Assembly (NCBI GenBank): GCA_021819035.1
Contig: JAKASL010000002.1
Coordinates: 62,001 to 126,000 of the forward strand
Reading direction: 5' to 3'
Length of the DNA stretch: 64,000 bases
DNA from: an archaeon
GTDB taxonomy: Archaea; Thermoproteota; Nitrososphaeria; Nitrososphaerales; Gagatemarchaeaceae
In this document: piece by piece, positions 1 to 64,000 of the stretch
How the letters are laid out: every line of letters begins with the position of its first letter
Numbering within the stretch: the first letter of the stretch is position 1
The notes under the pieces: generated by a model
Told to the model about the DNA's origin: nothing
Databases searched by the model: none
The model's input: only the letters and a program-made list of their open reading frames with translations
Translations under genes and position numbers: made by a program

Positions 1-1648
1 GGACCATCACCTTCCTCGCCGAGGTGGGCGGGGCCTCGTCGACGGCCGCGTCGAAGGTCTGGTAAAGGTAGTTCGTCTTCGACGGCCACTCGGCGGCGAG
101 GGTGTCTATGACCTTGGTGACCGGGGTGACCCCGAGGCGCACCCGGGCCTCTCTCACCCTGTCCTCCCCCATCCCAAGCAGGTCCCCTATCTGCCTGTCG
201 GAGAACCCGAGCTTCTTCGCCTTGGTCAGGGTCTCCTTGCTCGGGACCGCCCCTGGGGGCTGGGACTCGAGGAAGGCGTAGAAGTCGACGACGTTCTTGT
301 ACTTGCTCACGAACCACGGGTCGACCTCGCTCTTTGCTGCGACGTCCGCCTCCCGCGCGCCTGCTCGCAGGGCCTCAGCCAGGTCGAAGGCGATGGTGTC
401 GGACGGGTGCTCGAGGGACGAGATGGCGGCGGACAGCTCGCGCGGCCTCCCCGCCCTGACCACCCCGTCTTGCTGCGGGTTCGCCATCCGCGCCGCCTTC
501 TGGATCGCCTCCTCGAAACCCCTCCCCACCGCCATGACCTCCCCGATGGACTTCATCGACGTCCCGATGCCACGGGCGGCTCCGTCGAACTTCACGGTGT
601 CCCAGCGAGGCATCTTCACCACCAGGTAGTCCAGGGAGGGCTCGAAGAGGGCGGTGGTGGTCCCCGACACCCTGTTCTTCAGCTCCGTGAGGTGGTACCC
701 CAGGGCGAGCTTAGCGGCCACATATGCCAGCGGGTAGCCCGTCGCCTTGGAGGCCAGGGCCGAGGAGCGCGAGAGCCTCGCGTTGATCTCGATGGCTGCG
801 TATCTCTCGGAGCCCGGGTGGAGGGCGAACTGGATGTTGCACTCCCCTACGATGCCGCATGTCTTGGCTGCACGGAGGGCCGCCGTCCTGAGGAGGTGGT
901 ACTCTGCGTTGGTGAGGGTCTGCGAGGGGGCGACGACTATGTTGTCCCCTGTGTGGACCCGCATACCGAGCATGTTCTCCATGTTGCAGATGATGACGCT
1001 GTTGTCGTCCCAGTCCCGCATTATCTCATATTCTATCTGCTTCCACCCCCCTAGATACTCCTCCACCAGCACCTGGTGTGCCAGGGAGCTGTTCAGGCCG
1101 CGCTCGACAATCTGCGAGAGCTCCTGGGGGTCTCGGGCGACCCCGCCCCCTTTGCCACCGAGGGTGTAGGCGACGCGGATTATCACGGGGAATCCGAGGT
1201 CGTCAGTAGCCTTCCTCGCTTCGTCGAAGGAGTAGGCGGCTACGCTGCGCGGCACAGGGACGTCGCATCCGATCATGGTCTTCTTGAACAGGTCCCTGTC
1301 TTCCGTCAGCTGGATACCGCGGATGGGGGTGCCTAGCACCTTCACGCCATACCTGTCGAGCACCCCCGCCTCCGAGAGGCCTATGCCGCAGTTGAGGGCC
1401 GTCTGGCCGCCGAAGCCGAGGAGGATCCCGTCGGGCCTCTCCTTCTCGATGACCCTGGTCACCGACTCGACTGTCACTGGGACGAAGTGGATGTGGTCTG
1501 AGAACTGGAAGCTGGTCTGTATGGTAGCTATGTTGGGATTGACCAAGACCGAGTCGACCCCCTCCTCCTTCAGCGCCTTCAGGCACTGGCTGCCAGAGTA
1601 GTCGAACTCTCCCGCTTCGCCGATCTTGATGGCACCGCTCCCGATCAC
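1..1648 (-). CDS. carB: Carbamoyl-phosphate synthase large subunit, partial
   Basis: Makes carbamoyl phosphate from glutamine-derived ammonia, bicarbonate and two ATP, for pyrimidines and arginine. About 549 N-terminal residues are in the window; the rest lies beyond base 1. The opening GSGAIKIGEAGEFDYSG and the ATP-grasp segment NARLSRSSALASKATGYP are typical of CarB, and the start of the helical oligomerisation domain follows. It sits directly downstream of carA on the same strand. The start is a problem: the reading frame has a TGA at 1685-1687 and no ATG, GTG or TTG before GTG at 1646-1648. Starting there removes most of the first beta strand (KKAL). The GTG lies 11 bases after the carA stop with a weak GAAGG upstream. 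Family assignment is certain; the start is not. Confidence 0.95.
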   Translation of the reverse strand, partial: MIGSGAIKIGEAGEFDYSGSQCLKALKEEGVDSVLVNPNIATIQTSFQFSDHIHFVPVTVESVTRVIEKERPDGILLGFGGQTALNCGIGLSEAGVLDRYGVKVLGTPIRGIQLTEDRDLFKKTMIGCDVPVPRSVAAYSFDEARKATDDLGFPVIIRVAYTLGGKGGGVARDPQELSQIVERGLNSSLAHQVLVEEYLGGWKQIEYEIMRDWDDNSVIICNMENMLGMRVHTGDNIVVAPSQTLTNAEYHLLRTAALRAAKTCGIVGECNIQFALHPGSERYAAIEINARLSRSSALASKATGYPLAYVAAKLALGYHLTELKNRVSGTTTALFEPSLDYLVVKMPRWDTVKFDGAARGIGTSMKSIGEVMAVGRGFEEAIQKAARMANPQQDGVVRAGRPRELSAAISSLEHPSDTIAFDLAEALRAGAREADVAAKSEVDPWFVSKYKNVVDFYAFLESQPPGAVPSKETLTKAKKLGFSDRQIGDLLGMGEDRVREARVRLGVTPVTKVIDTLAAEWPSKTNYLYQTFDAAVDEAPPTSARKVMV

Positions 1649-1659
1649 CAGGGCCTTCT

Positions 1660-2826
1660 TTACGCTTTCACGCTTCGTATCTCTTCACCTCTTGGCGGCA
1701 TCCCTCTCCTCGCCATCTCAGCGAACCTTTCGAAGACGAAGAGGGTGTCGTATGGGCCCGGGGTAGCCTCCGGATGGAACTGGACCGCCATGCAGGGCCT
1801 GGACGCGTGGAAGACCCCTTCGATGGTATTGTCGTCTGCGTTGACGAACCATTGCCGGAGCTCGGTCCCCTTCATGGTCTTATCCGCGATGGCGTACCCG
1901 TGGTTCTGGCTCGTCACGTACCCCCTCCCCGTCGTGAGGTCCACGCAGGGCTTGTTCTGGCCTCTGTGGCCATACTTCAGCTTGAAGGTCTCAGCGCCCT
2001 GGGACATCCCGATCACTTGCTCGCCGAGGCAGATCCCAAGGACAGGGACCTCCCCCTCTATCAGCGACCCCACGCACTTCGCAGTGTCGCGCAGGAGCTG
2101 CGGGTCCCCCGGACCGTTGCAGACCACCACCCCGGCGGGGTCCTGATTCATGACTGTGGAATAGGAGGAGTCGTAGGGGAGGCGGACCACCTGGAACCCG
2201 AGCCTGAGGAGGTTCCTCACTATGCCGTATTTGGTCCCACAGTCAAGTATGACCACCCGCGGTCCGAGCCCTCCGTGGACGACAGGGCCTGGGACGGACA
2301 CCCCCTTCGCCAGGTTCTGGGACGAGTAGCTGCTTGCCTTGGCGAGGAGCTCGGCGAGCCTCCCCCTGTCCTTCGCGTCCCGGCCGCTGGCTATGACCCC
2401 CATCATCACCCCCGCCTCCCTCAGCCTCGTGACCAGGGCCCTCGTGTCGACCCCCTGTATCCCCGGGACGCCTTCGGACTCCATCCACTTCGACAGCGTC
2501 CTCTTCGATGCCCAGTGGCTTGGAGCGTCGCACGACTCCTGAACGACCACCCCCTTCACCTTGATGGAATCGGACTCGAAGAAGCGCGGGAGGCCGAACC
2601 CGTCGCGGGCCGAATAGGGCGGGACACCGTAGTTCCCGATCAGCGGATATGTGAAAGTGAGGATCTGCCCCGCGTACGAGGGGTCGGTCATCGACTCGAG
2701 GTAACCAACCATCCCTGTGTTGAAGACCACCTCGCCCACGGAGTCCGCCTCGGCCCCGAAGCCCTCGCCGAAGAACATCGAACCGTCCTCGAGGAGAAGA
2801 AGCGCGTCCCTTTTCGGAGTGAGCAC
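1660..2826 (-). CDS. carA: Carbamoyl-phosphate synthase small subunit (glutaminase)
   Basis: Hydrolyses glutamine and passes ammonia to CarB. The 388 residues show the N-terminal CPSase domain (NTGMVGY, DPSYAGQ) followed by a class I glutamine amidotransferase domain with the nucleophilic Cys in LGICLGEQ and the His/Glu pair in QFHPEA. The residue after LG is Glu where many CarA proteins have His or Asn; the catalytic triad itself is intact. The GTG start at 2826 gives a normal N-terminus (MLTPKRDALL). An A/T-rich box CATTTAAGG at 2855-2863 lies about 30 bp upstream, suggesting a very short leader. carB follows after 11 bases, so the two are surely one transcript. Confidence 0.97.
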   Translation of the reverse strand: MLTPKRDALLLLEDGSMFFGEGFGAEADSVGEVVFNTGMVGYLESMTDPSYAGQILTFTYPLIGNYGVPPYSARDGFGLPRFFESDSIKVKGVVVQESCDAPSHWASKRTLSKWMESEGVPGIQGVDTRALVTRLREAGVMMGVIASGRDAKDRGRLAELLAKASSYSSQNLAKGVSVPGPVVHGGLGPRVVILDCGTKYGIVRNLLRLGFQVVRLPYDSSYSTVMNQDPAGVVVCNGPGDPQLLRDTAKCVGSLIEGEVPVLGICLGEQVIGMSQGAETFKLKYGHRGQNKPCVDLTTGRGYVTSQNHGYAIADKTMKGTELRQWFVNADDNTIEGVFHASRPCMAVQFHPEATPGPYDTLFVFERFAEMARRGMPPRGEEIRSVKA

Positions 2827-2904
2827 TCTAAGAAGCGGAACCTCCTTCGTTTCGCATTTAAGGATTTAGAGTCAGAGGCCGGGCGAGGCGAAGAGGCGCT
2901 CCCT

Positions 2905-3921
2905 TCATCGCCCTTCGAGATACGCAGAAAGCTCTTCCAACCCTGCCGCCAGCTCGTCCCTCGGGGACGTGAAGCAGAGCCTGAACGACCTGGGGGAGCC
3001 GAAGAAGTCCCCCGGCCCCACCAGGACGCCGCGACGTTGCAGCAGGTCTTTCGCGAACGATACCGAGTCGGGGCCACCTTCGTAGCGGAAGAGACAAAAG
3101 GGCGCGGCGTCGGGGAGCCTCGTCGACGCGGCCCCCATGCGCTCGAACCTGCGGACCGTAGCCAGGTTCTCCGTGTAGATCTTGCGAGCCCTTTCGACGA
3201 ACGCCCCCCTGCTATCCAGGACCTGCTTCGCCAGCCATAGGCAGTACTCGACGTCGTGCCCGCTCACCAGCCTCTTCCCGCTCCTAAGGAGGCGGGCCGT
3301 CCCAGGGTCGGCAATCATCCACCCCACCCTCAGCCGGCCGAGCCCGTAGAACTTGGTCATGGAGCTGCAGGTGACGGCCCCTTCCAGCTTCGAGTACAAC
3401 GTAGAAGGCTCCTCGAACGCGAAGCCGCCGTAGGTCTCGTTCACGAAGACATGAGCCTTCTTCGAGACCTCGGAGAGCCTGTCAAGGACGGCGCCCCCCA
3501 GCTTCGCCCCCGTCGGGTTGTTGGGGCCGGTCAGCCCATAGACCGCGCCAGGGACGACAGGGCCGTCGAGGGAGTGCTCCATAGTCATGCCGAGCCAGCG
3601 CGGGACCGACATCATCGGCTCGTAGTTGGGGACGGGGACGACTGCCTTCCCCTTCCCCAGGACGGAGAAAGCCAAGAAGATCGCCTCGGAAGCTCCCGAG
3701 GTGATTACCACGTTCTCAGGCTCGACGCGATAGACGCGCGCGACCGTGCCTGCCAACGCCTCCTCGTGGACGTCCTTCTCCTTTGCGAACGCCTCGAAGG
3801 AGGTCTCGACCCCCATCTCGGCAAGAGGGGGCTCAGGGAGGCCGCTGTTGGAGAGGTTGTGCTTCGCCTCCTTCGAGTGACCGAGGATCCAATCCACGAG
3901 CCGGGACTCGGGGGGGTGCAA
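2905..3921 (-). CDS. PLP-dependent aminotransferase, class I/II
   Basis: A fold-type I aminotransferase of 338 residues, somewhat shorter than the usual 370-400. Recognisable parts are TSGASEAI (cofactor phosphate site), GPNNPTG, and SSMTKFYGLGRLRVGW with the presumed PLP lysine. The substrate cannot be read from the sequence; aspartate, aromatic and histidinol-phosphate-like enzymes share these motifs. The TTG start at 3921 is supported by CCCTTATGTCGG at 3944-3955, placing a TATA-like centre about 27 bp upstream as for a leaderless mRNA. It lies between carAB and pyrBI but is transcribed with carAB orientation, 78 bp upstream of carA, so it may feed the same transcript. A link to aspartate supply for pyrimidines is only a guess. 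Confidence 0.85.
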   Translation of the reverse strand: MHPPESRLVDWILGHSKEAKHNLSNSGLPEPPLAEMGVETSFEAFAKEKDVHEEALAGTVARVYRVEPENVVITSGASEAIFLAFSVLGKGKAVVPVPNYEPMMSVPRWLGMTMEHSLDGPVVPGAVYGLTGPNNPTGAKLGGAVLDRLSEVSKKAHVFVNETYGGFAFEEPSTLYSKLEGAVTCSSMTKFYGLGRLRVGWMIADPGTARLLRSGKRLVSGHDVEYCLWLAKQVLDSRGAFVERARKIYTENLATVRRFERMGAASTRLPDAAPFCLFRYEGGPDSVSFAKDLLQRRGVLVGPGDFFGSPRSFRLCFTSPRDELAAGLEELSAYLEGR

Positions 3922-4088
3922 CTGATGCGTCGACTGGGCGGGCCCTTATGTCGGTTTCTCCCCCGCGGCCGTCGAAGCCTTAAATCGCACCGCGGGCCAA
4001 ACTCGGAGCGGGTTCAAGATTCCGATAGCACTCGTCAACGGAGGGAGGAGGAACAATCAATAACCTTCCCCCTGGAGGGTGAAGTCAG

Positions 4089-5027
4089 ATGGGCCCCAGC
4101 GCGGACTTCCTCGGCAGGGACGTCGTCAGCGCCCGCGACTTCAAGCGGGACCAGTACGATGAGATACTCCGGGCGGTCGAAGACCTGGAGAAGAACGAGG
4201 AGAGCCTGGACGGCGCCCTGAAGGGGAAGCTCGCCGCCCTGCTGTTCTTCGAGCCGTCCACGCGCACCTACTCCAGCTTCCAGATCGCGGCCGATAAGCT
4301 GGGGATGACCGTATCTGGGTTCGCAGGGCCCACCGGCTCCTCAATCACGAAGGGAGAGACGCTCCACGACACCGTCCGCATGTTCGAAGGGTACGGCGCC
4401 GACGTGTTCGTCATCAGGCACTCGAAGATGGGCGCGGCCCGGTTCGCGGCGGAGATCTCCGATGTCCCGGTGGTTAGCGCAGGGGACGGGAGCAGAGAGC
4501 ACCCGACGCAGGCGATGGTCGACCTCTACGCCATCAAGAAGGCTTTCGGCAGGATAGACGGCCTCAAGGTTGGCATGCTCGGCGACCTGAGGTACGGGCG
4601 GACCTCATCATCCCTCGCGTATGCTCTGTCCAACTTCGACGTGGAGATAACGTTCATCGCGCCAGAGGCCCTCCAGATGAGGCCGGAGGTGTCTCACTTC
4701 CTCCGGCAGCGCGGCGTTGCTCCGAGGACGGCGGCGGCCCTCAAGGACGTGGCGGGGAGCCTGGACGTCCTCTACGTGACAAGGATACAGAAAGAGCGAA
4801 TCCCCGACCCCACGGAGTACGAGAAGGTGAAGGGTTTGTACGAAGTGAACTTGGAAGCGCTGAGGGACGCCAAGCCGTCGCTGAAGGTGCTGCACCCGCT
4901 CCCCAGGGTGGATGAACTCTCGACGGACATCGACGAAACCAACTACGCCCAGTACTTCGTGCAGGCCGCGGGCGGGCTCCCTCTGCGGATGGTCCTGCTG
5001 AACCTCATACTCGGAGGCGTGAGGTAG
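4089..5027 (+). CDS. pyrB: Aspartate carbamoyltransferase catalytic subunit
   Basis: Joins carbamoyl phosphate and aspartate to form N-carbamoylaspartate. The 312-residue length is normal. The carbamoyl-phosphate loop FEPSTRTYSSF is near residue 57, the HPTQAM segment near residue 137, and the LHPLPRVDEL loop near residue 260. Starts at ATG 4089; CAATAACC centred near 4061 could be a TATA element 28 bp upstream, and a GGAGGGTGA purine run lies just before the ATG, so either leaderless or short-leader translation is possible. The stop codon touches the pyrI start, so the two subunits are translationally coupled. Confidence 0.97.
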   Translation: MGPSADFLGRDVVSARDFKRDQYDEILRAVEDLEKNEESLDGALKGKLAALLFFEPSTRTYSSFQIAADKLGMTVSGFAGPTGSSITKGETLHDTVRMFEGYGADVFVIRHSKMGAARFAAEISDVPVVSAGDGSREHPTQAMVDLYAIKKAFGRIDGLKVGMLGDLRYGRTSSSLAYALSNFDVEITFIAPEALQMRPEVSHFLRQRGVAPRTAAALKDVAGSLDVLYVTRIQKERIPDPTEYEKVKGLYEVNLEALRDAKPSLKVLHPLPRVDELSTDIDETNYAQYFVQAAGGLPLRMVLLNLILGGVR

Positions 5028-5516
5028 TTGGCCAAGGCGGACGGAGAGCGGATGCTGGTCAGCAGGATTGAGGAGGGGACTGTCATAGACCACATCCCGG
5101 ACTGGCGAGCCGACACCGTCTCCAGGGTCCTCCGGCTGGACAAGCTGGCGAGGATGCAGGCAGATATCTCGGTCGTCATCCTGCAGAACGTGTCTAGCAA
5201 GGGGCTAGGAAGGAAGGACATCATCAAGATAGACAGGTGGCACGTGGACGAGAGGGACGCCGACATACTCTGCCTGGTCTTCCCAGGGATCACAGTCAAC
5301 TTCATCGACGAAGGGAAGGTCTCGAAGTACACCCCCAGGGTCCCGGACACCATAGAGGGGCGGCTGCGGTGCCCTGAACTCAACTGCATCTCCAACGCAG
5401 AGAGGGAACCGGTCACGACCAGGTTCGCGACCCTCAAGAAAGAGAGCACGCTCCAGTGCCAGTACTGCGACGCCCTCCTCGACTTCGGCAAGGTCCCTGA
5501 CCACGTGAGGACGTAG
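5028..5516 (+). CDS. pyrI: Aspartate carbamoyltransferase regulatory subunit
   Basis: Allosteric nucleotide-binding subunit that assembles with PyrB. 162 residues. The N-terminal nucleotide domain has the expected IEEGTVIDHIP start and the C-terminal zinc domain carries four cysteines in the order C-x4-C then C-x2-C (CPELNC and CQYC). TTG is the first codon after the pyrB stop, with no intervening base. Present in archaea and in enterobacteria, absent from most other bacteria, so it supports an archaeal source. pyrC follows four bases after its stop. Confidence 0.96.
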   Translation: MAKADGERMLVSRIEEGTVIDHIPDWRADTVSRVLRLDKLARMQADISVVILQNVSSKGLGRKDIIKIDRWHVDERDADILCLVFPGITVNFIDEGKVSKYTPRVPDTIEGRLRCPELNCISNAEREPVTTRFATLKKESTLQCQYCDALLDFGKVPDHVRT

Positions 5517-5520
5517 CCCG

Positions 5521-6792
5521 ATGGAGCACGACCTGGTCCTCGAGGGGAGGGTCGTGGTCCCCGCCGGCCCCCGGGACGCCGAGGTGGGAGTGACGGACGG
5601 CGTCATCGCGGAGATAGGCCACGGGCTGAAGGGGTCGAGGCGGGTCAGGGCGGAGGGGTGCCTCATATTCCCCGGGTTCGTCGACATCCACGTCCACCTT
5701 CGCGAGCCTGGATGGGAGCGCAAGGAAGACTTCAGGACAGGGACCATGGCAGCGATACATGGAGGCGTGACCACGTTGGCGGACATGCCCAACAACCCCA
5801 CCCCGACGACGACCATGGAAGCGCTCGCACTGAAAGCGCGGCTGGCCGAGGCGAAGGCCCTGGTCGGGGTGGTCTTCTACGGGGGGGTCGCAACCGATGA
5901 CCCAGGGAGGTTAGTGAAGCTGTCAGTTGGAGTCGCTGGCTACAAACTGTTCATGTCGGAGACCACGGGGGCTGAGGCGTTCCCGGCGGGTGGGCTCCCC
6001 CGGGTGTTCAACCTGGTCGCAGGGACAGGCAAGCCGCTGAGCATACACTGCGAGGACCAGGCGGTCATAGACGAGACGGCGCAAGCCACGGATATGTCTG
6101 CCCCCGACGCCTACTGCGATTCGAGGCCCCCTCGGTCGGAGGCGGAGGCCGTGGCCAGCGTGGTGCGGGCATTGAGGGGCGAAAAGGGGCTCGCAGCCAA
6201 CGTCTGCCATGCGTCCCTGAGAGAGACCGTGTCGTTGGTGGAGGGGGCGAGGATGGAAGGGCTGCGCCTGAGCTGCGAGGCGACACTTCACCACGTCTAC
6301 TTCTCGCGGAGGGCGATGCTGGACAACCCGTTGCTCAGGACCAACCCACCTCTCAGGGGAGAGGAGGACAGAGAAGCGCTGGTCCAGGGGCTGCGAGACG
6401 AGAAGGTGTCGTTCTTGGTCACAGATCACGCGCCGCACCTGCTCGAGGAGAAGGAGGAAGGCGGCCTTGCAGGAGTCCCAGGGCTGGACGACTACTCCCA
6501 CGTGGCGGCATGGCTGATGAAGAGCCAGGGGGTGCACCCGGCGACGGTCGCGAAGGCCGCTTCGGCCAACCCTGCGAGGTACCTCCACCTGGACGACAGG
6601 GGGGAGGTCGCACCCGGGAAGAGGGCTGACTTCACCGTGATAGACCTCCACGCGGCCGAGACCGTGAAGAACGGCGACGTCAGGAGCAGGGCAGGATGGT
6701 CCCCATATGATGGGAGGGAGTTCCCAGGGAGGGCAAGGTGGGTCATCTACGGAGGTGAGGTCCTGATGGACGACTTCGAGTCTGTCAGGTGA
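5521..6792 (+). CDS. pyrC: Dihydroorotase
   Basis: Cyclises N-carbamoylaspartate to dihydroorotate, the third pyrimidine step. 423 residues, type I (allantoinase/hydantoinase-like). The metal ligands are visible as DIHVHLREPG near residue 58 and the later TDHAPH near residue 300; GYKLFMSE near residue 140 has a lysine in the region where type I enzymes carry a carboxylated or metal-near lysine. ATG at 5521 lies four bases after pyrI, so pyrB-pyrI-pyrC form one operon. Its last codons overlap the convergent membrane-protein gene by eight bases. Confidence 0.95.
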   Translation: MEHDLVLEGRVVVPAGPRDAEVGVTDGVIAEIGHGLKGSRRVRAEGCLIFPGFVDIHVHLREPGWERKEDFRTGTMAAIHGGVTTLADMPNNPTPTTTMEALALKARLAEAKALVGVVFYGGVATDDPGRLVKLSVGVAGYKLFMSETTGAEAFPAGGLPRVFNLVAGTGKPLSIHCEDQAVIDETAQATDMSAPDAYCDSRPPRSEAEAVASVVRALRGEKGLAANVCHASLRETVSLVEGARMEGLRLSCEATLHHVYFSRRAMLDNPLLRTNPPLRGEEDREALVQGLRDEKVSFLVTDHAPHLLEEKEEGGLAGVPGLDDYSHVAAWLMKSQGVHPATVAKAASANPARYLHLDDRGEVAPGKRADFTVIDLHAAETVKNGDVRSRAGWSPYDGREFPGRARWVIYGGEVLMDDFESVR

Positions 6793-7153
6793 GGCTGGCA
6801 GCCGCTGGGTCTCCGCGCTGCTCGTGCGCCGGTGGCAGGGCCTTGCCCCTGGCCCCCCTTCCGAAGTAGGCCGTCGCTACGATGAGTACGACGATGGCGA
6901 GTAGTATGAGGCCGAGCGCGTCCCTTAGAGGGACCAGGTACGTCATCGAGAGCCCAGCCAACACTACCCCCCAGCCTGCATAGAACGACCTGCTCTCTCT
7001 CCCCGCGAATGTGAACGCCGCGACCAGTGTCCAGAGCCCGACCAGGAGCAGCATGATGGTGAACGTGCCCTTGATGCCGACCAAGCCGAGGAGGCCGGCG
7101 GCGACAGAAAGCAGCACGGCCACCAGCGCCCCGATCCCCCAGGTCGACTTCAA
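6785..7153 (-). CDS. Small four-helix membrane protein, unknown function
   Basis: 122 residues with four hydrophobic stretches (about residues 7-25, 31-50, 58-76 and 80-98) and a short polar tail. No catalytic or binding motif is recognisable. The TTG start at 7153 is supported by TTATTTAACC at 7182-7191, an A/T-rich box about 30 bp upstream. The 3' end overlaps pyrC by eight bases in the convergent orientation. I do not recognise a family. Confidence 0.65.
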   Translation of the reverse strand: MKSTWGIGALVAVLLSVAAGLLGLVGIKGTFTIMLLLVGLWTLVAAFTFAGRESRSFYAGWGVVLAGLSMTYLVPLRDALGLILLAIVVLIVATAYFGRGARGKALPPAHEQRGDPAAASLT

Positions 7154-7186
7154 AGGAACCCTTGGCTCATCCGCCTGGTTCGTTAT

Positions 7187-8617
7187 TTAACCAGTCGGTG
7201 CCGCGGATGTGCTTTCCGACGGCCTTGGGAAGAGGCCGAACCTCTCCTCGTAGGCTGCCGCCAGGCGGAGAAGCGTGGCCTCGTCGAAGAGCTTGCCGAC
7301 CAGCTGGACCCCGAGAGGGGTCCCTCCCGCCGAGCCAGATGGGATAGAGATAGCTGGGAACCCCACGTAGTTGAATGGCAGCGTCAGCCTGTTCAGCGCA
7401 GAGTAGACAGGCACCCTGTTCCCCTTCAGAGACACGGTGGACTGGCCGATTGCTGGGGCAGGGATGGCCGTGCATGGCGCGGCTAGGACGTCGAACCCCT
7501 TCATAGAGGCGGCGAACCTCTCCATGTAAGATGGGCGTGCGTTGATGGCGTTCACGTAGTCGACGGCCAGGACGTCCTTCCCCTGCTCGAGGAGGCGCCT
7601 GACGTCGTCGCCGTAAAGTTCAGGGGTCTGCTCCAACCACCGGAGGTGGAAGGCGGTGGCTTCGGCCCGCCTTATGGGCACCCACTTCTCGTACACCTCG
7701 TCGATGCCGTCGAGATGAGCCAACGACACCTGGCACCCCATCTCGCGGAGCCTGGAGAGGAAGGCCTCGGCGTCCTCTTCGACGGCCGGGTCGAGGGCGT
7801 CATAGAAGTAGTCCTTGACCACACCCACCCTGGCGGGCGCGGAGGGGAGGGCAAGGGCCGCGAGGAAGTCAGGCACCTCCTCGTTCGCCGTGGTCACGTC
7901 GGCAAGGTCTCCGCCGGCGATGACCTGCAGGACGGCAGATGCGTCCCATGCGGACCGCGCGAGGACCCCCACCGTGTCCAGGGAGCTCGCGAGCGGGACG
8001 ACCCCCAGCCTGCTCACCCTGCCGTAGGTGGGCTTGACCCCCAGGACGCCACAGAGCGCCGCGGGGATGCGCACCGACCCGGCGGTGTCTGTCCCCAGTG
8101 CAGCCGCGGTCAGCCCTGCAGCCACAGCCGCAGCCGACCCTCCACTAGAGCCGCCGGCTATCTTCTCCTGGTCCCACGGGTTCCTCACCGGCCCGTAGTG
8201 TGGGTTGTCGCTCGTGGTCCCCGCCGCGAACTCGTGGAGGTTGGTCGTCCCTACAATCACCGCCCCTGCGGCCCTCAGCTTCCTGACCGACGGGGCGTCG
8301 TACTGGGCGACGTTCCCTGCGAGGATCTTGGAGCCGGCGGTGCACCTCACACCTTCGATGTAGATGACGTCCTTGACAGCTATAGGGACACCGTCCAGCT
8401 CCCCGAGGGGCCTCCCTTCCCTGAAGCGGCGGTCGGACTCCTCGGCAGCCCTGAGGGCTGATTCGTCCAGGACAGTTATGAAACAGTTGAGTCTGCCGTT
8501 GAGGGCCGCGATAGACTTCAAGGACTCGCGGACGACGGCCGTCGGCGTTAGTGCACCTGACCGGTAGGCTGCGCCGATCTCCCTGATTGTCCCATGCGGC
8601 GCCCCGGCTGCCGACAT
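7187..8617 (-). CDS. Amidase signature family enzyme
   Basis: 476 residues with the complete amidase signature: catalytic lysine in AVKDVIYIEG near residue 77, the glycine/serine block GGSSGGSAAAVAAG near residue 153 and the nucleophilic serine in DTAGSVRIPA near residue 178. The closest general look is GatA-like, but no gatB or gatC is nearby, and the cluster with a thioesterase suggests a free amidase acting on a small amide. Substrate unknown. ATG 8617 lies 13 bases after the upstream thioesterase stop, so the two probably share a transcript. Confidence 0.88.
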   Translation of the reverse strand: MSAAGAPHGTIREIGAAYRSGALTPTAVVRESLKSIAALNGRLNCFITVLDESALRAAEESDRRFREGRPLGELDGVPIAVKDVIYIEGVRCTAGSKILAGNVAQYDAPSVRKLRAAGAVIVGTTNLHEFAAGTTSDNPHYGPVRNPWDQEKIAGGSSGGSAAAVAAGLTAAALGTDTAGSVRIPAALCGVLGVKPTYGRVSRLGVVPLASSLDTVGVLARSAWDASAVLQVIAGGDLADVTTANEEVPDFLAALALPSAPARVGVVKDYFYDALDPAVEEDAEAFLSRLREMGCQVSLAHLDGIDEVYEKWVPIRRAEATAFHLRWLEQTPELYGDDVRRLLEQGKDVLAVDYVNAINARPSYMERFAASMKGFDVLAAPCTAIPAPAIGQSTVSLKGNRVPVYSALNRLTLPFNYVGFPAISIPSGSAGGTPLGVQLVGKLFDEATLLRLAAAYEERFGLFPRPSESTSAAPTG

Positions 8618-8629
8618 GCCAGACTCCCC

Positions 8630-9094
8630 CTAGCGCCAGCGGCCGAAGGCAGGGTGGCCTTCTCTGACGGCCACGAACAGGCCGTTCATGGTTGCGGTGA
8701 GCGCGCCGTCGACCCTGAGGTCCCCCGAAACATATGCCCTGTCCCCCTCGACCTTGGTCGCCCAGGCTGTGAGGTGCCATGTCTTTCCTATGGGGCTCGG
8801 TTTGAGGAACTTCACGGTGTATTCCGCTGTCACGGTCCCTGGAGGCGAGGAGAGCCCCTTCGCCTTCATCAGGGCGTAGGCGGCCGCCCAGTTGCCGTGG
8901 CAGTCCATGAGCACTGATATGATGCCTCCGCTGCCGAAACCCTCGAACGCCACGTGCTCATTCCTGGGGGTCCAGTCTGCGACCACCCCATCCCCGGATG
9001 GGATGCTCTTCAGCCTGAGACCCAGCTCGTTCTTGGGACCGCACCCGAAACAGACGCCGTTTGGGGCGTAGGTGTCCTGGAGGTTGGCGACCAC
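8630..9094 (-). CDS. PaaI/hotdog-fold thioesterase family protein
   Basis: 154 residues. The pattern CFGCGPKNELGLRLK at residues 18-32, then a helix with SVLMDCHGNWAA and a strand TAEYTVKFLKPSP, fits the PaaI-like acyl-CoA thioesterase branch of the hotdog fold. The GTG start at 9094 gives a standard N-terminus. It precedes the amidase on the same strand. The substrate is unknown; given the enoyl-CoA hydratases and aromatic genes further on, an aromatic or fatty acyl-CoA is possible but not shown. Confidence 0.8.
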   Translation of the reverse strand: MVANLQDTYAPNGVCFGCGPKNELGLRLKSIPSGDGVVADWTPRNEHVAFEGFGSGGIISVLMDCHGNWAAAYALMKAKGLSSPPGTVTAEYTVKFLKPSPIGKTWHLTAWATKVEGDRAYVSGDLRVDGALTATMNGLFVAVREGHPAFGRWR

Positions 9095-9230
9095 GGTCTT
9101 AGCACCCTGAGGGAGGCAGACGCGGAGACACGGAGGCCATGGGGCTCTTTGAAATAAAAGCGTTTGCGGCGCGACGGGGTCTCATCAGGCAACGATTTTA
9201 CACGCCGGGACGGAGGCAGGTGGGATAAGC

Positions 9231-10814
9231 TTGTCCGAGATTGTGGATGCGGGGGTGCTGCTGGACATCGGGACGAAGGACGACGGCGCGTTCTCCGTGG
9301 ACGCCAACGTCGTCGCCACCGGCAGGACCTGCGTCCTTGGGAGCAGCGGGAGCGGCAAGAGCTATGCCGTCGGGGTAATCTGCGAAGAGCTCTGCAGGCA
9401 CGGCGTCCCGTTCGCCGTGGTGGACACCGAGGGTGAGCATACCGGGCTCAAGGAGAAGTTCGACGCCATCTGGGTCGGGGAAGAGAAGGGGAGCGACATC
9501 TCGTGGGAAGGGCTCGACCTTGAGGACCTGGCGAGGCAAGCCCCTGACATCTCCCCGTTGATCCTCGACGTCTCCGATGTTCAGGACGCGAGGGGATTGG
9601 TGGCAGGATTCATGGAGGGTCTGTACAGGGCCCTCAACGAGAGGAGGACCCCGTACCTCGTGGTTGTGGAGGAGGCGGACAAATTCGTCCCGCAGCTCGG
9701 GGCGCGCGTCCCGATATTCGCCGAGGTCGCCAGGAGAGGGCGGAAGAGGGGGCTTGGGCTTATGGTCTGCTCCCAGCGGCCGTCCCTCGTGGACAAGAAC
9801 GTGCTCAGCCAGTGCGGCAATCAGCTCATCGGGAAGCTCATAATTCAGAACGACCTCCAGTCAGTCGCCCAGTTCTTCCCCGGCAAGGGAGTGCCGCGGA
9901 GGCTCACCTCTCTGAAGACAGGCCAGTTCTTCGCCATGGGCGGGTTTTCGCCTGACCCGGTCCTCGTCTCAGTCAAGCAACGAGTCACCAGGCCAGGGGG
10001 GGTCACACCGTCCCTGGCCGTGAGGGTGGTCAGGCCGTACTCCAGGCAGGTCGGGACCTCCGCCGCATCCCCTGCCGAGGACGCGGGCCTCCCCGTCGCC
10101 GGCGGCCCGCTCGGCCTTGAGCCCTCGATAAAGGCCGACGACATCCCTGTGCTTGTGAAGAGGGAGAGGAGCTTCGGCATGTTCGGGCCAAGGGAGACCG
10201 TGACGGAGGTCACCCTGCAGTTCAGGACTCTCATCCAGCTAGGCGTGAGGCTCAGGCGCGGACTGATCAAGCGCAGGTTCAGGACGGTCTATGCGTACCT
10301 GGACGGCGCTTCGGGGAAGCTTGTCTCGGTGGGCAGCGGGCTCGAAGTGACCGTAGGGTTCGAGAAGCTCATCGGCCTCTCGACTCTGCAGGTCGAGATA
10401 CTCAAGGAGCTGAGGCCAGACGGAGACACAAGCGTCCTCGACGTGGCCAGCGCCCTCGGCGAATCCAGAGGGACGGTGTCTAGAGCCCTCGGCGTCCTGA
10501 ACGAGAAGAGGCTGGTGAGGAGCGTGGAGGTGAGGAAGAAGAAACTCTACAGACGCCTCGTCGACCTCCCTCCGGTTCCGTCGGGGTCCGTCCCCCTCGA
10601 GCTCGTCCCGGTAGACCAGACTAGGGCGAAGGCGGTTGGGCCGAAGGTCGAGGAGTCTGACATCAGGGAGGCGGTAAAAGGGCTCTGGAACGGCGCCGAC
10701 GTGGACACGTTCGACCCCTTCCTCTACCCCGTGTTCAAGGTCGAGCTGGTCAACAGGAGGAAGCACCGGCAGGTGACCATCGACGGTCGGACAGGCAAGG
10801 AGCTCGTGTTCTAG
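9231..10814 (+). CDS. HerA-type ATPase with C-terminal winged-helix region
   Basis: 527 residues. Residues 30-260 form a HerA/DUF87-type AAA+ ATPase: Walker A LGSSGSGKSYA near residue 37, Walker B LVVVEEADKF near residue 143, and the sensor-like VCSQRPSLVDKN near residue 180. Residues about 375-440 (STLQVEILKEL, RGTVSRALGVLNEKRLV) look like a winged helix. HerA proteins in archaea usually pair with the NurA nuclease in DNA end resection, but no nurA or mre11/rad50 is in the window, so this may be an orphan HerA-like translocase with a DNA-binding domain. TTG start at 9231 after a purine-rich GGAGGCAGGTGGG; an upstream GATTTTACACG lies at 9193-9203. Confidence 0.85.
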   Translation: MSEIVDAGVLLDIGTKDDGAFSVDANVVATGRTCVLGSSGSGKSYAVGVICEELCRHGVPFAVVDTEGEHTGLKEKFDAIWVGEEKGSDISWEGLDLEDLARQAPDISPLILDVSDVQDARGLVAGFMEGLYRALNERRTPYLVVVEEADKFVPQLGARVPIFAEVARRGRKRGLGLMVCSQRPSLVDKNVLSQCGNQLIGKLIIQNDLQSVAQFFPGKGVPRRLTSLKTGQFFAMGGFSPDPVLVSVKQRVTRPGGVTPSLAVRVVRPYSRQVGTSAASPAEDAGLPVAGGPLGLEPSIKADDIPVLVKRERSFGMFGPRETVTEVTLQFRTLIQLGVRLRRGLIKRRFRTVYAYLDGASGKLVSVGSGLEVTVGFEKLIGLSTLQVEILKELRPDGDTSVLDVASALGESRGTVSRALGVLNEKRLVRSVEVRKKKLYRRLVDLPPVPSGSVPLELVPVDQTRAKAVGPKVEESDIREAVKGLWNGADVDTFDPFLYPVFKVELVNRRKHRQVTIDGRTGKELVF

Positions 10815-11490
10815 CCCGAGCCGAACGATTCCATGATCTTCGCCCCCGAGCTGGTCCCGAGCCTGTCCGCGCCTGCGTCGAGCGTCTCGAGGGCATTCTC
10901 CAGGGGCCCGACCCCCCGGTTGCCTTCACACGGACCCTCCCTGGGACAGTCCGCCTCGGCAGCGCGACGTCCTCCCTGGTGGCCCCTCTGGACCCGAAAC
11001 CCGCGGGAGTCTTGACGAAGTCCGCCCCCGCCCTTTCAGCAAGCAAGGCCCCCCTGACTTTCTCTCCGTCGTCCAGGTAGCGGCGCCCCAGGGTCACCTT
11101 AAAGCGAACCCCCTCTCTTCGGCATAGGGCTGAGATTTCCCCTACGTCGGCGGCGAACAGCTTGTCGTCCCGTGACTTGAGCGCCCCGATGTTTGACACC
11201 GTGCCGATCTCCTGGGCCCCGTCATCGACGGCCCTCCTCGCCTCGGCCACCTTCACCGCCGTGGCGCTGTGGCCGTGAGGGAAGCTGACCACCGCCGACA
11301 CTTCGACCCCACTCCCTCGGATCCTCTGCGACGCGAGCCTGACGTAGGTTAGGGCTGACGCAGACGCTCCAGAACAGGTATCGGATGGCCTCAGAGCAGG
11401 GGGCATCCATCTCCGCTGCGGTGGTCGTCGGCTTCAGGGCCGTGTGGTCAATCAGCCGGGCGAGGCCGGACCTGGTGGTGGCGTGAGACA
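10811..11490 (-). pseudogene. deoC: Deoxyribose-phosphate aldolase, frameshifted
   Basis: Three reading frames together spell a DeoC: RLIDHTALKPTTTAAEM then SEAIRY and WSVCVSP in one frame (about 11345-11460), TYVRLASQRI through FKVTLG, DFVKTPAGFG and VKATGG in a second, and VGPLENALETLDAGA to ESFGSG plus stop in a third. The first break fits one extra A/T near 11350; the second fits one lost G in a run of six at 10912-10917. The Schiff-base lysine (VKTPAGFG) survives, but the catalytic Asp expected in an EIDxV motif reads EIGTV. No good start codon precedes RLIDHT. Decay is likely, though a read error could explain the G-run break. Its stop overlaps the end of the HerA-like gene. Confidence 0.85.
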
Positions 11491-11757
11491 GGGGTCATTC
11501 GGGCATCCCCCAAGGCTCGGCAGGGGGTGATGATAAAGCGGGCCTCGTGGCCCGAGCGTGGGCCATCTGAACGGGCCAGCGGACGTCGCGAAGGCTTCGG
11601 GGAGGCACCTCCGACCTCCTTGCGGACTGGTCGGACCGAGAAGGCCAATGGAGCTCTGCGGATGCGCGACGCGGGCAAGTTAGGGTCTCGGCAACGGCTT
11701 CTCAACGTTGGGAATTGTGCTCCCAGTTTAATATGGAGACGGAGACTCTAAGACGGG

Positions 11758-12573
11758 TTGTTGTTACAGAAGCACGCCGGACCTCTCGCGAAGGACATCA
11801 TGGGGAGGGGGGTGGTCGCGGTCTACCAGGAGTCGAGGGTGGAAAAGGCAGTGCGCGCCATGGCCGAGCACGACATAGGCAGCGTCGTGGTCATGGACAA
11901 CCTAGGCCCCTGCGGCGTGTTCACCGAGAGGGATCTCCTGAGCAAGGTCTTGGCCAGGGGGAGGGAGCCGGACACGACGGTGATCTCAGAGGTAGCCTCG
12001 CCGAAGTTCCCTTCGATAGAAGCGTCGAAGGCCCTCGCTGACGTAGCCGGCGCCATGGTCGCGAAGAAGAGCAGGCTGATGGTCTTTGACGGCGCCGACC
12101 TGGTGGGGATGGTCACCCCTACAGACTTGGTCAGGGCCATCAAGAACATTGACATCGACTTCTCCATACTGAAGGTCATATCCACAGATGTCCTCACGGC
12201 GCCGTACGAGACACCTGTCGAAGTGGTGGTCAAGGAGATGGATGAGAAGAGGGTGGGGAGCACCCTCCTCTCCGAGAGCGGCGGCTGGGACGGGATTTTC
12301 ACTGAGAGAGACCTGGTCAAGAGGGTGCTCGCCAAGAGGAGGAGGCTTGATTCGCCCGTCGCGGAAGTCGCGACGCGCCCCCTCGTGACCGCAGAGCCGA
12401 GCATACTCGGGAGAGAAGCCGCAAGGGTGATGGCGGACCACAGGTTCAAGCGCCTCCCTCTTGTCGTCGACGGAGAAGGCGTCGGCGTCGTGACGGCCAG
12501 GGACATAGTTGAGGCGTTCGCCAGCGCCAGCAGACCGAGGGCGCCGCGGGTCGACTGGGTCCAGTGGAACTGA
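11758..12573 (+). CDS. Protein with four CBS domains
   Basis: 271 residues containing two CBS pairs (Bateman modules), at about 10-130 and 138-265; each repeat ends with a GxFTERDL, GMVTPTDLV, GIFTERDLV or GVVTARDIV motif. Such proteins bind adenine nucleotides or SAM and act as sensors. No other domain is fused, so its partner is unknown. TTG at 11758 (TTG at 11761 is an alternative) has CAGTTTAATATGG at 11724-11736, about 27 bp upstream, as expected for a leaderless message. It stands alone between the decayed deoC and the heme operon. Confidence 0.88.
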   Translation: MLLQKHAGPLAKDIMGRGVVAVYQESRVEKAVRAMAEHDIGSVVVMDNLGPCGVFTERDLLSKVLARGREPDTTVISEVASPKFPSIEASKALADVAGAMVAKKSRLMVFDGADLVGMVTPTDLVRAIKNIDIDFSILKVISTDVLTAPYETPVEVVVKEMDEKRVGSTLLSESGGWDGIFTERDLVKRVLAKRRRLDSPVAEVATRPLVTAEPSILGREAARVMADHRFKRLPLVVDGEGVGVVTARDIVEAFASASRPRAPRVDWVQWN

Positions 12574-12690
12574 GCAGCGGCATGGGAGGTCATGGGCGGG
12601 GCCCCTGCACGAAGGCGAACGGGTTAGGGCGCATGGATGGCGTAGGAGACAGGCCCACCCCCCTTCGGCGTTTTTTACCCGCCTGAGACG

Positions 12691-12740
12691 GATATATAGG
12701 TCGGCGCGAAATTAACAAACGTTAAATAAAAATTAGGGGG
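12691..12740 (+). promoter_or_regulatory. Heme operon promoter with inverted repeat
   Basis: GATATATAGG at 12691-12700 is a strong TATA-like box. About 25 bp downstream, at the expected transcription start, lies the inverted repeat TTAAC-AAAC-GTTAA (12712-12716 and 12721-12725), followed by an A-rich TAAATAAAAATTA. The palindrome over the start site is a plausible repressor operator for the operon. A second possible TATA (AATAAAAATTA) sits 26-30 bp before the TTG start of hemA. Confidence 0.55.
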
Positions 12741-12758
12741 CCCGCCGCCCGGTTCTCC

Positions 12759-14042
12759 TTGCCAAGCGCTGGTCAACAGGATATCATGGGTCCAGGAGCG
12801 CCGACCTCTGACGGCAGGTCAGCCCAGCCCCAGCTGCTTCTTGTCGGGACGTCCTACCAGACATCTGGAGTGGGTTTCCGTGAAGCCTTGGCCAAGAAGG
12901 TCGACGCGGGGCGGCTCGTCGGGGCCCTGGTCGCGGCAGAAGAATCAGCGCTGCTCTCCACCTGCAACCGGTACGAGTTCTATCTGGTCTCGAAGAGCCC
13001 TGATGCGGCTTCCGCGGGGCTCATGTCGTACCTGCGGGGCCTGACGAGCCGCGACAGCGTCGGCTCAGAGTTCTACCAGCTGAATGGGCTTGACGCAGTC
13101 AGCCACCTCTTCCGTGTCGCCTCGGGGCTGGAGTCGGTGGTCGTCGGGGAGCCCCAGATACTGGCCCAGGTGAGGGCGGCGGGGGTGGAGTCGAGGGTCA
13201 GGGGGGAGGCCAAAGGGATCCTTTCCCCGTTGTTCGATCGCGCGTACAGGGTCGGTAGCAGGGTGAGGTCGACCTACGGGCTGGGATCGGACGAGGCCTC
13301 ACTCAGCGACCTGGCCATGGAGGCAGTCGACAGAGTTCACCCTGAGAGGCAGGTGGTGATGCTTGTAGGTACGGGAAAGATGATACGGCTCGCGGCCCGC
13401 AGGCTGAAGGGGAACGTCTCAAGGCTGTACGTCGCGTCAAGGAGGAAGAGGTCGCCGGCGGGCCTGGAGTGGTGCAGGCTGGTCAGGTATGCCGACGTGA
13501 AGAGGCTCGCGAAGAGCTGCGACGTCCTCGTCTCCGCCACTTCGGTGAAGAGACCGCTCATCACGGCGACGGACCTGGAGGGTCGCAAGCCAAAGACAGT
13601 GGTGGACCTGGGGATGCCGCGGAACGTCTCAGAGTCTGTGAGGGGCTTGCCTAACGTCCGGCTCCTGGACCTGGACGACCTGGCGGCTATGGCTGCATCC
13701 AGGCCTCCGCTCGCGCGCCTCCCGGAGGCTGAGGCCGCGGTCTCGAAGGAAGCCACAGAGTTCTACTCCTGGTTGATCCAGACAAGGCTTTCCACAGCCC
13801 TGGCGGACATCTACTCGTGGGCCGAGGCGGTGAGGGAGGAGGAGCTGAGGCGGGCGGTCGGCAGGCTGGGACCAGCCTCCGCCAGGGAGAAGAGGATAGT
13901 AGAAGCGATGGGGCGCAGGATCGTGAGCAAGCTCATCGCGAGGCCGGTCGGGTTCGCCCGGAAGAAGCACCCAGATCTGACCGAAGAGGAGAAGCTATAC
14001 CTTCTGAGCGCGGTGTTCGGTGGAGACCGACGTGAGGGATAG
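12759..14042 (+). CDS. hemA: Glutamyl-tRNA reductase
   Basis: Reduces glutamyl-tRNA(Glu) to glutamate-1-semialdehyde with NADPH, the first step of C5 tetrapyrrole synthesis. 427 residues. The catalytic cysteine lies in LLSTCNRYEFY near residue 69, GEPQILAQVR follows near residue 130, the Rossmann glycine motif MLVGTGKMIR near residue 203, and a C-terminal dimerisation helix region completes it. The usual NHKTAPVEIRE near the N-terminus reads SYQTSGVGFRE here. TTG at 12759 is used; ATG at 12786 is an alternative nine codons in. It heads an eight-gene heme operon and overlaps hemC by 23 bases. Confidence 0.95.
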   Translation: MPSAGQQDIMGPGAPTSDGRSAQPQLLLVGTSYQTSGVGFREALAKKVDAGRLVGALVAAEESALLSTCNRYEFYLVSKSPDAASAGLMSYLRGLTSRDSVGSEFYQLNGLDAVSHLFRVASGLESVVVGEPQILAQVRAAGVESRVRGEAKGILSPLFDRAYRVGSRVRSTYGLGSDEASLSDLAMEAVDRVHPERQVVMLVGTGKMIRLAARRLKGNVSRLYVASRRKRSPAGLEWCRLVRYADVKRLAKSCDVLVSATSVKRPLITATDLEGRKPKTVVDLGMPRNVSESVRGLPNVRLLDLDDLAAMAASRPPLARLPEAEAAVSKEATEFYSWLIQTRLSTALADIYSWAEAVREEELRRAVGRLGPASAREKRIVEAMGRRIVSKLIARPVGFARKKHPDLTEEEKLYLLSAVFGGDRREG

Positions 14043-14949
14043 GCTGCTAGTGGGTACGCGGGGGAGCGCGCTCGCCCTAGCCCAGACGAAGCTGGTGGTG
14101 GACCTTCTCCGTGGGATGAGCGATGCTGAGCTGGTGGTGGCGCCGCTGAAGACAACGGGGGACGCCCTCCCTCACGAAAGGCTTGGGACTGACGGGAAGA
14201 CAGCGTTCACAGGGGACATCGACAGGGAACTGGCAGAAGGTCGCATAGACATGGCGGTGCACAGCATGAAGGACCTCCCCCCTCTCCTGGACGAGAGGCT
14301 GGTCATAGGCGCCACCCCGAAGAGAGGGGACCCCAGGGATGCGCTGGTGTCACCGGCGGGCTCGACCCTGGGGCGGATGAGGAGAGGCGCGCGCGTAGGG
14401 ACCTCGAGCGTCAGGAGGAAGTCTCAGCTTCTTGCACTCAGGGGGGACATCGACGTGGTCGAATTGCGCGGGAACGTCGACACGAGGCTGAGAAAGATCG
14501 AAGAACAGGGACTCGATGGCGCCGTGCTGGCCGCGGCCGGGCTCCAGAGGCTTGGCCTGGGCTCGAGGATAACCCAAGCCTTCAGCGTCGAAGAGGTCGT
14601 CCCCGCGGTCTGCCAAGGGACCCTTGCCGTGGAGGCGAGGGCGGGGGACAGCGATGTGCTGAAGCTGCTGGAGGCGATCGACGACCATGACACCAGGGCG
14701 TCCAGCGAGTGCGAGAGGGCGTTCTCTGAGGCGCTAGCAGGAGACTGCGACGTCCCCCTGGGAGGGTATGCTACGGTCGCCTCCGGGAGGATGGTTGCCA
14801 TAGGCATCGTGGCTGACCCCCTGGGGAAGGACTCGGCGAGGGCCGAGGTCGAAGGGGAAGGAGGGGACCCGAAGTCGCTGGGGAGAGAGCTGGCAATGAA
14901 GGTCATGGAGAGGGGCGGGGCGAGGATCATGGAGGGGATTGGGGGCTGA
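14020..14949 (+). CDS. hemC: Hydroxymethylbilane synthase
   Basis: Polymerises four porphobilinogens to hydroxymethylbilane. 309 residues. The N-terminal VGTRGSALALAQ, the AVHSMKDLPP loop and RVGTSSVRRKSQL are all present; the dipyrromethane-cofactor cysteine is in LAGDCDVPLGGYA near residue 244. The GTG start at 14020 lies within the end of hemA; a later GTG at 14032 in the same frame is an alternative. Both give an overlap with hemA, implying coupled translation. Confidence 0.95.
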   Translation: METDVRDRLLVGTRGSALALAQTKLVVDLLRGMSDAELVVAPLKTTGDALPHERLGTDGKTAFTGDIDRELAEGRIDMAVHSMKDLPPLLDERLVIGATPKRGDPRDALVSPAGSTLGRMRRGARVGTSSVRRKSQLLALRGDIDVVELRGNVDTRLRKIEEQGLDGAVLAAAGLQRLGLGSRITQAFSVEEVVPAVCQGTLAVEARAGDSDVLKLLEAIDDHDTRASSECERAFSEALAGDCDVPLGGYATVASGRMVAIGIVADPLGKDSARAEVEGEGGDPKSLGRELAMKVMERGGARIMEGIGG

Positions 14950-14972
14950 CCGCCCAGCGCGCTCCCTGCAGG

Positions 14973-15701
14973 GTGGTCGTCGCGCGGTCCAGGGAAGGGA
15001 ATGTAGAGCTGCGGGCCATGCTCGCTGCGTCGGGGGTCGAGGCGGCCAGCGTGGAGACGATTAAGTTCGAGGCCCCTGAAGACTGGTCAGCCGTGGACAA
15101 CGCGGTCGCTGGGATCGAAGGCTTCGACTGGGTGATCCTCACTTCGCCTAGGGCTGCGGCCGTCCTAGGGGAACGGCTCCGGAGGCTCGGCGGAAGGGGG
15201 AAGCTCCCGAAGTTCGCCGCGGTGGGGCCGAAGACGGCAGCGGGGCTCAGGGAGATCGGGCTCGAAGCGAGCTTCGTCCCCGACAGGTACCTCACCTCAC
15301 GGCTGGGCGAGACGCTCCCGCTCGGTCAGGGGAAAAGGGCACTACTGTTCAGGGCTGATATAGGGGACAAAGCGCTGGCGGAGACGCTCGAAGGCAGGGG
15401 ATTCGAAGTCTCCGAGGTAGCAGCGTATCGGACCCGCCCTGAAGGGGGAGAAGTGGACGACGACGCCCTCGAGGGGGCCGACCTGGTTGTGTTCGCGAGC
15501 CCATCGGAAGTCAGGGGGTTCGGGTCGAGGCTCGGCCCTGAGAGGATGGAGAGGGTGACCGGAAGGGCGACGGCTGTGTGCATCGGCCCGGTGACGGCTT
15601 CGGCTGCCAGGAGTGCAGGGTTCGGGTCTGTCGTCTCCGTAGGGCGACACACGGTCGACGCCCTCGCAGAGAAGATAGTGGAGCTCGCCAACCATGCCTG
15701 A
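14973..15701 (+). CDS. hemD: Uroporphyrinogen-III synthase
   Basis: Closes and inverts ring D of hydroxymethylbilane to uroporphyrinogen III. 242 residues; sequence identity across this family is low, and the call rests on the two-lobed pattern (ILTSPRAAAVL in the first half, VFASPSEVRGF and CIGPVTASAA in the second) plus position between hemC and hemB. The GTG start at 14973 leaves a 23-base gap after hemC. The 3' end overlaps hemB by eight bases. Confidence 0.92.
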   Translation: MVVARSREGNVELRAMLAASGVEAASVETIKFEAPEDWSAVDNAVAGIEGFDWVILTSPRAAAVLGERLRRLGGRGKLPKFAAVGPKTAAGLREIGLEASFVPDRYLTSRLGETLPLGQGKRALLFRADIGDKALAETLEGRGFEVSEVAAYRTRPEGGEVDDDALEGADLVVFASPSEVRGFGSRLGPERMERVTGRATAVCIGPVTASAARSAGFGSVVSVGRHTVDALAEKIVELANHA

Positions 15702-16689
15702 CGGACAGAGGTTCCGACCGGAGAGGAGAGGCAGGAGGCTAAGGAGGACCGAGCCCATACGGAGGATGTTCAATGAGACGAGGCTACACCAGGACATGTT
15801 CGTGGCCCCCGTGTTCGCGGTCGAAGGGAGCGGAAGGGCTGAAGAGATCGACGGGATGCCTGGGGTCTCGAGGTACTCGGTCGACCGGCTGCCCCCCTAC
15901 TTCGAGAAGCTGGTCGGGGCGGGGATCCGGAGCGTCCTGCTCTTCGGGGTCCCAGGCAGCAAGGACGAGCTTGGGACAGGGGCCTACGCCAGGGACGGCA
16001 TCGTGCCGAGGGCGATAGCATCCATCAGGCAGTCGTTCCCCGAGCTTGTCGTGATGGCAGATGTCTGCCTCTGCGAATATACGTCCCATGGCCACTGCGG
16101 GGTGCTGAGCGGCCAGCAGGTAGACAACGACGAGACCCTCCCGCTCCTTTCCAGGGCCGCCGTCGAGTACGCCCGGGCCGGCGCAGACGTCGTCGCCCCC
16201 AGCGCTATGATGGACGGTCAGGTCCTCGCCATACGGAGGGCCCTAGATGAGACGGGTCTTGACGACACAGTGGTGATGGGTTACTCGGCAAAACACGCCT
16301 CGGCATTCTACGGTCCTTTCAGGAACGCCGCAGGCTCCGCCCCTTCTTTCGGGGACAGGCGGGGGTACCAGATGCAGCCCGGGAACGGGAGGGAGGCCCT
16401 CAGGGAGGTGGAGCAGGACGTGAAGGAAGGCGCGGACATAGTGATGGTGAAGCCGGCACTGGCATATCTGGACGTGATATCCGAGGCGAGACGAAGGTTC
16501 GGAGTCCCTCTGGCAGCCTACAACGTGAGCGGAGAGTATTCGATGCTGAAGGCAGCCGCGCTGAACGGGTGGCTGGACGAGAAGTCCGCGGCCCTCGAAG
16601 TGCTCACAGGGATCAGGAGGGCGGGTGCAGACCTGATCATCACCTACTTCGCCGAGCAGGCGGCAGGGTGGATTGAGGAGGGACGATGA
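15694..16689 (+). CDS. hemB: Delta-aminolevulinic acid dehydratase
   Basis: Condenses two 5-aminolevulinates to porphobilinogen. 331 residues. DVCLCEYTSHGHCG near residue 128 has the three cysteines of the zinc-dependent type; active-site lysines are in MGYSAKHASAFYGP near residue 197 and VMVKPALAYLD near residue 251. The ATG at 15694 overlaps the hemD end, and the hemB stop overlaps the start of the next gene. Confidence 0.96.
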   Translation: MPDGQRFRPERRGRRLRRTEPIRRMFNETRLHQDMFVAPVFAVEGSGRAEEIDGMPGVSRYSVDRLPPYFEKLVGAGIRSVLLFGVPGSKDELGTGAYARDGIVPRAIASIRQSFPELVVMADVCLCEYTSHGHCGVLSGQQVDNDETLPLLSRAAVEYARAGADVVAPSAMMDGQVLAIRRALDETGLDDTVVMGYSAKHASAFYGPFRNAAGSAPSFGDRRGYQMQPGNGREALREVEQDVKEGADIVMVKPALAYLDVISEARRRFGVPLAAYNVSGEYSMLKAAALNGWLDEKSAALEVLTGIRRAGADLIITYFAEQAAGWIEEGR

Positions 16690-17405
16690 TGCAGGAAGTA
16701 TCGGCGGGCCGGGAGCAGGAGGCCGGGTCGCGGAAGGTCATGAGGTACGTCTTCTACAAAGCGGCCAGGGCGTGGAGATCCCTCGGAGCTGAAGAGAAGA
16801 GGTCCGGGGCCGCCGAGTTCCTCGCTGTCCTTGACAAGTACTCGGAGGCGCTGGACCTCAGATACTACACCCTCGTCGGGACCAGGGCTGACGCGGATTT
16901 CATGATCTGGGAAACAGCGCAGGACCTAGCCCCGGTGCAGGACCTGGCGTCGGAGCTTCTTGCCACTGGGCTCGGCAGGCGGCTCGACGTCGCGTACTCC
17001 TTCCTAGCCATGACGAGGAAGTCGAAGTACATCGGCTCGCACAAGCACCCCGGTCAGGAAGGGGCTGACGACGGACCCCGGAGGAACGCCAAGTACGCCT
17101 TCGTCTATCCTCTGGTGAAGAAGAGAGAGTGGTACAAGGTCCCTTTCGCCGAGAGACAAAGGATAATGGCTGAGCACTTCAGGATCGGGCACAAGTACCC
17201 GGCGATCAAGATCAACACGGGCTACTCGTTCGGCCTCGACGACCAGGAGTTCGTCCTAGCCTTCGAGGGGGACGACCCGGGCGAGTTCTTGGACCTGGTC
17301 GAAGAGCTGAGGTCGTCGGACGCGAGCAAGTACACCGAGCGGGAGACGCCGATCTTCACCTGCGCTTCCGTCGACGCCGAGAAAATGATCAGGCTCTTGG
17401 GATGA
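16686..17405 (+). CDS. HemQ-like (chlorite dismutase family) heme protein
   Basis: 239 residues of the Cld/HemQ family, recognised by [18 protein letters not shown] near residue 150 and [16 protein letters not shown] near residue 185. In actinobacterial and firmicute HemQ (ChdC) a tyrosine in this region forms the radical that decarboxylates coproheme to heme b; Tyr150 in EWYKVP is the likely match. I did not assign the proximal heme ligand by eye. Lying between hemB and hemL, next to hemE and hemH, it most likely performs the last step of coproporphyrin-dependent heme synthesis. A peroxidase or chlorite dismutase role is less likely in this context. Confidence 0.85.
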
Positions 17406-17406
17406 G

Positions 17407-18699
17407 ATGCCGATGAAGGAAAGGAACTCCGCGACCCTCTACGAGAGAGCGTGTAAAGTCATGGTCGGAGGGGTGTCGAGCCCGGTCAGGGCCTTCAAGG
17501 CGGTGGGGGGGACTCCGAGGTTCATCCGCAGGGGGAAAGGACCCTACATGTGGGACGTAGACGGCAACAGGTATGTCGATTACGTCTGCTCTTGGGGGGC
17601 GCTGGTCCACGGTCATGCGAACCCCGCGGTGGCGGCTGCTGCCAGCCGCGCCATGGCTTCAGGGACCAGCTTCGGCGCGCCCACCGAAGCAGAGGTGCGC
17701 CTCGCAGAGAGGATCAGTAGGTCGATGCCGTCGGTAGTGAAGGTACGTTTCGTCAACTCCGGGACCGAGGCAACGATGTCGGCCGTCCGTGTCGCCAGGG
17801 GGCACACCGGGAGGAGGAAGCTGCTGAAGTTCGAGGGTTGCTACCACGGCCACGCTGACCCGTTCCTCACCAAGGCGGGCTCGGGGATGGCCACCTTGGA
17901 CATGCCGGCCTCGGCAGGGGTGACTGCTGGCTCGGTGGCAGACACGGTGACACTCCCGTACAACGACGTCGAAGCGATTGAGGCTGAGTTCAGGGAAGAA
18001 GGGGACGAGATAGCAGCTGCCATAGTCGAGCCTGTGGGAGGGAACATGGGGGTCGTCCTCCCGGTGGACGGCTTCCTTTCCGCGCTGCGGAAGGCATGTA
18101 CCGCCAGCGGCGCCCTCCTCATCTTCGACGAAGTGATCACCGGTTTCAGGGTCGGCAAAGGGGGTGCCCAGGGTGTCTTCGGGGTCGAGCCTGACCTCAC
18201 CACCCTCGGGAAGATCATCGGCGGGGGCTTCCCGGTTGGGGCCTACGGCGGAAAAGGCGAGGTCATGGCCGAGGTCTCGCCCGAGGGCCCCGTGTACCAG
18301 GCAGGGACCCTTTCGGGGAACCCTGTCGCCATGGCCGCGGGGCTGAAGGCCCTCGACCTCCTTACGGAGGGTGGCTATCGAAGGCTCGAGGAGACGTCGG
18401 CAGCCCTCGAGGAAGGAATCAAGTCAGGCGCGGAGAAAGCCGGGGTCGCGCTGACGACCAACAGGATAGGTTCGATGCTCGGCCAGTTCCTCTGCGAGGG
18501 GCCGGTCGTGGACTTCCGCACGGCGAGCAGGACGGACGCCAGCGCCTATGGCAGGTACTTCTGGGAGATGCTCCGCTCCGGGGTCTATCTCCCTCCTTCA
18601 GCCTTCGAGACCGCGTTCGTTTCGCTGGCCCATACGGACGCCGACGTGGAAAGGACAATCAGCGCCGCAGGGCGGGCGTTCAGGGCGGTGAATAAGTGA
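17407..18699 (+). CDS. hemL: Glutamate-1-semialdehyde 2,1-aminomutase
   Basis: Converts glutamate-1-semialdehyde to 5-aminolevulinate, the step after HemA. 430 residues, a class III aminotransferase-like PLP enzyme. It shows [12 protein letters not shown] near the start, [10 protein letters not shown] near residue 117, [11 protein letters not shown] near residue 240 and the PLP lysine in [16 protein letters not shown] near residue 265. ATG at 17407 is one base after the preceding stop codon. hemE follows directly. Confidence 0.96.
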
Positions 18700-19725
18700 G
18701 TGGGGAGCGCCTTCGTGGACGCATGCAGGAGGAGGCCCGTGGACCACACCCCGGTCTGGTTCATGAGGCAGGCAGGGAGGTATCTCCCCAGCTACAGGAA
18801 GCTCAGGGCTCAGAGAGGGATGCTGGAGATCGCCAAGGACCCAGGCCTCGCTTCTGACGTGACAGTGGACCCTGTGAGGCAGCTCGGGGTGGACGCGGCC
18901 GTGGTCTTCTCCGACATAATGCTCCCGCTCGAGGGGGTCGGCGTCAGGTTCAGGATCGAGGAGAATCTAGGGCCGGTCATAGAGCGACCGATCGGCGGGA
19001 AGGTGGACGTGGAAGCGCTGGCCGACTTCGACCCCGACGCCCATGCTGGATATGTCCTCCGGACGATAGCCATGGCGGTGGAGAAGCTCGCCGGGACGCC
19101 CCTCGTGGGGTTCTCGGGCGCCCCTTTCACACTCGCGAGCTACTTGGTCGAGGGCGCGCCGAGCAGAGAGTTTCTGAAGACGAAGAAGATGATGTATTCT
19201 GACCCGGAGGCCTGGGATTCGCTGATGTCGAAGTTAACCAGGCTCGTAACGGCGTACCTGGGCGCCCAGGCCAGGAGCGGGGTGGACGCGATCCAGGTCT
19301 TCGACAGCTGGGTGGGCTGCCTCTCCCCTGAAGACTACCGCAGGTATGTCATGCCCTACACTTCCGCGGTCTTCAGCAGGTTGGCCGGGACAGTCCCTAC
19401 CATACACTTCTGCGCGAACTCTTCGGCCCTCTTAGAGGAGTTCGCGGCGACGGGAGCCGAAGTCATCAGCGTGGACTGGAGGGTCCCTATAGACACCGTG
19501 TGGGACCGCGCTGGCTCAGACAAGGGGGTGCAGGGGAACCTTGACCCCGCGCTGGCAGCAGCCGGCGGGAGGGCGATGGAGGACGCGGTCGCAGGGATAA
19601 TGAAGAAGGCGGCCGGGAGGCGCGGGCACATATTCAACCTCGGGCACGGCGTCCTCCCTGACACGCCCCCCGAAAACCTCAGAAGGGTAGTGCAGATGGT
19701 CCATGGATCGAAAGGTGAGGACTGA
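18700..19725 (+). CDS. hemE: Uroporphyrinogen decarboxylase
   Basis: Removes four carboxyl groups from uroporphyrinogen III to give coproporphyrinogen III. 341 residues. The diagnostic TPVWFMRQAGRYLPSYR lies near residue 12, and GFSGAPFTLASYLVEG near residue 135. The GTG start is the first codon after the hemL stop. The presence of hemE shows this organism uses a coproporphyrinogen route to heme rather than only the siroheme route common in archaea. Confidence 0.96.
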   Translation: MGSAFVDACRRRPVDHTPVWFMRQAGRYLPSYRKLRAQRGMLEIAKDPGLASDVTVDPVRQLGVDAAVVFSDIMLPLEGVGVRFRIEENLGPVIERPIGGKVDVEALADFDPDAHAGYVLRTIAMAVEKLAGTPLVGFSGAPFTLASYLVEGAPSREFLKTKKMMYSDPEAWDSLMSKLTRLVTAYLGAQARSGVDAIQVFDSWVGCLSPEDYRRYVMPYTSAVFSRLAGTVPTIHFCANSSALLEEFAATGAEVISVDWRVPIDTVWDRAGSDKGVQGNLDPALAAAGGRAMEDAVAGIMKKAAGRRGHIFNLGHGVLPDTPPENLRRVVQMVHGSKGED

Positions 19726-20623
19726 GCTGAAGGGAATACTTGTCATGGCCTACGGCGGGCCGACTTCACTGGCAGATGTCGAGGCGTACTACACGCACAT
19801 CAGGGGCGGGAGGAAGCCGTCCAAGGAACAAATGGATGACCTCGTAGCCAGGTACAAGGCGATAGGTGGGTGGTCCCCTCTCCTGGAGACGACCGGGAAG
19901 CAGGCAGCGGGGCTGGCGCGGGCGCTCGGGCCTGAGGGGGCGAGGGTATACGCGGGGATGAAGCATTCGCCTCCGTTCATAGGGGACGTCGTGCGCAGAG
20001 CGAGTTCAGAAGGAGTCACAGAGCTGCTCTGCATCGTCCTCGCCCCCCACTACTCGAAGATGAGCACAGGAGGGTATGCGAAGGCGGTGGATGAGGCCAA
20101 CGCCTCGCTGACGCGTAAGATCCGCGTGACATTCGTGGACTCCTGGTACGACAACCCGGCCCTTATCGCCATGTGGGCTGAGAGGGTGAAGGAGGCTGCC
20201 AGGACGGTCGGGGACGACTCGGCCCTTGTCTTCTCAGCGCACAGCCTCCCCGAAAGGATAATCCGTGAGGGCGACCCCTACAGGGACCAGCTCCTGACGA
20301 CGTCCAGGCTGGTCGCTGAGAAGTCGTCCTGGAGCAATTGGACCTTCGCGTTCCAGAGCCAGAGCAAGACAGGCGAGCCGTGGCTCGGCCCCGACATCCT
20401 TGACCACCTTCAGGCCCTATATGATAGGGGTGAAAGGCGCTTCATCTCTGCCCCGATCGGATTCGTTTCTGACCACCTCGAGATCCTCTATGACATAGAC
20501 GTCGAGTGCAGAGGGTGGGCGGAAAAGAGAGGTGCGGAGCTTTTCAGGTGCCGGTCCCCCGACGACAGCGAGGAGATGATCGTCACGCTGGTTGACATAG
20601 CGAAGCGAAACGGGTTCGCCTAG
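19703..20623 (+). CDS. hemH: Ferrochelatase (probably coproporphyrin ferrochelatase)
   Basis: Inserts ferrous iron into a porphyrin. 306 residues, near the size of the coproporphyrin type. MAYGGPTSLADVEAYY starts the protein, the metal-handling histidine is in VFSAHSLPERII near residue 177 and the acidic partner in GFVSDHLEILYDIDVE near residue 250. ATG at 19703 overlaps hemE by 23 bases; GTG at 19715 is an alternative. The HemQ-like gene in the same operon argues that coproporphyrin III is the substrate. The oxidase (HemY/CgoX) that must act before it is not in the window. Confidence 0.93.
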   Translation: MDRKVRTELKGILVMAYGGPTSLADVEAYYTHIRGGRKPSKEQMDDLVARYKAIGGWSPLLETTGKQAAGLARALGPEGARVYAGMKHSPPFIGDVVRRASSEGVTELLCIVLAPHYSKMSTGGYAKAVDEANASLTRKIRVTFVDSWYDNPALIAMWAERVKEAARTVGDDSALVFSAHSLPERIIREGDPYRDQLLTTSRLVAEKSSWSNWTFAFQSQSKTGEPWLGPDILDHLQALYDRGERRFISAPIGFVSDHLEILYDIDVECRGWAEKRGAELFRCRSPDDSEEMIVTLVDIAKRNGFA

Positions 20624-20683
20624 GCCTCGGCCAGGAACGTAGTAATATCTCACCTCGGGCGCAACTGCAGGAAGATTCACCGG

Positions 20684-21604
20684 TTGAAGGCTCTCGAAGC
20701 GACGCGACTGTCTAAGACGTACCGCAAGGCGAAGCAGCCGGCGCTGTCTGACCTCGACCTCGCCGTAGAGTCAGGCCAGGTCTTCACGTTGCTCGGTAGG
20801 AACGGAGCCGGGAAGACGACGGTCCTTAGGATTGCCAGCACCCAGCTCCTGCCGTCGTCGGGGAGGGCGGAGGTCCTCGGCCTCGATGCAGTGAAGCAGG
20901 CAAAGGAGCTCAGAGAGAGGATTGCCATCGCCCCCCAGGAGGCGGAGACTGTCTACCCACTCACCCCCAGGGACCACATCCTCCTCAGCCTGAGGATGCG
21001 CGGGAACGAGAAGCGGGACGCCGTGGAGAGGACCCAGCAGGCGTTGGAGGACCTCGAGCTTTTGGACGTGGCTGACGTCAACTCCGACTGGCTGTCCGGG
21101 GGCCTTAAGCAGAGGGTCATCGTCGCCATGGTAGTCAGGACCGACGCCGACCTGGTCTTCCTCGACGAACCCACCATAGGCCTGGACCCCCTGAGCCGCA
21201 GGCGCATATGGGAGCAGCTCACGAGGCTCAAGGGGTCGGGCAAGACGATCGTCCTCACGACCCACTATATGGACGAGGCCGAGGCCCTCTCCGACAGCCT
21301 GGTCATAATGGACAAGGGGAGGCTGATGGCCTCCGGGACCCCCCAGACAGTGAAGGCGATGGTCACGGACAGGGCCATCAGGGTCGACGTCTTCGACAGG
21401 TTCAGCCAGAGCGAGCTCGCAAAGTACGGCCACGTGGTCCCTATCGCCGGACGCTACAGGGTCCTGGCCGACGCCGAAGGCGCCAGGGGACTGGGGGACG
21501 AAGCGGTCGCCAGGAGGGCGAAGATAGCCATTGGCCCAGTTTCGCTGGACGACGTGTTCGTGGACATAGTGGGGGTGAGGGAAGGGGATGAAGGTGGAGG
21601 CTAG
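20684..21604 (+). CDS. ABC transporter ATP-binding protein
   Basis: 306 residues. Walker A LLGRNGAGKTT near residue 37, the signature at DWLSGGLKQRVIVA near residue 140 (LSGG), Walker B LVFLDEPTIGLDP near residue 162 and a switch His in LTTHYMDEAEAL. The C-terminal ~80 residues match the tail seen in DrrA-like drug or lipid exporters. TTG at 20684 has GTAATATCT at about 20640-20648 upstream, giving a leader of roughly 15 bases. Coupled to the permease by a 17-base overlap. Substrate unknown; the heme operon lies 60 bases upstream, so heme or porphyrin export is possible. Confidence 0.9.
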   Translation: MKALEATRLSKTYRKAKQPALSDLDLAVESGQVFTLLGRNGAGKTTVLRIASTQLLPSSGRAEVLGLDAVKQAKELRERIAIAPQEAETVYPLTPRDHILLSLRMRGNEKRDAVERTQQALEDLELLDVADVNSDWLSGGLKQRVIVAMVVRTDADLVFLDEPTIGLDPLSRRRIWEQLTRLKGSGKTIVLTTHYMDEAEALSDSLVIMDKGRLMASGTPQTVKAMVTDRAIRVDVFDRFSQSELAKYGHVVPIAGRYRVLADAEGARGLGDEAVARRAKIAIGPVSLDDVFVDIVGVREGDEGGG

Positions 21605-22330
21605 GAAGTCGCTGCGCTCCCTCTGGGCGATAATGTACTATCTGGGGTTCACGCCCAGGTGAGGAACCCCCTCTTCATCGCGTTCGTCTTCTCGACCCCG
21701 TTCACCCTGCTGTTCATACTCTTCGTGGCCAGCGACGGCACAGCGCTCCCGTTCGGCCTCGCGGGCGCGCTCACGATGATAACCACCGAGCTGGGGCTCT
21801 TCGTGTGGACCGACCTCGCGAGTTACAAGCTGCAGAACAGGTTTCAGGACATGGTTGTCGCGTCCCCCGTGTCGCCGCTGACATACATGTTCGGGGTAGC
21901 GCTCTCGGAGCTGATATTCGGCACCCCGGCGCTAGTCATTGTCTTCGCCCTCATGTGGAGTCAGGGGGCGGCTGCCGGGGCGCTGGTGGCAGCCTCGGGC
22001 GTCGTTGTCCTCCTCTGGACCACGGCCACCAGCTTGGGGTTCTTCTTCTCTGCCTACGCCCCGAACACCCAGAACGCCTTCGTCATCAACGGTTTCATCA
22101 CCACGATGCTCTCCGTCCTTCCCCCTGCCTATTACTCGGTGAAGGTCCTCCCTGCGTACATCGCCCCTCTGGCCTATGTCGTCCCCACGACCGAAGCCGC
22201 GTCCCTCTTCCAGGGCGCCATAGGGTTAGGCTATTCGATCCCGCCGGTCCTTAGCCTCGCCGTCCTGGTGGCCGCGACGGCTGCGATGCTCGCCCTCGTG
22301 TCGTTCAAGATGAAGTGGCGCGAGAGTTGA
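21588..22330 (+). CDS. ABC-2 type permease, probable N-terminal frameshift
   Basis: ATG at 21588 inside the ATPase end starts MKVEARKSLRSLWAIMYYL and then meets TGA at 21660. The main body, from GTG 21659, is in another frame (VRNPLFIAFVFSTPF) and has about six membrane helices, a typical ABC-2 permease. Adding one G to the GGGG at about 21642-21645 would read LGVHAQVRNP and join the two parts into a normal protein. So this is either a read error, a true frameshift, or a gene truly starting at 21659 without its first cytoplasmic helix. Works with the preceding ATPase as an exporter. Confidence 0.82.
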
Positions 22331-22410
22331 GCTCGGAACAGCGGCAGACCAGTTCCGACGGTGCCGGCGCCTGTGCAACGCGCTTCTTTGACAGTGGGAG
22401 GCTGAATAGG

Positions 22411-22508
22411 CGCCGGGTGTAGGATTCGAACCTACGCGACCGATGATGGTCACGGGCTTGCTTGCTGCAGCCTCAAGGCCCGCGCAATAACCGCTCTGCC
22501 AACCCGGC
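22411..22508 (-). tRNA. tRNA-Ser (anticodon TGA) with intron
   Basis: Read on the minus strand: acceptor GCCGGGT (22502-22508) pairs with ACCCGGC (22412-22418) followed by discriminator G at 22411. D arm GCAG/TTGC, anticodon stem CGGGC/GCCCG, TTCGAAT T-loop with a TAGG/CCTA stem, and a long variable arm (TGACC-atcat-GGTC) as in class II tRNAs. The anticodon at 22473-22475 reads TGA in a CTTGAG loop, preceded by U33. A 13-base insert at about 22459-22471 interrupts the loop after position 37, the canonical archaeal intron site. GGATAAGAAG upstream (about 22538-22547) may be its TATA box. Confidence 0.9.
22459..22471 (-). other. tRNA-Ser intron
   Basis: Thirteen bases between G37 and A38 of the tRNA. 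Removing them restores a seven-base anticodon loop CTTGAGA. The boundary can slide by one base. The intron is short for a bulge-helix-bulge substrate, so the processing structure needs folding to confirm. Confidence 0.7.
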
Positions 22509-22588
22509 CCGGCTCTTGGCGCCCCGCGCCTCTCTTCTTATCCTTTAGGAAGGGAGGAGTTCATAAGCAGATTGCATTCCGGCCCCAT

Positions 22589-23434
22589 GTGGCGCCGAGG
22601 ATCCGCAAAGCCAAGCCATCAGACAAGGAGCCGTTGATGAGCTTCATCAAGGGCGTCTGGGGAGGACACGATTACATCCCCAAGGTCTGGGACGATTGGG
22701 TCAGGGACAGGGCCAGCCCCATGTACGTTGTGGAGGTCGACGGAGTCCCCGTTGGGATGAACAGGCTGAGGCTCCTCGATGACGGATCGGCGTGGCTGGA
22801 AGGCGTCAGGGTGCACCCCGCCTACCGCGGGAGAGGTCTGGCGACAATGCTGGGGGAGAACTCCCTGAAGGTGGCCAGAAGACGAGGCGCCACCGGATTC
22901 AAGCTGGCCAGCGACTCGCGCAACAGGGCTGCGCACCGCCAGATCTCCAGGCTGGGGTTCACGGAGACTGCCCGTTTCAGCGTATATACGCCGTCGAAGG
23001 GAGCCCTCGCCCGCGACGGAGCACGGCTGGTCCGCCCATCAGAACTCGACGATACAGTTCGCCTGATTCGTGGGACGAAGGAGTTTGAGCTGGGGCGCGG
23101 GGTCTACTGGGACGGCTGGAGAGCGACCACTATGACACACGGGGTTACCAGGGGACTCGTCGATGGTGGAGAAGTGTGGAGGTTGGGACGCGCGGTGGCG
23201 GTGGCAAGGCTCGGACGAGAAGGGAGAGGGGTGTGGGAACAGATATGTTTTCTGGGCGGGGAGCCACCGGACGCGGTGAGGCTGGCGCGGTGCCTGCTCG
23301 GGAGGGAGATGGACGCGTCGGAACGCTGGGCGTACGTCCCCCAGCGATCCCGCGTTGTCCACGCCCTGAGAGCCTCCGGGTTTGTGAGGCACGTATCCAT
23401 GGTCCTCTTCGAGCGGGAGGCAGCCAAAGGTTAA
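22589..23434 (+). CDS. GNAT family N-acetyltransferase
   Basis: 281 residues. The N-terminal half is a GNAT domain: VRVHPAYRGRGLATMLGE near residue 73 is the acetyl-CoA loop, followed by DSRNRAAHRQISRLGF. The C-terminal ~130 residues contain no motif I recognise. GTG at 22589 is supported by TCATAAGC near 22562-22569, about 25 bp upstream. The acceptor substrate is unknown. The following dehydrogenase has its own promoter overlapping this gene's stop codon. Confidence 0.85.
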   Translation: MAPRIRKAKPSDKEPLMSFIKGVWGGHDYIPKVWDDWVRDRASPMYVVEVDGVPVGMNRLRLLDDGSAWLEGVRVHPAYRGRGLATMLGENSLKVARRRGATGFKLASDSRNRAAHRQISRLGFTETARFSVYTPSKGALARDGARLVRPSELDDTVRLIRGTKEFELGRGVYWDGWRATTMTHGVTRGLVDGGEVWRLGRAVAVARLGREGRGVWEQICFLGGEPPDAVRLARCLLGREMDASERWAYVPQRSRVVHALRASGFVRHVSMVLFEREAAKG

Positions 23435-23460
23435 TTCGCTATCGCGGAACCGGCCCGAGC

Positions 23461-24348
23461 ATGGAGAGAGGCAGCAAGGTGACAGTGCTTGGGGCGGGCC
23501 TCATGGGCCATGGCATCGCCCAGGTCGCGTCGCAGGTGGGGAAGTTCGAAGTCTCGATCTTGGACGTCGAAAAGGCGTACTTGGACAGGGGGATGAAGAT
23601 GATCGGGGACTCGATAGGGAAGTTCGTGGAGAAGGGGAAGCTGACAAGAGGGGAGGGGGACGCGGCCCTGAGGAGGATACACCCCACCCTGGACCTCAGA
23701 GAGGCTGTGGAAGGGAGCCAACTCGTGATGGAGGCGGCCACCGAAGACCCCGAGCTGAAGCTCGACCTGTACAGGAAGCTCGCGCGGCTGACGGGCGAGG
23801 ACACCATACTCGCGTCCAACACCTCCTCCATTAGCATCACGCTTTTGGGCTCAGTGACGGAGCGGCCCGAGAACGTCTGCGGGATGCATTTCTTCAACCC
23901 TCCTCAGCTTATGCCGCTGGTCGAGATAATCAAGGGGAACAGGACCTCCGACGAGACCGTCGCCAGGGTCAGAGAAGCCTCCGTGAACCTTGGGAAGGAG
24001 ACGGTGCTCTGCAAGAAGGACTCGCCTGGGTTCATCGTGAACAGGCTGCTCGTCCCCGCGCTGAACGAGGCCATCTTCCTCGTCCACGAAGGGGTCGCCG
24101 ACCCGGCGGATATCGACAAGGCGGTCAAGCTGGGCCTCAACTGGCCGATGGGGCCGCTGCAGCTGCTCGACTATGTCGGCCTGGACACCACCCTGAACAT
24201 CACCGAGGTGTTCATGAACGAGTTCCAGGACTCGAAGTATCGCCCGAGCCCCCTGCTCAAGGAGATGGTGAGGGCCGGCCTCATGGGAAGGAAGAGCGGC
24301 AAAGGTTTCTACGAGTGGAGTTCGCCCAGCGCCACTAAGGCGAAGTGA
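23461..24348 (+). CDS. 3-hydroxyacyl-CoA dehydrogenase
   Basis: Oxidises 3-hydroxyacyl-CoA to 3-ketoacyl-CoA with NAD. 295 residues, the standalone bacterial/archaeal size. NAD motif VLGAGLMGHGIAQVAS near residue 8; ASNTSSIS and GMHFFNPPQLMPLVEI with the catalytic His near residue 142; then the helical C-domain ending GRKSGKGFYEW. A longer frame extends upstream into the previous gene, but ATG at 23461 is right: GGTTAATTCG at 23430-23439 is centred 26 bp upstream and the Rossmann strand begins at residue 7. First gene of a small beta-oxidation set. Confidence 0.95.
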   Translation: MERGSKVTVLGAGLMGHGIAQVASQVGKFEVSILDVEKAYLDRGMKMIGDSIGKFVEKGKLTRGEGDAALRRIHPTLDLREAVEGSQLVMEAATEDPELKLDLYRKLARLTGEDTILASNTSSISITLLGSVTERPENVCGMHFFNPPQLMPLVEIIKGNRTSDETVARVREASVNLGKETVLCKKDSPGFIVNRLLVPALNEAIFLVHEGVADPADIDKAVKLGLNWPMGPLQLLDYVGLDTTLNITEVFMNEFQDSKYRPSPLLKEMVRAGLMGRKSGKGFYEWSSPSATKAK

Positions 24349-24739
24349 GCCTCTCTTTCAAGTCCTGAGGGAAGGGGATCTTCCTGCCTTTCCCGTCTGT
24401 GATGACATGGACGGTGTGCCCGGTGGCGAGCAGCGTCGTGTCAGGGGCTTTGTAGACTTTGTTCTCGAACCTCAGGCTGCTGTTGCCTATGGAGGCCACG
24501 CTCGTCTTCACGAGTATCTCGTCGTCGAAGCGTGCGGGCGCCATGTAGTCGGCGTGAGCCTGGACCACAGGGAACTGCACCCCGCGCCGGACCCACTCTT
24601 CGTACCCGAACCCATGGTCTCTCATGAGTCCGACCCTGCCTACCTCGAACCAGGTGAGGTACTTCCCATAGTACACCACGCCCATGGTGTCGGTCTCCTC
24701 GAACCTGACGCGCAGCTTCTGTTCATGCCACACCGCCAT
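24335..24739 (-). CDS. Acyl-CoA thioesterase, YbgC/FadM type
   Basis: 134 residues of the 4-hydroxybenzoyl-CoA thioesterase-like hotdog family. The active-site Asp is in FEETDTMGVVYYGKYLTWFEVGR (EETDTMG near residue 15) and the rest of the fold follows normally. ATG at 24739 has GGTTAAAGAA at 24760-24769 on its strand, about 26 bp upstream. It is convergent with the hydroxyacyl-CoA dehydrogenase, overlapping by 14 bases, and probably releases acyl groups from CoA in the same pathway. Confidence 0.9.
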   Translation of the reverse strand: MAVWHEQKLRVRFEETDTMGVVYYGKYLTWFEVGRVGLMRDHGFGYEEWVRRGVQFPVVQAHADYMAPARFDDEILVKTSVASIGNSSLRFENKVYKAPDTTLLATGHTVHVITDGKGRKIPFPQDLKERLTSP

Positions 24740-24828
24740 GCCGACCGCCGAACGGGTCGTTTCTTTAACCTGAGCGCTCGCCCCGATTAAATCCGTAAAT
24801 ACAGTAGGAGAGGCGTGGCCCGTACAAA

Positions 24829-25017
24829 ATGAACAGAAACATCGTCATGATAGGCGGCATCCTCGCCCTAATCGGGCTGATCGTCAACGCGGCGGTCGAC
24901 CTCGACAACGTGTACGACATGACCACGGTGTCCCTGTGGGCGCTCACGGTCATATTCGTGTTCGTGGGCCTGTTCGTCGGAGGGAAGAAGACAGGCGCAC
25001 CCGCTTCGGCAGCCTAA
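24829..25017 (+). CDS. Small two-helix membrane protein
   Basis: 62 residues with two hydrophobic helices (about 5-22 and 34-52) separated by a short acidic loop LDNVYD, ending in a KK-rich tail. No family recognised. The ATG at 24829 has GTAAATACAG at 24796-24805, so a leaderless transcript is likely and the gene is probably real in spite of its length. It is divergent from the thioesterase gene. Confidence 0.6.
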   Translation: MNRNIVMIGGILALIGLIVNAAVDLDNVYDMTTVSLWALTVIFVFVGLFVGGKKTGAPASAA

Positions 25018-25125
25018 GCCGAAGCAGACCCATAGAGGACTTCGCAAAAAGGAGCGCCGACGGTCCGCACGGTGTTCACCGGAGCCTCGCAGTAGTTAAT
25101 ACGAGCCGGGCCAGGACCAAACGGC

Positions 25126-25902
25126 ATGGGCTACAATACTTTGTCGGTCGCCAAGGAGGGGCCGCTGGGAGTGATCATGATCAACAGGCCGGATGCCCTG
25201 AACGCCCTGAGTCGCGAGCTGGTCGGCGAGCTCATCGCGGCCCTGACGATGCTCGAGACTGACGAGGAGGTAAGGTGCCTGGTCGTCACCGGGAGCGAAA
25301 AGGCGTTCTCAGCGGGGGCGGACATCAAGGAGATGGCTGACATGTCGGCAGTCGAGATGGCTATGACGGAGCACTTCTTCCCGCTCTGGGACAAGGTCGG
25401 GAGATATCCGAAGCCGCTGGTGGGCGCGCTGAGCGGGTTCGTCCTCGGGGGCGGGCTCGAGCTCGCCATGAGCCTCGACGTGCTGATAGCGTCCGAGACG
25501 ACTCAGATGGGGCAGCCAGAGATCAACATAGGGGTCATCCCGGGGGGCGGCGGGACGCAGAGGCTGACGAGGGCGGTGGGGAAGTACAAGGCGATGGAGA
25601 TGGTCCTTACCGGGGCCAGGATAGGGGCCGAGGAGGCGAAGACGCTGGGGCTGGTGAGCAGGGTGGTCCCCAAGGAGGCCTACCTCGAGGAGGCGAAGAA
25701 GGTGGCGAGAGAGATAGCGTCGAAGTCTCCCATGTCTGTGAAGCTGGCGAAGATGGCGGTCAACAAGGCGTTCGAGACGGGCCTGGCGGCCGGGCTGGAC
25801 TTTGAGCGCGAACTGTTCTATCTCCTCTTCGCGTCCGAGGACGCCAAGGAGGGGATGAAGGCGTTCTTGGAGAAGAGGAAGCCGGCGTTCAAGGGGAAGT
25901 AG
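25126..25902 (+). CDS. Enoyl-CoA hydratase
   Basis: Adds water across 2-enoyl-CoA. 258 residues, crotonase fold. AFSAGADIKEM near residue 64 and FVLGGGLELAMSLD near residue 107 form the oxyanion hole and the first catalytic Glu; QPEINIGVIPGGGGTQRL near residue 129 provides the second acidic site. ATG at 25126 has TAGTTAATACG at 25093-25103, 26 bp upstream. The next hydratase follows after one base, so the two are cotranscribed. Confidence 0.94.
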   Translation: MGYNTLSVAKEGPLGVIMINRPDALNALSRELVGELIAALTMLETDEEVRCLVVTGSEKAFSAGADIKEMADMSAVEMAMTEHFFPLWDKVGRYPKPLVGALSGFVLGGGLELAMSLDVLIASETTQMGQPEINIGVIPGGGGTQRLTRAVGKYKAMEMVLTGARIGAEEAKTLGLVSRVVPKEAYLEEAKKVAREIASKSPMSVKLAKMAVNKAFETGLAAGLDFERELFYLLFASEDAKEGMKAFLEKRKPAFKGK

Positions 25903-25903
25903 T

Positions 25904-26698
25904 TTGGAGTACGAGACCGTCAGGACTGAGTCGGCGGGAGGCGTCCTCTGGATCACACTGAACAGGCCGGACAAGCTCAACGCGTTCAACGAACAGATGG
26001 GAGTCGACCTGCTGGAGGCGCTCAGGGAGGGGGAGAAGTCCGCTGGGGCGAGGTGCCTGGTCATCACGGGGGAGGGGAAGGCGTTCTCCGTCGGGGAGGA
26101 CCTGAACACAAACAGGTCGAGCTACGACAGCGGCAGACCGATACGCCTGGGTGAGGTCCTTCAAAGGAGGTACAACCCGATAGTCACCAGGATCAGGAGG
26201 ATGGAGAAGCCCGTGCTCGCTGCTGTCAACGGAGTCACGGCCGGGGCCGGGCTCGGGCTGGCGCTGGCGTGCGACCTGAGGGCGGCGTCTGACAAGGCGA
26301 CGTTCCACGAAGCGTTCATCAAGGTAGGCCTGGCGCCCGACGCAGGGACCAGCTTCTGGCTGACGCGTATCCTCGGGCTCGGGAGGGCCATGGAGGTCGG
26401 GCTGTTGGGCGAGCCGATAGATGCGCAGAAGGCGATGAGCCTGGGGCTCGTCAACTGGGTCTTCCCGGACGGTGAGTTCAGAGGCATGTCTGCCGCGGTG
26501 GCGGAGCGGCTGGCGAGAGGGCCCACCAAGGCGATGGGACTGACGAAGAGGGCGCTGAACAGGGCGGTGGTGGTAGACATGGAGTCGGCCCTGGAGTACG
26601 AGATGTACCTGCAGGACGTGGCCGGGAGGACAAGAGACCACGTCGAGGGGGTCAGGGCCTTCTTCGACAAGCGGGACCCGAACTTCGTCGGAGAATAG
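25904..26698 (+). CDS. Enoyl-CoA hydratase/isomerase, PaaG-like
   Basis: 264 residues, second crotonase in the pair. VTAGAGLGLALACDLR near residue 110 lacks the Glu of ordinary hydratases at the GG-E position, while IKVGLAPDAGTSFWLTR near residue 140 has an Asp in the place used by PaaG-type isomerases. This pattern favours a ring-1,2-epoxyphenylacetyl-CoA isomerase or dienoyl/enoyl isomerase role over plain hydration. TTG at 25904 lies one base after the upstream stop. The call on substrate is inference. Confidence 0.85.
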   Translation: MEYETVRTESAGGVLWITLNRPDKLNAFNEQMGVDLLEALREGEKSAGARCLVITGEGKAFSVGEDLNTNRSSYDSGRPIRLGEVLQRRYNPIVTRIRRMEKPVLAAVNGVTAGAGLGLALACDLRAASDKATFHEAFIKVGLAPDAGTSFWLTRILGLGRAMEVGLLGEPIDAQKAMSLGLVNWVFPDGEFRGMSAAVAERLARGPTKAMGLTKRALNRAVVVDMESALEYEMYLQDVAGRTRDHVEGVRAFFDKRDPNFVGE

Positions 26699-26793
26699 GG
26701 GTTCGGCGCATCGGACGGGTAGGGAGCTGTCGAGGGGCAGGCCGGACGCGCGCCCCAGCAAAGGAGATAAGCCTGCCGTCCACTTCAGGGTGT

Positions 26794-27990
26794 GTGAAAG
26801 ACGCCGTAGTGGTCGAGGCCCTGCGCACCCCCATCGGCAGGTACGCCGGGATACTGAAGTCGCTCAGGCCTGACGACCTCGGCGCCCTCGTCCTGCGGAC
26901 CGCCCTGGAAAGGGCAAGGGTCGACCCGGCCCTCGTCGACGACGTCTACTTCGGCTGCTCGAACCAGGCGGGAGAGGACAACAGGAACGTGGCGAGGATG
27001 GCGACGCTCCTGGCTGGTATCCCTTACTCGGTCCCAGGTGCGACTGTCAACAGGCTCTGCGGTTCCGGGCTGGAAGCGATAAACAGCGCTGCCAGGGTCA
27101 TCTCCTCTGGGGAGGGCGACGTCCTGCTGGCAGGTGGGGTCGAGAGCATGACCCGCGCCCCCCTCGTCGCCCTGAAGCCCGAGGTCGGGTTTGGGCGGGG
27201 CGGCGTCTCCCTCGTCGACACGACCATCGGGTGGAGGTTCGTGAACCCTGCGTTCCCGCCTGACTACCCGCCGCTGTCCATGGGGGAGACGGCGGAGAAC
27301 CTCGCGGAAAAGTATGGCATCTCCAGGGAATCTCAAGACGAATTCGCCCTAGGCAGCCACAGGAAGGCAGTGGACGCGGCCCGGGGCGGGAGGTTCAAGG
27401 ACGAGGTGGTATCCGTGGTCACTCCGGAAAGGCCCGGGGGGGTCGCAGAGGACGAGGGCCCGAGGGAGGACACTTCCTTGGAGAAGCTCGGGAGGCTAAG
27501 ACCAGCCTTTCGGAAGCGCGGGACCGTCACTGCGGGGAACTCGTCGGGGGTCAACGACGGGGCGTCAGCGCTGGTCCTCATGAGGGAGGGGAAAGCGGCG
27601 GATCTAGGAGTGAAGCCGATTGCGAGGATTCTGGGGTCGGCGACCGCCGGCGTCCACCCCAGCTACATGGGACTTGGCCCGGTGCACTCGACCCGGAAGC
27701 TCCTTTCGAGGCTGGGGATGGAGTTGGGGGAGTTCGGTGTGATAGAGATCAACGAGGCGTTCGCCGCCCAGGTACTGGCCTGCGCTGCGGAGATGCCCGG
27801 GCTCGATCTGAGGAAGGCGAACCCGAACGGCGGGGCGATAGCCCTGGGACACCCTCTGGGCTGCAGCGGTGCCAGGATAGCCACCACACTCCTACATCAG
27901 ATGCGAAGGACGGGGACAAGGTATGGCCTGGCCACCATGTGCATAGGGGTCGGGCAGGGGATATCCACGGCCTTCGAGCTCATGAAGTAG
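26794..27990 (+). CDS. Acetyl-CoA C-acyltransferase (thiolase)
   Basis: Cleaves 3-ketoacyl-CoA with CoA, or runs in reverse. 398 residues, a standard catalytic thiolase: nucleophilic Cys in NRLCGSGLEAIN near residue 87, NEAFAAQ near residue 320, GGAIALGHPLGCSGAR near residue 348 and the C-terminal Cys in TMCIGVGQG. GTG at 26794 is supported by GAGATAAGCC about 26 bp upstream (26764-26773). Completes, with the hydroxyacyl-CoA dehydrogenase and hydratases, three of the four steps of beta oxidation; no acyl-CoA dehydrogenase is in the window. Confidence 0.95.
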   Translation: MKDAVVVEALRTPIGRYAGILKSLRPDDLGALVLRTALERARVDPALVDDVYFGCSNQAGEDNRNVARMATLLAGIPYSVPGATVNRLCGSGLEAINSAARVISSGEGDVLLAGGVESMTRAPLVALKPEVGFGRGGVSLVDTTIGWRFVNPAFPPDYPPLSMGETAENLAEKYGISRESQDEFALGSHRKAVDAARGGRFKDEVVSVVTPERPGGVAEDEGPREDTSLEKLGRLRPAFRKRGTVTAGNSSGVNDGASALVLMREGKAADLGVKPIARILGSATAGVHPSYMGLGPVHSTRKLLSRLGMELGEFGVIEINEAFAAQVLACAAEMPGLDLRKANPNGGAIALGHPLGCSGARIATTLLHQMRRTGTRYGLATMCIGVGQGISTAFELMK

Positions 27991-28049
27991 CGCTCGCGAT
28001 GGAAGAGGCCCAAGGGAGGGGGCCCCGCGCTCTCCCCCTCAGCCACCGG

Positions 28050-28592
28050 TCAGCGTCTCCCGGGCTTCCAGACCTCTTCGTCCTTCCCTGCGTTGCTGTT
28101 CTCCCACCTGGACAGGTTGAAAAGGTACGAAGAGAGCCTATTGAAGAAAGGGAGGAGCTCAGGGTTCAACTCCTCCGCCCGCCCCGCGGCGACCAGCTTC
28201 CTTTCAGCACGCCTGCACACAGCCCTCGCTAGATGGAGCATGGCCCCTGAGGGGGACCCCCCCGGGAGGATGAAGTTCCGCAGGGGGGGGAGTGTGGCGA
28301 GGAGGCGGTCGGTCAGCTCTTCCACCCATTTGGTGTCAGAGGCCGATATGCGTGGGACCTGCTGAGGGGACCCGAGCTCGGTGGCCGCGTCCCCTCCGGC
28401 GATGAAAAGGAGGCTCTGGATCTCCTTCAACGGCGCCCGCACCTCTCCCTTCCTGGTCCCTGAGATGACCACCCCCAACAGCGAGTTCAGCTCGTCGATC
28501 GTCCCATAGGCTTCGACCCTCGGGTCGTCCTTGCGGACCCTCCTCGATCCGTAGAGGGAAGTGTCGCCCTGGTCCCCCTTCCTGGTGTACAT
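28050..28592 (-). CDS. Cob(I)alamin adenosyltransferase, PduO type
   Basis: Transfers the adenosyl group of ATP to cob(I)alamin, giving coenzyme B12. 180 residues. The ATP-binding N-terminus TRKGDQGDTSLYGSRRV, EAYGTIDELNSLLG near residue 28 and the RAVCRRAERKL helix near residue 130 are diagnostic. ATG at 28592 has TTAATAATTCC (28612-28622) centred about 26 bp upstream. The B12-dependent enzyme it serves is not in the window; ribonucleotide reductase or methylmalonyl-CoA mutase are typical clients. Confidence 0.95.
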   Translation of the reverse strand: MYTRKGDQGDTSLYGSRRVRKDDPRVEAYGTIDELNSLLGVVISGTRKGEVRAPLKEIQSLLFIAGGDAATELGSPQQVPRISASDTKWVEELTDRLLATLPPLRNFILPGGSPSGAMLHLARAVCRRAERKLVAAGRAEELNPELLPFFNRLSSYLFNLSRWENSNAGKDEEVWKPGRR

Positions 28593-28783
28593 CAGGCAGA
28601 CGGGTCCGGCCCGGAATTATTAACGGTAGCACGGGACAGGGGCATGGCCCCTTGGACGTCCGATGCAATCCCTTTGGGTCAACGAAAGAACAACGCTTGG
28701 TCGCCTAATTTACAGTCTGAAGTTTCTTATTGGCTGTGGTGTGGATGCTGGTGGCGAGTTAGATAACGGCGTCCGAACATCAA

Positions 28784-29182
28784 GTGGCACACCTGTTCAC
28801 CCCGCAAGAGGCGTCGAAGCTCCTTCCAGACATCAGGCCAAAGGTGAAGGAGCTGGTCGAGAAGAAGAAGGTGGTGGAGCAGCTCCACCAGGAGATTGAA
28901 AGGTACAACCTCCTCGGTTTCAGGACCCCCGAACTGGCAGAGAAGGCAGCGCAGCTGGACGCCCTCGTGGACGACATGACGAGGAAGATTTCAGAACTGG
29001 AAGACCTCGGTGTGGAGGTGAAGGACCTCGAGTTCGGGCTGGTGGACTTCCCTGCAGACAGGTACGGACAAGAGGTCCTCCTATGCTGGAGGTACGGCGA
29101 GCCTGAAGTCTCGTTCTGGCATTCGAGGCGAGAGGGGTACAACGGCCGCAAACCGTTGAAGATCCAGCTCATCCAGCCTTAG
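28784..29182 (+). CDS. DUF2203 family protein
   Basis: 132 residues, largely helical and coiled-coil (residues 10-75, rich in K/E/L heptads), then GLVDFPADRYGQEVLLCWRYGEPE and FWHSRREGYNGRKPL, the conserved tail of DUF2203. No biochemical role is known to me. The GTG start at 28784 has GTTAGATAACG (28756-28766) about 24 bp upstream; a second A/T-rich stretch, CTAATTTACAG, lies further upstream near 28706-28716. Confidence 0.85.
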   Translation: MAHLFTPQEASKLLPDIRPKVKELVEKKKVVEQLHQEIERYNLLGFRTPELAEKAAQLDALVDDMTRKISELEDLGVEVKDLEFGLVDFPADRYGQEVLLCWRYGEPEVSFWHSRREGYNGRKPLKIQLIQP

Positions 29183-30024
29183 CTGGAGAAGAGCCGCCCG
29201 GCGTTCCCTGAAAGCAGCTTCTCAGCGACTCCTGGCTTCAGCTTCGGCCTGACGTTCGCCTGAAAGTCGTCCATCCACTCCCTGTGCCTTAGCATCGGAT
29301 AGTCGGTGCCGAAGAGGAACCTGTCCTGGAGTATCCCGTTGAGATACGGCACCAAAGGCTGGGGGATGTATCGGGGTTTCCAGCCGGAAACGTCGATGAA
29401 AACATTGGGGCTCCTTAGCGCGATGGCTAGGGTGACATCCGGCCAGGGCCAGCCGAAGTGGGCCATGACCACCTTCAGGTCGGGGAAGGCGGCGCATACC
29501 TCGTCCACCAGTTCCGGTTTGCTATACCTGATCTCAGTGCTCCCGAGCCCGGTGGTCCCTGTGTGGAGGAGGACCGGGATCTCCGCCTCCTCGCAATACT
29601 CGTATATCGGGAACATGAGCTTCCTGTCGTTGATGTAGACCGCGTTGGCGCTGCTGTGGACCTTGAGGCCGCGCATCCCGAGCTCTTTGACGGCGCGCCT
29701 GAGCTCCCTGACGGCCCCCCTCCCGGCGTTGGGGTCCACGCCCGCGAACGGGACCAGCCTGTCTTTCGACCTGGCGGCGATGGCTGCGACCTCGTCGTTC
29801 CTCAGGGTGTAGTTCTTGAAGGCAGGGTTGCTGGTCGCGCTTGTGTCCTGGCCCAGTATGACCGCCTTCGCTACCCCGGCCTCTTCCATCTCGTCGAGGA
29901 TCTGGTCGACCGAAGCCGGGAGCTTTTCGACGTCTAGCTTGAAGAAGTCGCACGCCCTCATGATGGGGCCGTTCTTCTTCATGAAGTCACGGGTCCAAGG
30001 GTGGACGTGCACGTCGAAGGACAT
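29179..30024 (-). CDS. Amidohydrolase family 2 (ACMSD-like) protein
   Basis: About 281 residues of the metal-dependent amidohydrolase_2 family. HxH metal motif FDVHVHPW at the very start, MRGLKVHSSANAVY, VLLHTGTTG and VMAHFGWPWPD in the middle, and the conserved Asp in FGTDYPMLRH near the end. Members include decarboxylases and hydrolases acting on aromatic breakdown products. The frame opens at TTG 30048, but ATG 30024 places the HVH motif at residues 5-7, and GGTTAATGATTG at 30048-30059 is then about 28 bp upstream. Convergent and overlapping by four bases with the DUF2203 gene. Confidence 0.87.
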   Translation of the reverse strand: MSFDVHVHPWTRDFMKKNGPIMRACDFFKLDVEKLPASVDQILDEMEEAGVAKAVILGQDTSATSNPAFKNYTLRNDEVAAIAARSKDRLVPFAGVDPNAGRGAVRELRRAVKELGMRGLKVHSSANAVYINDRKLMFPIYEYCEEAEIPVLLHTGTTGLGSTEIRYSKPELVDEVCAAFPDLKVVMAHFGWPWPDVTLAIALRSPNVFIDVSGWKPRYIPQPLVPYLNGILQDRFLFGTDYPMLRHREWMDDFQANVRPKLKPGVAEKLLSGNAGRLFSS

Positions 30025-30181
30025 CTCGCCGGGGCGCCGAGGGGACAATCATTAACCTTCCCTGACCGTCGGCGTTCTGGGCGGGACAGCGGGTGACGCG
30101 CCAGGACTGCGTGCCACAGCCCCCGGCCGACGGGTGCATGGTGACAGGCAACTTTTTCAGAGGGGGATGTGACGGCCGGCC

Positions 30182-30658
30182 ATGAAGCAACCCAGCCGCG
30201 AGCTCAGGGAAGGCGACCATGCCCCAGACTTCGAGCTCCCTTCGTCTTCTGGAGCCCCCCTCAGGCTCAGCTCGCTCAGGGGGAAGCAGGTCGTGCTTTA
30301 CTTCTATCCGAAGGACGACACCCCGGGGTGCACCCTGGAGGCGTGCTCGTTCAGGGACGGCATGCCGAAGTTCGACAGCGTCGACGCCGTGGTCCTAGGG
30401 GTGAGCAGAGACTCCATCGAGTCCCACGCCAAGTTCATCGACAAGTACTCCCTCAACTTCGCCTTGCTCAGCGACGAAGGACTTGAGGCGCACGGCCTCT
30501 ACGGAACTTGGAAGGAGAAGATGAACTACGGCAAGAAGTACATGGGGACGGAGCGATCTACCTTCGTCATTGGCACCGACGGAAAGATCAAGAAGATATT
30601 CAGGAAGGTATCCCCCCAGGGTCACGAGGCCGAAGTCCTGGCGGCATTGAGGGCCTAG
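30182..30658 (+). CDS. Peroxiredoxin, BCP/PrxQ type
   Basis: Reduces hydrogen peroxide and organic peroxides. 158 residues. The peroxidatic Cys is in DDTPGCTLEACSF near residue 49, with a resolving Cys five residues later as in the BCP/PrxQ class. GVSRDSIESHAKF and STFVIGTDGKI are also conserved. ATG at 30182 has AACTTTTTCAG at about 30149-30159, 26 bp upstream. Cytosolic, no signal sequence. Confidence 0.95.
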   Translation: MKQPSRELREGDHAPDFELPSSSGAPLRLSSLRGKQVVLYFYPKDDTPGCTLEACSFRDGMPKFDSVDAVVLGVSRDSIESHAKFIDKYSLNFALLSDEGLEAHGLYGTWKEKMNYGKKYMGTERSTFVIGTDGKIKKIFRKVSPQGHEAEVLAALRA

Positions 30659-30768
30659 CGCGGCAGCCTCCGTCCCCTCCTCTTGCGCAGGGGGGGCGCT
30701 ACTGCAATCGCCGAACGGTCCTGCCACTGGCGTCGAAGGTTAAATATCCAGCAGCGGCGGTGCCCCCA

Positions 30769-30921
30769 ATGCTTCTATACGCCGTCCCCGAAGAGACATA
30801 CTGCCTCAGGACCCAGGAGCACACCCCGGCAGCGTCGGAGGGGAACCTTTACTGCTACCGGTGTGGCATGTACCTCGGCCACGCCAAGGGGCCCGCGCTC
30901 GGAAGCCTCCTGGACTACTAG
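30769..30921 (+). CDS. Small protein with Cys-rich centre, unknown
   Basis: A 50-residue reading frame starting MLLYAVPEETYC. It contains TYC, then LYCYRCGMYLGH, so one CxxC knuckle plus further Cys and His residues that might bind a metal. No family recognised. Strong support for being real: GGTTAAATATCC at 30738-30749 lies 26 bp upstream of the ATG, the leaderless spacing seen throughout this window. It ends four bases into the convergent GNAT gene. Confidence 0.6.
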   Translation: MLLYAVPEETYCLRTQEHTPAASEGNLYCYRCGMYLGHAKGPALGSLLDY

Positions 30922-31379
30922 GGCCTCTTCGCGAACTGGTTGATTAGCGCCCTGAAACCGCGCTTGATGTAAAAGCGGTTCGCTATCTCGTTCTGCGCAG
31001 GTACGTCGGCCACCACTATCTCCGCGCCCATCGACTTGAGCTCGGCCGCGGCCTGCTGGATCATCTCGTCCCCCAGCGCCTTCCTCCGATGCTCCGGCAG
31101 TATGTAGAAGTCGGTGACCCTCCCCTCGTTGCGAGGCTCATAGAAGATCCTCTCGCGCATCTCAGCCCTAAGGACGCCGACCACCTTCCTCCCTTCGAGG
31201 GCGACGAGCAGGAGGTTCCCAGGGGCGGCCAAGGTGGCCTGGACGTACTTCTCTGCCCTTCCTTTCGCGTCAGGAGTCACGGCGAAGAGAGGGTCGAACT
31301 CGTTGTTCAGCCTCTTGGTCCGCACTATCAGGTCCGAGATTGCATCGACGTCTTCCTTCCTGGCGTGCCGTATCACCAT
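30918..31379 (-). CDS. GNAT family N-acetyltransferase
   Basis: About 153 residues from ATG 31379 (MVIRHARKEDVDAI), a natural GNAT start; the frame continues upstream to 31436 with a poor sequence. FYILPEHRRKALGDEMIQQAA near the middle is the acetyl-CoA loop, and ANRFYIKRGFRA closes the fold. GTAAATC at about 31411-31417 may be its TATA. Substrate unknown. The start region abuts the end of the malic enzyme gene on the same strand, so cotranscription is possible. Confidence 0.85.
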   Translation of the reverse strand: MVIRHARKEDVDAISDLIVRTKRLNNEFDPLFAVTPDAKGRAEKYVQATLAAPGNLLLVALEGRKVVGVLRAEMRERIFYEPRNEGRVTDFYILPEHRRKALGDEMIQQAAAELKSMGAEIVVADVPAQNEIANRFYIKRGFRALINQFAKRP

Positions 31380-31419
31380 GTCCAGCCCCCTCGCCGGTCC
31401 GGGGGGAACAGATTTACGC

Positions 31420-32826
31420 CTATTCTGGGGGGTCAACTATCACTCCACCATCTCTCAGCGCGTTCATCACCTTCCTCGACCTCTCGATGCTGGCCATGGC
31501 GGCCTGCATCGACTCCTTGGCTGACAGCCTCCGCCGCGCGACACCTTCGCGTACCGCGGCCTGGCCGACCTTTGTCGCCACCCTCGGATAGACCTCCCAC
31601 TGCACCATTGTAGGCAGGATGTACTCGCTCCCGATCCCCTTCTCCCTGGCGAAGGACGCCAGCTCCGTCGCCGCTTCTATGACCATAGTGTCTGTGATTG
31701 TCTTGGCCCTCACGTCCAGGGCCCCTCTGAATATCGCAGGGAAGAGGAGGCTGTTGTTCACCTGGTTCGGGAAGTCGGACCTTCCCGTGGCCACCACTTC
31801 CACGCCGGCCGCCCGGGCCGAGGCTGGGAGCATCTCAGGGACTGGGTTGGCGAGGAAGAAGGCGATCGCCCTCTTGTTCATCACGGCGACCTCGTCTGGT
31901 CTTATGGCGTCCGGACCCTGGCGCGCCGCCGCCACCAGCACGTCTGCGCCATCCAGCGCGTCCTTCAGGTCCCCCTTCACCCTGTCCCCGTTGGTTCTGA
32001 TGGCGATCTCGTACTTCCATCTGTTCTTGAGCATGAGCTGGTCGATGTCATCTCTCTCAGGATGCAGGATGCCCTTGGAGTCTACCACTATGATGTCACG
32101 CGGGTCTGCCCCCGCCCGGGCGAGCAGCCTCTCAGCCGCCACGTTAGCCGCGCCGGCGCCGTATAGGACGATCCTCGTCCCTCTCAGCTCCCTCCCGGTG
32201 ACATCCAGCGCGTTGAAGAGAGCGGCGAGTGTCACCCCAGCGGTCCCCTGCTGGTCGTCGTGCCAGACGGGGATGCTCATCTCTTCGCGCAGCCTGTCCA
32301 GCACGTCGAAGCACTTCGGCGACTCGATGTCCTCCAGGTTGACACCGCCCAGGGAAGGCTCCATGGCCTTCACGACTGCCACCAGCTCATCGGCGCTCTT
32401 GGCTCTAACTGGCAGGGGGAGGGCGTTCACCCCCCCGAGGTAGTTGTAGATCAGCGCCTTCCCCTCCATGACAGGCAGGGCCCCCTCCGGGCCTATGTTG
32501 CCCAGGCCGAGGACTCGGGTCCCGTCAGTGACTATGGCGATGGTGTTCCACCTGCCTGTGTACTCGAAGGAGAGCCCCGGATCTGCCTCGATCGCCCTCG
32601 ACACGGCAGCGACCCCTGGGGTGTACCAGATGGAAAAGTCCTGGAGAGACCTCACCGGGACCCTGGGGGCGAACCCGACCTTACCCCCGTAGAACTTCGA
32701 ATACTCGAGCGCCTTCTTGGAAGGCTCGTCCTCGCTGGCCGAACCCGCCTCCCGTCCAACCCTTCTGGCGCTCCCGCGTTCGACCCCTGAGTGGACGGCG
32801 CGCTGGCGGTCTTTATGTGGGTTCAA
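31420..32826 (-). CDS. Malic enzyme
   Basis: Oxidative decarboxylation of malate to pyruvate with NAD(P). 468 residues. WYTPGVAAVSRAI near residue 67 with the catalytic Tyr, the lysine in LPLPVRAKSADEL and metal-binding acids near VNLEDIESPKCF, then VWHDDQQGTAGV, the Rossmann motif VLYGAGAANVAAERL near residue 223, and FFLANPVPEM. The first ~35 residues are a basic extension absent from most bacterial enzymes; no other in-frame start exists before the conserved core, so TTG 32826 is used. Together with the pyruvate phosphate dikinase and POR it sits at the pyruvate node. Confidence 0.94.
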   Translation of the reverse strand: MNPHKDRQRAVHSGVERGSARRVGREAGSASEDEPSKKALEYSKFYGGKVGFAPRVPVRSLQDFSIWYTPGVAAVSRAIEADPGLSFEYTGRWNTIAIVTDGTRVLGLGNIGPEGALPVMEGKALIYNYLGGVNALPLPVRAKSADELVAVVKAMEPSLGGVNLEDIESPKCFDVLDRLREEMSIPVWHDDQQGTAGVTLAALFNALDVTGRELRGTRIVLYGAGAANVAAERLLARAGADPRDIIVVDSKGILHPERDDIDQLMLKNRWKYEIAIRTNGDRVKGDLKDALDGADVLVAAARQGPDAIRPDEVAVMNKRAIAFFLANPVPEMLPASARAAGVEVVATGRSDFPNQVNNSLLFPAIFRGALDVRAKTITDTMVIEAATELASFAREKGIGSEYILPTMVQWEVYPRVATKVGQAAVREGVARRRLSAKESMQAAMASIERSRKVMNALRDGGVIVDPPE

Positions 32827-32934
32827 TCCGCGCTCTCGGCCTGCCCGGCTGGAAGAGACATTCTGTGCTACGTCCCAGGCACTGCCTTTAAGCGATATGG
32901 CCCATTCTCATTCGTGGCAGCAGGCCCACCCAGT

Positions 32935-33081
32935 CTAACTGTGGGCGTACCTGTGCGGGTCCTTGTCGAAGGTCGCCTTGCACCCCGACGAGCAGAAGTA
33001 GAAGGTCGTCCCTTCGTGCACCGACTTCTGGGTGGCAGACCTCTCGTCCACCATCATGCTGCATATCGGGTCTTTTTGCAT
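32935..33081 (-). CDS. Small YHS-domain protein
   Basis: 48 residues: MQKDPICSMMVDE, a short link, then TTFYFCSSGCKATFDKDPHRY. This is a complete YHS domain with three cysteines in the usual order, the metal-binding element found in or beside copper ATPases. ATG at 33081 has TCTAAATCC (about 33103-33111) 26 bp upstream. It is divergent from the P1B ATPase, whose N-terminus carries the same domain, so it may be a metal chaperone or a detached YHS module of that pump. Confidence 0.85.
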   Translation of the reverse strand: MQKDPICSMMVDERSATQKSVHEGTTFYFCSSGCKATFDKDPHRYAHS

Positions 33082-33148
33082 AAACCTGACACCAGCCGAC
33101 ATGGATTTAGACGTTGCGCGTGCGGGCCGGTCCGGGCGGCCCTTGAGG

Positions 33149-33163
33149 GGATTAGTTTAATCC
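33149..33163. promoter_or_regulatory. Palindrome on the copper ATPase promoter
   Basis: GGATTA-GTT-TAATCC is a perfect 6-bp inverted repeat with a three-base spacer. Its right half is also the TATA-like sequence (GTTTAATCC) located about 27 bp upstream of the ATPase ATG at 33188. A repressor bound here would block TBP, as expected for a metal-responsive operator. No regulator gene is adjacent. Confidence 0.55.
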
Positions 33164-33187
33164 TGAAGGGCGCGAGACTACCCATGT

Positions 33188-35278
33188 ATGGCCAAGGACC
33201 CCGTCTGTGGGATGTACGTCGACGAAAAGACGGCCGACCTGAAGGCAGATGTGAGGGGGGTCACCTATTACTTCTGCAGCGAGTCCTGCATGACAGAGTT
33301 TCTGGCGCCGGAGAAGGAGATCCGGAAGCTCGAGGTGTCGGTCGCCGCGGCGGCGGCCCTCTCGGTACCGATACTTCTCATCACATACTTCTCCCCGGTC
33401 AAAGCGCAGCCCCGGGACTACCTGCTCCTCGTCCTCGCCGCCCCTGTCCAGTTCGGGGTCGGGTGGAGGTTCTACAGAGGGACCTACGACAGCATCAAGA
33501 ACAGGATGGGGAACATGGACGTCCTGGTGGCTTTAGGCACCTCGGCCGCCTTCGGCTACTCTGCCGTAGTCACCTTCGCCCCGGGGCTCTTCCCGTTCTC
33601 CGGCGTCTACTTCGACACTTCGGCGGTGATCGTCACACTCATCCTGGCAGGGAGGTACCTGGAGCACGTCACGAGGGGGCGGGCCTCGGCGGCTGTGCGG
33701 AAACTGGTGAACCTCCAGCCCACCATGGCCCACAGGCTGAGGGGCGGGGTCGAATCAGAGGTCCCCGTGGAGGAGGTCGAGGTAGGGGACGTCCTCCTCG
33801 TCCGCCCCGGTGAGAAGATCCCGGTCGACTCCGTCGTAATAGAGGGGAGCTCTGGGGTCGACGAGTCGATGATTACGGGGGAGAGCATCCCGGCCGAGAA
33901 GAACCCCGGGGACGGGGTGATCGGGGCGACGATCAACGGGAGCGGGCTGCTGAAGGTGGAGGCGACTAGGGTGGGCCAGGACACGACGCTTTCTCAGATA
34001 GTGAGGCTGGTCGAAGAGGCTCAGGTGGGGAAGGCCCCCATCCAGCGGCTGGCAGACAGGATCGCATCGTACTTCGTCCCGGTCGTAGTGCTGGCAGCTG
34101 CCGCGGCAGGATTTTCCTGGTTCTTCTTCGGGCACATCGGGGTGGACCTTGCCACCCTCGCCTTCGTCTCCGTCGTCGTGATAGCATGTCCCTGCGCCCT
34201 GGGCGTCGCCACCCCGGCGGCGCTGCTGGTAGGGACGAGCAAGGGGGCTCAGAACGGGGTCCTGATCAAGGGCGGGGAGCAACTCGAGAGGGCAGGGAAG
34301 GTTGACACGGTGGTCTTCGACAAGACAGGGACGCTCACGGTCGGGAAACCGTCGGTCGCCGCGGTGATGCCGTCAGAGGGGAGGAGCGAGGAAGACGTCC
34401 TAAGGCTGGCGGCGTCCGTGGAGAAGGGTTCGGAGCACCCGCTTGGGGGCGCCATAGCGGCGGAAGCGGAACGCCGGTCGATAACGGTCCCGGACCCTAC
34501 GGGATTCCAAGCGACACCTGGTGAGGGGGTAGCAGCCACGGTGGGAGCGAAGCGTGTGGTCCTGGGTAACCGTAAGATGATGGCCAGGCTCGGGATAGGC
34601 ATCTCTGCGCTCGAGCCCAGGCTCGCGAGCATCGAGGAGGCTGGGCAGACCGCCATGGTCCTAGCCGAAGAAGGTGTCGCTGTCGGGGCGATCGGAGCGG
34701 CGGACACCGTCAAACCGTCTGCCGAGGCCGCCGTGTCGGCTATCAAGCGGATGGGGGTGGAGGTGATCATGCTCACCGGTGACAACCCCAGGACAGCTGC
34801 GGCGGTCGCGAAGAAGCTGTCCATAGGGAGGTTCGTCGCGGAGGTCCCCCCACAGCGGAAGGAGGAGGTCATAGGCTCGCTTCAGGAAGAGGGGAGGGTG
34901 GTCGCCATGGTGGGGGACGGGATAAACGATGCCCCCGCCCTCGCCAGGGCGGACGTAGGGATCGCCATAGGGAGCGGGACTGACATAGCGAAAGAGACAG
35001 GAGGGATAGTGCTGATCAGCGACGACCTGCAGGGGGTAGCGACCGCCATAGAGCTGAGCCGGAAGACCCTCGCTAAGATCAGGCAGAACCTGTTCTGGGC
35101 CTTCGCGTACAACGCCGCGCTCATACCCGTCGCTGCGGGTGCCCTCGTCCCAGTCTTCGGGGTCCAGATGTACGGCTACCTCCCCTTCCTTGCGGCGGGG
35201 GCCATGGCGATAAGCTCTGCCACGGTTATAGGCAACTCGCTCCTCCTGTTCAGGTTCAGGCCAGGCCAGGTGGCTTGA
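33188..35278 (+). CDS. Copper-type P1B ATPase with N-terminal YHS domain
   Basis: Heavy-metal exporting ATPase, 696 residues. YHS domain at residues 1-45 ([19 protein letters not shown]) replaces the more common HMA domain. Then TM helices, phosphatase motif ITGESIP near residue 238, CPC metal site in [16 protein letters not shown] near residue 336, phosphorylation site DKTGTLT near residue 378, the P1B-specific SEHPLGGAI near residue 415, and [18 protein letters not shown] near residue 576. CPC fits Cu(I)/Ag(I). ATG 33188 has TATA in the palindrome at 33149-33163; ATG at 33184 is out of frame. CopZ-like gene follows with one-base overlap. Confidence 0.95.
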
Positions 35279-35517
35279 TGGCGGCTCCCAAGACCAGGCG
35301 GGCGGTGTTCGCGGTCCACGGGATGTCGTGCGCTACGTGCGCCCTGGGCATCGAGAAGCGGCTTGGGAAGGTCGACGGGGTCGAGTCTGTGAGCTCGGCG
35401 ATTATGCTGAACCAGGTGTATGTCGACTACGACGAGACGAAGATAGACGCCGAGAGGGTCACCGAGGAGATCAGGAAAGCAGGCTATGCGAACCACGTGG
35501 TCAGGAAGACCGGGTGA
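35278..35517 (+). CDS. CopZ-like copper chaperone (HMA domain)
   Basis: 79 residues forming one heavy-metal-associated domain: metal site GMSCATCALGIEKRL near residue 16 and the rest of the ferredoxin-like fold (VDGVESVSSAIMLNQVYVDYDETK). Passes Cu(I) to the ATPase. ATG at 35278 overlaps the ATPase stop as TGATG, so translation is coupled; TTG at 35275 is the alternative. A metal-specific copper pair with the pump before it. Confidence 0.93.
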   Translation: MAAPKTRRAVFAVHGMSCATCALGIEKRLGKVDGVESVSSAIMLNQVYVDYDETKIDAERVTEEIRKAGYANHVVRKTG

Positions 35518-35523
35518 CCCTGC

Positions 35524-35583
35524 AAGCGGACGTTCCACGGTGCCCCCCGCGACAGCGCGGGGAGGCGCGGTCCGCTTCCGTGG
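35524..35583. repeat. Interleaved inverted repeats with GC hairpin
   Basis: Three complementary pairs: AAGCGGAC (35524-35531) with GTCCGCTT (35570-35577); CCACGG (35535-35540) with CCGTGG (35578-35583); and the hairpin CCCCGCG-ACAG-CGCGGGG (35545-35562). The first two pairs cross each other, which as RNA is a pseudoknot topology. It lies just after copZ and ahead of the peptidase TATA (GGTTTATCTCC, about 35589-35599), so it may be the 3' end of the copper transcript. Confidence 0.6.
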
Positions 35584-35628
35584 TCGAAGGTTTATCTCCT
35601 GTGAGCCTTCCCCTCTGCCAAGCCCAAC

Positions 35629-36987
35629 TTGGTGAACGACAAGTTCGAGAGGTACGTCGACGACAACATAGACGCTTTCGCGAGGGACATCATCCGCCTC
35701 GCCTCACAGAGGAGCGTTTCTGCCAGGAACGAGGGAATCGAGGAGTGCGCGACGCTTGTCGAGTCCATGCTGAAGGAGATAGGCGCCGAGACTAAGATGC
35801 TGAGGGTGGACGGGGCTCCCCCCCTGGTATTCGGGGAGCTGAAGGCGAAGAAGCCCGGCAAGACGGTCATGTTCTACAACCACTACGACGTCCAGCCGGA
35901 GGAGCCGCTGGAGCTCTGGAAGTCCCCTCCGTTCAAGCCGGAGACCAGGGAAGGGGCGATCTATGGGAGGGGGGTCTCCGATGACAAGGGCGAGCTGGTG
36001 GCCAGGCTCAAGATAGCGGAGGCCTACGTCAAGACCCAGGGCGGGCCGCCATGCGACCTGAAGTTCTTCTTCGAAGGTGAGGAGGAGACAGGGAGCGTCC
36101 ACCTCGGCGAGTACATAGAGAAGTACGGCGACCTCTTCAACGCCGACGCCGTCATCTGGGAATATGGGACCGTCGACACGGGAGGCACCCCCAAGGTCAC
36201 CCTCGGCGTGAAGGGGATAATCTATCTGGAGCTCGTGATCCGCTCCCTGTCCCAAGACGCGCACAGCAGCCTTGCCGCCGCACTCCCCAGCGCCCCATGG
36301 AGGATGGTGAAGCTGCTGAACACGCTGAAGGACGAGAACGAAAGGATAACGGTCCCCGGCTGGTACGACGACGTCTCCACCCTCTCTGAGGACGAACTGC
36401 AGGTCCTGCAGATGATGCCCTTCGACGGGAGAGGGCTCAGGAGCGGGTATGGCGCGGCCGGGTTCGTCGGAGGGATGACAGACGACCAGGCGAAGAAGGC
36501 CCTCGTCCAACGACCCACTGGGAACATCGCCGGCATCTGGGCCGGCTACACAGGCCCTGGCTCCAAGACCGTCCTCCCGAAAGAGATTCACGTCAAGATG
36601 GACTTCCGGCTCGTCCCTGAGCAGGACCCGGACGACCTGCTCAAGAAACTCAGGAAGCACCTAGACGGCAACGGTTTCTCGGACGTGGAGGTCAAGGTCG
36701 AGAGCATGGAACCGGCCGCAAGGACGTCGTACAAGCACCCCTTCGCCCAGGCCGCGATCGCGGCTGCCGAGCACGTCTATGGAAAGAGGCCCATAGTGCA
36801 ACTGGGCTCACCGGGTACCGGTCCCCTCTACCTGTTCACCCGGAAGTACAACATGCCTTCGGTTGACATCGGGGTGTCAGGCGAAGACGGCGGGATACAC
36901 GCCCCCAACGAGAACCTGAAGCTGGAGAACCTAAGGAGGGGAATCCTCTGGATCGCAGAGACGATAGAACGGTTCGTCGCATCCTAG
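35629..36987 (+). CDS. M20 family metallopeptidase (dipeptidase/ArgE-DapE-like)
   Basis: 452 residues. Metal ligands are visible as NHYDVQPEEP near residue 84 (His, Asp), YGRGVSDDKGEL near residue 117 (bridging Asp), FFEGEEETGS near residue 147 (Glu-Glu) and a late HAPNEN (His). An inserted dimerisation domain lies between. The LWKSPPFKP element is usual in the CPG2/carnosinase-like branch; a dipeptide or acyl-amino acid substrate is likely. TTG at 35629 or GTG at 35632 may start it. No neighbour tells the substrate. Confidence 0.92.
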   Translation: MVNDKFERYVDDNIDAFARDIIRLASQRSVSARNEGIEECATLVESMLKEIGAETKMLRVDGAPPLVFGELKAKKPGKTVMFYNHYDVQPEEPLELWKSPPFKPETREGAIYGRGVSDDKGELVARLKIAEAYVKTQGGPPCDLKFFFEGEEETGSVHLGEYIEKYGDLFNADAVIWEYGTVDTGGTPKVTLGVKGIIYLELVIRSLSQDAHSSLAAALPSAPWRMVKLLNTLKDENERITVPGWYDDVSTLSEDELQVLQMMPFDGRGLRSGYGAAGFVGGMTDDQAKKALVQRPTGNIAGIWAGYTGPGSKTVLPKEIHVKMDFRLVPEQDPDDLLKKLRKHLDGNGFSDVEVKVESMEPAARTSYKHPFAQAAIAAAEHVYGKRPIVQLGSPGTGPLYLFTRKYNMPSVDIGVSGEDGGIHAPNENLKLENLRRGILWIAETIERFVAS

Positions 36988-37047
36988 CGTGGACCGCGCT
37001 CACCTGATGCGCTCGCCTCATAAAGACCCGCCCCCGGCCCTTTGGGT

Positions 37048-38172
37048 GTGAAGGCGGCGGTTCTAGGGTCCGGGATGATGGGCTCGGTGATAGCGCTGGA
37101 CCTCGCGAAGTCCGAGGGCGTAGACGAGGTGGTCGTCGCGGACATCGACGAAGCGAGGCTGGATGCGCTGAAGAAGCGCGCCCCCGGGAAGAAGCTGTCC
37201 GTGGAGACCCTCGACATCATGCAGCGAGACAGGGTGGTGCCGTTCCTGAAACGCTTCGACGTTGCCGCGTCGGCGCTCCCTCACGGCGTCGTCCACCAGT
37301 CCGACCTCGCGGCGGTGGAGGCAGGCTCTAGGATGGTCAACATAGCGTTCGAAGACGATCAGATGGAGCTCGACGGGCCAGCCCGGGGGTCTGGAGCCAT
37401 CCTGATCCCCGGGTGCGGCGTCGCCCCTGGCCTAGGAGGGATACTGCTCGCCGACGCCGTCGTGGAGATGGGGGGAGCTGACGAAGGGCACATATTGGTG
37501 GGGGGCCTCCCCCAGGAGCCCAGCCCCCCGTTCGGCTACAAGCTGGTCTTCTCGATCGTGGGGCTGCTGCGGGAGTACACCGACGACGCGAGGGTCGTGA
37601 GGGACGGGAAGTGGGCGAAGGTCAAGCCATTCTCGACGGTCGAGACGTACCGGTTCCCGCAGCCGATAGGGGAGCTCGAAGGGTTCTGCACCGACGGATT
37701 GGCGAGCCTCATCTACACCATGAAGGGGCTGAGGGTGCTCGACGAGATAACCCTGAGGCGGCCAGGGCACGCCGAGAAGATGAATCTGCTCCTGGAGTCT
37801 GGCTTCTTCTCGCGCGAGAAGGTCAAGGCAGGAGGGGTCGAAGTCTCTCCACTCGAAGTGTCCTGGGCCGTCCTCGGGAAGAAGCTCGCCGAGGGGGGGC
37901 CGAAGGACTTCACAGTGATGAGGGTGATCGCAAGGAGGCCGGGGAAGGAGATAATCTACGACTTGGTGGACTGGTACGACGAGGAGAACCTGGTCACGTC
38001 GATGGGGAAGACCACAGGCTACACAGGCTCCATTGTGGCCCAGATGCTCGGGAAGGACAAGGTGAGAGGGAGCGGGGTGATACCCCCCGAGAAGGCGGTG
38101 ACTGGTCCGATGGTCGACGAGCTCCTATCCGAGCTCGCGAAGCGCGGGGTCTACTTCAGGAAGCGCTGCTGA
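37048..38172 (+). CDS. Saccharopine dehydrogenase-like oxidoreductase
   Basis: About 374 residues. N-terminal Rossmann motif AVLGSGMMGSVIALDL and the VADIDEARLDAL acidic stretch bind NAD(P); then SALPHGVVHQSDLAAVEAG and PGCGVAPGLGGILL, typical of the saccharopine dehydrogenase/lysine-oxidoreductase-like family, with its C-terminal domain. True substrate not known. GTG at 37048 (frame opens at 37042) is preferred because CTCATAAAGACC (37016-37027) lies about 26 bp upstream, and the Rossmann strand begins at residue 3. Confidence 0.87.
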   Translation: MKAAVLGSGMMGSVIALDLAKSEGVDEVVVADIDEARLDALKKRAPGKKLSVETLDIMQRDRVVPFLKRFDVAASALPHGVVHQSDLAAVEAGSRMVNIAFEDDQMELDGPARGSGAILIPGCGVAPGLGGILLADAVVEMGGADEGHILVGGLPQEPSPPFGYKLVFSIVGLLREYTDDARVVRDGKWAKVKPFSTVETYRFPQPIGELEGFCTDGLASLIYTMKGLRVLDEITLRRPGHAEKMNLLLESGFFSREKVKAGGVEVSPLEVSWAVLGKKLAEGGPKDFTVMRVIARRPGKEIIYDLVDWYDEENLVTSMGKTTGYTGSIVAQMLGKDKVRGSGVIPPEKAVTGPMVDELLSELAKRGVYFRKRC

Positions 38173-38238
38173 CCCTTCGGACTGCAAGGGGTCGAAGAGA
38201 ACCAACGCTTACATGGCCGCGGCGGGGCGCACCGTCAG

Positions 38239-39738
38239 TTGCAGAACGGACAGGCGGGGGGCGTCGAAGGTGGCGTGGTCTCCGGAGCGCACGCCGCCGA
38301 CGCAGTCCACCACTACGAGGCCCTCGCGCTTGCCATCGTAATGTTGGGGGTCCTGATGAGCGCCGTGGACACCACCGCGGTTGTGCTCGGGCTACCTGTG
38401 ATGATCCAGGACCTCCACTCCAACGTCATCAGCATGATCTGGGTCATAATGGCGTACCTCCTCGTCATCACCGTCTTCGGGACCCAGGTGGGGAAGCTCG
38501 GAGACATCTTCGGCAGGGTCCGGATGTACAACGTAGGGTTCGCTGTGTTCACAGCGGGGTCTTTCCTATGCGGGTTCTCCGCCAGCGGCCCAGAGCTGAT
38601 CGGATTCAGGGTCCTGCAGGGGGCCGGAGGGGCCCTGATATCGTCCAACAGCGGTGCGATCATAGCAGACACCTTCTCAGAGCACAGAAGGGGGAGGGCG
38701 TTCGGGATCACGGGGTTCGGCTACTCGGCAGGCGCGATCCTGGGGATACTCGTCGGGGGAGCGCTCGTGACGTTCCTGAGCTGGAGGTACATCTTCTTCA
38801 TCAACATCCCCATAGGAATCGTGGCCACGCTTGCCGGGTACTTCATTCTGAGGGAGGGCCCAGACAGGTCGAAGGGGACAGTCGACTTCCTCGGGATGGG
38901 TTTCTTTGGGCTTGGGCTCGCGATCTTCCTCGTGGCCCTCACCGACGTCTCGGGCTCGGGCCTGACGCTGAGCTCTGAGGCGGAGCTGGTGGGAGCCATC
39001 CCCCTGCTCGCTGCCTTTGTGCTCTGGGAGAGGCGCTCCAGGTCGCCGCTCCTGGACCTCAGCCTTCTCCGCCGGCGGGTCCTCACCGCCTCGATGCTGG
39101 CTGCCTTCTTCCAGTCGCTGGCCAGCTTCGCCGTGCTGTTCTTGGTGATCATGTACCTCCAGGGGCCGCGCGGCCTCACCCCCTGGGATGCCTCGCTCTA
39201 CCTGATACCCGGGTATATCCTCGGAGGGGGAGTCGCGCCCTTCTCCGGGAGGCTCTCTGACAGATACGGCGCCAGGGTGGTCGCCTCTCTGGGGCTCCTC
39301 CTGCAGGCAGGAGGGATACTGACATACTCCACGCTCGGGATTGGGTCCCCCCTCTACGTTGTGGTCCTAGCGTCGGTGCTGAACGGGGCCGGTTCGAGCA
39401 CCTACTACCCTGCGAACAACAGCGCAGTGATGGCCAACGCGCCGAGGCGGGCGTATGGGATGGCGTCCGGGCTGCTCAGGACGTTCTCTAACGTGGGGAT
39501 GGTCTGCAGCTTCGCGGTCGCGCTGCTCTTCGCGTCCTTGGCAGTCCCGCGGCGGGTGGCCTTCGAGATTTTCCTAGGGGTTGCGCGGATTTCAGGGCCC
39601 CTGTCCCAGGCCTTTGTCGACGGGCTGCACTCGGCGATGATCGCGTCCATCGCGCTGCTGGGCGTGGCCGTGGTCCTGTCCGCCCTCAGAGGAAGGGAGG
39701 CCCGCACAGAGTCGGGCGGAGCGAGGCCTGAAGCCTAG
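38239..39738 (+). CDS. MFS transporter, DHA2 (14-helix) type
   Basis: 499 residues with about 14 hydrophobic helices. The first helix has SAVDTTAVVLGLPVMIQDL, near the D1 motif of DHA drug:proton antiporters; motif A reads GKLGDIFGRVRMYN near residue 92; motif C-like GYSAGAILGILVGGAL near residue 158. Most likely a proton-driven exporter of a small organic molecule. TTG at 38239 has GCTTACATGG near 38206-38215, 27 bp upstream. Stands alone. Confidence 0.9.
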   Translation: MQNGQAGGVEGGVVSGAHAADAVHHYEALALAIVMLGVLMSAVDTTAVVLGLPVMIQDLHSNVISMIWVIMAYLLVITVFGTQVGKLGDIFGRVRMYNVGFAVFTAGSFLCGFSASGPELIGFRVLQGAGGALISSNSGAIIADTFSEHRRGRAFGITGFGYSAGAILGILVGGALVTFLSWRYIFFINIPIGIVATLAGYFILREGPDRSKGTVDFLGMGFFGLGLAIFLVALTDVSGSGLTLSSEAELVGAIPLLAAFVLWERRSRSPLLDLSLLRRRVLTASMLAAFFQSLASFAVLFLVIMYLQGPRGLTPWDASLYLIPGYILGGGVAPFSGRLSDRYGARVVASLGLLLQAGGILTYSTLGIGSPLYVVVLASVLNGAGSSTYYPANNSAVMANAPRRAYGMASGLLRTFSNVGMVCSFAVALLFASLAVPRRVAFEIFLGVARISGPLSQAFVDGLHSAMIASIALLGVAVVLSALRGREARTESGGARPEA

Positions 39739-39831
39739 GCATCAGAGGCACCGCGGCCAGGCTCGACCGCCAGACGCTCCCGCCTCTGTCAGGAAGCGCC
39801 CGGGGGGCTCCCGGGCCTTCCGCCCCGTGGG

Positions 39832-40584
39832 TCAGGATTTCTTCAGCGCCCTCGAACCCGAGATTGTGAAGCCGCTCCTGTACACGGCCCCGGAGACCGG
39901 CTCAATCTTTCCCACGTCCAGGCTCGTCCGCAGCTCTCCGTCCCCGAGCCAGACGTCAGTCACCCTGAAGTTCGACTTGAGCACCTCGACCGGCTCGTCC
40001 ACGCTCTGCTGGCTCTCGTCTGTCCGCGGGTATTTTCTCATCCCGAAGGTAGGACCGAAGCTTGGAAGTTCGGAAGCGGCCCCCTGCCTCTTCACGGCCA
40101 CCTTCAGGGACAGCACCTGGTCTGGGCCCTTGACGCAGAACCCCCCGAAGCGGCTCCCCTCGGACACAGGCCCCATCCCCGGGTTAAGCGGGTGGAGCTT
40201 CGTCACCGAGATCCTGTCGGCGAGGCGCTTTTGGTAGCCGTTGAGGAGCCCTCTCAGGAGGGACCACTCGGTGGTCACCCACATCACAGGGAAGTAAGTC
40301 CCCGGCCGCGCCGCGTACTTGCACTTCACTCCTATCGCGGCTTCGTGGTACAGCGTCCTGTCCGGCCGGTCGGACGCCATCTCAAGGGCGGAGTCGGCGA
40401 CCGAGACTATCTCGCAGACGTAGCCCAGGCAGAGGCCGTCGGCGACCTCGAAGGGCTCAGGGACGATGTTTGCAAGCGCGTGCCTTTCCGCCCTGAAGTA
40501 GACGGTGACGTAATCCGCCCCGTAGTGCCAAGGGCCCTCCTCTATGGCAGAAGTCTTGCCGGGGGAGAGGGGGTGGTCGAGCAC
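39832..40584 (-). CDS. Acetoacetate decarboxylase family protein
   Basis: About 250 residues from GTG 40584. Decarboxylase family (ADC fold): EGPWHYGADYVTVYFRAE near the start, GLCLGYVCEIVSVADS, then YHEAAIGVKCKYAARPGTYFPVMWV, and the LGDGELR segment near the end. The reading frame runs to 40782, but the conserved part begins only near 40580, and CCTTTTTTACC (40606-40616) gives the leaderless distance to GTG 40584. Divergent from the fumarylacetoacetate-hydrolase-like gene, so probably part of the same aromatic pathway rather than acetone formation. Catalytic lysine not assigned with confidence. Confidence 0.85.
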   Translation of the reverse strand: MLDHPLSPGKTSAIEEGPWHYGADYVTVYFRAERHALANIVPEPFEVADGLCLGYVCEIVSVADSALEMASDRPDRTLYHEAAIGVKCKYAARPGTYFPVMWVTTEWSLLRGLLNGYQKRLADRISVTKLHPLNPGMGPVSEGSRFGGFCVKGPDQVLSLKVAVKRQGAASELPSFGPTFGMRKYPRTDESQQSVDEPVEVLKSNFRVTDVWLGDGELRTSLDVGKIEPVSGAVYRSGFTISGSRALKKS

Positions 40585-40603
40585 GAGGATGCGGAGGGGG
40601 TCA

Positions 40604-40617
40604 AAGGTAAAAAAGGT
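40604..40617. promoter_or_regulatory. Shared TATA for two divergent leaderless genes
   Basis: AAGGTAAAAAAGG is the only A/T-rich stretch in the 52 bases between the two start codons. It is centred about 26-27 bp from GTG 40584 on the minus strand and from ATG 40637 on the plus strand. Both distances match the leaderless spacing used elsewhere in this window, so one box seems to direct transcription both ways. Confidence 0.6.
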
Positions 40618-40636
40618 TGGGCGGCGCGCGGGGACC

Positions 40637-41542
40637 ATGAGATTCTGTACTTTCACCCTCCCCATGGAAGGGGGGAGGAGCCGCAGGGCGGGGCTCGTCG
40701 CGGACGAGACGGTCTTCGAGATCGATGGGTCCAGACCGCTGGACCAGGTCATAGCCGAGGGGAGGTGGAGAGACGTGATCACGAAGAAGACTTACGGTCT
40801 GTCCGACGTGATGCTCCATGCGCCTGTGTCGCGCCCGGGAAAGATACTCGCGGCGATAGTCAACACCAGCGGCATGCTCGGCGGGTCGGACATAACGCTC
40901 GACAGGCCGAGGGTCGACATGAAGGCGCCCAGCACGGTGGTCGGGCCAGGTACGTCGATCCGGGCAGCCCCTGGCGGGATAAGGCCGGAGGTGGAGCTGG
41001 CGGCCATCGTTGGCAAGATGATCTCCGGGGCCACAGAAGCCGAGGCGGCCGCATCCATCTTCGGATACACCATCCTGAACGATGTCACCGCCCCGAGAGA
41101 CTCCCGGGAGGACGCATACGAAGCTTACAGGCGCGACAAGTCGACCGGGGAGATCAAGAAGACGATGATGCGGGGGCCGCTGTTCAGGTCCAAGAACCAT
41201 GACACGTTCTGCCCTATGGGCCCGTGGGTGATAACCCCAGACGAGTTTGACGCTTCTGAGGGCCACCTGATGGCCACGCTCTTCAACGGCCAGCTGGTCC
41301 AGGAAGGCTCGACCTCCGAATACATCTTCGGACCGGCAAAGCTCGCATCCTATCTCTCAGGGTTCCTCACACTTGAACCAGGGGATGTCGTCTCCTGCGG
41401 GAGCGTAGGGTGGACCAAGGAAGCCATCGGGGACCGGGACCCCACCGAGTTCGTCATCTCACCAGCGGGGGGGACCCTCCAGCTCGAGATCGAGGGCCTA
41501 GGAAGCCTCGCCAACCCCGTCGCCCCCGCCTTGGACCCCTGA
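40637..41542 (+). CDS. Fumarylacetoacetate hydrolase family protein
   Basis: 301 residues from ATG 40637 (MRFCTFTLPMEGGRSRRAG). The C-terminal FAH domain shows PEVELAAIVGK near residue 117 (metal Glu), GYTILNDVTAPRDSR (metal Asp region), FRSKNHDTFCPMGPWVIT with the conserved Lys, LFNGQLVQEGST, and GDVVSCGSVGW. The family covers HpaG-type decarboxylase/isomerases and hydrolases of aromatic ring-cleavage products, which fits the HpaB and extradiol dioxygenase genes 1-3 kb away. Upstream frame to 40544 is ignored because the TATA at 40604-40617 would lie inside it. Confidence 0.9.
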   Translation: MRFCTFTLPMEGGRSRRAGLVADETVFEIDGSRPLDQVIAEGRWRDVITKKTYGLSDVMLHAPVSRPGKILAAIVNTSGMLGGSDITLDRPRVDMKAPSTVVGPGTSIRAAPGGIRPEVELAAIVGKMISGATEAEAAASIFGYTILNDVTAPRDSREDAYEAYRRDKSTGEIKKTMMRGPLFRSKNHDTFCPMGPWVITPDEFDASEGHLMATLFNGQLVQEGSTSEYIFGPAKLASYLSGFLTLEPGDVVSCGSVGWTKEAIGDRDPTEFVISPAGGTLQLEIEGLGSLANPVAPALDP

Positions 41543-42799
41543 CCCCGGGCTGACGGGGGGTCTCGAGTTCCAATAAATGACGTAGACCGCGACGACGGAA
41601 GCGGCCGTCGTGATGATCGCGAAGGCGAACAGGCCGGCGTCCCCCAGCCACCCCTGGATCAAGCCGCCGGGGAGGGGTCCGAAGCTCCATAGGGTGGAGT
41701 TTACCAGCGAGAAGACGCCCATGTACTCGGCCGTCCGCCCCTCAGGCGCTATCTTGCTCACCCAGCTTAGCATCGCGGGGCTCAGGAGCCCGAAACCCAT
41801 GGAGTAGATGATCCGTGCGGGGACGAGCTCTGGCCAGGCACCCGAGGCGACGTAGATGGCCAGCGCAACGCCTACGGTCAATGTCCCGTATATGTATCCT
41901 CGAATCTCCCCCAAGGTGTCGACCTTGCTTCCCAGCTTCGTCGCCAGGAGGGCGGTGGTCCCCAGCCCAGCGACAGCTATCAGGCTGACCTCGAAGTAGT
42001 TGGCGCCCAGGAAGTAGGCATAGGCCCCGATGAAGGCCGTGACCGCCCCCGTCCCGATGGCCCTGATGGAGGTGGCGAAGGAGAAGACAACCACGCCCTT
42101 CATCTCTCTGAGAGGGCGGCGGGACATCGAAGGCTTCACTGTGCTCTCTGGGAGCGCGAAGACGAGCAGCAGCAGGTCTGCCACGATGAAGAACCCGACG
42201 AGGTAGAAGATTGCGTCGATGCCGACGTATTCCGAGACCAGCCCCGCCGCGACAACCCCGACTATTGAGCCCAAGGCGCCCACCTGGCTGAGGAAGCCGT
42301 ACCCCCGTCCGCGGTCCCTGGAAGCGGTGACGTCGGCCACGTAGGCCTGAAGGGCGGTGCTCCCGACCGATAGGACAGCCTCCCCGATGAGGAAGGACGC
42401 GCTGATGGCGATGAAACCGCCGAGGAATGGGATGAGTACGAAGAAGGGGAGAGACGCGGCCTCGGATATGATGAGGAGGAGCCGCCTCCGCCCCATCCGA
42501 TCTGAGAGCCGGCCGGCGAACGGCCCGGTCAGGCTGGCCGCCACGTAAGCCGCGGAGAAGGCGGTGAGGGCGGCAGCCACCGATACTCCGTCCTTCTCGA
42601 CGACGTAGAGGACGAAGAACACGGTGAAAAGGCTCGATCGGTTGTTGGAGAGCATCTGGTAGAGAGAGAGTATCAGGAGGGTGCGGCCCCCAGATCCACG
42701 CGCGGGGCTGGCTTGGACTGCAGTGGGGGGGCCCGTCAATCGGGGTCTCAAGAAGGCGCCCGGGGTTCTGCGCTTAAGGGTTCCATCGTCCCGCCGCAA
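41498..42799 (-). CDS. MFS transporter, 12-helix type
   Basis: 433 residues. The first ~38 residues are basic and non-hydrophobic, then about 12 membrane helices. Motif A reads GRLSDRMGRRRLLL near residue 99. The TTG start at 42799 is the first available; no TATA stands at the right distance, so translation may start further in (TTG codons near residues 18 and 22, or ATG near residue 49, which is too late). The end overlaps the FAH gene by 45 bases. Placed between FAH and HpaB genes, it may import or export an aromatic acid. Confidence 0.87.
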   Translation of the reverse strand: MRRDDGTLKRRTPGAFLRPRLTGPPTAVQASPARGSGGRTLLILSLYQMLSNNRSSLFTVFFVLYVVEKDGVSVAAALTAFSAAYVAASLTGPFAGRLSDRMGRRRLLLIISEAASLPFFVLIPFLGGFIAISASFLIGEAVLSVGSTALQAYVADVTASRDRGRGYGFLSQVGALGSIVGVVAAGLVSEYVGIDAIFYLVGFFIVADLLLLVFALPESTVKPSMSRRPLREMKGVVVFSFATSIRAIGTGAVTAFIGAYAYFLGANYFEVSLIAVAGLGTTALLATKLGSKVDTLGEIRGYIYGTLTVGVALAIYVASGAWPELVPARIIYSMGFGLLSPAMLSWVSKIAPEGRTAEYMGVFSLVNSTLWSFGPLPGGLIQGWLGDAGLFAFAIITTAASVVAVYVIYWNSRPPVSPGSGVQGGGDGVGEAS

Positions 42800-42840
42800 A
42801 GATTCAATTAGAATGCGGCCGGCGGTCTCCCGAGGAAGGG

Positions 42841-44289
42841 ATGGGAGCCAAGAGCGGGAAGGAGTTCCTCCAGCGGCTCGACTCGACCCCCCGTGAGGTG
42901 TGGTACGGGGGACAGAAGATCACCAGGGACGTATCACACCATCCGGCGTTCAGGGGCGTGGCCAGGTCCATCGCAGCGCTCTACGACATGCAACTGAAGC
43001 CCGAGCTTAAGGACGTCATGACCTACGAGTCCCCGGCGACCCACGAGCCGGTCGGGACGAGCTTCATGCAGCCCAGGACGATGGACGACCTGGCAAAACG
43101 GACCGCCATGATGACAGCCTGGGCCAACTACTCTGGCGGCATGATGGGTAGGACGGCGGACTACTTGAACAGCTCGATCATGGCCATGGCGGCGGCCAAG
43201 GAGTTCTTCGGGGAAGGGGAGACGGACTTCGCATCCAACATCTCGAGATACTACGAGTACGTCCGAGAGAACGACCTGATACTCACACACACGCTCATCA
43301 ACCCTCAGGCCAACAGGAGCGTCGGGCCATCGAAGCAGGCAGACCCGTTCATCGCGGCCAGGGTGGCCGACAAGACGTCGGAGGGTGTGGTGATGAGGGG
43401 CGCGAGGATGCTGGCGACGCTCCCCATTGCAGACGAGATCTTGGTCTTCCCGTCTACGCTCATCAGGTCGGGGCAGGACGACATGCCCTACTCCGTCGCG
43501 TTCGCCATCCCGGTGAGCGCCAAAGGGCTCAAGTTCGTCTGTAGGGAGTCGTTCGCGGCCGAGTCAGCCTACGACCATCCGCTCGCCTCGCGCTTCGACG
43601 AGCAGGACGCCGTGGTGGTTTTCGACGACGTCCTCGTCCCCTGGGACAGGGTCTTCATACTCGAGGATCCGGAGAGAGCAAACAGCGTCAACGACGCCAC
43701 CGGCGCCGTGGTTTTCATGGCTCATCAGGCGACGGTGAGAGAGGCGGCGAAGGCAGAGTTCATGGCAGGGTTGATGACTATGGTCGCCGAGACCATCGGG
43801 GCGGACGTCTTCCCCCAGGTGCAAGAGAGGATTGCGAACATACTCCTGACGGCGGAGACGATGAAGGCGTTCATCAGGTCGAGCGAGGCCGGGGCGAAGG
43901 TGAGCCAGTGGGGGGTGATCACCCCCGACTATGTCCCACTCAACACGGCCAGGAACCTGTGGCCCAGGCTGGCGCCTGAACTGGCCGCCGTGATGAAACA
44001 GACGGGGGCGAGCGGGCTGATGGCCATACCCCCAGAGGGGACGCTTGGCTCAGAGGCGCGGAAGGACTTCGACAGGTATTATCAGTCTAAGACGGCGGAC
44101 GCAAAGGAGAGGGTGGGGCTGTTCAAGATGGCCTGGGACGCGGTGGGGAGCTCTTTCGGAGGGAGACAGGACCTCTATGAGAGGTTCTTCTTCGGTGACC
44201 CGGTGAGGATGGCGAGCGCCTACTATGCCTGGTACGACAAGGAGCCCTACAGGCAACGGGTGAAGGAGCTCCTGCACAGGAGGGGTTGA
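42841..44289 (+). CDS. hpaB: 4-hydroxyphenylacetate 3-monooxygenase, oxygenase part
   Basis: FADH2-dependent hydroxylase that turns 4-hydroxyphenylacetate (or a similar phenol) into a catechol. 482 residues, standard length. Family features: SLDSTPREVWYGGQKI-like N-terminus, THTLINPQANRS near residue 153, a long acyl-CoA-dehydrogenase-like core and FDDVLVPWDRVF near residue 262. The fold needs reduced FAD from a partner, given by the flavin reductase at 45297. ATG at 42841; CAATTAGAA at about 42804-42812 is a possible TATA. Overlaps the dioxygenase gene or abuts it. Confidence 0.92.
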   Translation: MGAKSGKEFLQRLDSTPREVWYGGQKITRDVSHHPAFRGVARSIAALYDMQLKPELKDVMTYESPATHEPVGTSFMQPRTMDDLAKRTAMMTAWANYSGGMMGRTADYLNSSIMAMAAAKEFFGEGETDFASNISRYYEYVRENDLILTHTLINPQANRSVGPSKQADPFIAARVADKTSEGVVMRGARMLATLPIADEILVFPSTLIRSGQDDMPYSVAFAIPVSAKGLKFVCRESFAAESAYDHPLASRFDEQDAVVVFDDVLVPWDRVFILEDPERANSVNDATGAVVFMAHQATVREAAKAEFMAGLMTMVAETIGADVFPQVQERIANILLTAETMKAFIRSSEAGAKVSQWGVITPDYVPLNTARNLWPRLAPELAAVMKQTGASGLMAIPPEGTLGSEARKDFDRYYQSKTADAKERVGLFKMAWDAVGSSFGGRQDLYERFFFGDPVRMASAYYAWYDKEPYRQRVKELLHRRG

Positions 44290-44294
44290 GGAGG

Positions 44295-45296
44295 ATGGGG
44301 TGGGGCTTCGACGTGGTGAAGGCGGGGCACATCGAGCTTCTGGTCACCGACATCGCGGAGGCGAGGAGGTTCTACGTAGACACGCTAGGCTTCACTGTGA
44401 CGGAGTCAGACGCTGGCCACCTGTACCTCCGCGGGCTCGAGGACAGGCAGCACCACTCGGTGACCCTGACGGAGTCTGACGCCCCCGGGGTCGACCACTT
44501 CGCGTTCAGGGTCAGTGACGAGGCCGGGCTCGACGCCCTGGAGGGCCTCGCCAGGGAGAAGGGGTGGTTTTCGCGCTGGAAGAAGCCGGGGGAGGAGAGG
44601 GGGGTCGGGAGGGCGCTCGTAGTCGAAGACGGGTTCGGGTTCCCGGTAGAGTTCTACTCCGGGACGGAGCCGCGAGAGTGGCTGCTCCAGAAGTTCCAAC
44701 ATTACAAGGGGGCCAAGGTGATGCGCCTCGACCACTTCAACGTCATGCTCCCGGACGTCGCCTCGGCCTACGACTGGTATGTGAGAGGGCTTGGGTTCTG
44801 GTGCACAGAGCTTACAGAGACCGAGGGTGAGAAGCCTGACCTCTGGGCCGCCTGGCTCCGGAGGAAGCACACCTGCCATGACGTTGCCCTCACCACCGGG
44901 AGGGGCCCGAGGGTGCACCATGCGGGGCTGACCGTGGCTGACAGGGTCGCGATCATGGACGCGGCTGACGCCCTCGCGGCCAACGGCTACGCGAAGAGCA
45001 TGGAGAGGGGCCCCGGGAGGCACGGGATATCGAACGCGTTCTTCCTGTATCTCAGGGACCCGGACGGGAACCGGATAGAGCTCTATACCGGGGACTACGT
45101 CAGCGCTGACCCCGACTGGGTCCCCATCAGGTGGAAGCTGAACGACCCTCAGAGGCAGACGTTCTGGGGCGCCCCGGCGCCGCAGAGCTGGTTCGACGAT
45201 GCGATGCTTGTGCGCTCCCCCAGGACGGGGAGGTTCGCCGAGGTCTCCGACCCCAAGATCAAAGACAGGCCGGACTACCTGGTGGCGGCGAAGTAG
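44295..45296 (+). CDS. Extradiol dioxygenase, homoprotocatechuate 2,3-type
   Basis: Cleaves the catechol made by HpaB between C2 and C3. About 333 residues with two VOC domains; only the second is catalytic. Iron ligands: His in MRLDHFNVMLPD, His in RVHHAGLTVAD, Glu in NRIELYTGDY. GRHGISNAFFLYLRDPDG is characteristic of the homoprotocatechuate class. The start is either TTG 44286 (overlapping the hpaB stop) or ATG 44295, five bases after it; both are in frame, with a purine-rich GGAGGGGTTGAGGAGG run. I prefer ATG 44295. It forms an operon with hpaB. Confidence 0.93.
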   Translation: MGWGFDVVKAGHIELLVTDIAEARRFYVDTLGFTVTESDAGHLYLRGLEDRQHHSVTLTESDAPGVDHFAFRVSDEAGLDALEGLAREKGWFSRWKKPGEERGVGRALVVEDGFGFPVEFYSGTEPREWLLQKFQHYKGAKVMRLDHFNVMLPDVASAYDWYVRGLGFWCTELTETEGEKPDLWAAWLRRKHTCHDVALTTGRGPRVHHAGLTVADRVAIMDAADALAANGYAKSMERGPGRHGISNAFFLYLRDPDGNRIELYTGDYVSADPDWVPIRWKLNDPQRQTFWGAPAPQSWFDDAMLVRSPRTGRFAEVSDPKIKDRPDYLVAAK

Positions 45297-45818
45297 CTAC
45301 CAGACGATGTCAGACGGCGGCGCCGGAGAGTCGCCGCGCTCCGTGGTGGTGTACTGCTGTCCGTAGTAGATCAGAGGCCGCCTCGAGGATTCGACGCTGG
45401 CCGCCAGCACCTCCGCCACGACGATGGAGTGGTCCCCCGCGTCGAAGAGGCGCCACGGGCGGCACTCGATGGCGGCCCTCGCCCCCGCGATGATGGGCGG
45501 ACCTGTGACGCCCTTGGCGTGCTTCACCCCCTGGAACCTGACCCGCGCCGTCGTCCTCCCGGCGAAGCGGTCGGATATCGTCTTCTGGTCGTCGGCGAGG
45601 AAGTTGACGGCCAAGGCCAGGGCTCCGCAGAAGAAGTCGTGTTGGGAAGAGCTCTTCGCGACGCAGAACAGGACGAGGGGGGGCGCAAGGGAGACGCTCG
45701 CGAAGGAGCTCACTGTCAGACCCCTGGGGCCGTCGGGGCCGTCGGCCGTGACGACAGTGACCCCCTGGGGATAGACCCTCATCACCTGCTTAAGGCTCGA
45801 CCGGATCTCTTCGCTCAA
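45297..45818 (-). CDS. Flavin reductase, HpaC-like
   Basis: Supplies reduced FAD to the two-component monooxygenase. 173 residues of the flavin-reductase domain: YPQGVTVVTA near residue 16, GLTVSSFASVSLAPPLVLFCV near residue 33, HDFFCGALALAVNFLADDQ, and GDHSIVVAEV with the GDH signature near residue 128. TTG at 45818 is the first codon after a stop in frame. Convergent with the dioxygenase gene, whose stop codon is directly adjacent. A shared A/T-rich box (45850-45861) stands between it and the channel-like gene. Confidence 0.92.
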   Translation of the reverse strand: MSEEIRSSLKQVMRVYPQGVTVVTADGPDGPRGLTVSSFASVSLAPPLVLFCVAKSSSQHDFFCGALALAVNFLADDQKTISDRFAGRTTARVRFQGVKHAKGVTGPPIIAGARAAIECRPWRLFDAGDHSIVVAEVLAASVESSRRPLIYYGQQYTTTERGDSPAPPSDIVW

Positions 45819-45849
45819 GGGGCGGGTTCCTCATGAGTCGCGGGGACCT

Positions 45850-45861
45850 GTTCTGTTTAAA
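45850..45861. promoter_or_regulatory. A/T-rich box between divergent genes
   Basis: CTGTTTAAAACG is a near-palindromic TATA-like element, nearly equidistant (about 38 bp) from TTG 45818 of the flavin reductase and ATG 45895 of the channel-like gene. It would give leaders of about 12 bases both ways. No other A/T-rich element is in the interval. Confidence 0.45.
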
Positions 45862-45894
45862 ACGTTGTGAGGGACAAAGGGCTCCGCCGACGGT

Positions 45895-46299
45895 ATGGTA
45901 AGTCCTAGGAGACGAAGCAGGAGACGGAGAATCCCCAGGTCTTTCTGGGAGCGGGCGCTCTACTCGTTCGGGTTGATTGCGGCCATGGTGGCGGTCGGGT
46001 CGGCGGTGATGCACGTCATACAGGGGTGGAGCTACCTCGACTCCTTCTATTTCACCAGCTTCATAGCGACAGGCCAGGGGCCGCCTGCCGACCTGTACCC
46101 CACGTCTGCGATAGGGAAGATATTCGCGTCGATACTTGCCTTCGTTTCGGTGGGGACCGTGGTAACAGCGCTCCTCTTCCTCTTCGGCCCGTTCATGGGG
46201 ACGGTCCTAAGGCTGAGCGAGGAGAAGATGGAAGAGCTGGAGAGCGGGGTGGAGAAGGAGCTGAGCGGGCGGGAGCCCCCGGAGCCGGAAGACCAATGA
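45895..46299 (+). CDS. Two-helix ion-channel-like membrane protein
   Basis: 134 residues. Basic N-terminus (RRRSRRRR), TM1 about residues 23-42, pore-helix-like LDSFYFTSFIATGQGPPADLYP at 48-69, TM2 about 73-98, then an acidic cytoplasmic tail. The layout matches the two-TM K+ channel pore module (DSFYF, DLYP and GKIFA fit the flanks), but the filter TVGYG is replaced by ATGQGPPA. Thus it may conduct something else or not conduct at all. No cytoplasmic RCK domain. Divergent from the flavin reductase. Confidence 0.7.
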   Translation: MVSPRRRSRRRRIPRSFWERALYSFGLIAAMVAVGSAVMHVIQGWSYLDSFYFTSFIATGQGPPADLYPTSAIGKIFASILAFVSVGTVVTALLFLFGPFMGTVLRLSEEKMEELESGVEKELSGREPPEPEDQ

Positions 46300-46305
46300 C
46301 TGGCG

Positions 46306-46773
46306 TTAGTCCCCCTGCTCTCCAAGGATTTCAGAGACCTGGTTCTTGATTTCTCGGAGCCTTTCACGGTGCGCCGCGATGTCCCCCCTTCCGGCGTGTT
46401 TCAGGTCCTGCACAAAAGAGAGGGCGCTGTGGGCTTGTTCGACCGCATCCCCCATGGCCGTTGGACCCTCCGTGGCCGGGCCGAAGGGACCGCCAGCTTC
46501 GTACCGCCCCTTGTCTGTGAGCTCGAACCTCCCGTCGTCCAGCTTTCGCACCAGCCCTTGGGACATCATCTCCTTCATCAGCGGGTAGATCGACCCAGGG
46601 GTAGGGCGCCACCACCCCCGGGTGATCGACTGCACTCCGTCCATAAGCTCGACCCCGTTCATCGGGGAAGATGAGAGGAGATACATCACCATGTGCGGGA
46701 GCCCCCTCTTCCTCCTTCTGGTCATCGCGAACCTGAACGGCCACAAGACGATGGCTACCGCGAGGGACGTCAT
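46306..46773 (-). CDS. PadR family transcriptional regulator
   Basis: About 155 residues from ATG 46773; the frame extends to 46857 but that part contains the repeat cluster and is likely upstream DNA. The winged helix is RKRGLPHMVMYLLSSSPMNGVELMDGV followed by RGWWRPTPGSIYPLMKEMMSQGLV and DGRFELTDKGR, a textbook PadR domain; a C-terminal coiled helix (SFVQDLKHAGRGDIAAHRERL) makes the dimer. A hydrophobic N-terminal stretch, SLAVAIVLWPFRFAM, is unusual; ATG 46725 would skip it. It likely regulates itself and the SHOCT gene via the repeats at 46777-46815. Confidence 0.85.
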   Translation of the reverse strand: MTSLAVAIVLWPFRFAMTRRRKRGLPHMVMYLLSSSPMNGVELMDGVQSITRGWWRPTPGSIYPLMKEMMSQGLVRKLDDGRFELTDKGRYEAGGPFGPATEGPTAMGDAVEQAHSALSFVQDLKHAGRGDIAAHRERLREIKNQVSEILGEQGD

Positions 46774-46776
46774 ATA

Positions 46777-46815
46777 GATATTTCTATCAGATATTCCGTT
46801 TCGATATTTCGATAA
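46777..46815. repeat. Three-copy GATATTYC repeat, 13-bp period
   Basis: GATATTTC at 46777-46784, GATATTCC at 46790-46797 and GATATTTC at 46803-46810 start exactly 13 bases apart. The outer two sit in small palindromes (ATAGATATTTCTAT and TCGATATTTCGA). They occupy the padR-SHOCT intergenic region, 4 bases from the likely padR start. Very likely a regulator binding array. Confidence 0.65.
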
Positions 46816-46858
46816 GCTTAAGTGACGCCCTCTCCCCCCTGAAGAGAGGCGAGCCAAG

Positions 46859-47242
46859 TTGGCCTCCTATCACGGCGAGAGACCCCACGGGGGGATACAC
46901 TGGCTTGGGTGGGTTGTCGTCGCGCTGGTGCTCGTTGTCGTCATCGGCTTCTTCGGCTCGATGTCAGCGAGCGGGTTCTATCCTCAGGGGATGTTCGCCG
47001 GTCCGCCCTACTACGGGTGGTACTTCTTCCCGTTAGGGCTGGTGTTCTTCGTCATCTTCGTCGTGATAATCTTCAGGCTGGTCTTCTGGGGCTTCGGCGG
47101 GTGGGGGTGGAGAAGGGGGTACTGGTACTCTAACGCATACAGACACGGAGACGCGCGGGAGATCCTGCGCCAGAGATACGCCAGGGGCGAGATAACGAAG
47201 GACCAATTCGACCAGATGATGAAGGACCTGGAGCAGCACTAG
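46859..47242 (+). CDS. SHOCT-domain membrane protein
   Basis: 127 residues. Two TM helices (about 14-33 and 53-77), an aromatic-rich loop (YYGWYF, WGFGGWGWRRGYWY) and a C-terminal SHOCT motif AREILRQRYARGEITKDQFDQMMKDL. SHOCT regions are short oligomerising helices at the end of many membrane proteins of unknown role. TTG start at 46859. Divergent from padR, probably controlled by it. Pairing of a PadR protein with a small membrane protein is often linked to envelope stress, but nothing here proves that. Confidence 0.8.
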   Translation: MASYHGERPHGGIHWLGWVVVALVLVVVIGFFGSMSASGFYPQGMFAGPPYYGWYFFPLGLVFFVIFVVIIFRLVFWGFGGWGWRRGYWYSNAYRHGDAREILRQRYARGEITKDQFDQMMKDLEQH

Positions 47243-47295
47243 CCCGGCTCGTCTTCTTCCGAACTGATTTAATGGGCTTCGGGCCCCCTCTGCCT

Positions 47296-47793
47296 GTGGA
47301 CTCGGCGGTCATCAGGCGAGGGCGCAGGGCGGACTCCAAGAAGTTGATCGAGCTCGTCGTCGCCCTCGCCAGGTTCGAGAAGCTCGACCCCCCGAGCGCC
47401 GCGGGGAGGAGGAGGCTGCTCGACGACATCTTCAGAAAGAAGAGGGTCCACCTTTTCGTCGCGTCACAAGGGAGGATGCTGGTCGGGTATGCCCTTTACT
47501 TCTACAGCTACTCTTCCTTCCTGGCCAAGCCGACGCTCTACCTCGAGGACCTCTTCGTGTCAGCAGAACGCCGAGGGAGCGGCGTCGGGACTGCGCTGTT
47601 GAGGCGGTGCGCGGAAGAAGCGCTGGCGAAAGGATGCGGGCGGATGGAGTGGGCTGTGTTGACCTGGAACGAAGAGGCCCTGACGTTCTATGAGAGCATC
47701 GGCGCGGAGCGCATGGCAGGGTGGTACCTGTATCGGCTCGACGGGAAGTCCATCCGTAGCTTCGCGGAGGAGTCGATAACGACTGGCCGCTGA
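47296..47793 (+). CDS. GNAT family N-acetyltransferase
   Basis: 165 residues of the GNAT fold. LYLEDLFVSAERRGSGVGTALLRR near the middle binds acetyl-CoA, and WAVLTWNEEALTFYESIGAER completes the fold; it resembles diamine (spermidine/spermine) acetyltransferase-like members. The frame opens at ATG 47272, but TGATTTAATGG (47263-47273) overlaps that codon and lies 26 bp before GTG 47296, so the leaderless start at 47296 is preferred. Substrate not known. Confidence 0.85.
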   Translation: MDSAVIRRGRRADSKKLIELVVALARFEKLDPPSAAGRRRLLDDIFRKKRVHLFVASQGRMLVGYALYFYSYSSFLAKPTLYLEDLFVSAERRGSGVGTALLRRCAEEALAKGCGRMEWAVLTWNEEALTFYESIGAERMAGWYLYRLDGKSIRSFAEESITTGR

Positions 47794-47844
47794 CCGCGTC
47801 GTCCTCTTATCTGTCGATTCGGCTCGAGGCTGAGAGACCACCGT

Positions 47845-47988
47845 TCATTGATAGGGAGAAAGCTCGTAGCCCCTTGGGGCGTCGTTCTTCTCGGTCGGGG
47901 GTTGAGGGGCTGGAGCAGATGCCGGAACGTTGCCGCCTTTCTTCTTGACGGACTTCCGTCTTGCGGTTCTCCTGGGCTTCTTTGGCAT
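47845..47988 (-). CDS. Small lysine/arginine-rich protein
   Basis: 47 residues: MPKKPRRTARRKSVKKKGG followed by a Pro/Ala linker (VPASAPAPQPP) and a short tail ending ELSPYQ. No family recognised; the basic N-terminus suggests nucleic-acid binding. It is probably a real gene because TATAACTATA (48011-48020 on the other strand) is centred 27 bp upstream of the ATG, the leaderless distance common here. It lies between a GNAT gene and a DUF998 gene. Confidence 0.6.
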   Translation of the reverse strand: MPKKPRRTARRKSVKKKGGNVPASAPAPQPPTEKNDAPRGYELSPYQ

Positions 47989-48138
47989 GACCCGGCGGGT
48001 CGTTAGCGGCTATAGTTATAGAGATCGGGTCGTTCCCAAGCGAGCACAACGGCTCGGCGACCGCCTCGTGGGACATTTGGAAGGCGAACGGACTGCCGAG
48101 CTCCGAAGGCGACTTGCGGCCTTTGGGAGGCGGCTAGT

Positions 48139-48336
48139 TTACCGGGAGAGAGGTTGCTCGCGGCTTCGGGCCGTGGTCGCGGATCGGGCGCCGTCAAGAG
48201 CGCCAGCGCCAAACCCATCGCGGACGAGCGCGAGGTCGCCCGGCTGGGCGACGAACTCCAACTCGCGGTTGTGAGTGACCACGCCTGGGAGACGACAGCG
48301 AAAGGAACCCTCGCCCTGACGGCCAGAGTTCGCCAT
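48139..48336 (-). CDS. Possible small protein after the DUF998 gene
   Basis: A 65-residue frame starting one base after the DUF998 gene stop (TAACATGG), so coupled translation would be possible. The sequence (SGRQGEGSFRCRLPGVVTHNREL) has no recognised motif or hydrophobic helix. Weakly supported; the remaining interval to the TATA at 48011-48020 shows nothing I recognise. Confidence 0.25.
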   Translation of the reverse strand: MANSGRQGEGSFRCRLPGVVTHNRELEFVAQPGDLALVRDGFGAGALDGARSATTARSREQPLSR

Positions 48337-48337
48337 G

Positions 48338-48997
48338 TTAGGCAGCGGCGCGGTCGCCCAGGTGCACTCCGCTCAGGTACGCGCCGAAGCACAACGCCCA
48401 TAGCACGAACGGATAGACTATCAGACGCTCGGTCAACCCGGCGATCGAGGCGCCGCTATACACGAACACCGGGATGGAGACAAGCGTGATAACCCCGAGG
48501 ACGACAGAAAAGCAGCGGAATGGGGCTTTCGTCAGTCTGACGGCGTACACGGCAGAGACACCGCCGAAGGCGAAGGTCGTGAAGGCGCCGATGCTGTGCA
48601 TCCCGGCAGCTCCGAGAGAGGAGTTCCCCGGGAAGAGCGAGACGATGATCGACCCGATTCCAGGGAGAAGATAAAGGACTCCGACCAGGCTAGCCCTTCC
48701 GCCGACTGCGGTCGCCCGAAACTGGTTCTCCGTGTAAAACAGGGAGTACCCTGCGACGAGCAAGAGTGCACCGCTCACAAAGAGCGTGCCGTTCCATAGC
48801 AGGCAAGTGTTCGCGCCTATGGCGCCAAGGTCGCTCAAGTAGTACGTTCCCACGTCGTAGTTCGGATAGATGCCCTCGGCCACCGTGTTTAGCAGGAAGA
48901 AGACCAGCCCCCCCGAGATGAGCATGGAACCTGCGACCCTTACCCTCGAACTACCCCCATCGGCCCCAGCAGGGGGGCTCGGCTCAGGCAAGCCCAT
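48338..48997 (-). CDS. DUF998 family membrane protein
   Basis: 219 residues with six predicted helices. The opening after the first helix, AEGIYPNYDVGTYYLSDLGA near residue 42, is the family signature (YPxYxxxxxxLSxLG). No enzymatic function is established for DUF998. ATG 48997 with an acidic/proline-rich short N-terminus (MGLPEPSPPAGADGG). The gene is alone apart from a possible small frame directly behind its stop codon. Confidence 0.85.
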   Translation of the reverse strand: MGLPEPSPPAGADGGSSRVRVAGSMLISGGLVFFLLNTVAEGIYPNYDVGTYYLSDLGAIGANTCLLWNGTLFVSGALLLVAGYSLFYTENQFRATAVGGRASLVGVLYLLPGIGSIIVSLFPGNSSLGAAGMHSIGAFTTFAFGGVSAVYAVRLTKAPFRCFSVVLGVITLVSIPVFVYSGASIAGLTERLIVYPFVLWALCFGAYLSGVHLGDRAAA

Positions 48998-49169
48998 GTG
49001 AGTCCGTTGACCCGCCGAACTTAACCCACGCGTCGCTCCCTATCTCGACGACTAAGACCTGCATCGGCTGTAGCAACGGGCGGAGGTTCGCAGGCAGGCG
49101 TCGAACCAACGCAGGGCGTACATCCTCCGAAGGACTTACAAACACAATCAGGGGAACCCAAAAGCGCCC

Positions 49170-51818
49170 ATGCAGAACGTAGTGCACTTCAAAGATGCGC
49201 GAGGGGCGGACAAATTCCTCCTCGGCGGCAAGGGCTACGGCCTGGCCGAGATGACCGCCCTGGGGCTCCCCGTCCCTCCCGGATTCACCATCACGACTCA
49301 GGTCTGCAAAGAGTACTACGCCAACGGGGGCAAGGTCCCCGACGGGCTCTTCGAACAGGTCCGGGCAAAGATAACGGACGTCGAGAAGCAGACCGGTAAG
49401 AGGTTCGGAGGGGAGGAGAGACCGCTCCTCTTCTCCGTGAGGTCCGGAGCGCCGTTCTCGATGCCCGGGATGATGGACACCATCCTGAACCTCGGGCTGA
49501 ACGACATCACAGCGAGGCGGGTCGCAGAGATAACCAGGAACGAGAGGTTCGCCTACGACTCATACAGGAGGCTCATCCAGATGTTCGGGAAGATCGCCAT
49601 GGGAGCGGACGCCGAAGAGTTCGAGAAGGTCCTCGATGCGAGGAAGAAGGCCGCGGGGGCGAAGATGGACATCGACCTCTCGCCCCAAGAGCTTAGAGGC
49701 GTGACCGAGGAGTTCAAGCGCATAGTCAAGGAGCGGACGGGGAAGGAGTTCCCGCAGGACCCCTTCGTCCAGCTAGAGATGGCCGTGGTGGCTGTACTCA
49801 GGTCATGGGACAACCAGAGAGCGAAGGAGTACAGGAAGTTCTACAACATCCCGGACGACCTTGGCACGGCCGTGAACATCCAGACCATGGTCTTCGGCAA
49901 CTTCGGGGACAACTCGGGTTCAGGTGTCGGGTTCACCCGCAACCCCTCTACCGGGGAGAAGAAGCTCTTCGGAGAGTACCTCCCCAATTCACAGGGCGAG
50001 GACGTGGTGGCCGGGATACGGACCCCGGTGAGCATCGACGGGATGCACCCAGCCCTCAGGGCCCAGCTGCAGGACGTCGCGGAGCGGCTGGAGGCGCACT
50101 TCAAAGACATGCAGGACTTCGAGTTCACCGTCGAGGACAACAAGCTCTACACCCTCCAGACGAGGAACGGGAAGAGGACCGCGCAGGCCGCGGTGAAGAT
50201 CGCGGTGGACATGGCGAAGGAGGGGCTGATCACAACCGCCGAGTCTGTGGCGAGGGTGGAGCCGGACCAGCTGGAGGCCCTACTTCACAGGAGGCTAGAC
50301 CCGCGCTCAACGGACAAGCCGGTGGCGAAGGGTCTGGACGCTTCCCCGGGCGCGGCTTCAGGGAAAGTGGTGTTCGACACCGAAGAGGCGGCATCCACCG
50401 GCGGGTCGCAGAAGATCATACTCGTGCGCCCGGAGACCACCCCCGAGGACATCAAAGGGCTGATCGCGTCCCAGGGGGTGCTCACGGTACGCGGCGGTAT
50501 GACGTCCCACGCGGCTGTGGTGGCCAGAGGGATGGGGAAACCCGCAGTGGTCGGTTGCAGCGAGATCGAGATATCTATGGAGGGCGGGTTCTTCACGACA
50601 AAATTAGGGGAGAAGATAACCAAGGGTGAGACCATAACCATAGACGGGACGACAGGGTCGGTGTACAAGGGCGTGGTCAGGACGGTGGACCCGGATCCGA
50701 CGCCTGAGCTGAGTGCCCTCCTTGAGTTCGCCGACAGAATCAAGCGCCTGGGCGTCTGGGCCAACGCCGACACCCCGGAAGCGGCGGCGAAGGCGAGGGA
50801 GTTCGGGGCAGAAGGGATAGGACTGTGCAGGACGGAGAGGATGTTCAACGACCCGAAGCGCCTCCCCATAGTGAGGGAAATGATCATGAGCCTGGACGCT
50901 GAGACGAGGAAGAAGCACCTCTACCGCCTCTTCCCGTTCCAGCTCTCCGATTTCAAGGGGATATTCGCAGCGATGGGTGGGAAGCCCGTGGTGGTGAGGC
51001 TCCTGGACCTGCCTCTCCACGAGTTCCTCCCCTCCGTAGAGGAGCTGCTCATCGAGATACAGGGTTTGAAGGAGAAGGGCGTCCCGGATGAGGAGCTAGA
51101 GAAGGCTGAGACCATGCTCAACCGCGTGAGGCAGCTCTCGGAGCACAACCCCATGATCGGGCATCGCGGGTGCCGCCTCGCGATAACCCACCCCGAGATA
51201 TACGAGATGCAGACCAAGGCGATCCTCGAGGCGGCGGTGGAACTCGACCGAGAGAAGAAGGAACGGGCGAAGGTGAAGATCATGCTCCCACTCATCTCTT
51301 CGGTCGAGGAGTTCAAGATACTCAGGAAGGTCATCGAGTCAGCTGCCGAAGAGACGTTCAAAGAGCTCGGGGCGAAGGTCGAGTACCAGGTCGGGACCAT
51401 GATAGAGACCCCCAGGGCTGCGGTCACCGCGGGAGAGATAGCGAAGTATTCGGACTTCTTCTCCTTCGGCACCAACGACCTGACCCAGACCACCTTCGGA
51501 TTCAGCAGGGACGACGTCGAGGCGAAGTTCATCCCGAAGTACCTGGAAGCTGGGATATTCGCCCGGAGCCCATTCGACTCGGTTGACACGGTCGGGGTCG
51601 GGCGCCTGGTGAAGCTCGCGGTCCTGGAGGGGAGGAAGACCAACCCCGGGCTGGAGGTCGGCATCTGCGGGGAGCACGGGGGGGACCCCACGAGCATCGC
51701 CTTCTTCGACGAGGCGGGGCTGGACTACGTGAGCTGCTCGGCGTTCAGGGTGCCGGTGGCAAGGCTAGCGGCCGCCCACGCCACCCTCTCCGAGAAGACG
51801 AAGGCGGTAACCGCATAG
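49170..51818 (+). CDS. ppdK: Pyruvate, phosphate dikinase
   Basis: Interconverts pyruvate + ATP + Pi and PEP + AMP + PPi. 882 residues, the standard size. N-terminal ATP-grasp domain (LGGKGYGLAEM, SVRSGAPFSMPGMMDTILNLG), the phosphohistidine domain with catalytic His in LTVRGGMTSHAAVVARGMGKP near residue 442, and the C-terminal TIM barrel with GIGLCRTERMF and the Cys in GICGEHGGDP near residue 833. ATG at 49170 has an A-rich CTTACAAACACAATC (about 49134-49148) upstream. Likely gluconeogenic, acting with malic enzyme and POR. Confidence 0.97.
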   Translation: MQNVVHFKDARGADKFLLGGKGYGLAEMTALGLPVPPGFTITTQVCKEYYANGGKVPDGLFEQVRAKITDVEKQTGKRFGGEERPLLFSVRSGAPFSMPGMMDTILNLGLNDITARRVAEITRNERFAYDSYRRLIQMFGKIAMGADAEEFEKVLDARKKAAGAKMDIDLSPQELRGVTEEFKRIVKERTGKEFPQDPFVQLEMAVVAVLRSWDNQRAKEYRKFYNIPDDLGTAVNIQTMVFGNFGDNSGSGVGFTRNPSTGEKKLFGEYLPNSQGEDVVAGIRTPVSIDGMHPALRAQLQDVAERLEAHFKDMQDFEFTVEDNKLYTLQTRNGKRTAQAAVKIAVDMAKEGLITTAESVARVEPDQLEALLHRRLDPRSTDKPVAKGLDASPGAASGKVVFDTEEAASTGGSQKIILVRPETTPEDIKGLIASQGVLTVRGGMTSHAAVVARGMGKPAVVGCSEIEISMEGGFFTTKLGEKITKGETITIDGTTGSVYKGVVRTVDPDPTPELSALLEFADRIKRLGVWANADTPEAAAKAREFGAEGIGLCRTERMFNDPKRLPIVREMIMSLDAETRKKHLYRLFPFQLSDFKGIFAAMGGKPVVVRLLDLPLHEFLPSVEELLIEIQGLKEKGVPDEELEKAETMLNRVRQLSEHNPMIGHRGCRLAITHPEIYEMQTKAILEAAVELDREKKERAKVKIMLPLISSVEEFKILRKVIESAAEETFKELGAKVEYQVGTMIETPRAAVTAGEIAKYSDFFSFGTNDLTQTTFGFSRDDVEAKFIPKYLEAGIFARSPFDSVDTVGVGRLVKLAVLEGRKTNPGLEVGICGEHGGDPTSIAFFDEAGLDYVSCSAFRVPVARLAAAHATLSEKTKAVTA

Positions 51819-51902
51819 CTCTTCCCGACGGTGCAGCCGCCTCGGGGCGCTGCGACCCTTGCTTGAAACATCGATATAACGACAGGTGGGGGGAAACACG
51901 GC

Positions 51903-53159
51903 GTGGGCGGCGCGAGGGAAGGCACCAAGAAAGGGAAGGCCCTGTTCCGGAACGCCGGGTTCCTCCGCTATATCGTCATGAGCGCCTCCTCGAGGACAGC
52001 GTCATCGGTCTTCGTGATAGCCGTGGTCTGGGTGGTCTTCGAGTCAACGAGGTCTGTCATTGATGTGGGCATCGTGGCGTTAGCCGAGTCTGTGACCACC
52101 ATCGCGTTCACCCTCCCAGGGGGGGTCTGGGTGGACAGGTACAGCCGGAGCAGACTCCTGGCCGTGTCCAACCTGGTCCGAGCGGCAAGCCTCGGCCTCC
52201 TCGCAGCGGTCATCGCCGTGTATGGATTCCAACTCACCGTCGTCGTGGCTGTGGCGGTCGCATGGTCCGGGGCAACAGAGCTCTACAGGTCATCCAACTA
52301 CTCGTACCTGCCTGAGTTGGTGGCTCCTGGCGAGCTTTCTGACGCCAACGGGGTCACCAGAGCGAGCACCGCTGTTGTCGCTTCCGCCTCCAGCGCCATG
52401 GGTGGCGGAATCATCGCGTTCGCCGGGGCCGTGGTAGCCTTCGCCTACGGCGCCATAGGGTTCGCCGCCGCAGCGGCCTTGGCACTGCTCCTCTATGCCC
52501 GGTCGGTCCCCACCCAGGCAAGGTCCCTTGTCCGTGCGGGGATGCTGTCTGAGGTGAGGGCCGGAATGGGCTGGCTGGTCTCGCAGCGGGGCCTGCTGTA
52601 CCTCTCGATTTCAGCCACCGTGTTCAACTTCCTCGGAGGCGCGGTCTACTACTATCTCGTGGTCTACATGGTTCAGGGGGTCGGCCTGGGGGCGTTCGCC
52701 CTCGGCGTGGCGGTCGGCGCGAACGTCTTCGGGGCCGCACTCGGTTCCCTCGCCCTGGGCCGGACGGGGGGCCTCTCACGGGCGGGCGTAGCTTGGGTCC
52801 TCGGAGTAGGGAGCGTCCCAGGGGCCCTCTATCTCCTGATGGGGCTCGAGCCTCTCTTGGCAGTCGCCATCGCAGCGCTCTTCGGTATCGGGTTCGCGCA
52901 GGGGTTCGGAGGGAACGCGTGGCTCACCGCCGCCCAGAACATAGTGCCGGAAGGGATGAGGGGGCGCTACTTCGCCATAGACGGATTCTTCAGTTTCATC
53001 GGAGGCCCGCCCGCCATTGCGGCCGGGAGCCTGCTCATCGCACTCGTAGGGGTCCTCCCAGCATATACATACATAGGCGCCGCCCTCCTTTTCGCGTCGC
53101 TTGGTTTCGCCGCCCTGAGGGACCTCTGGAAGCTCGATGGGAGGCCAAGTGGAGCGTAG
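51903..53159 (+). CDS. MFS-type transporter
   Basis: 418 residues, about 12 hydrophobic helices; a gene of the MFS_1/MFS_3 type (GGVWVDRYSRSRLLAVSN near residue 72 resembles motif A, with NxxxYLPELVAPGELSDANG as in enterobactin-exporter-like members). Exporter of unknown substrate. GTG at 51903 has TCGATATAACG at about 51871-51881, 26 bp upstream, so leaderless. Another frame overlaps but has no homologous features. Confidence 0.88.
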   Translation: MGGAREGTKKGKALFRNAGFLRYIVMSASSRTASSVFVIAVVWVVFESTRSVIDVGIVALAESVTTIAFTLPGGVWVDRYSRSRLLAVSNLVRAASLGLLAAVIAVYGFQLTVVVAVAVAWSGATELYRSSNYSYLPELVAPGELSDANGVTRASTAVVASASSAMGGGIIAFAGAVVAFAYGAIGFAAAAALALLLYARSVPTQARSLVRAGMLSEVRAGMGWLVSQRGLLYLSISATVFNFLGGAVYYYLVVYMVQGVGLGAFALGVAVGANVFGAALGSLALGRTGGLSRAGVAWVLGVGSVPGALYLLMGLEPLLAVAIAALFGIGFAQGFGGNAWLTAAQNIVPEGMRGRYFAIDGFFSFIGGPPAIAAGSLLIALVGVLPAYTYIGAALLFASLGFAALRDLWKLDGRPSGA

Positions 53160-53265
53160 AGGCGCGCCGGACGTATGGTGGTCCATTGGGTCGCCGTTTT
53201 CACCGTTGAGAATCGTAGCGCCTCTTTAATTGGCGAACGGCTGGTCGGCCTAAGGAGTTAGGGCA

Positions 53266-54153
53266 ATGTTCCTGAGAGTCAGGTTCCACGGGAGGGGGGG
53301 CCAAGGCGCGAAGACCGCCAGCAGGATCTTGGGGAACGCCGCCTTCGGCGATGGCTACAACGCCCAGGACTTCCCTGTCTACGGCGCCGAGAGGAGGGGG
53401 GCGCCGGTCACCGCATTCACCAGGTTCTCCGATTCCGAGATAACCGAACGCGGCTTCATCTTTTCCCCTGACGTGGTTGCCGTGATGGACGACTCGCTTG
53501 TAGCCGACCAGTCGGCCAACCCCTTCGCGGGGCTGCGGAAGGGAGGGCTGGCGATAGTGAACACCACAAGACCCGCAGCCGAGGTGAACGGAGGGAGGGA
53601 CGACGTCACGGTCCTCACCCTCGACCTCACCAGGCAGGCCCTCGACGTCCTCGGGAAGGCGGTCCTCAGCGCGAGCATCGCAGCAGCCGTAGCCAGGTCT
53701 GCGGGGATCAGTGCAGAGGCGTTCGTCGACGGACTCGTCGACGAGCTGAAGGAGGTCGGGCTGTCAGACGACCTCATCTCGAAGAACGTCACCATGGCGG
53801 AGGCTGTCTACGACGAGCTGAAGCCGGTCAAGCTGCGAACTGAGGAGCTTCCGGCGAAGGCGGAGCTCGTCCCCTTCACGGTCGTGGTTTCTGGGGGTGG
53901 GTCGGAGGACATCGTCAACACTGGGAACTCGGCCTCGAGACGCACAGGGAACTGGAGGATCACCAGGCCGGTCATCGACTATCTGAAGTGCACTGACTGC
54001 ATGATCTGCTACGCCTACTGCCCCGAGTCGGCGATGTCGGTGAGAGCAGACGGGAGAGTCGCCATCGACTACGACAACTGCAAGGGGTGCATGATCTGCC
54101 AGACCGAGTGCCCGCCCAGGGCCATCGGCTCGAGCACGGAGGACGGACGATGA
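53266..54153 (+). CDS. 2-oxoacid:ferredoxin oxidoreductase, gamma-delta fusion
   Basis: 295 residues. Residues 1-185 are the gamma subunit (FHGRGGQGAKTASRILG near the start); residues 230-295 are a two-cluster ferredoxin (delta): CTDCMICYAYC and CKGCMICQTEC, two [4Fe-4S] sites. Fused gamma-delta subunits are seen in some archaea and bacteria. ATG at 53266 follows AAGGAG; a CTCTTTAATTGG TATA lies at 53221-53232, giving a short leader of about 12 bases. First gene of a three-gene operon with alpha and beta. Confidence 0.94.
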   Translation: MFLRVRFHGRGGQGAKTASRILGNAAFGDGYNAQDFPVYGAERRGAPVTAFTRFSDSEITERGFIFSPDVVAVMDDSLVADQSANPFAGLRKGGLAIVNTTRPAAEVNGGRDDVTVLTLDLTRQALDVLGKAVLSASIAAAVARSAGISAEAFVDGLVDELKEVGLSDDLISKNVTMAEAVYDELKPVKLRTEELPAKAELVPFTVVVSGGGSEDIVNTGNSASRRTGNWRITRPVIDYLKCTDCMICYAYCPESAMSVRADGRVAIDYDNCKGCMICQTECPPRAIGSSTEDGR

Positions 54154-55373
54154 AACCTGAGCTCATGACAGGTAACCGCGCTGCAGCGTCGGCCGCCAGG
54201 CTCGCCAGGGTCGACTACGTCCCGGCCTACCCCATCACGCCTCAGACCGAGATAATCGAGACCATAGCATACTGGGTGCGGGAAGGGACCATGGACTCCA
54301 AGTTCGTCCAGCTCGAGTCTGAGCACTCCATGATGACCGCCGCCGGGGCCGCCTCCCTGGCAGGGGCCAGGGTTTTCACCGCGACCTCCAGTCAGGGACT
54401 GCTTTACGCCATGGAGATGCTCTACAACGTCTCGGGATGGAGGGCCCCCATGGTGCTAGCGAACGTCTCCAGGGCACTCGCAGCTCCCATAGTCCTCGAA
54501 CCCGACCACAACGACGTGCTCGCCGCCAGGGACAGCGGTTTCCTCCAGTTCCACTCAGAGACCTGCCAGGAGGTCGCGGACCTGGTCCTCCTCGCGTACC
54601 GTGTCGCGGAGGACAGGAGGGTGATGCTACCTGCAATCGTTAACCTGGACGGGTTCTATCTGTCGTTCACACGGGAGAAGGTCGTTCTGCCCGAGCAGGC
54701 GGAGGTCGACGTGTTCCTCCCCCCGTACGACCCACCTCATCCGATCAGGGCGACATCGCCCGTAGCCAAAGGCTCCGCTGTCATGGAAGGGCACCTATAC
54801 AGCTACTTCAGGTACAACATGCACGCGGCCGCCCTCCGCGCCAAGGAAGTGTTCAACGAGGCGGCAAGGGACTACCAGGGGCATTTTGGGAGAGCATATG
54901 GCCCAGTGGACGGATACAGGCTCGAAGACGCAGACTACGTCCTCACCATGTCAAACTCATTCACCACCCTCGGGAGACAGGCGGTGAACCGCATGAGGGA
55001 GCAGGGGGTCAAGGCAGGCCTCCTGAAGCTCAGGATGGTGAGACCGTTCCCCAGCGAAGAGGTGGCAGCTCTCCTGAGGGGGAGAAAGGCCGCCGCGGTC
55101 TTCGACCAGAACCTCTCGCCCGGGATGGGAGGGGTGTTCTACCCGGAGGTCGCAGCCTCGCTCTATCACCTCAAAGACAGGCCGGAGACGCTCCTCCCGG
55201 TGGTCGGCGGACTGGGAGGGAAGCAGCTCACCGCCGACGAGATGTGCAAGGTCTTCGAGACGATGAGGGCCGTGGGCAAGGGGGCCGCGAAGCCGGACCC
55301 TATGTTCCTGATGAGAGCGGATGAGCTGGCTAGGGCGAAGAAGGCGCTGGCCACCGCGGGGGTGCAGGGCTGA
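54150..55373 (+). CDS. 2-oxoacid:ferredoxin oxidoreductase, alpha subunit
   Basis: 407 residues. Begins GNRAAASAARLARVDYVPAYPITPQTEI, the alpha-subunit signature with the substrate and domain-I loops; FEXPDHNDV-like VLEPDHNDVLAARDSGF and later EVAALLRGRKAAAVFDQN are also typical. Pyruvate is the likely substrate, with 2-ketoisovalerate an alternative. ATG at 54150 overlaps the gamma-delta stop (ATGA); a longer frame upstream is a shadow. The beta gene starts on its last base. Confidence 0.94.
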   Translation: MKPELMTGNRAAASAARLARVDYVPAYPITPQTEIIETIAYWVREGTMDSKFVQLESEHSMMTAAGAASLAGARVFTATSSQGLLYAMEMLYNVSGWRAPMVLANVSRALAAPIVLEPDHNDVLAARDSGFLQFHSETCQEVADLVLLAYRVAEDRRVMLPAIVNLDGFYLSFTREKVVLPEQAEVDVFLPPYDPPHPIRATSPVAKGSAVMEGHLYSYFRYNMHAAALRAKEVFNEAARDYQGHFGRAYGPVDGYRLEDADYVLTMSNSFTTLGRQAVNRMREQGVKAGLLKLRMVRPFPSEEVAALLRGRKAAAVFDQNLSPGMGGVFYPEVAASLYHLKDRPETLLPVVGGLGGKQLTADEMCKVFETMRAVGKGAAKPDPMFLMRADELARAKKALATAGVQG

Positions 55374-56338
55374 TGTCCACGACCACGAAGTTCAGGACGC
55401 TGAAGGACATGCCGAAGGAGGACTACATCGCCCCGGGGAACACCTTGTGCGCCGGGTGCGGCGGCGCCCTCGCCATGAGGATATTCCATAAGGTGCTGGG
55501 TCCCAACCTCGCCTGGGTGAACGCGGCGGGGTGCATGACCATCGCCACGTCATACCCCCTGGCCCCCCTGAAGTCGAACTGGCTCTACACCGCCTTTGCG
55601 AGTGCGCCTGCCGGCGCCCAGGGGTTGAGAGACGGGCTGGACGTGCTGATGGCCAAGGGGAAGCTGCGAAGGTCCGAGGACCTCAAGGTGGTCGTCGTCA
55701 CCGGGGACGGGGCGGCCTACGACATCGGGTTCCAGTCCACGGCCGGGGCGATCCAGCGGGGCCTCGACTTCTACTACCTATGCTATGACAACGAAGCCTA
55801 TGGGAACACTGGGTTCCAGATGTCCTCGTCCACACCCTACGGTTCGTCCTCCAAGACAACGCCGGCGACCGCCGCGTTCCCCTACGGCAACACCGACACG
55901 AAGAAGGACCTATTCGAGGCCTGGCGGGCGCTGAAGGCGCCCTACATCGCCACGCTGTCCAACTCCCACGGGGTGGACTTCCTTAGGAAGGTGGAGAAGG
56001 GCGGGACGGCCAAGGGGCCGAAGCTCTACATCGACTTCGCGGCCTGCCCGACCGGGTGGGGCTTCGACCCGAAGCAGTCCATCGAGGTGGAGAAGCTGGC
56101 TGTGCAGACCGGGGCCTGGCCCCTCAAGGAGGCGGTAGACGGCGTGGTGAAGCACACCTACGTCCCTGGCGCGTTCTCGCCCGTCAGGAACTACCTCAGG
56201 ACCCAGGAGAGGTACGAGCACCTCTTCAAACCCGTCGAGAGGCCGGAGGCCATCGCGACCATACAGAAGTCGGTGAACGACTACTGGGCGAAGGCCGCGG
56301 CCGAAGAGGGGCTCAAGGTCAGACTGGCAGAAGGCTAG
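55373..56338 (+). CDS. 2-oxoacid:ferredoxin oxidoreductase, beta subunit
   Basis: 321 residues. Thiamin-diphosphate subunit: CAGCGGALAMRIFHKVLG near residue 24 gives two cluster cysteines, AGCMTIATSYPL a third, and VVTGDGAAYDIGFQS near residue 105 with DNEAYGNTGFQMS near residue 140 forms the ThDP/Mg site. Produces acyl-CoA, CO2 and reduced ferredoxin from a 2-oxoacid. ATG at 55373 shares a base with the alpha stop. Ends the operon. Confidence 0.95.
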   Translation: MSTTTKFRTLKDMPKEDYIAPGNTLCAGCGGALAMRIFHKVLGPNLAWVNAAGCMTIATSYPLAPLKSNWLYTAFASAPAGAQGLRDGLDVLMAKGKLRRSEDLKVVVVTGDGAAYDIGFQSTAGAIQRGLDFYYLCYDNEAYGNTGFQMSSSTPYGSSSKTTPATAAFPYGNTDTKKDLFEAWRALKAPYIATLSNSHGVDFLRKVEKGGTAKGPKLYIDFAACPTGWGFDPKQSIEVEKLAVQTGAWPLKEAVDGVVKHTYVPGAFSPVRNYLRTQERYEHLFKPVERPEAIATIQKSVNDYWAKAAAEEGLKVRLAEG

Positions 56339-56339
56339 G

Positions 56340-56671
56340 ACCCGGTCTCTGTTTGCAGACGTATCCGGCGCGCAGGCACGCCGAAGCCGTGGGGTTGGCG
56401 GCAGACCGGAGGAGCCCCTTCGGCCCAGGCGCACGAGGGCTGCTCCTCCTCAGAATCATGTTCCTTGGGCAGGGACTTCTTCCACTGGCACCCTGTCCTG
56501 AGGACGTGGAGTATGCCGTCCATGACCCTCCTGAACGAGACGGGAGGCCCCCCTGGTGCCTGGCCTCTTCTCCTCTCCGAGCAGCGGCGCCATCTCTGCC
56601 CAGAGGTCGTCGGAAATCCGTCTAATCGTAGGTAATTTCTTCTTCATGGCAGAGCCGCTGAGAGATATCAC
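56340..56671 (-). pseudogene. IS5-type transposase fragment
   Basis: One frame from 56671 gives RISDDLWAEMAPLLGEEKRPGTRG, and another from about 56555 gives PPVSFRRVMDGILHVLRTGCQWKKSLPKE, which together match the N-terminal domain of IS5-family transposases. The join lies in a run of six G (56549-56554 on the plus strand as C). Nothing of the catalytic core (DDE) remains before the end of the fragment near the POR beta gene. An IS relic, decayed. Confidence 0.8.
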
Positions 56672-56821
56672 CCTATCGTCACCGATGTCAGACTGCCTAG
56701 GCCATCAGATGTATTTTTGGGATAGGCTCTTAATCAGTCACATGAGCGTTTACGTAAAAGCGTACGCCGCCTGCCAAAAAGCGGTCTTTAATCGCGATAG
56801 CTGAAACGGCTCCTTCGACTT

Positions 56822-57718
56822 CTAAGGAACAACCAGGACCGAACATTTCGCGTACGTTACGACGCCGCTAGCTACGCTTCCGAGGAGTAATCTCTTTACC
56901 TCGCCGAGGCCTCGCGTTCCCAACATTATTAGATCGATCGTCTCTGAAGTCGCGTACTTCGTTATGCCCCGCACAGGCGATTCAATTTCTTCCTCAATTG
57001 CCAGCTTGACCTTGATTCCCTCCTTCTGTGCCATGGCCGCAACCTCTCCCGTGGCTTTTTCGCCGACCTCCCTCAGTCTTTCCTCGATTTTCTCGATGGG
57101 CACGGCGACGCCTCCCGAATAGGCCGCCCATGGGAGCGTCATGATGTACAGCGCAGTCAGTTCGACTCGTAGCTCCTTTGCCATGTAGACCGCCATCCTC
57201 GCCGCCGTTCGTGCGTGCTCTGAGCCGTCGACGGCCACCAAGATTCGCCTGAACTCGGGGCTCTTTCCATAGCTGTCCATCCTCACGACCAGCACCGGAC
57301 ACTTGGCATTCGCTACCAAGCCACTGGAAACACTGCCAAGCATCATTCTTCGGAAGCCGCCCAGGCCTCTCGTGCCAGTGATAATGAGGTCGCTCCCCGT
57401 AGAGGACGCGTGATCGAGTAGCGTCTGCGCGATAGAGGCGCGAGCCCACAGGATTTCCCTCCTCACTTTCGCTACATCCCTTTTCTCTATCACGGAAGCC
57501 GCCTTTTCAGTGAGCGCCTTCGCTTCCTTATCGAGACGTTCGTAGAATTCTTCGTCCACGAGCTGTCCGCCGTAGATTGAGGGTGATGGGACGACGTGTA
57601 TCACGGTGACCTCGGCGGAGTACGTCCTTGCCAGGGTCGCCCCTACTTCACATGCTTTCAACGCGTTCTCCGAACCGTCAACGGCGATCAAGATCCGGGA
57701 AGGCGTAGCAATACTCAT
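56822..57718 (-). CDS. Tandem universal stress protein (UspA)
   Basis: 298 residues with two Usp domains (about 5-148 and 155-298). Each has the ATP-binding G-2x-G-9x-G(S/T) motif: ITGTRGLGGFRRMMLGSVSSGLV and MLGTRGLGEVKRLLLGSVASGVV. Binds ATP; role unclear, usually stress, starvation or acid response. ATG at 57718 has AAATACATAAG (about 57739-57752) about 26 bp upstream. GC is lower than in the neighbours to the left. Confidence 0.93.
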   Translation of the reverse strand: MSIATPSRILIAVDGSENALKACEVGATLARTYSAEVTVIHVVPSPSIYGGQLVDEEFYERLDKEAKALTEKAASVIEKRDVAKVRREILWARASIAQTLLDHASSTGSDLIITGTRGLGGFRRMMLGSVSSGLVANAKCPVLVVRMDSYGKSPEFRRILVAVDGSEHARTAARMAVYMAKELRVELTALYIMTLPWAAYSGGVAVPIEKIEERLREVGEKATGEVAAMAQKEGIKVKLAIEEEIESPVRGITKYATSETIDLIMLGTRGLGEVKRLLLGSVASGVVTYAKCSVLVVP

Positions 57719-57945
57719 GCTCTCTTCAGCGCCAGCAGCTACTTATGTATTTGAAGCCCTGTACAAGCAACATCGAATTCCGCATCAATCGAGTGATGCG
57801 CTCCTTCATCTTGATGCTTCCGGGAAATCGGCGCATGTGTGAAGCAACGACGCCATAGAGCAAGATTTCCCATGTTTGATTCCCTCCCGTCCCCCGTTGT
57901 CTGTGACGATTATCGAAACATGCCGAGGCCGCATTGGAACTGTTT

Positions 57946-58199
57946 TCACGTTGCTACGCCAGACCATCTCATCAGGGTGACAAATTCATTCAAGAGAAGG
58001 GGAAAACCGGTGACGTATACGAACAGGACCATCAAGTAGTCGGAAGGCACTGGTTTGACACCAGGGATTCCGATTGTGACCACCAGCCCAACCACCAGCA
58101 ACCGCAACTGCCATAAGCAGCGTCTTGCTGGGTGACGATTTCCAGAAGCATTTCATCTCTCTCATGGGCAGAACCGTGAACATTCCAAGATAGAACACT
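57946..58199 (-). pseudogene. C-terminal remnant of a P-type proton ATPase
   Basis: Frame one: VFYLGMFTVLPMREMKCFWK then SSPSKTLLMAV. Frame two, after a shift near 58086-58095: VVTIGIPGVKPVPSDYLMVLF and LLLNEFVTLM, then stop at 57946. This follows the end of the Pma1-like ATPase found at 61625-64000 (LFNVFVLRERKHFWHSMPGKPLLLAI in the last helices), so it is a dead gene tail of that family. The gene's body is missing: the sequence is cut about 18 bp before the IS110 gene's end. Confidence 0.7.
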
Positions 58200-58217
58200 C
58201 ATGAAAGACATTGCAGT

Positions 58218-59284
58218 CTAGGCTGACGGTCCCAGGCCTGCATTCTGCCAGCCGTCTTCGTTCCACTGGGCCATCGAGTTAAACCTCGTCTCGTACCTCT
58301 TCTCGTTTCTCAATCTGTACGGTTCTCTTTTGGAGAGCATGAACCAAATTATCCTCAGCAGCTTCGCGGTCGCCGCAACAATCGCCTTCTGGCTCCCTTT
58401 CTTCCTTGCAAGCCTGTTGTAGAACAGGGCGAGCCTCCCGTCGGGCTCGTTCCTGATGTTGATTCGAGCGCACTGACCGAGTATCCATCTCAGATACGGG
58501 CTCCCTGTCTTGGTGATCCCTCCGTGGTACGCCGTTCCTCCTGAGGGGTGCGTCGACGGGAAGAGGCCTGCGTAGGCGACGAGGCTGTCGGAGTCTTGGA
58601 ACCTGGACACGTCCCCTATTCCGCAGGTGACGAGGAGGGCCGAGTAGAACGAGACGCCAGGAATCGTCATCAGGAGCCTGACCCCGGCGTCGTCGGCAGC
58701 CTCCTTCGATATGACCCTCGACGCTTCATGGACCTCCCTGTCGATCGACTCGACCAGTCTCAGACAGCCCTGAACCTTCAGGTCGTCGATCTTCCGGATC
58801 ACCTCGACGAACCCTTTGGAGAACGGCTTCGCATCAATCCGTACGTTGTTCATGGGGAGATATCCGTGGATTCGGTTCTTGACGTTGGTCCTCATCCTGA
58901 CGAGGTTCGCCCTGTACCTGACGAGTTCCCTCAGTTCCATGGTCTTCTTCGTAGGGATGTACGATTCGGCTATGTACCCTCCTCTCAAGAGGTTCGCGAG
59001 GGTCAAGGCGTCGACCCGGTCAGTCTTCAGCTTCGCTGACGCTATGGCTTTCGTCTTCAAGGGGTTGGAGAGGACGACGTGGTGCCTCCGACCAAGCATC
59101 TGGTAGACCCAGTATCAGGTCGAAGAGGATTCGATCACTGCCTCGGTACCTTGGGGAAGGTCGTCAGAGAACCTTTCCATGTTCTCCTGACTGTTCTCGA
59201 TCCTCTCTTCTCTGTCCACGGTGCCATCTTCTCCATCACAACCGCCTGCGAGCACGCCTTGTGGAGGTCGAGGGACACGTACAT
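58218..59284 (-). mobile_element. IS110-family transposase, broken by stop and frameshift
   Basis: From ATG 59284: SLDLHKACSQAVV (first Asp of the DEDD RuvC-like site) is followed by a one-base loss near 59225-59232, then EERIENSQENMERF, TEAVIESSST (the Glu), an in-frame TGA (59115-59117) in place of a conserved Trp, YWVYQML, KTDRVDALTLANLL (the two further Asp), and from about residue 190 the transposase_20 domain (LLMTIPGVSFYSALLV, GLFPSTHPSGGTAYHG). About 355 residues in total if repaired. Base composition is closer to the host than to the genes on its right. Ends and bridge RNA were not found. Confidence 0.88.
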
Positions 59285-59425
59285 GGGAAAGGCGTCGTCT
59301 GATTGCTTCTTACGGTGATGCGTTTGGTCCGGATGATGAGGTGCTCTCTTACCGCTCACATCCGACTAACAGAGTCCTATCGACCGAGAGGAAGACATTT
59401 TACTGGGCGCCCCCGTCTTTATCGC

Positions 59426-61417
59426 ATGTCTCTTGAGCCCCTTTTCAGACCATCGAGCATTGCCGTTGTAGGTGCTTCGAGGGAGAAATCGAAGATTGGC
59501 AACATAATTCTGCGCAACTTGATGGGGACTTACAACGGCAAAATCTTGCCGATCAATCCCTCCGCGGAAGTCGTGGAAGGCATTCCCGCATTCAGATCTT
59601 TGGCCGATGCAAGGGCGCCAGTGGATCTGATGGTAGTCGCTGTTCCGCGAGAAATCGTACCCAAAGTAGTCGGTGAAGCCATCGAGAGCGGCGTCAAGGC
59701 CGGAATAATCATAACTTCCGGATTCCGTGAAGCAGACGCGATCGGCGCAAAACTAGAGGCGGAAATCACGGAAGCTGCCTCCAAAAGCGGTCTGCGTCTT
59801 CTGGGACCAAACACGTTGGGGTTGATCACGCGGAGGTTCAATGCCACCTTCAGTTTCTCAGACGTGAAGGTCGGTGGACTCGCACTGGTGAGCCAGAGCG
59901 GAGGAATAGGGGTGTACATGCTCAATTGGGCACACAGGACGCGCACTGGATTGAGTCATTTTGTCAGTCTTGGGAACCAGTGCAACGTGACTGAAGCGGA
60001 TGTCTACGAGTACCTTTCGACCGACGAGGAAACAAAGGCGATTTTCAGCTACAACGAAGGGGTGGCAAACGGCAAAGCCTTCCTGGAAACTGTCTCGCGA
60101 GTTACCACGAAGAAACCCATCGTCTTCCTGAAGGGCGGCCTCGGTAAGAAGGGGGCGGAAGCGGTCAAGACTCATACGGGAAGCCTCGCCGGGTCTTCCG
60201 AGTTGTTCAGAGCTGCCGTGAGGACTTGCGGTGGCATCTACGTGGAGAGCCTGGAGGAGTTCTTGGACCTCGCGAAACTCGTACTTTCAGGCGAAAAAGT
60301 CCAACCCGAAATTCTCTTGATCACGAACTCTGGAGGTCACGGCGTACTTGCAACCGATGAGATCGAGCGCCAAGGGTTGAGCCTGGCCAAGCTTCCGGAC
60401 GAGATTTCAAAGAAACTCAGAAGTATTTTGCCAGTTCAAAGCTTACCAAAGAACCCGCTTGATCTCTCAGGAGACGCGGATGCCGCAAGGTACTCCGCCG
60501 CGTTGAACTCTGTCCAGGACATTGATTGCACAAAAGTCGTGATGGTTCAGTCACTCCCAACCATCAGCTGTTCGGAGTTCGCAAGAGTGCTGCTGAATTA
60601 CAAGGGAAATAGCGTCATGGGAGTCGTAATGGGAATGGACGAGGAAGCGGCTGTAAGGACCTTGGAGTCATCGGGGGTGCCTGCTTACAGATTCCCAGAG
60701 GATGCTATTCGCTCGCTCAATCACTTGATTTCAAGACATAACCCAATAGTGAAGAAACCAACGTCAAACCCACCGCAAGAAGCTTCACGTGTTGTCTCCG
60801 GCAAGTCCTACTTGAGCGATGATGATGCGTTCAGGATAATGCGCATCTACGGCTTGGGAACAGCAAAATGGGGGATCGCGAGCGAAGTGCGCGAGGCCGA
60901 ACAAACAGCCGATCGCATTGGCTGCCCTGTCGTAATGAAGATTTCTACCGATTCGCCCACTCATAAGACAGAACTGGGAGGCGTAAGAGTAAACGTAGAA
61001 CGGAACGAGGTCTCAACGGCTTTTCAAGAGCTTTCAAAGATCTCGCCTAGAGTACTCATCCAACAGCAGCTTTCTGGTGCAGAGATATTCATTGGAGGGA
61101 TTGACGACGCAACATTTGGAAAGGCAGTAGTGGTCGGTTTGGGTGGAACGTACGTAGAGGTTTTCAAGACGCTGAGCTACGGACTCTGTCCGTTATATGA
61201 AGAGGAGGCAAGGGACATGTTAGAACAAAGCAAAGTCTCCGAGCTTCTCTCCGCGAGGAAGAGGAACTATGATGAAACCTCCGTCGTTGATTCACTTACT
61301 AAGATTTCGCGCATGATAGTTGACCTCGATGTCAAACAACTTGACGTCAACCCAGTGATAGTGAATGAAAGTGGAAGCTATGTGGTCGATGCCAGGATAG
61401 TTCTTTCGTCCTCCTGA
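59426..61417 (+). CDS. ADP-forming acyl-CoA synthetase
   Basis: Forms acyl-CoA and ADP + Pi from acid, CoA and ATP (or the reverse, gaining ATP). 663 residues, alpha and beta fused: CoA-binding Rossmann (FRPSSIAVVGASREKSKIGNI), LLGPNTLGLI, phosphohistidine in VKTHTGSLAGSSELF near residue 250, then an ATP-grasp beta domain from about 465 (YGLGTAKWGIA, ELGGVRVNV). Substrate unknown; acetate, 3-hydroxypropionate and aryl acids are options. ATG 59426 has ACATTTTACTGGG at about 59394-59406; the frame runs further up but only as a non-homologous extension. GC and codon use (AAA, GAA, ATT) differ from the rest of the window. Confidence 0.92.
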   Translation: MSLEPLFRPSSIAVVGASREKSKIGNIILRNLMGTYNGKILPINPSAEVVEGIPAFRSLADARAPVDLMVVAVPREIVPKVVGEAIESGVKAGIIITSGFREADAIGAKLEAEITEAASKSGLRLLGPNTLGLITRRFNATFSFSDVKVGGLALVSQSGGIGVYMLNWAHRTRTGLSHFVSLGNQCNVTEADVYEYLSTDEETKAIFSYNEGVANGKAFLETVSRVTTKKPIVFLKGGLGKKGAEAVKTHTGSLAGSSELFRAAVRTCGGIYVESLEEFLDLAKLVLSGEKVQPEILLITNSGGHGVLATDEIERQGLSLAKLPDEISKKLRSILPVQSLPKNPLDLSGDADAARYSAALNSVQDIDCTKVVMVQSLPTISCSEFARVLLNYKGNSVMGVVMGMDEEAAVRTLESSGVPAYRFPEDAIRSLNHLISRHNPIVKKPTSNPPQEASRVVSGKSYLSDDDAFRIMRIYGLGTAKWGIASEVREAEQTADRIGCPVVMKISTDSPTHKTELGGVRVNVERNEVSTAFQELSKISPRVLIQQQLSGAEIFIGGIDDATFGKAVVVGLGGTYVEVFKTLSYGLCPLYEEEARDMLEQSKVSELLSARKRNYDETSVVDSLTKISRMIVDLDVKQLDVNPVIVNESGSYVVDARIVLSSS

Positions 61418-61473
61418 ATAGAATATGGTCTTAAGTCAAGAGCCAGATGGTTTGAACACTTTCAATCAGGGTC

Positions 61474-61623
61474 ATGCCTAGAATTGAAGAATCAGGAGTC
61501 AATTCCGAAAAGATCGTACCATTTGGGTGGACACAACAGATTGCGTCGAGCGCACACAACGTGTATTACATTCGGCCCTTTGATTACTGGAAAACTGACA
61601 ACTTTGACTGGTTGATTGCATAA
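61474..61623 (+). CDS. Possible small protein before the proton ATPase
   Basis: A 49-residue frame starting MPRIEESGVNSEKIVPFGWTQ and ending FDWLIA, whose stop is one base from the ATPase start. No motif and no good TATA at the leaderless distance. It could be a real small gene coupled to the ATPase, or chance; support is weak. Confidence 0.25.
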   Translation: MPRIEESGVNSEKIVPFGWTQQIASSAHNVYYIRPFDYWKTDNFDWLIA

Positions 61624-61624
61624 C

Positions 61625-64000
61625 TTGTCCAATCGGGAAGAACGACGAGAAGTGGAAGAAACCACAGAATTTCTGGAAGAGGGACTCACGGCCTCCGAAG
61701 CTGCGACGAGGCTCTCAAGATATGGATACAATGAAGTTCCATCCAAGAAAACCAGCTTCGCATTAATGGTGGCGAAGAAGTTTTGGGGCATTACACCGTG
61801 GATGCTCGAGATAACAATTGTACTCACTTGGGTGCTTGGCCGCTATCCAGATACGTACGCTGTCAGCGGTTTGCTTGTTTTCAACGCAGTTCTCAGCATC
61901 TTTGAAGAAAAGCGAGCAAACTCCGCAGTAGAATTCCTAAAGCAAGAGCTGAGTATCCAAGCAAAGGTGAAGAGGAATGGCAAGTGGATTGTGTTACAAG
62001 GACGTGAACTCGTATTGGGCGACACGGTTCGCCTCAGGACTGGCGACGTAGTTCCTGCGGATATCAAAGCAGCTCACGGAACGGCCGAGGTGGATCAATC
62101 GGCTCTCACCGGGGAGTCGCTCTCTGTCTCCAGGAAGGAAGGAGACACAATATACAGCGGCTCGATTCTCGCAAGAGGTGAAGTTACAGGCGTCGTCACA
62201 GCCACAGGTACGAGGACCTATTTCGGGAGAACGATTGAGCTTGTGCAGCTTGCGAAGCCGAGGCTCCATATGGAAGAGGTGACAGCGAGCGTGGTCCGCT
62301 GGCTCATCGTGATGGTAGCTGTTCTACTTGGAGTTGCTCTCACCATTTCGTTCATACGGCACGAGGACTTGACACAGATAATTCCACTGGCAGTAGTTCT
62401 CTTGGTATCAGCTATACCAGTCGCCCTGCCAGCAATGTTCAGCATCAGCATGGCTCTGGGATCACTCGAGCTCGTGAAGAAAGGCGTCCTCGTTACTAGG
62501 CTCAGCGCCTCCGAGGACGCGGCAACGATGGACGTACTGTGCACAGACAAGACCGGCACACTGACAAAAAACAAACTTGTAATCTCAGGAACTAGGGCAC
62601 ACAACGGTTTCGATGACGCAGATACAATTCTTCTCGGGGCGCTTGCCTCGAACGAGGCAGATCAGGATCCTATCGACATCGCATTCTTGGCCGCTGCGAA
62701 GAAGATGGGATTGCCAGTGTCGAATTACTCGCAGAACGAGTTTTCCCCGTTTGATCCCTCGACTCGAATGACAAAAGCTGCAATATCCAGCGAGAAGGGC
62801 AAATTTTACGTTGCAAAAGGTGCGACATCGTCAATTGCGGAACTCTGCAGACTCGAAGGCCAAAGGTATGAAGCGATGAGCCAGAGCGTAGAGGAATTCA
62901 CAAAAAGGGGTTTCAGGGTGCTTGCTGTAGCACGAGGAGAATCTCAAGACACATTCAATCTCGCAGGCGTGGTCGCCCTTAGCGACGAACTGAGAGAAGA
63001 TTCGCCGAAACTTGTGCAGGAGCTCCGAGCCCTCGGCGTCTCTGTCAAAATGCTCACTGGAGATGCCTTACTTGTAGCAAGAGAAGTTGCTCAGAAGCTT
63101 TCATTGGGGCCGAGGGTGGAGAAGATGTCCGAAGTCAAGCAATTCAAAGACGAAGACAGATTTTCTCGCATCGTCGAGGAAAGCTCAGGCATCGCCGAAA
63201 TCTACCCCGAAGACAAATACGAAATCGTCAAAGGTCTCCAGAGAAGGAAGCATGTGGTCGGGATGACCGGTGACGGGGTCAACGACGCTGCTGCTCTCAA
63301 ACAGGCCGAAGTGGGTATCGCGGTCAAGAGCGCCACAGACGTAGCGAAAGGCGCGGCAAGTGCGGTGCTCACATTCGACGGGCTCGAACCCATAGTCGAA
63401 ATGGTCAAGATAGGTCGAATGGTGTATCAGAGGGTCCTCACCTGGGTCATCAACAAGATAGTGAAGACATTCCAGGTTGTGGTCTTCGTGGTGCTTGCTT
63501 TTCTGGTGACAGGAAACTTCGTAGTATCAATCTTCAGCATGGTGCTGTACCTCTTTCTCACGGACTTCGTCACTCTTTCGATTTCAACCGACAAAGTCAG
63601 ATTTTCGCAAAAACCGGACACCTGGAACATCGGCTGGCTTGTGGGGCTCGGAGTCCTAGTCGGAGCGCTGACTGTCGCTGAATCCTTCACGGCGCTATAC
63701 GTCGGCATGGAAGTCTTTGGTGGAATGAGTGGAGACTTGGCAAGGTTGCACATGTTCATCTTTGCATACCTCGTCTTCAGCGGACTCTTCAACGTATTCG
63801 TCCTGAGAGAGAGAAAGCATTTTTGGCACTCCATGCCGGGCAAACCACTTCTCCTGGCGATAATCGCAGACGTAGCGCTTGTGAGCGCCATCTCTCTATT
63901 TGGATTCTACAACCTCTCGCCAATTACTTTGGCAGAGCTCAGCTTTGCGTTGGGCTGGGCCTTCGCAAGCTCGTTTATCATCAATGACCCGATCAAGGTC
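61625..64000 (+). CDS. P-type proton ATPase, Pma1-like, partial
   Basis: Runs off the window end with 792 codons and no stop. Cytoplasmic N-terminus (GLTASEAATRLSRYGYNEVP), M1-M2, TGES in VDQSALTGESLSVSRK near residue 163, M4 with LVSAIPVALPAMF near residue 260, phosphorylation site CTDKTGTLTKNK near residue 305, and GMTGDGVNDAAALKQAEVGIAV near residue 547, then membrane helices. This is the P3A (H+-exporting) type, found in archaea and linked to pH homeostasis. TTG 61625 (or TTG 61616) is the first start after TGA 61613. Low GC like the gene before it. Confidence 0.9.
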   Translation, partial: MSNREERREVEETTEFLEEGLTASEAATRLSRYGYNEVPSKKTSFALMVAKKFWGITPWMLEITIVLTWVLGRYPDTYAVSGLLVFNAVLSIFEEKRANSAVEFLKQELSIQAKVKRNGKWIVLQGRELVLGDTVRLRTGDVVPADIKAAHGTAEVDQSALTGESLSVSRKEGDTIYSGSILARGEVTGVVTATGTRTYFGRTIELVQLAKPRLHMEEVTASVVRWLIVMVAVLLGVALTISFIRHEDLTQIIPLAVVLLVSAIPVALPAMFSISMALGSLELVKKGVLVTRLSASEDAATMDVLCTDKTGTLTKNKLVISGTRAHNGFDDADTILLGALASNEADQDPIDIAFLAAAKKMGLPVSNYSQNEFSPFDPSTRMTKAAISSEKGKFYVAKGATSSIAELCRLEGQRYEAMSQSVEEFTKRGFRVLAVARGESQDTFNLAGVVALSDELREDSPKLVQELRALGVSVKMLTGDALLVAREVAQKLSLGPRVEKMSEVKQFKDEDRFSRIVEESSGIAEIYPEDKYEIVKGLQRRKHVVGMTGDGVNDAAALKQAEVGIAVKSATDVAKGAASAVLTFDGLEPIVEMVKIGRMVYQRVLTWVINKIVKTFQVVVFVVLAFLVTGNFVVSIFSMVLYLFLTDFVTLSISTDKVRFSQKPDTWNIGWLVGLGVLVGALTVAESFTALYVGMEVFGGMSGDLARLHMFIFAYLVFSGLFNVFVLRERKHFWHSMPGKPLLLAIIADVALVSAISLFGFYNLSPITLAELSFALGWAFASSFIINDPIKV

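Follow-up and report, generated by a model that had tools for sequence, protein, structure and literature searches.

In bacteria, symmetry of the core promoter element reportedly leads to a pair of opposite-strand start sites, as is said of the system described in a 2021 Nat Microbiol study. Bidirectional promoters of bacteria are described with a typical spacing of 18 bp around the −10 element (PMC10268837, PMC12825309). According to the account of those of E. coli, low activity brings no interference between the two directions, and strong activation one way represses the other (PMC12825309). In archaea, BRE-TATA-BRE promoters with some 50 bp between their start sites have been described from Pyrococcus furiosus; the one reported there as tested in vitro has a spacing of 49 bp (PMC6640164). 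Our literature search for TSS maps in Thaumarchaeota found none, the one matching paper being about a different topic. The two-way archaeal promoter is already a known kind, and the locus described here appears to be a well-conserved member of it, for which two mRNAs, both with leaderless starts, are predicted.

The window (the whole stretch of 64,000 nucleotides that was analyzed), part of a Nitrososphaerota metagenome-assembled genome, contains two diverging genes, whose start codons, a GTG at 40584 on the minus strand and an ATG at 40637 on the plus strand, have 52 bp between them. We read this gap as a bidirectional archaeal core promoter, in which one box would serve two leaderless mRNAs with one complex at a time, and we give this reading a probability of roughly four in five. 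The features are as follows.

39832-40584, minus strand: acetoacetate-decarboxylase-family gene (ADC, PF06314); GTG start at 40584; Pfam E 3.5e-30
40585-40636, no strand: intergenic region, read as the whole bidirectional core promoter; 52 bp; box well conserved, flanking spacers poorly
40602-40604, plus strand: CAA, BRE-like element in the FAH direction; agrees with the CAA upstream of the TATA in the genome's own motif
40604-40616, no strand: A/T-rich box AAGGTAAAAAAGG; best match to the promoter motif whichever way it is read; corresponding site shared in all 22 orthologous pairs
40607-40614, no strand: TATA core; TAAAAAA toward FAH, TTTTTTA toward ADC
40617-40619, minus strand: TTG on the plus strand (CAA on the minus strand), BRE-like element in the ADC direction; TTG conserved in orthologs
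40637-41542, plus strand: fumarylacetoacetate-hydrolase-family gene (FAH, PF01557); ATG start at 40637; Pfam E 1.4e-41

An earlier note on this DNA had proposed that the 13-bp box lies about 26-27 bp from both start codons and that it is the only candidate TATA in the gap. Measurement agrees with the first proposal, as the center of the TATA is 26 bp from one start and 27 bp from the other. The second is also borne out. Box AAGGTAAAAAAGG is the sole stretch with at least six A/T in eight bases between the start codons, and in a scan of 260 bp the other sites, barring shifts of the box site itself, reached at most 3.6 bits toward FAH and 1.8 bits toward ADC. The flanking CAA and TTG are mirrored about position 40610.5, and either start codon has its first base 26.5 bp from this point. 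When the 18-bp unit of CAA, box and TTG was compared with its own reverse complement, 8 of 18 places matched, namely three at either end and the two central ones. It is therefore the flanks and the outline of this unit that are symmetric, rather than the A-run.

Orthologs support both start codons. ADC proteins begin at the same place, with [MVL]-L-D-H-P-L and ATG, GTG or TTG as the codon, FAH proteins begin with [MVL]-[KR]-x-C-x-F, and the protein similarity begins at or near 40584 and 40637. Upstream of both starts the in-frame sequence is unconserved and, in several species, contains stops in both frames; orthologous gap lengths vary by amounts not divisible by three. That the conserved box is coding sequence was excluded, since gaps differ by 1, 2 and 4 bases and several orthologs have stops in both frames. 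The closest PDB sequence to ADC is 5upb (E 2.4e-42). For FAH, the top NCBIfam model is HpaG C-terminal, under that model's cut-off, and the PDB match is 1gtt (E 8.8e-28).

The promoter signal of this genome was characterized with genes called by a home-made dicodon caller in 681,666 bases, or 41% of the genome. In 413 genes with an upstream gap of at least 45 bp, A/T content peaked at −35 to −24 before the start codon (0.51-0.60 at −36 to −27 versus 0.38-0.46 elsewhere); the rise was not seen in 103 genes overlapping their upstream neighbor. This peak is the pattern expected for leaderless genes and points to leaderless mRNAs with a TATA box. Shine-Dalgarno-led translation was excluded, as no clear G peak preceded the start codons in the 413 upstream regions and none was seen by eye to be conserved in the orthologous gaps. 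An EM motif was learned from 412 upstream regions of the genome, with the ADC/FAH pair left out. It consists of a BRE-like CAA, three loose bases and TTAAATA, has its modal start at −38/−37 and is estimated to be present in 59% of the regions; an equivalent motif was recovered from the relatives G005 and G016. Leaderless genes are expected to have a TATA some 26-30 bp ahead of the start codon and no Shine-Dalgarno site, and both ADC and FAH agree with this.

The box fits this motif in both directions and at its usual distance from the start codon, scoring 6.1 bits toward FAH (motif start −36) and 8.8 bits toward ADC (motif start −37). Among 2036 random genic places, 0.8% and 0.1%, respectively, scored as high, and the box outscored 59% and 84% of the training regions (n = 412). 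Toward FAH, its forward score is only average (59th percentile).

Conservation was assessed by searching for ADC in 61 genomes (our own and 60 relatives), with matches in 25. The divergent ADC/FAH pair is present in 22 of these 25, comprising 21 genomes of one genus, our own included, and G032 from another genus of the family. G011 was left out, as it repeats the arrangement of G020 at a contig end. The distant ADC homologs of G052 and G047 (32-38% identity), for which no FAH neighbor was found, were not used. In four relatives, the matched part of the ADC homolog (L035, L036, L039 and L040) contains a single in-frame TGA. Orthologous gaps are 50-65 bp long, and in all 22 pairs, which are related and do not give independent counts, the best FAH-direction and ADC-direction sites coincide within 2 bp (offset 0 in 17, 1-2 bp in five). 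The identical gaps of G004 and G006, and of G008 and G009, are all within the count of 22, and two duplicates were dropped for the alignment alone. The shared sites lie 24-34 bp from the starts. In G007 and G015 the spacing drifts to 31-34 bp, which implies short leaders or imprecise start assignment.

The flanks are conserved as well. The left CAA is present in 19 of 22 orthologs, compared with 19 of 83 head-to-tail promoters of our own genome, and the right TTG in 17/22 compared with 3/83. If the right flank is taken as TT followed by G or C, the counts become 20/22 and 8/83. A one-way FAH promoter would need no right flank, because the genome motif carries no information there. TTG is missing from the tested columns in five of the 22 orthologs; G020b carries it one column earlier, and G032 has neither CAA nor TTG in these columns. 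Cores resembling TATAAA stand in place of the A-run, at the same position, in G032, G025 and G007, so that the architecture persists there though the letters differ.

Two promoter copies of the pair, about 2 kb apart, were observed in each of G020 (L059, L061) and G011 (L057, L060). One copy has a full FAH and an ADC remnant without a start codon; the other has an ADC running off the contig end and a FAH remnant of about 40 residues. CAA and TTG are kept at both boxes. This looks like a duplication with one partner lost per copy, at a contig end where misassembly is possible.

A shared box is not unusual in this genome. In three genome samples there are 24 divergent pairs with gaps of 50-62 bp, and 18 of them have one shared site, defined as a single site that scores 4 bits or more in each of the two directions (8/10, 4/7 and 6/7 by sample); only one of the 24 has two separate sites. 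This set excludes the focal pair of our own genome and may include its orthologs in G005 and G016. The caller had set the FAH start at 40589, 48 bp earlier than 40637, and for this reason the focal pair is missing from the divergent-gap counts. Symmetry by itself proves little, because symmetric TATA elements are frequent even in head-to-tail promoters, of which 64 out of 167 score at least 4 bits when read in reverse. Among promoters with a forward score of at least 5 bits, a reverse score of at least 6 bits at the same site was found in 36 of 43 from short-gap pairs, where the two promoters of one pair are not independent, versus 22/167 head-to-tail promoters and 32/198 divergent promoters with gaps of at least 76 bp. 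In 81 pairs with gaps of 76-130 bp there were no shared sites at all, but the search windows allow hardly any other outcome, and this result is not taken as evidence. A search for a peak of divergent gaps at 50-60 bp gave 8, 6 and 7 counts per 10 bp in the three genomes, without a sharp peak in the first.

In the sample of our own genome (G000; contigs C1, C2 and C3), at least nine further divergent pairs have one shared promoter site; in one of them, what we take to be a predicted flavoprotein is paired with a TrmB-like regulator. Nine shared-site pairs, eight with gaps of 53-60 bp and one with a gap of 71 bp, were looked for in G016 and G005. Five of the nine were found again as divergent neighbors in one or the other; as the samples span only about a fifth to a quarter of these two genomes, little can be read into the misses. 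The seven places found again have gaps of 52-62 bp and one site that is top both ways within 2 bp; the extrapolated start codons were recognized on both sides at three of the seven. The class-level result (18/24) is a more interesting part of this analysis than the single pair. Adjacent to the focal locus in the window is another divergent pair, an MFS transporter (42799-41498, minus strand) and an HpaB-type monooxygenase (42841-44289, plus strand). In contrast to the shared box, this pair has two separate TATA-like sites, centered at 42774 and 42807.

It is unlikely that the box is an ordinary one-way promoter, more probably that of ADC given the better score, with the other gene transcribed by read-through, from a promoter farther upstream within the neighbor gene, or hardly at all. 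The asymmetry of the scores (8.8 versus 6.1 bits) would fit such a promoter, and partial symmetry is found in many one-way promoters. However, the flank that only the second direction would use is conserved at the frequencies given above, the spacing to both starts is kept, and neither direction has another site above 3.6 bits within 260 bp. We consider it quite improbable that the box is mainly an operator of some regulator, with the core promoters cryptic or elsewhere. A repeated operator was excluded, as the 15-mer that spans the left CAA and the box has a single exact occurrence in our own genome; matches with two mismatches were found at three other places in the genome and at one in the reversed control. 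The half-palindromic CAA...TTG outline does resemble an operator, as does a short direct repeat, AAGGT...AAGGT, in our own species. That repeat, however, is not preserved in relatives, unlike the CAA/TTG pair, the A-run is replaced by TATAAA-type cores in G025, G007 and G032, and the site is exactly where the TATA motif of the genome is expected both ways.

Two distinct, overlapping TATA boxes, one per direction, seem hardly probable at all. The best centers are 1-2 bp apart in five of the 22 orthologs, as such boxes would have them, but the offset is 0 in the other 17 and the gap has no second A/T-rich stretch. At this resolution, the distinction between one element and two overlapping ones is mostly a matter of words.

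For the single bidirectional core promoter, we infer TBP and TFB binding, start sites, leaderless mRNAs and competition from what is established for archaeal transcription and from the P. furiosus case. TBP would occupy the one A/T-rich box (40607-40614), facing either way, and contact of TFB with the left CAA (40602-40604) or with the opposite-strand CAA (40617-40619) would fix the orientation. RNA polymerase would then begin transcription at ATG 40637 or GTG 40584, a distance of about 26 bp, and the predicted products are two leaderless mRNAs, one per gene. A single complex could be present at any time; changes in access would be common to both genes, and competition would be expected under strong use. 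The proposal of one TATA element for two leaderless genes had been made in the earlier note, and the motif, the symmetric spacing, the mirrored BRE-like flanks, the 22 orthologous pairs and the genome-wide class support it well. That note had explained the two directions by the weak directionality of TBP. The shared box stands, but the mirrored CAA...TTG flanks were overlooked and probably matter more for direction, because TFB on the BRE is described as setting direction (PMC6640164).

A further proposal was that the two genes are locked into joint control. Blocking the box should affect both genes, because the core promoter would be common to ADC and FAH. Nevertheless, joint control is unproven and competition is as likely: one complex would exclude the other, and strong activation of the E. 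coli promoters in one direction represses the opposite one. The conserved pairing of ADC and FAH suggests a shared pathway. Genes nearby encode the HpaB-type monooxygenase, a glyoxalase/dioxygenase-superfamily protein and a flavin-reductase-like protein, and these neighbors together with the HpaG-like FAH may point to the breakdown of an aromatic compound. Elsewhere in the window, at 58001-64000, G+C drops from about 0.63 to 0.49-0.55; this end is possibly an acquired region.

From an archaeal group that is uncultured, the locus offers a clean, deeply conserved candidate for a core promoter shared by two protein-coding genes. The short-gap pairs (18/24 in three genome samples) are a ready set in which coupling by co-regulation could be tested against competition. 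They also provide an annotation rule for start codons in leaderless archaea, in that a divergent gap of 50-62 bp usually holds one shared box. We can speculate, with somewhat less than even confidence, that the symmetric BRE-TATA-BRE is a selected gene-pairing device in leaderless archaea of this lineage: it would set a fixed 50-60 bp between divergent mRNA genes, persist over the genus and beyond though the sequence changes, and render the two genes mutually exclusive in each initiation event, with their ratio set by the two BREs.

Like the bacterial system of the 2021 Nat Microbiol study, the locus described here combines core-element symmetry with two (predicted) start sites on opposite strands. 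Unlike the 18 bp described around the bacterial −10 element, the spacing here is about 53 bp around a TATA box. The mRNA-producing bidirectional promoters described for E. coli (PMC12825309) are similar in having one element, two divergent mRNAs and room for one polymerase; their element, however, is a Sigma-70 −10 element, without TBP, TFB or BRE, unlike the archaeal box. The resemblance to the P. furiosus BRE-TATA-BRE promoters extends to a single TATA midway between divergent starts about 50 bp apart, the starts here being taken from the leaderless pattern, and to a BRE on both sides, recognized here by the genome's own BRE-like motif as a putative TFB contact. In the P. furiosus account (PMC6640164), the reverse product studied is mostly antisense RNA taken as non-functional, and the mRNAs have leaders. 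In contrast, both products of the locus described here would be mRNAs, their predicted starts fall on the start codons, and conservation of the mirrored flank extends across a genus.
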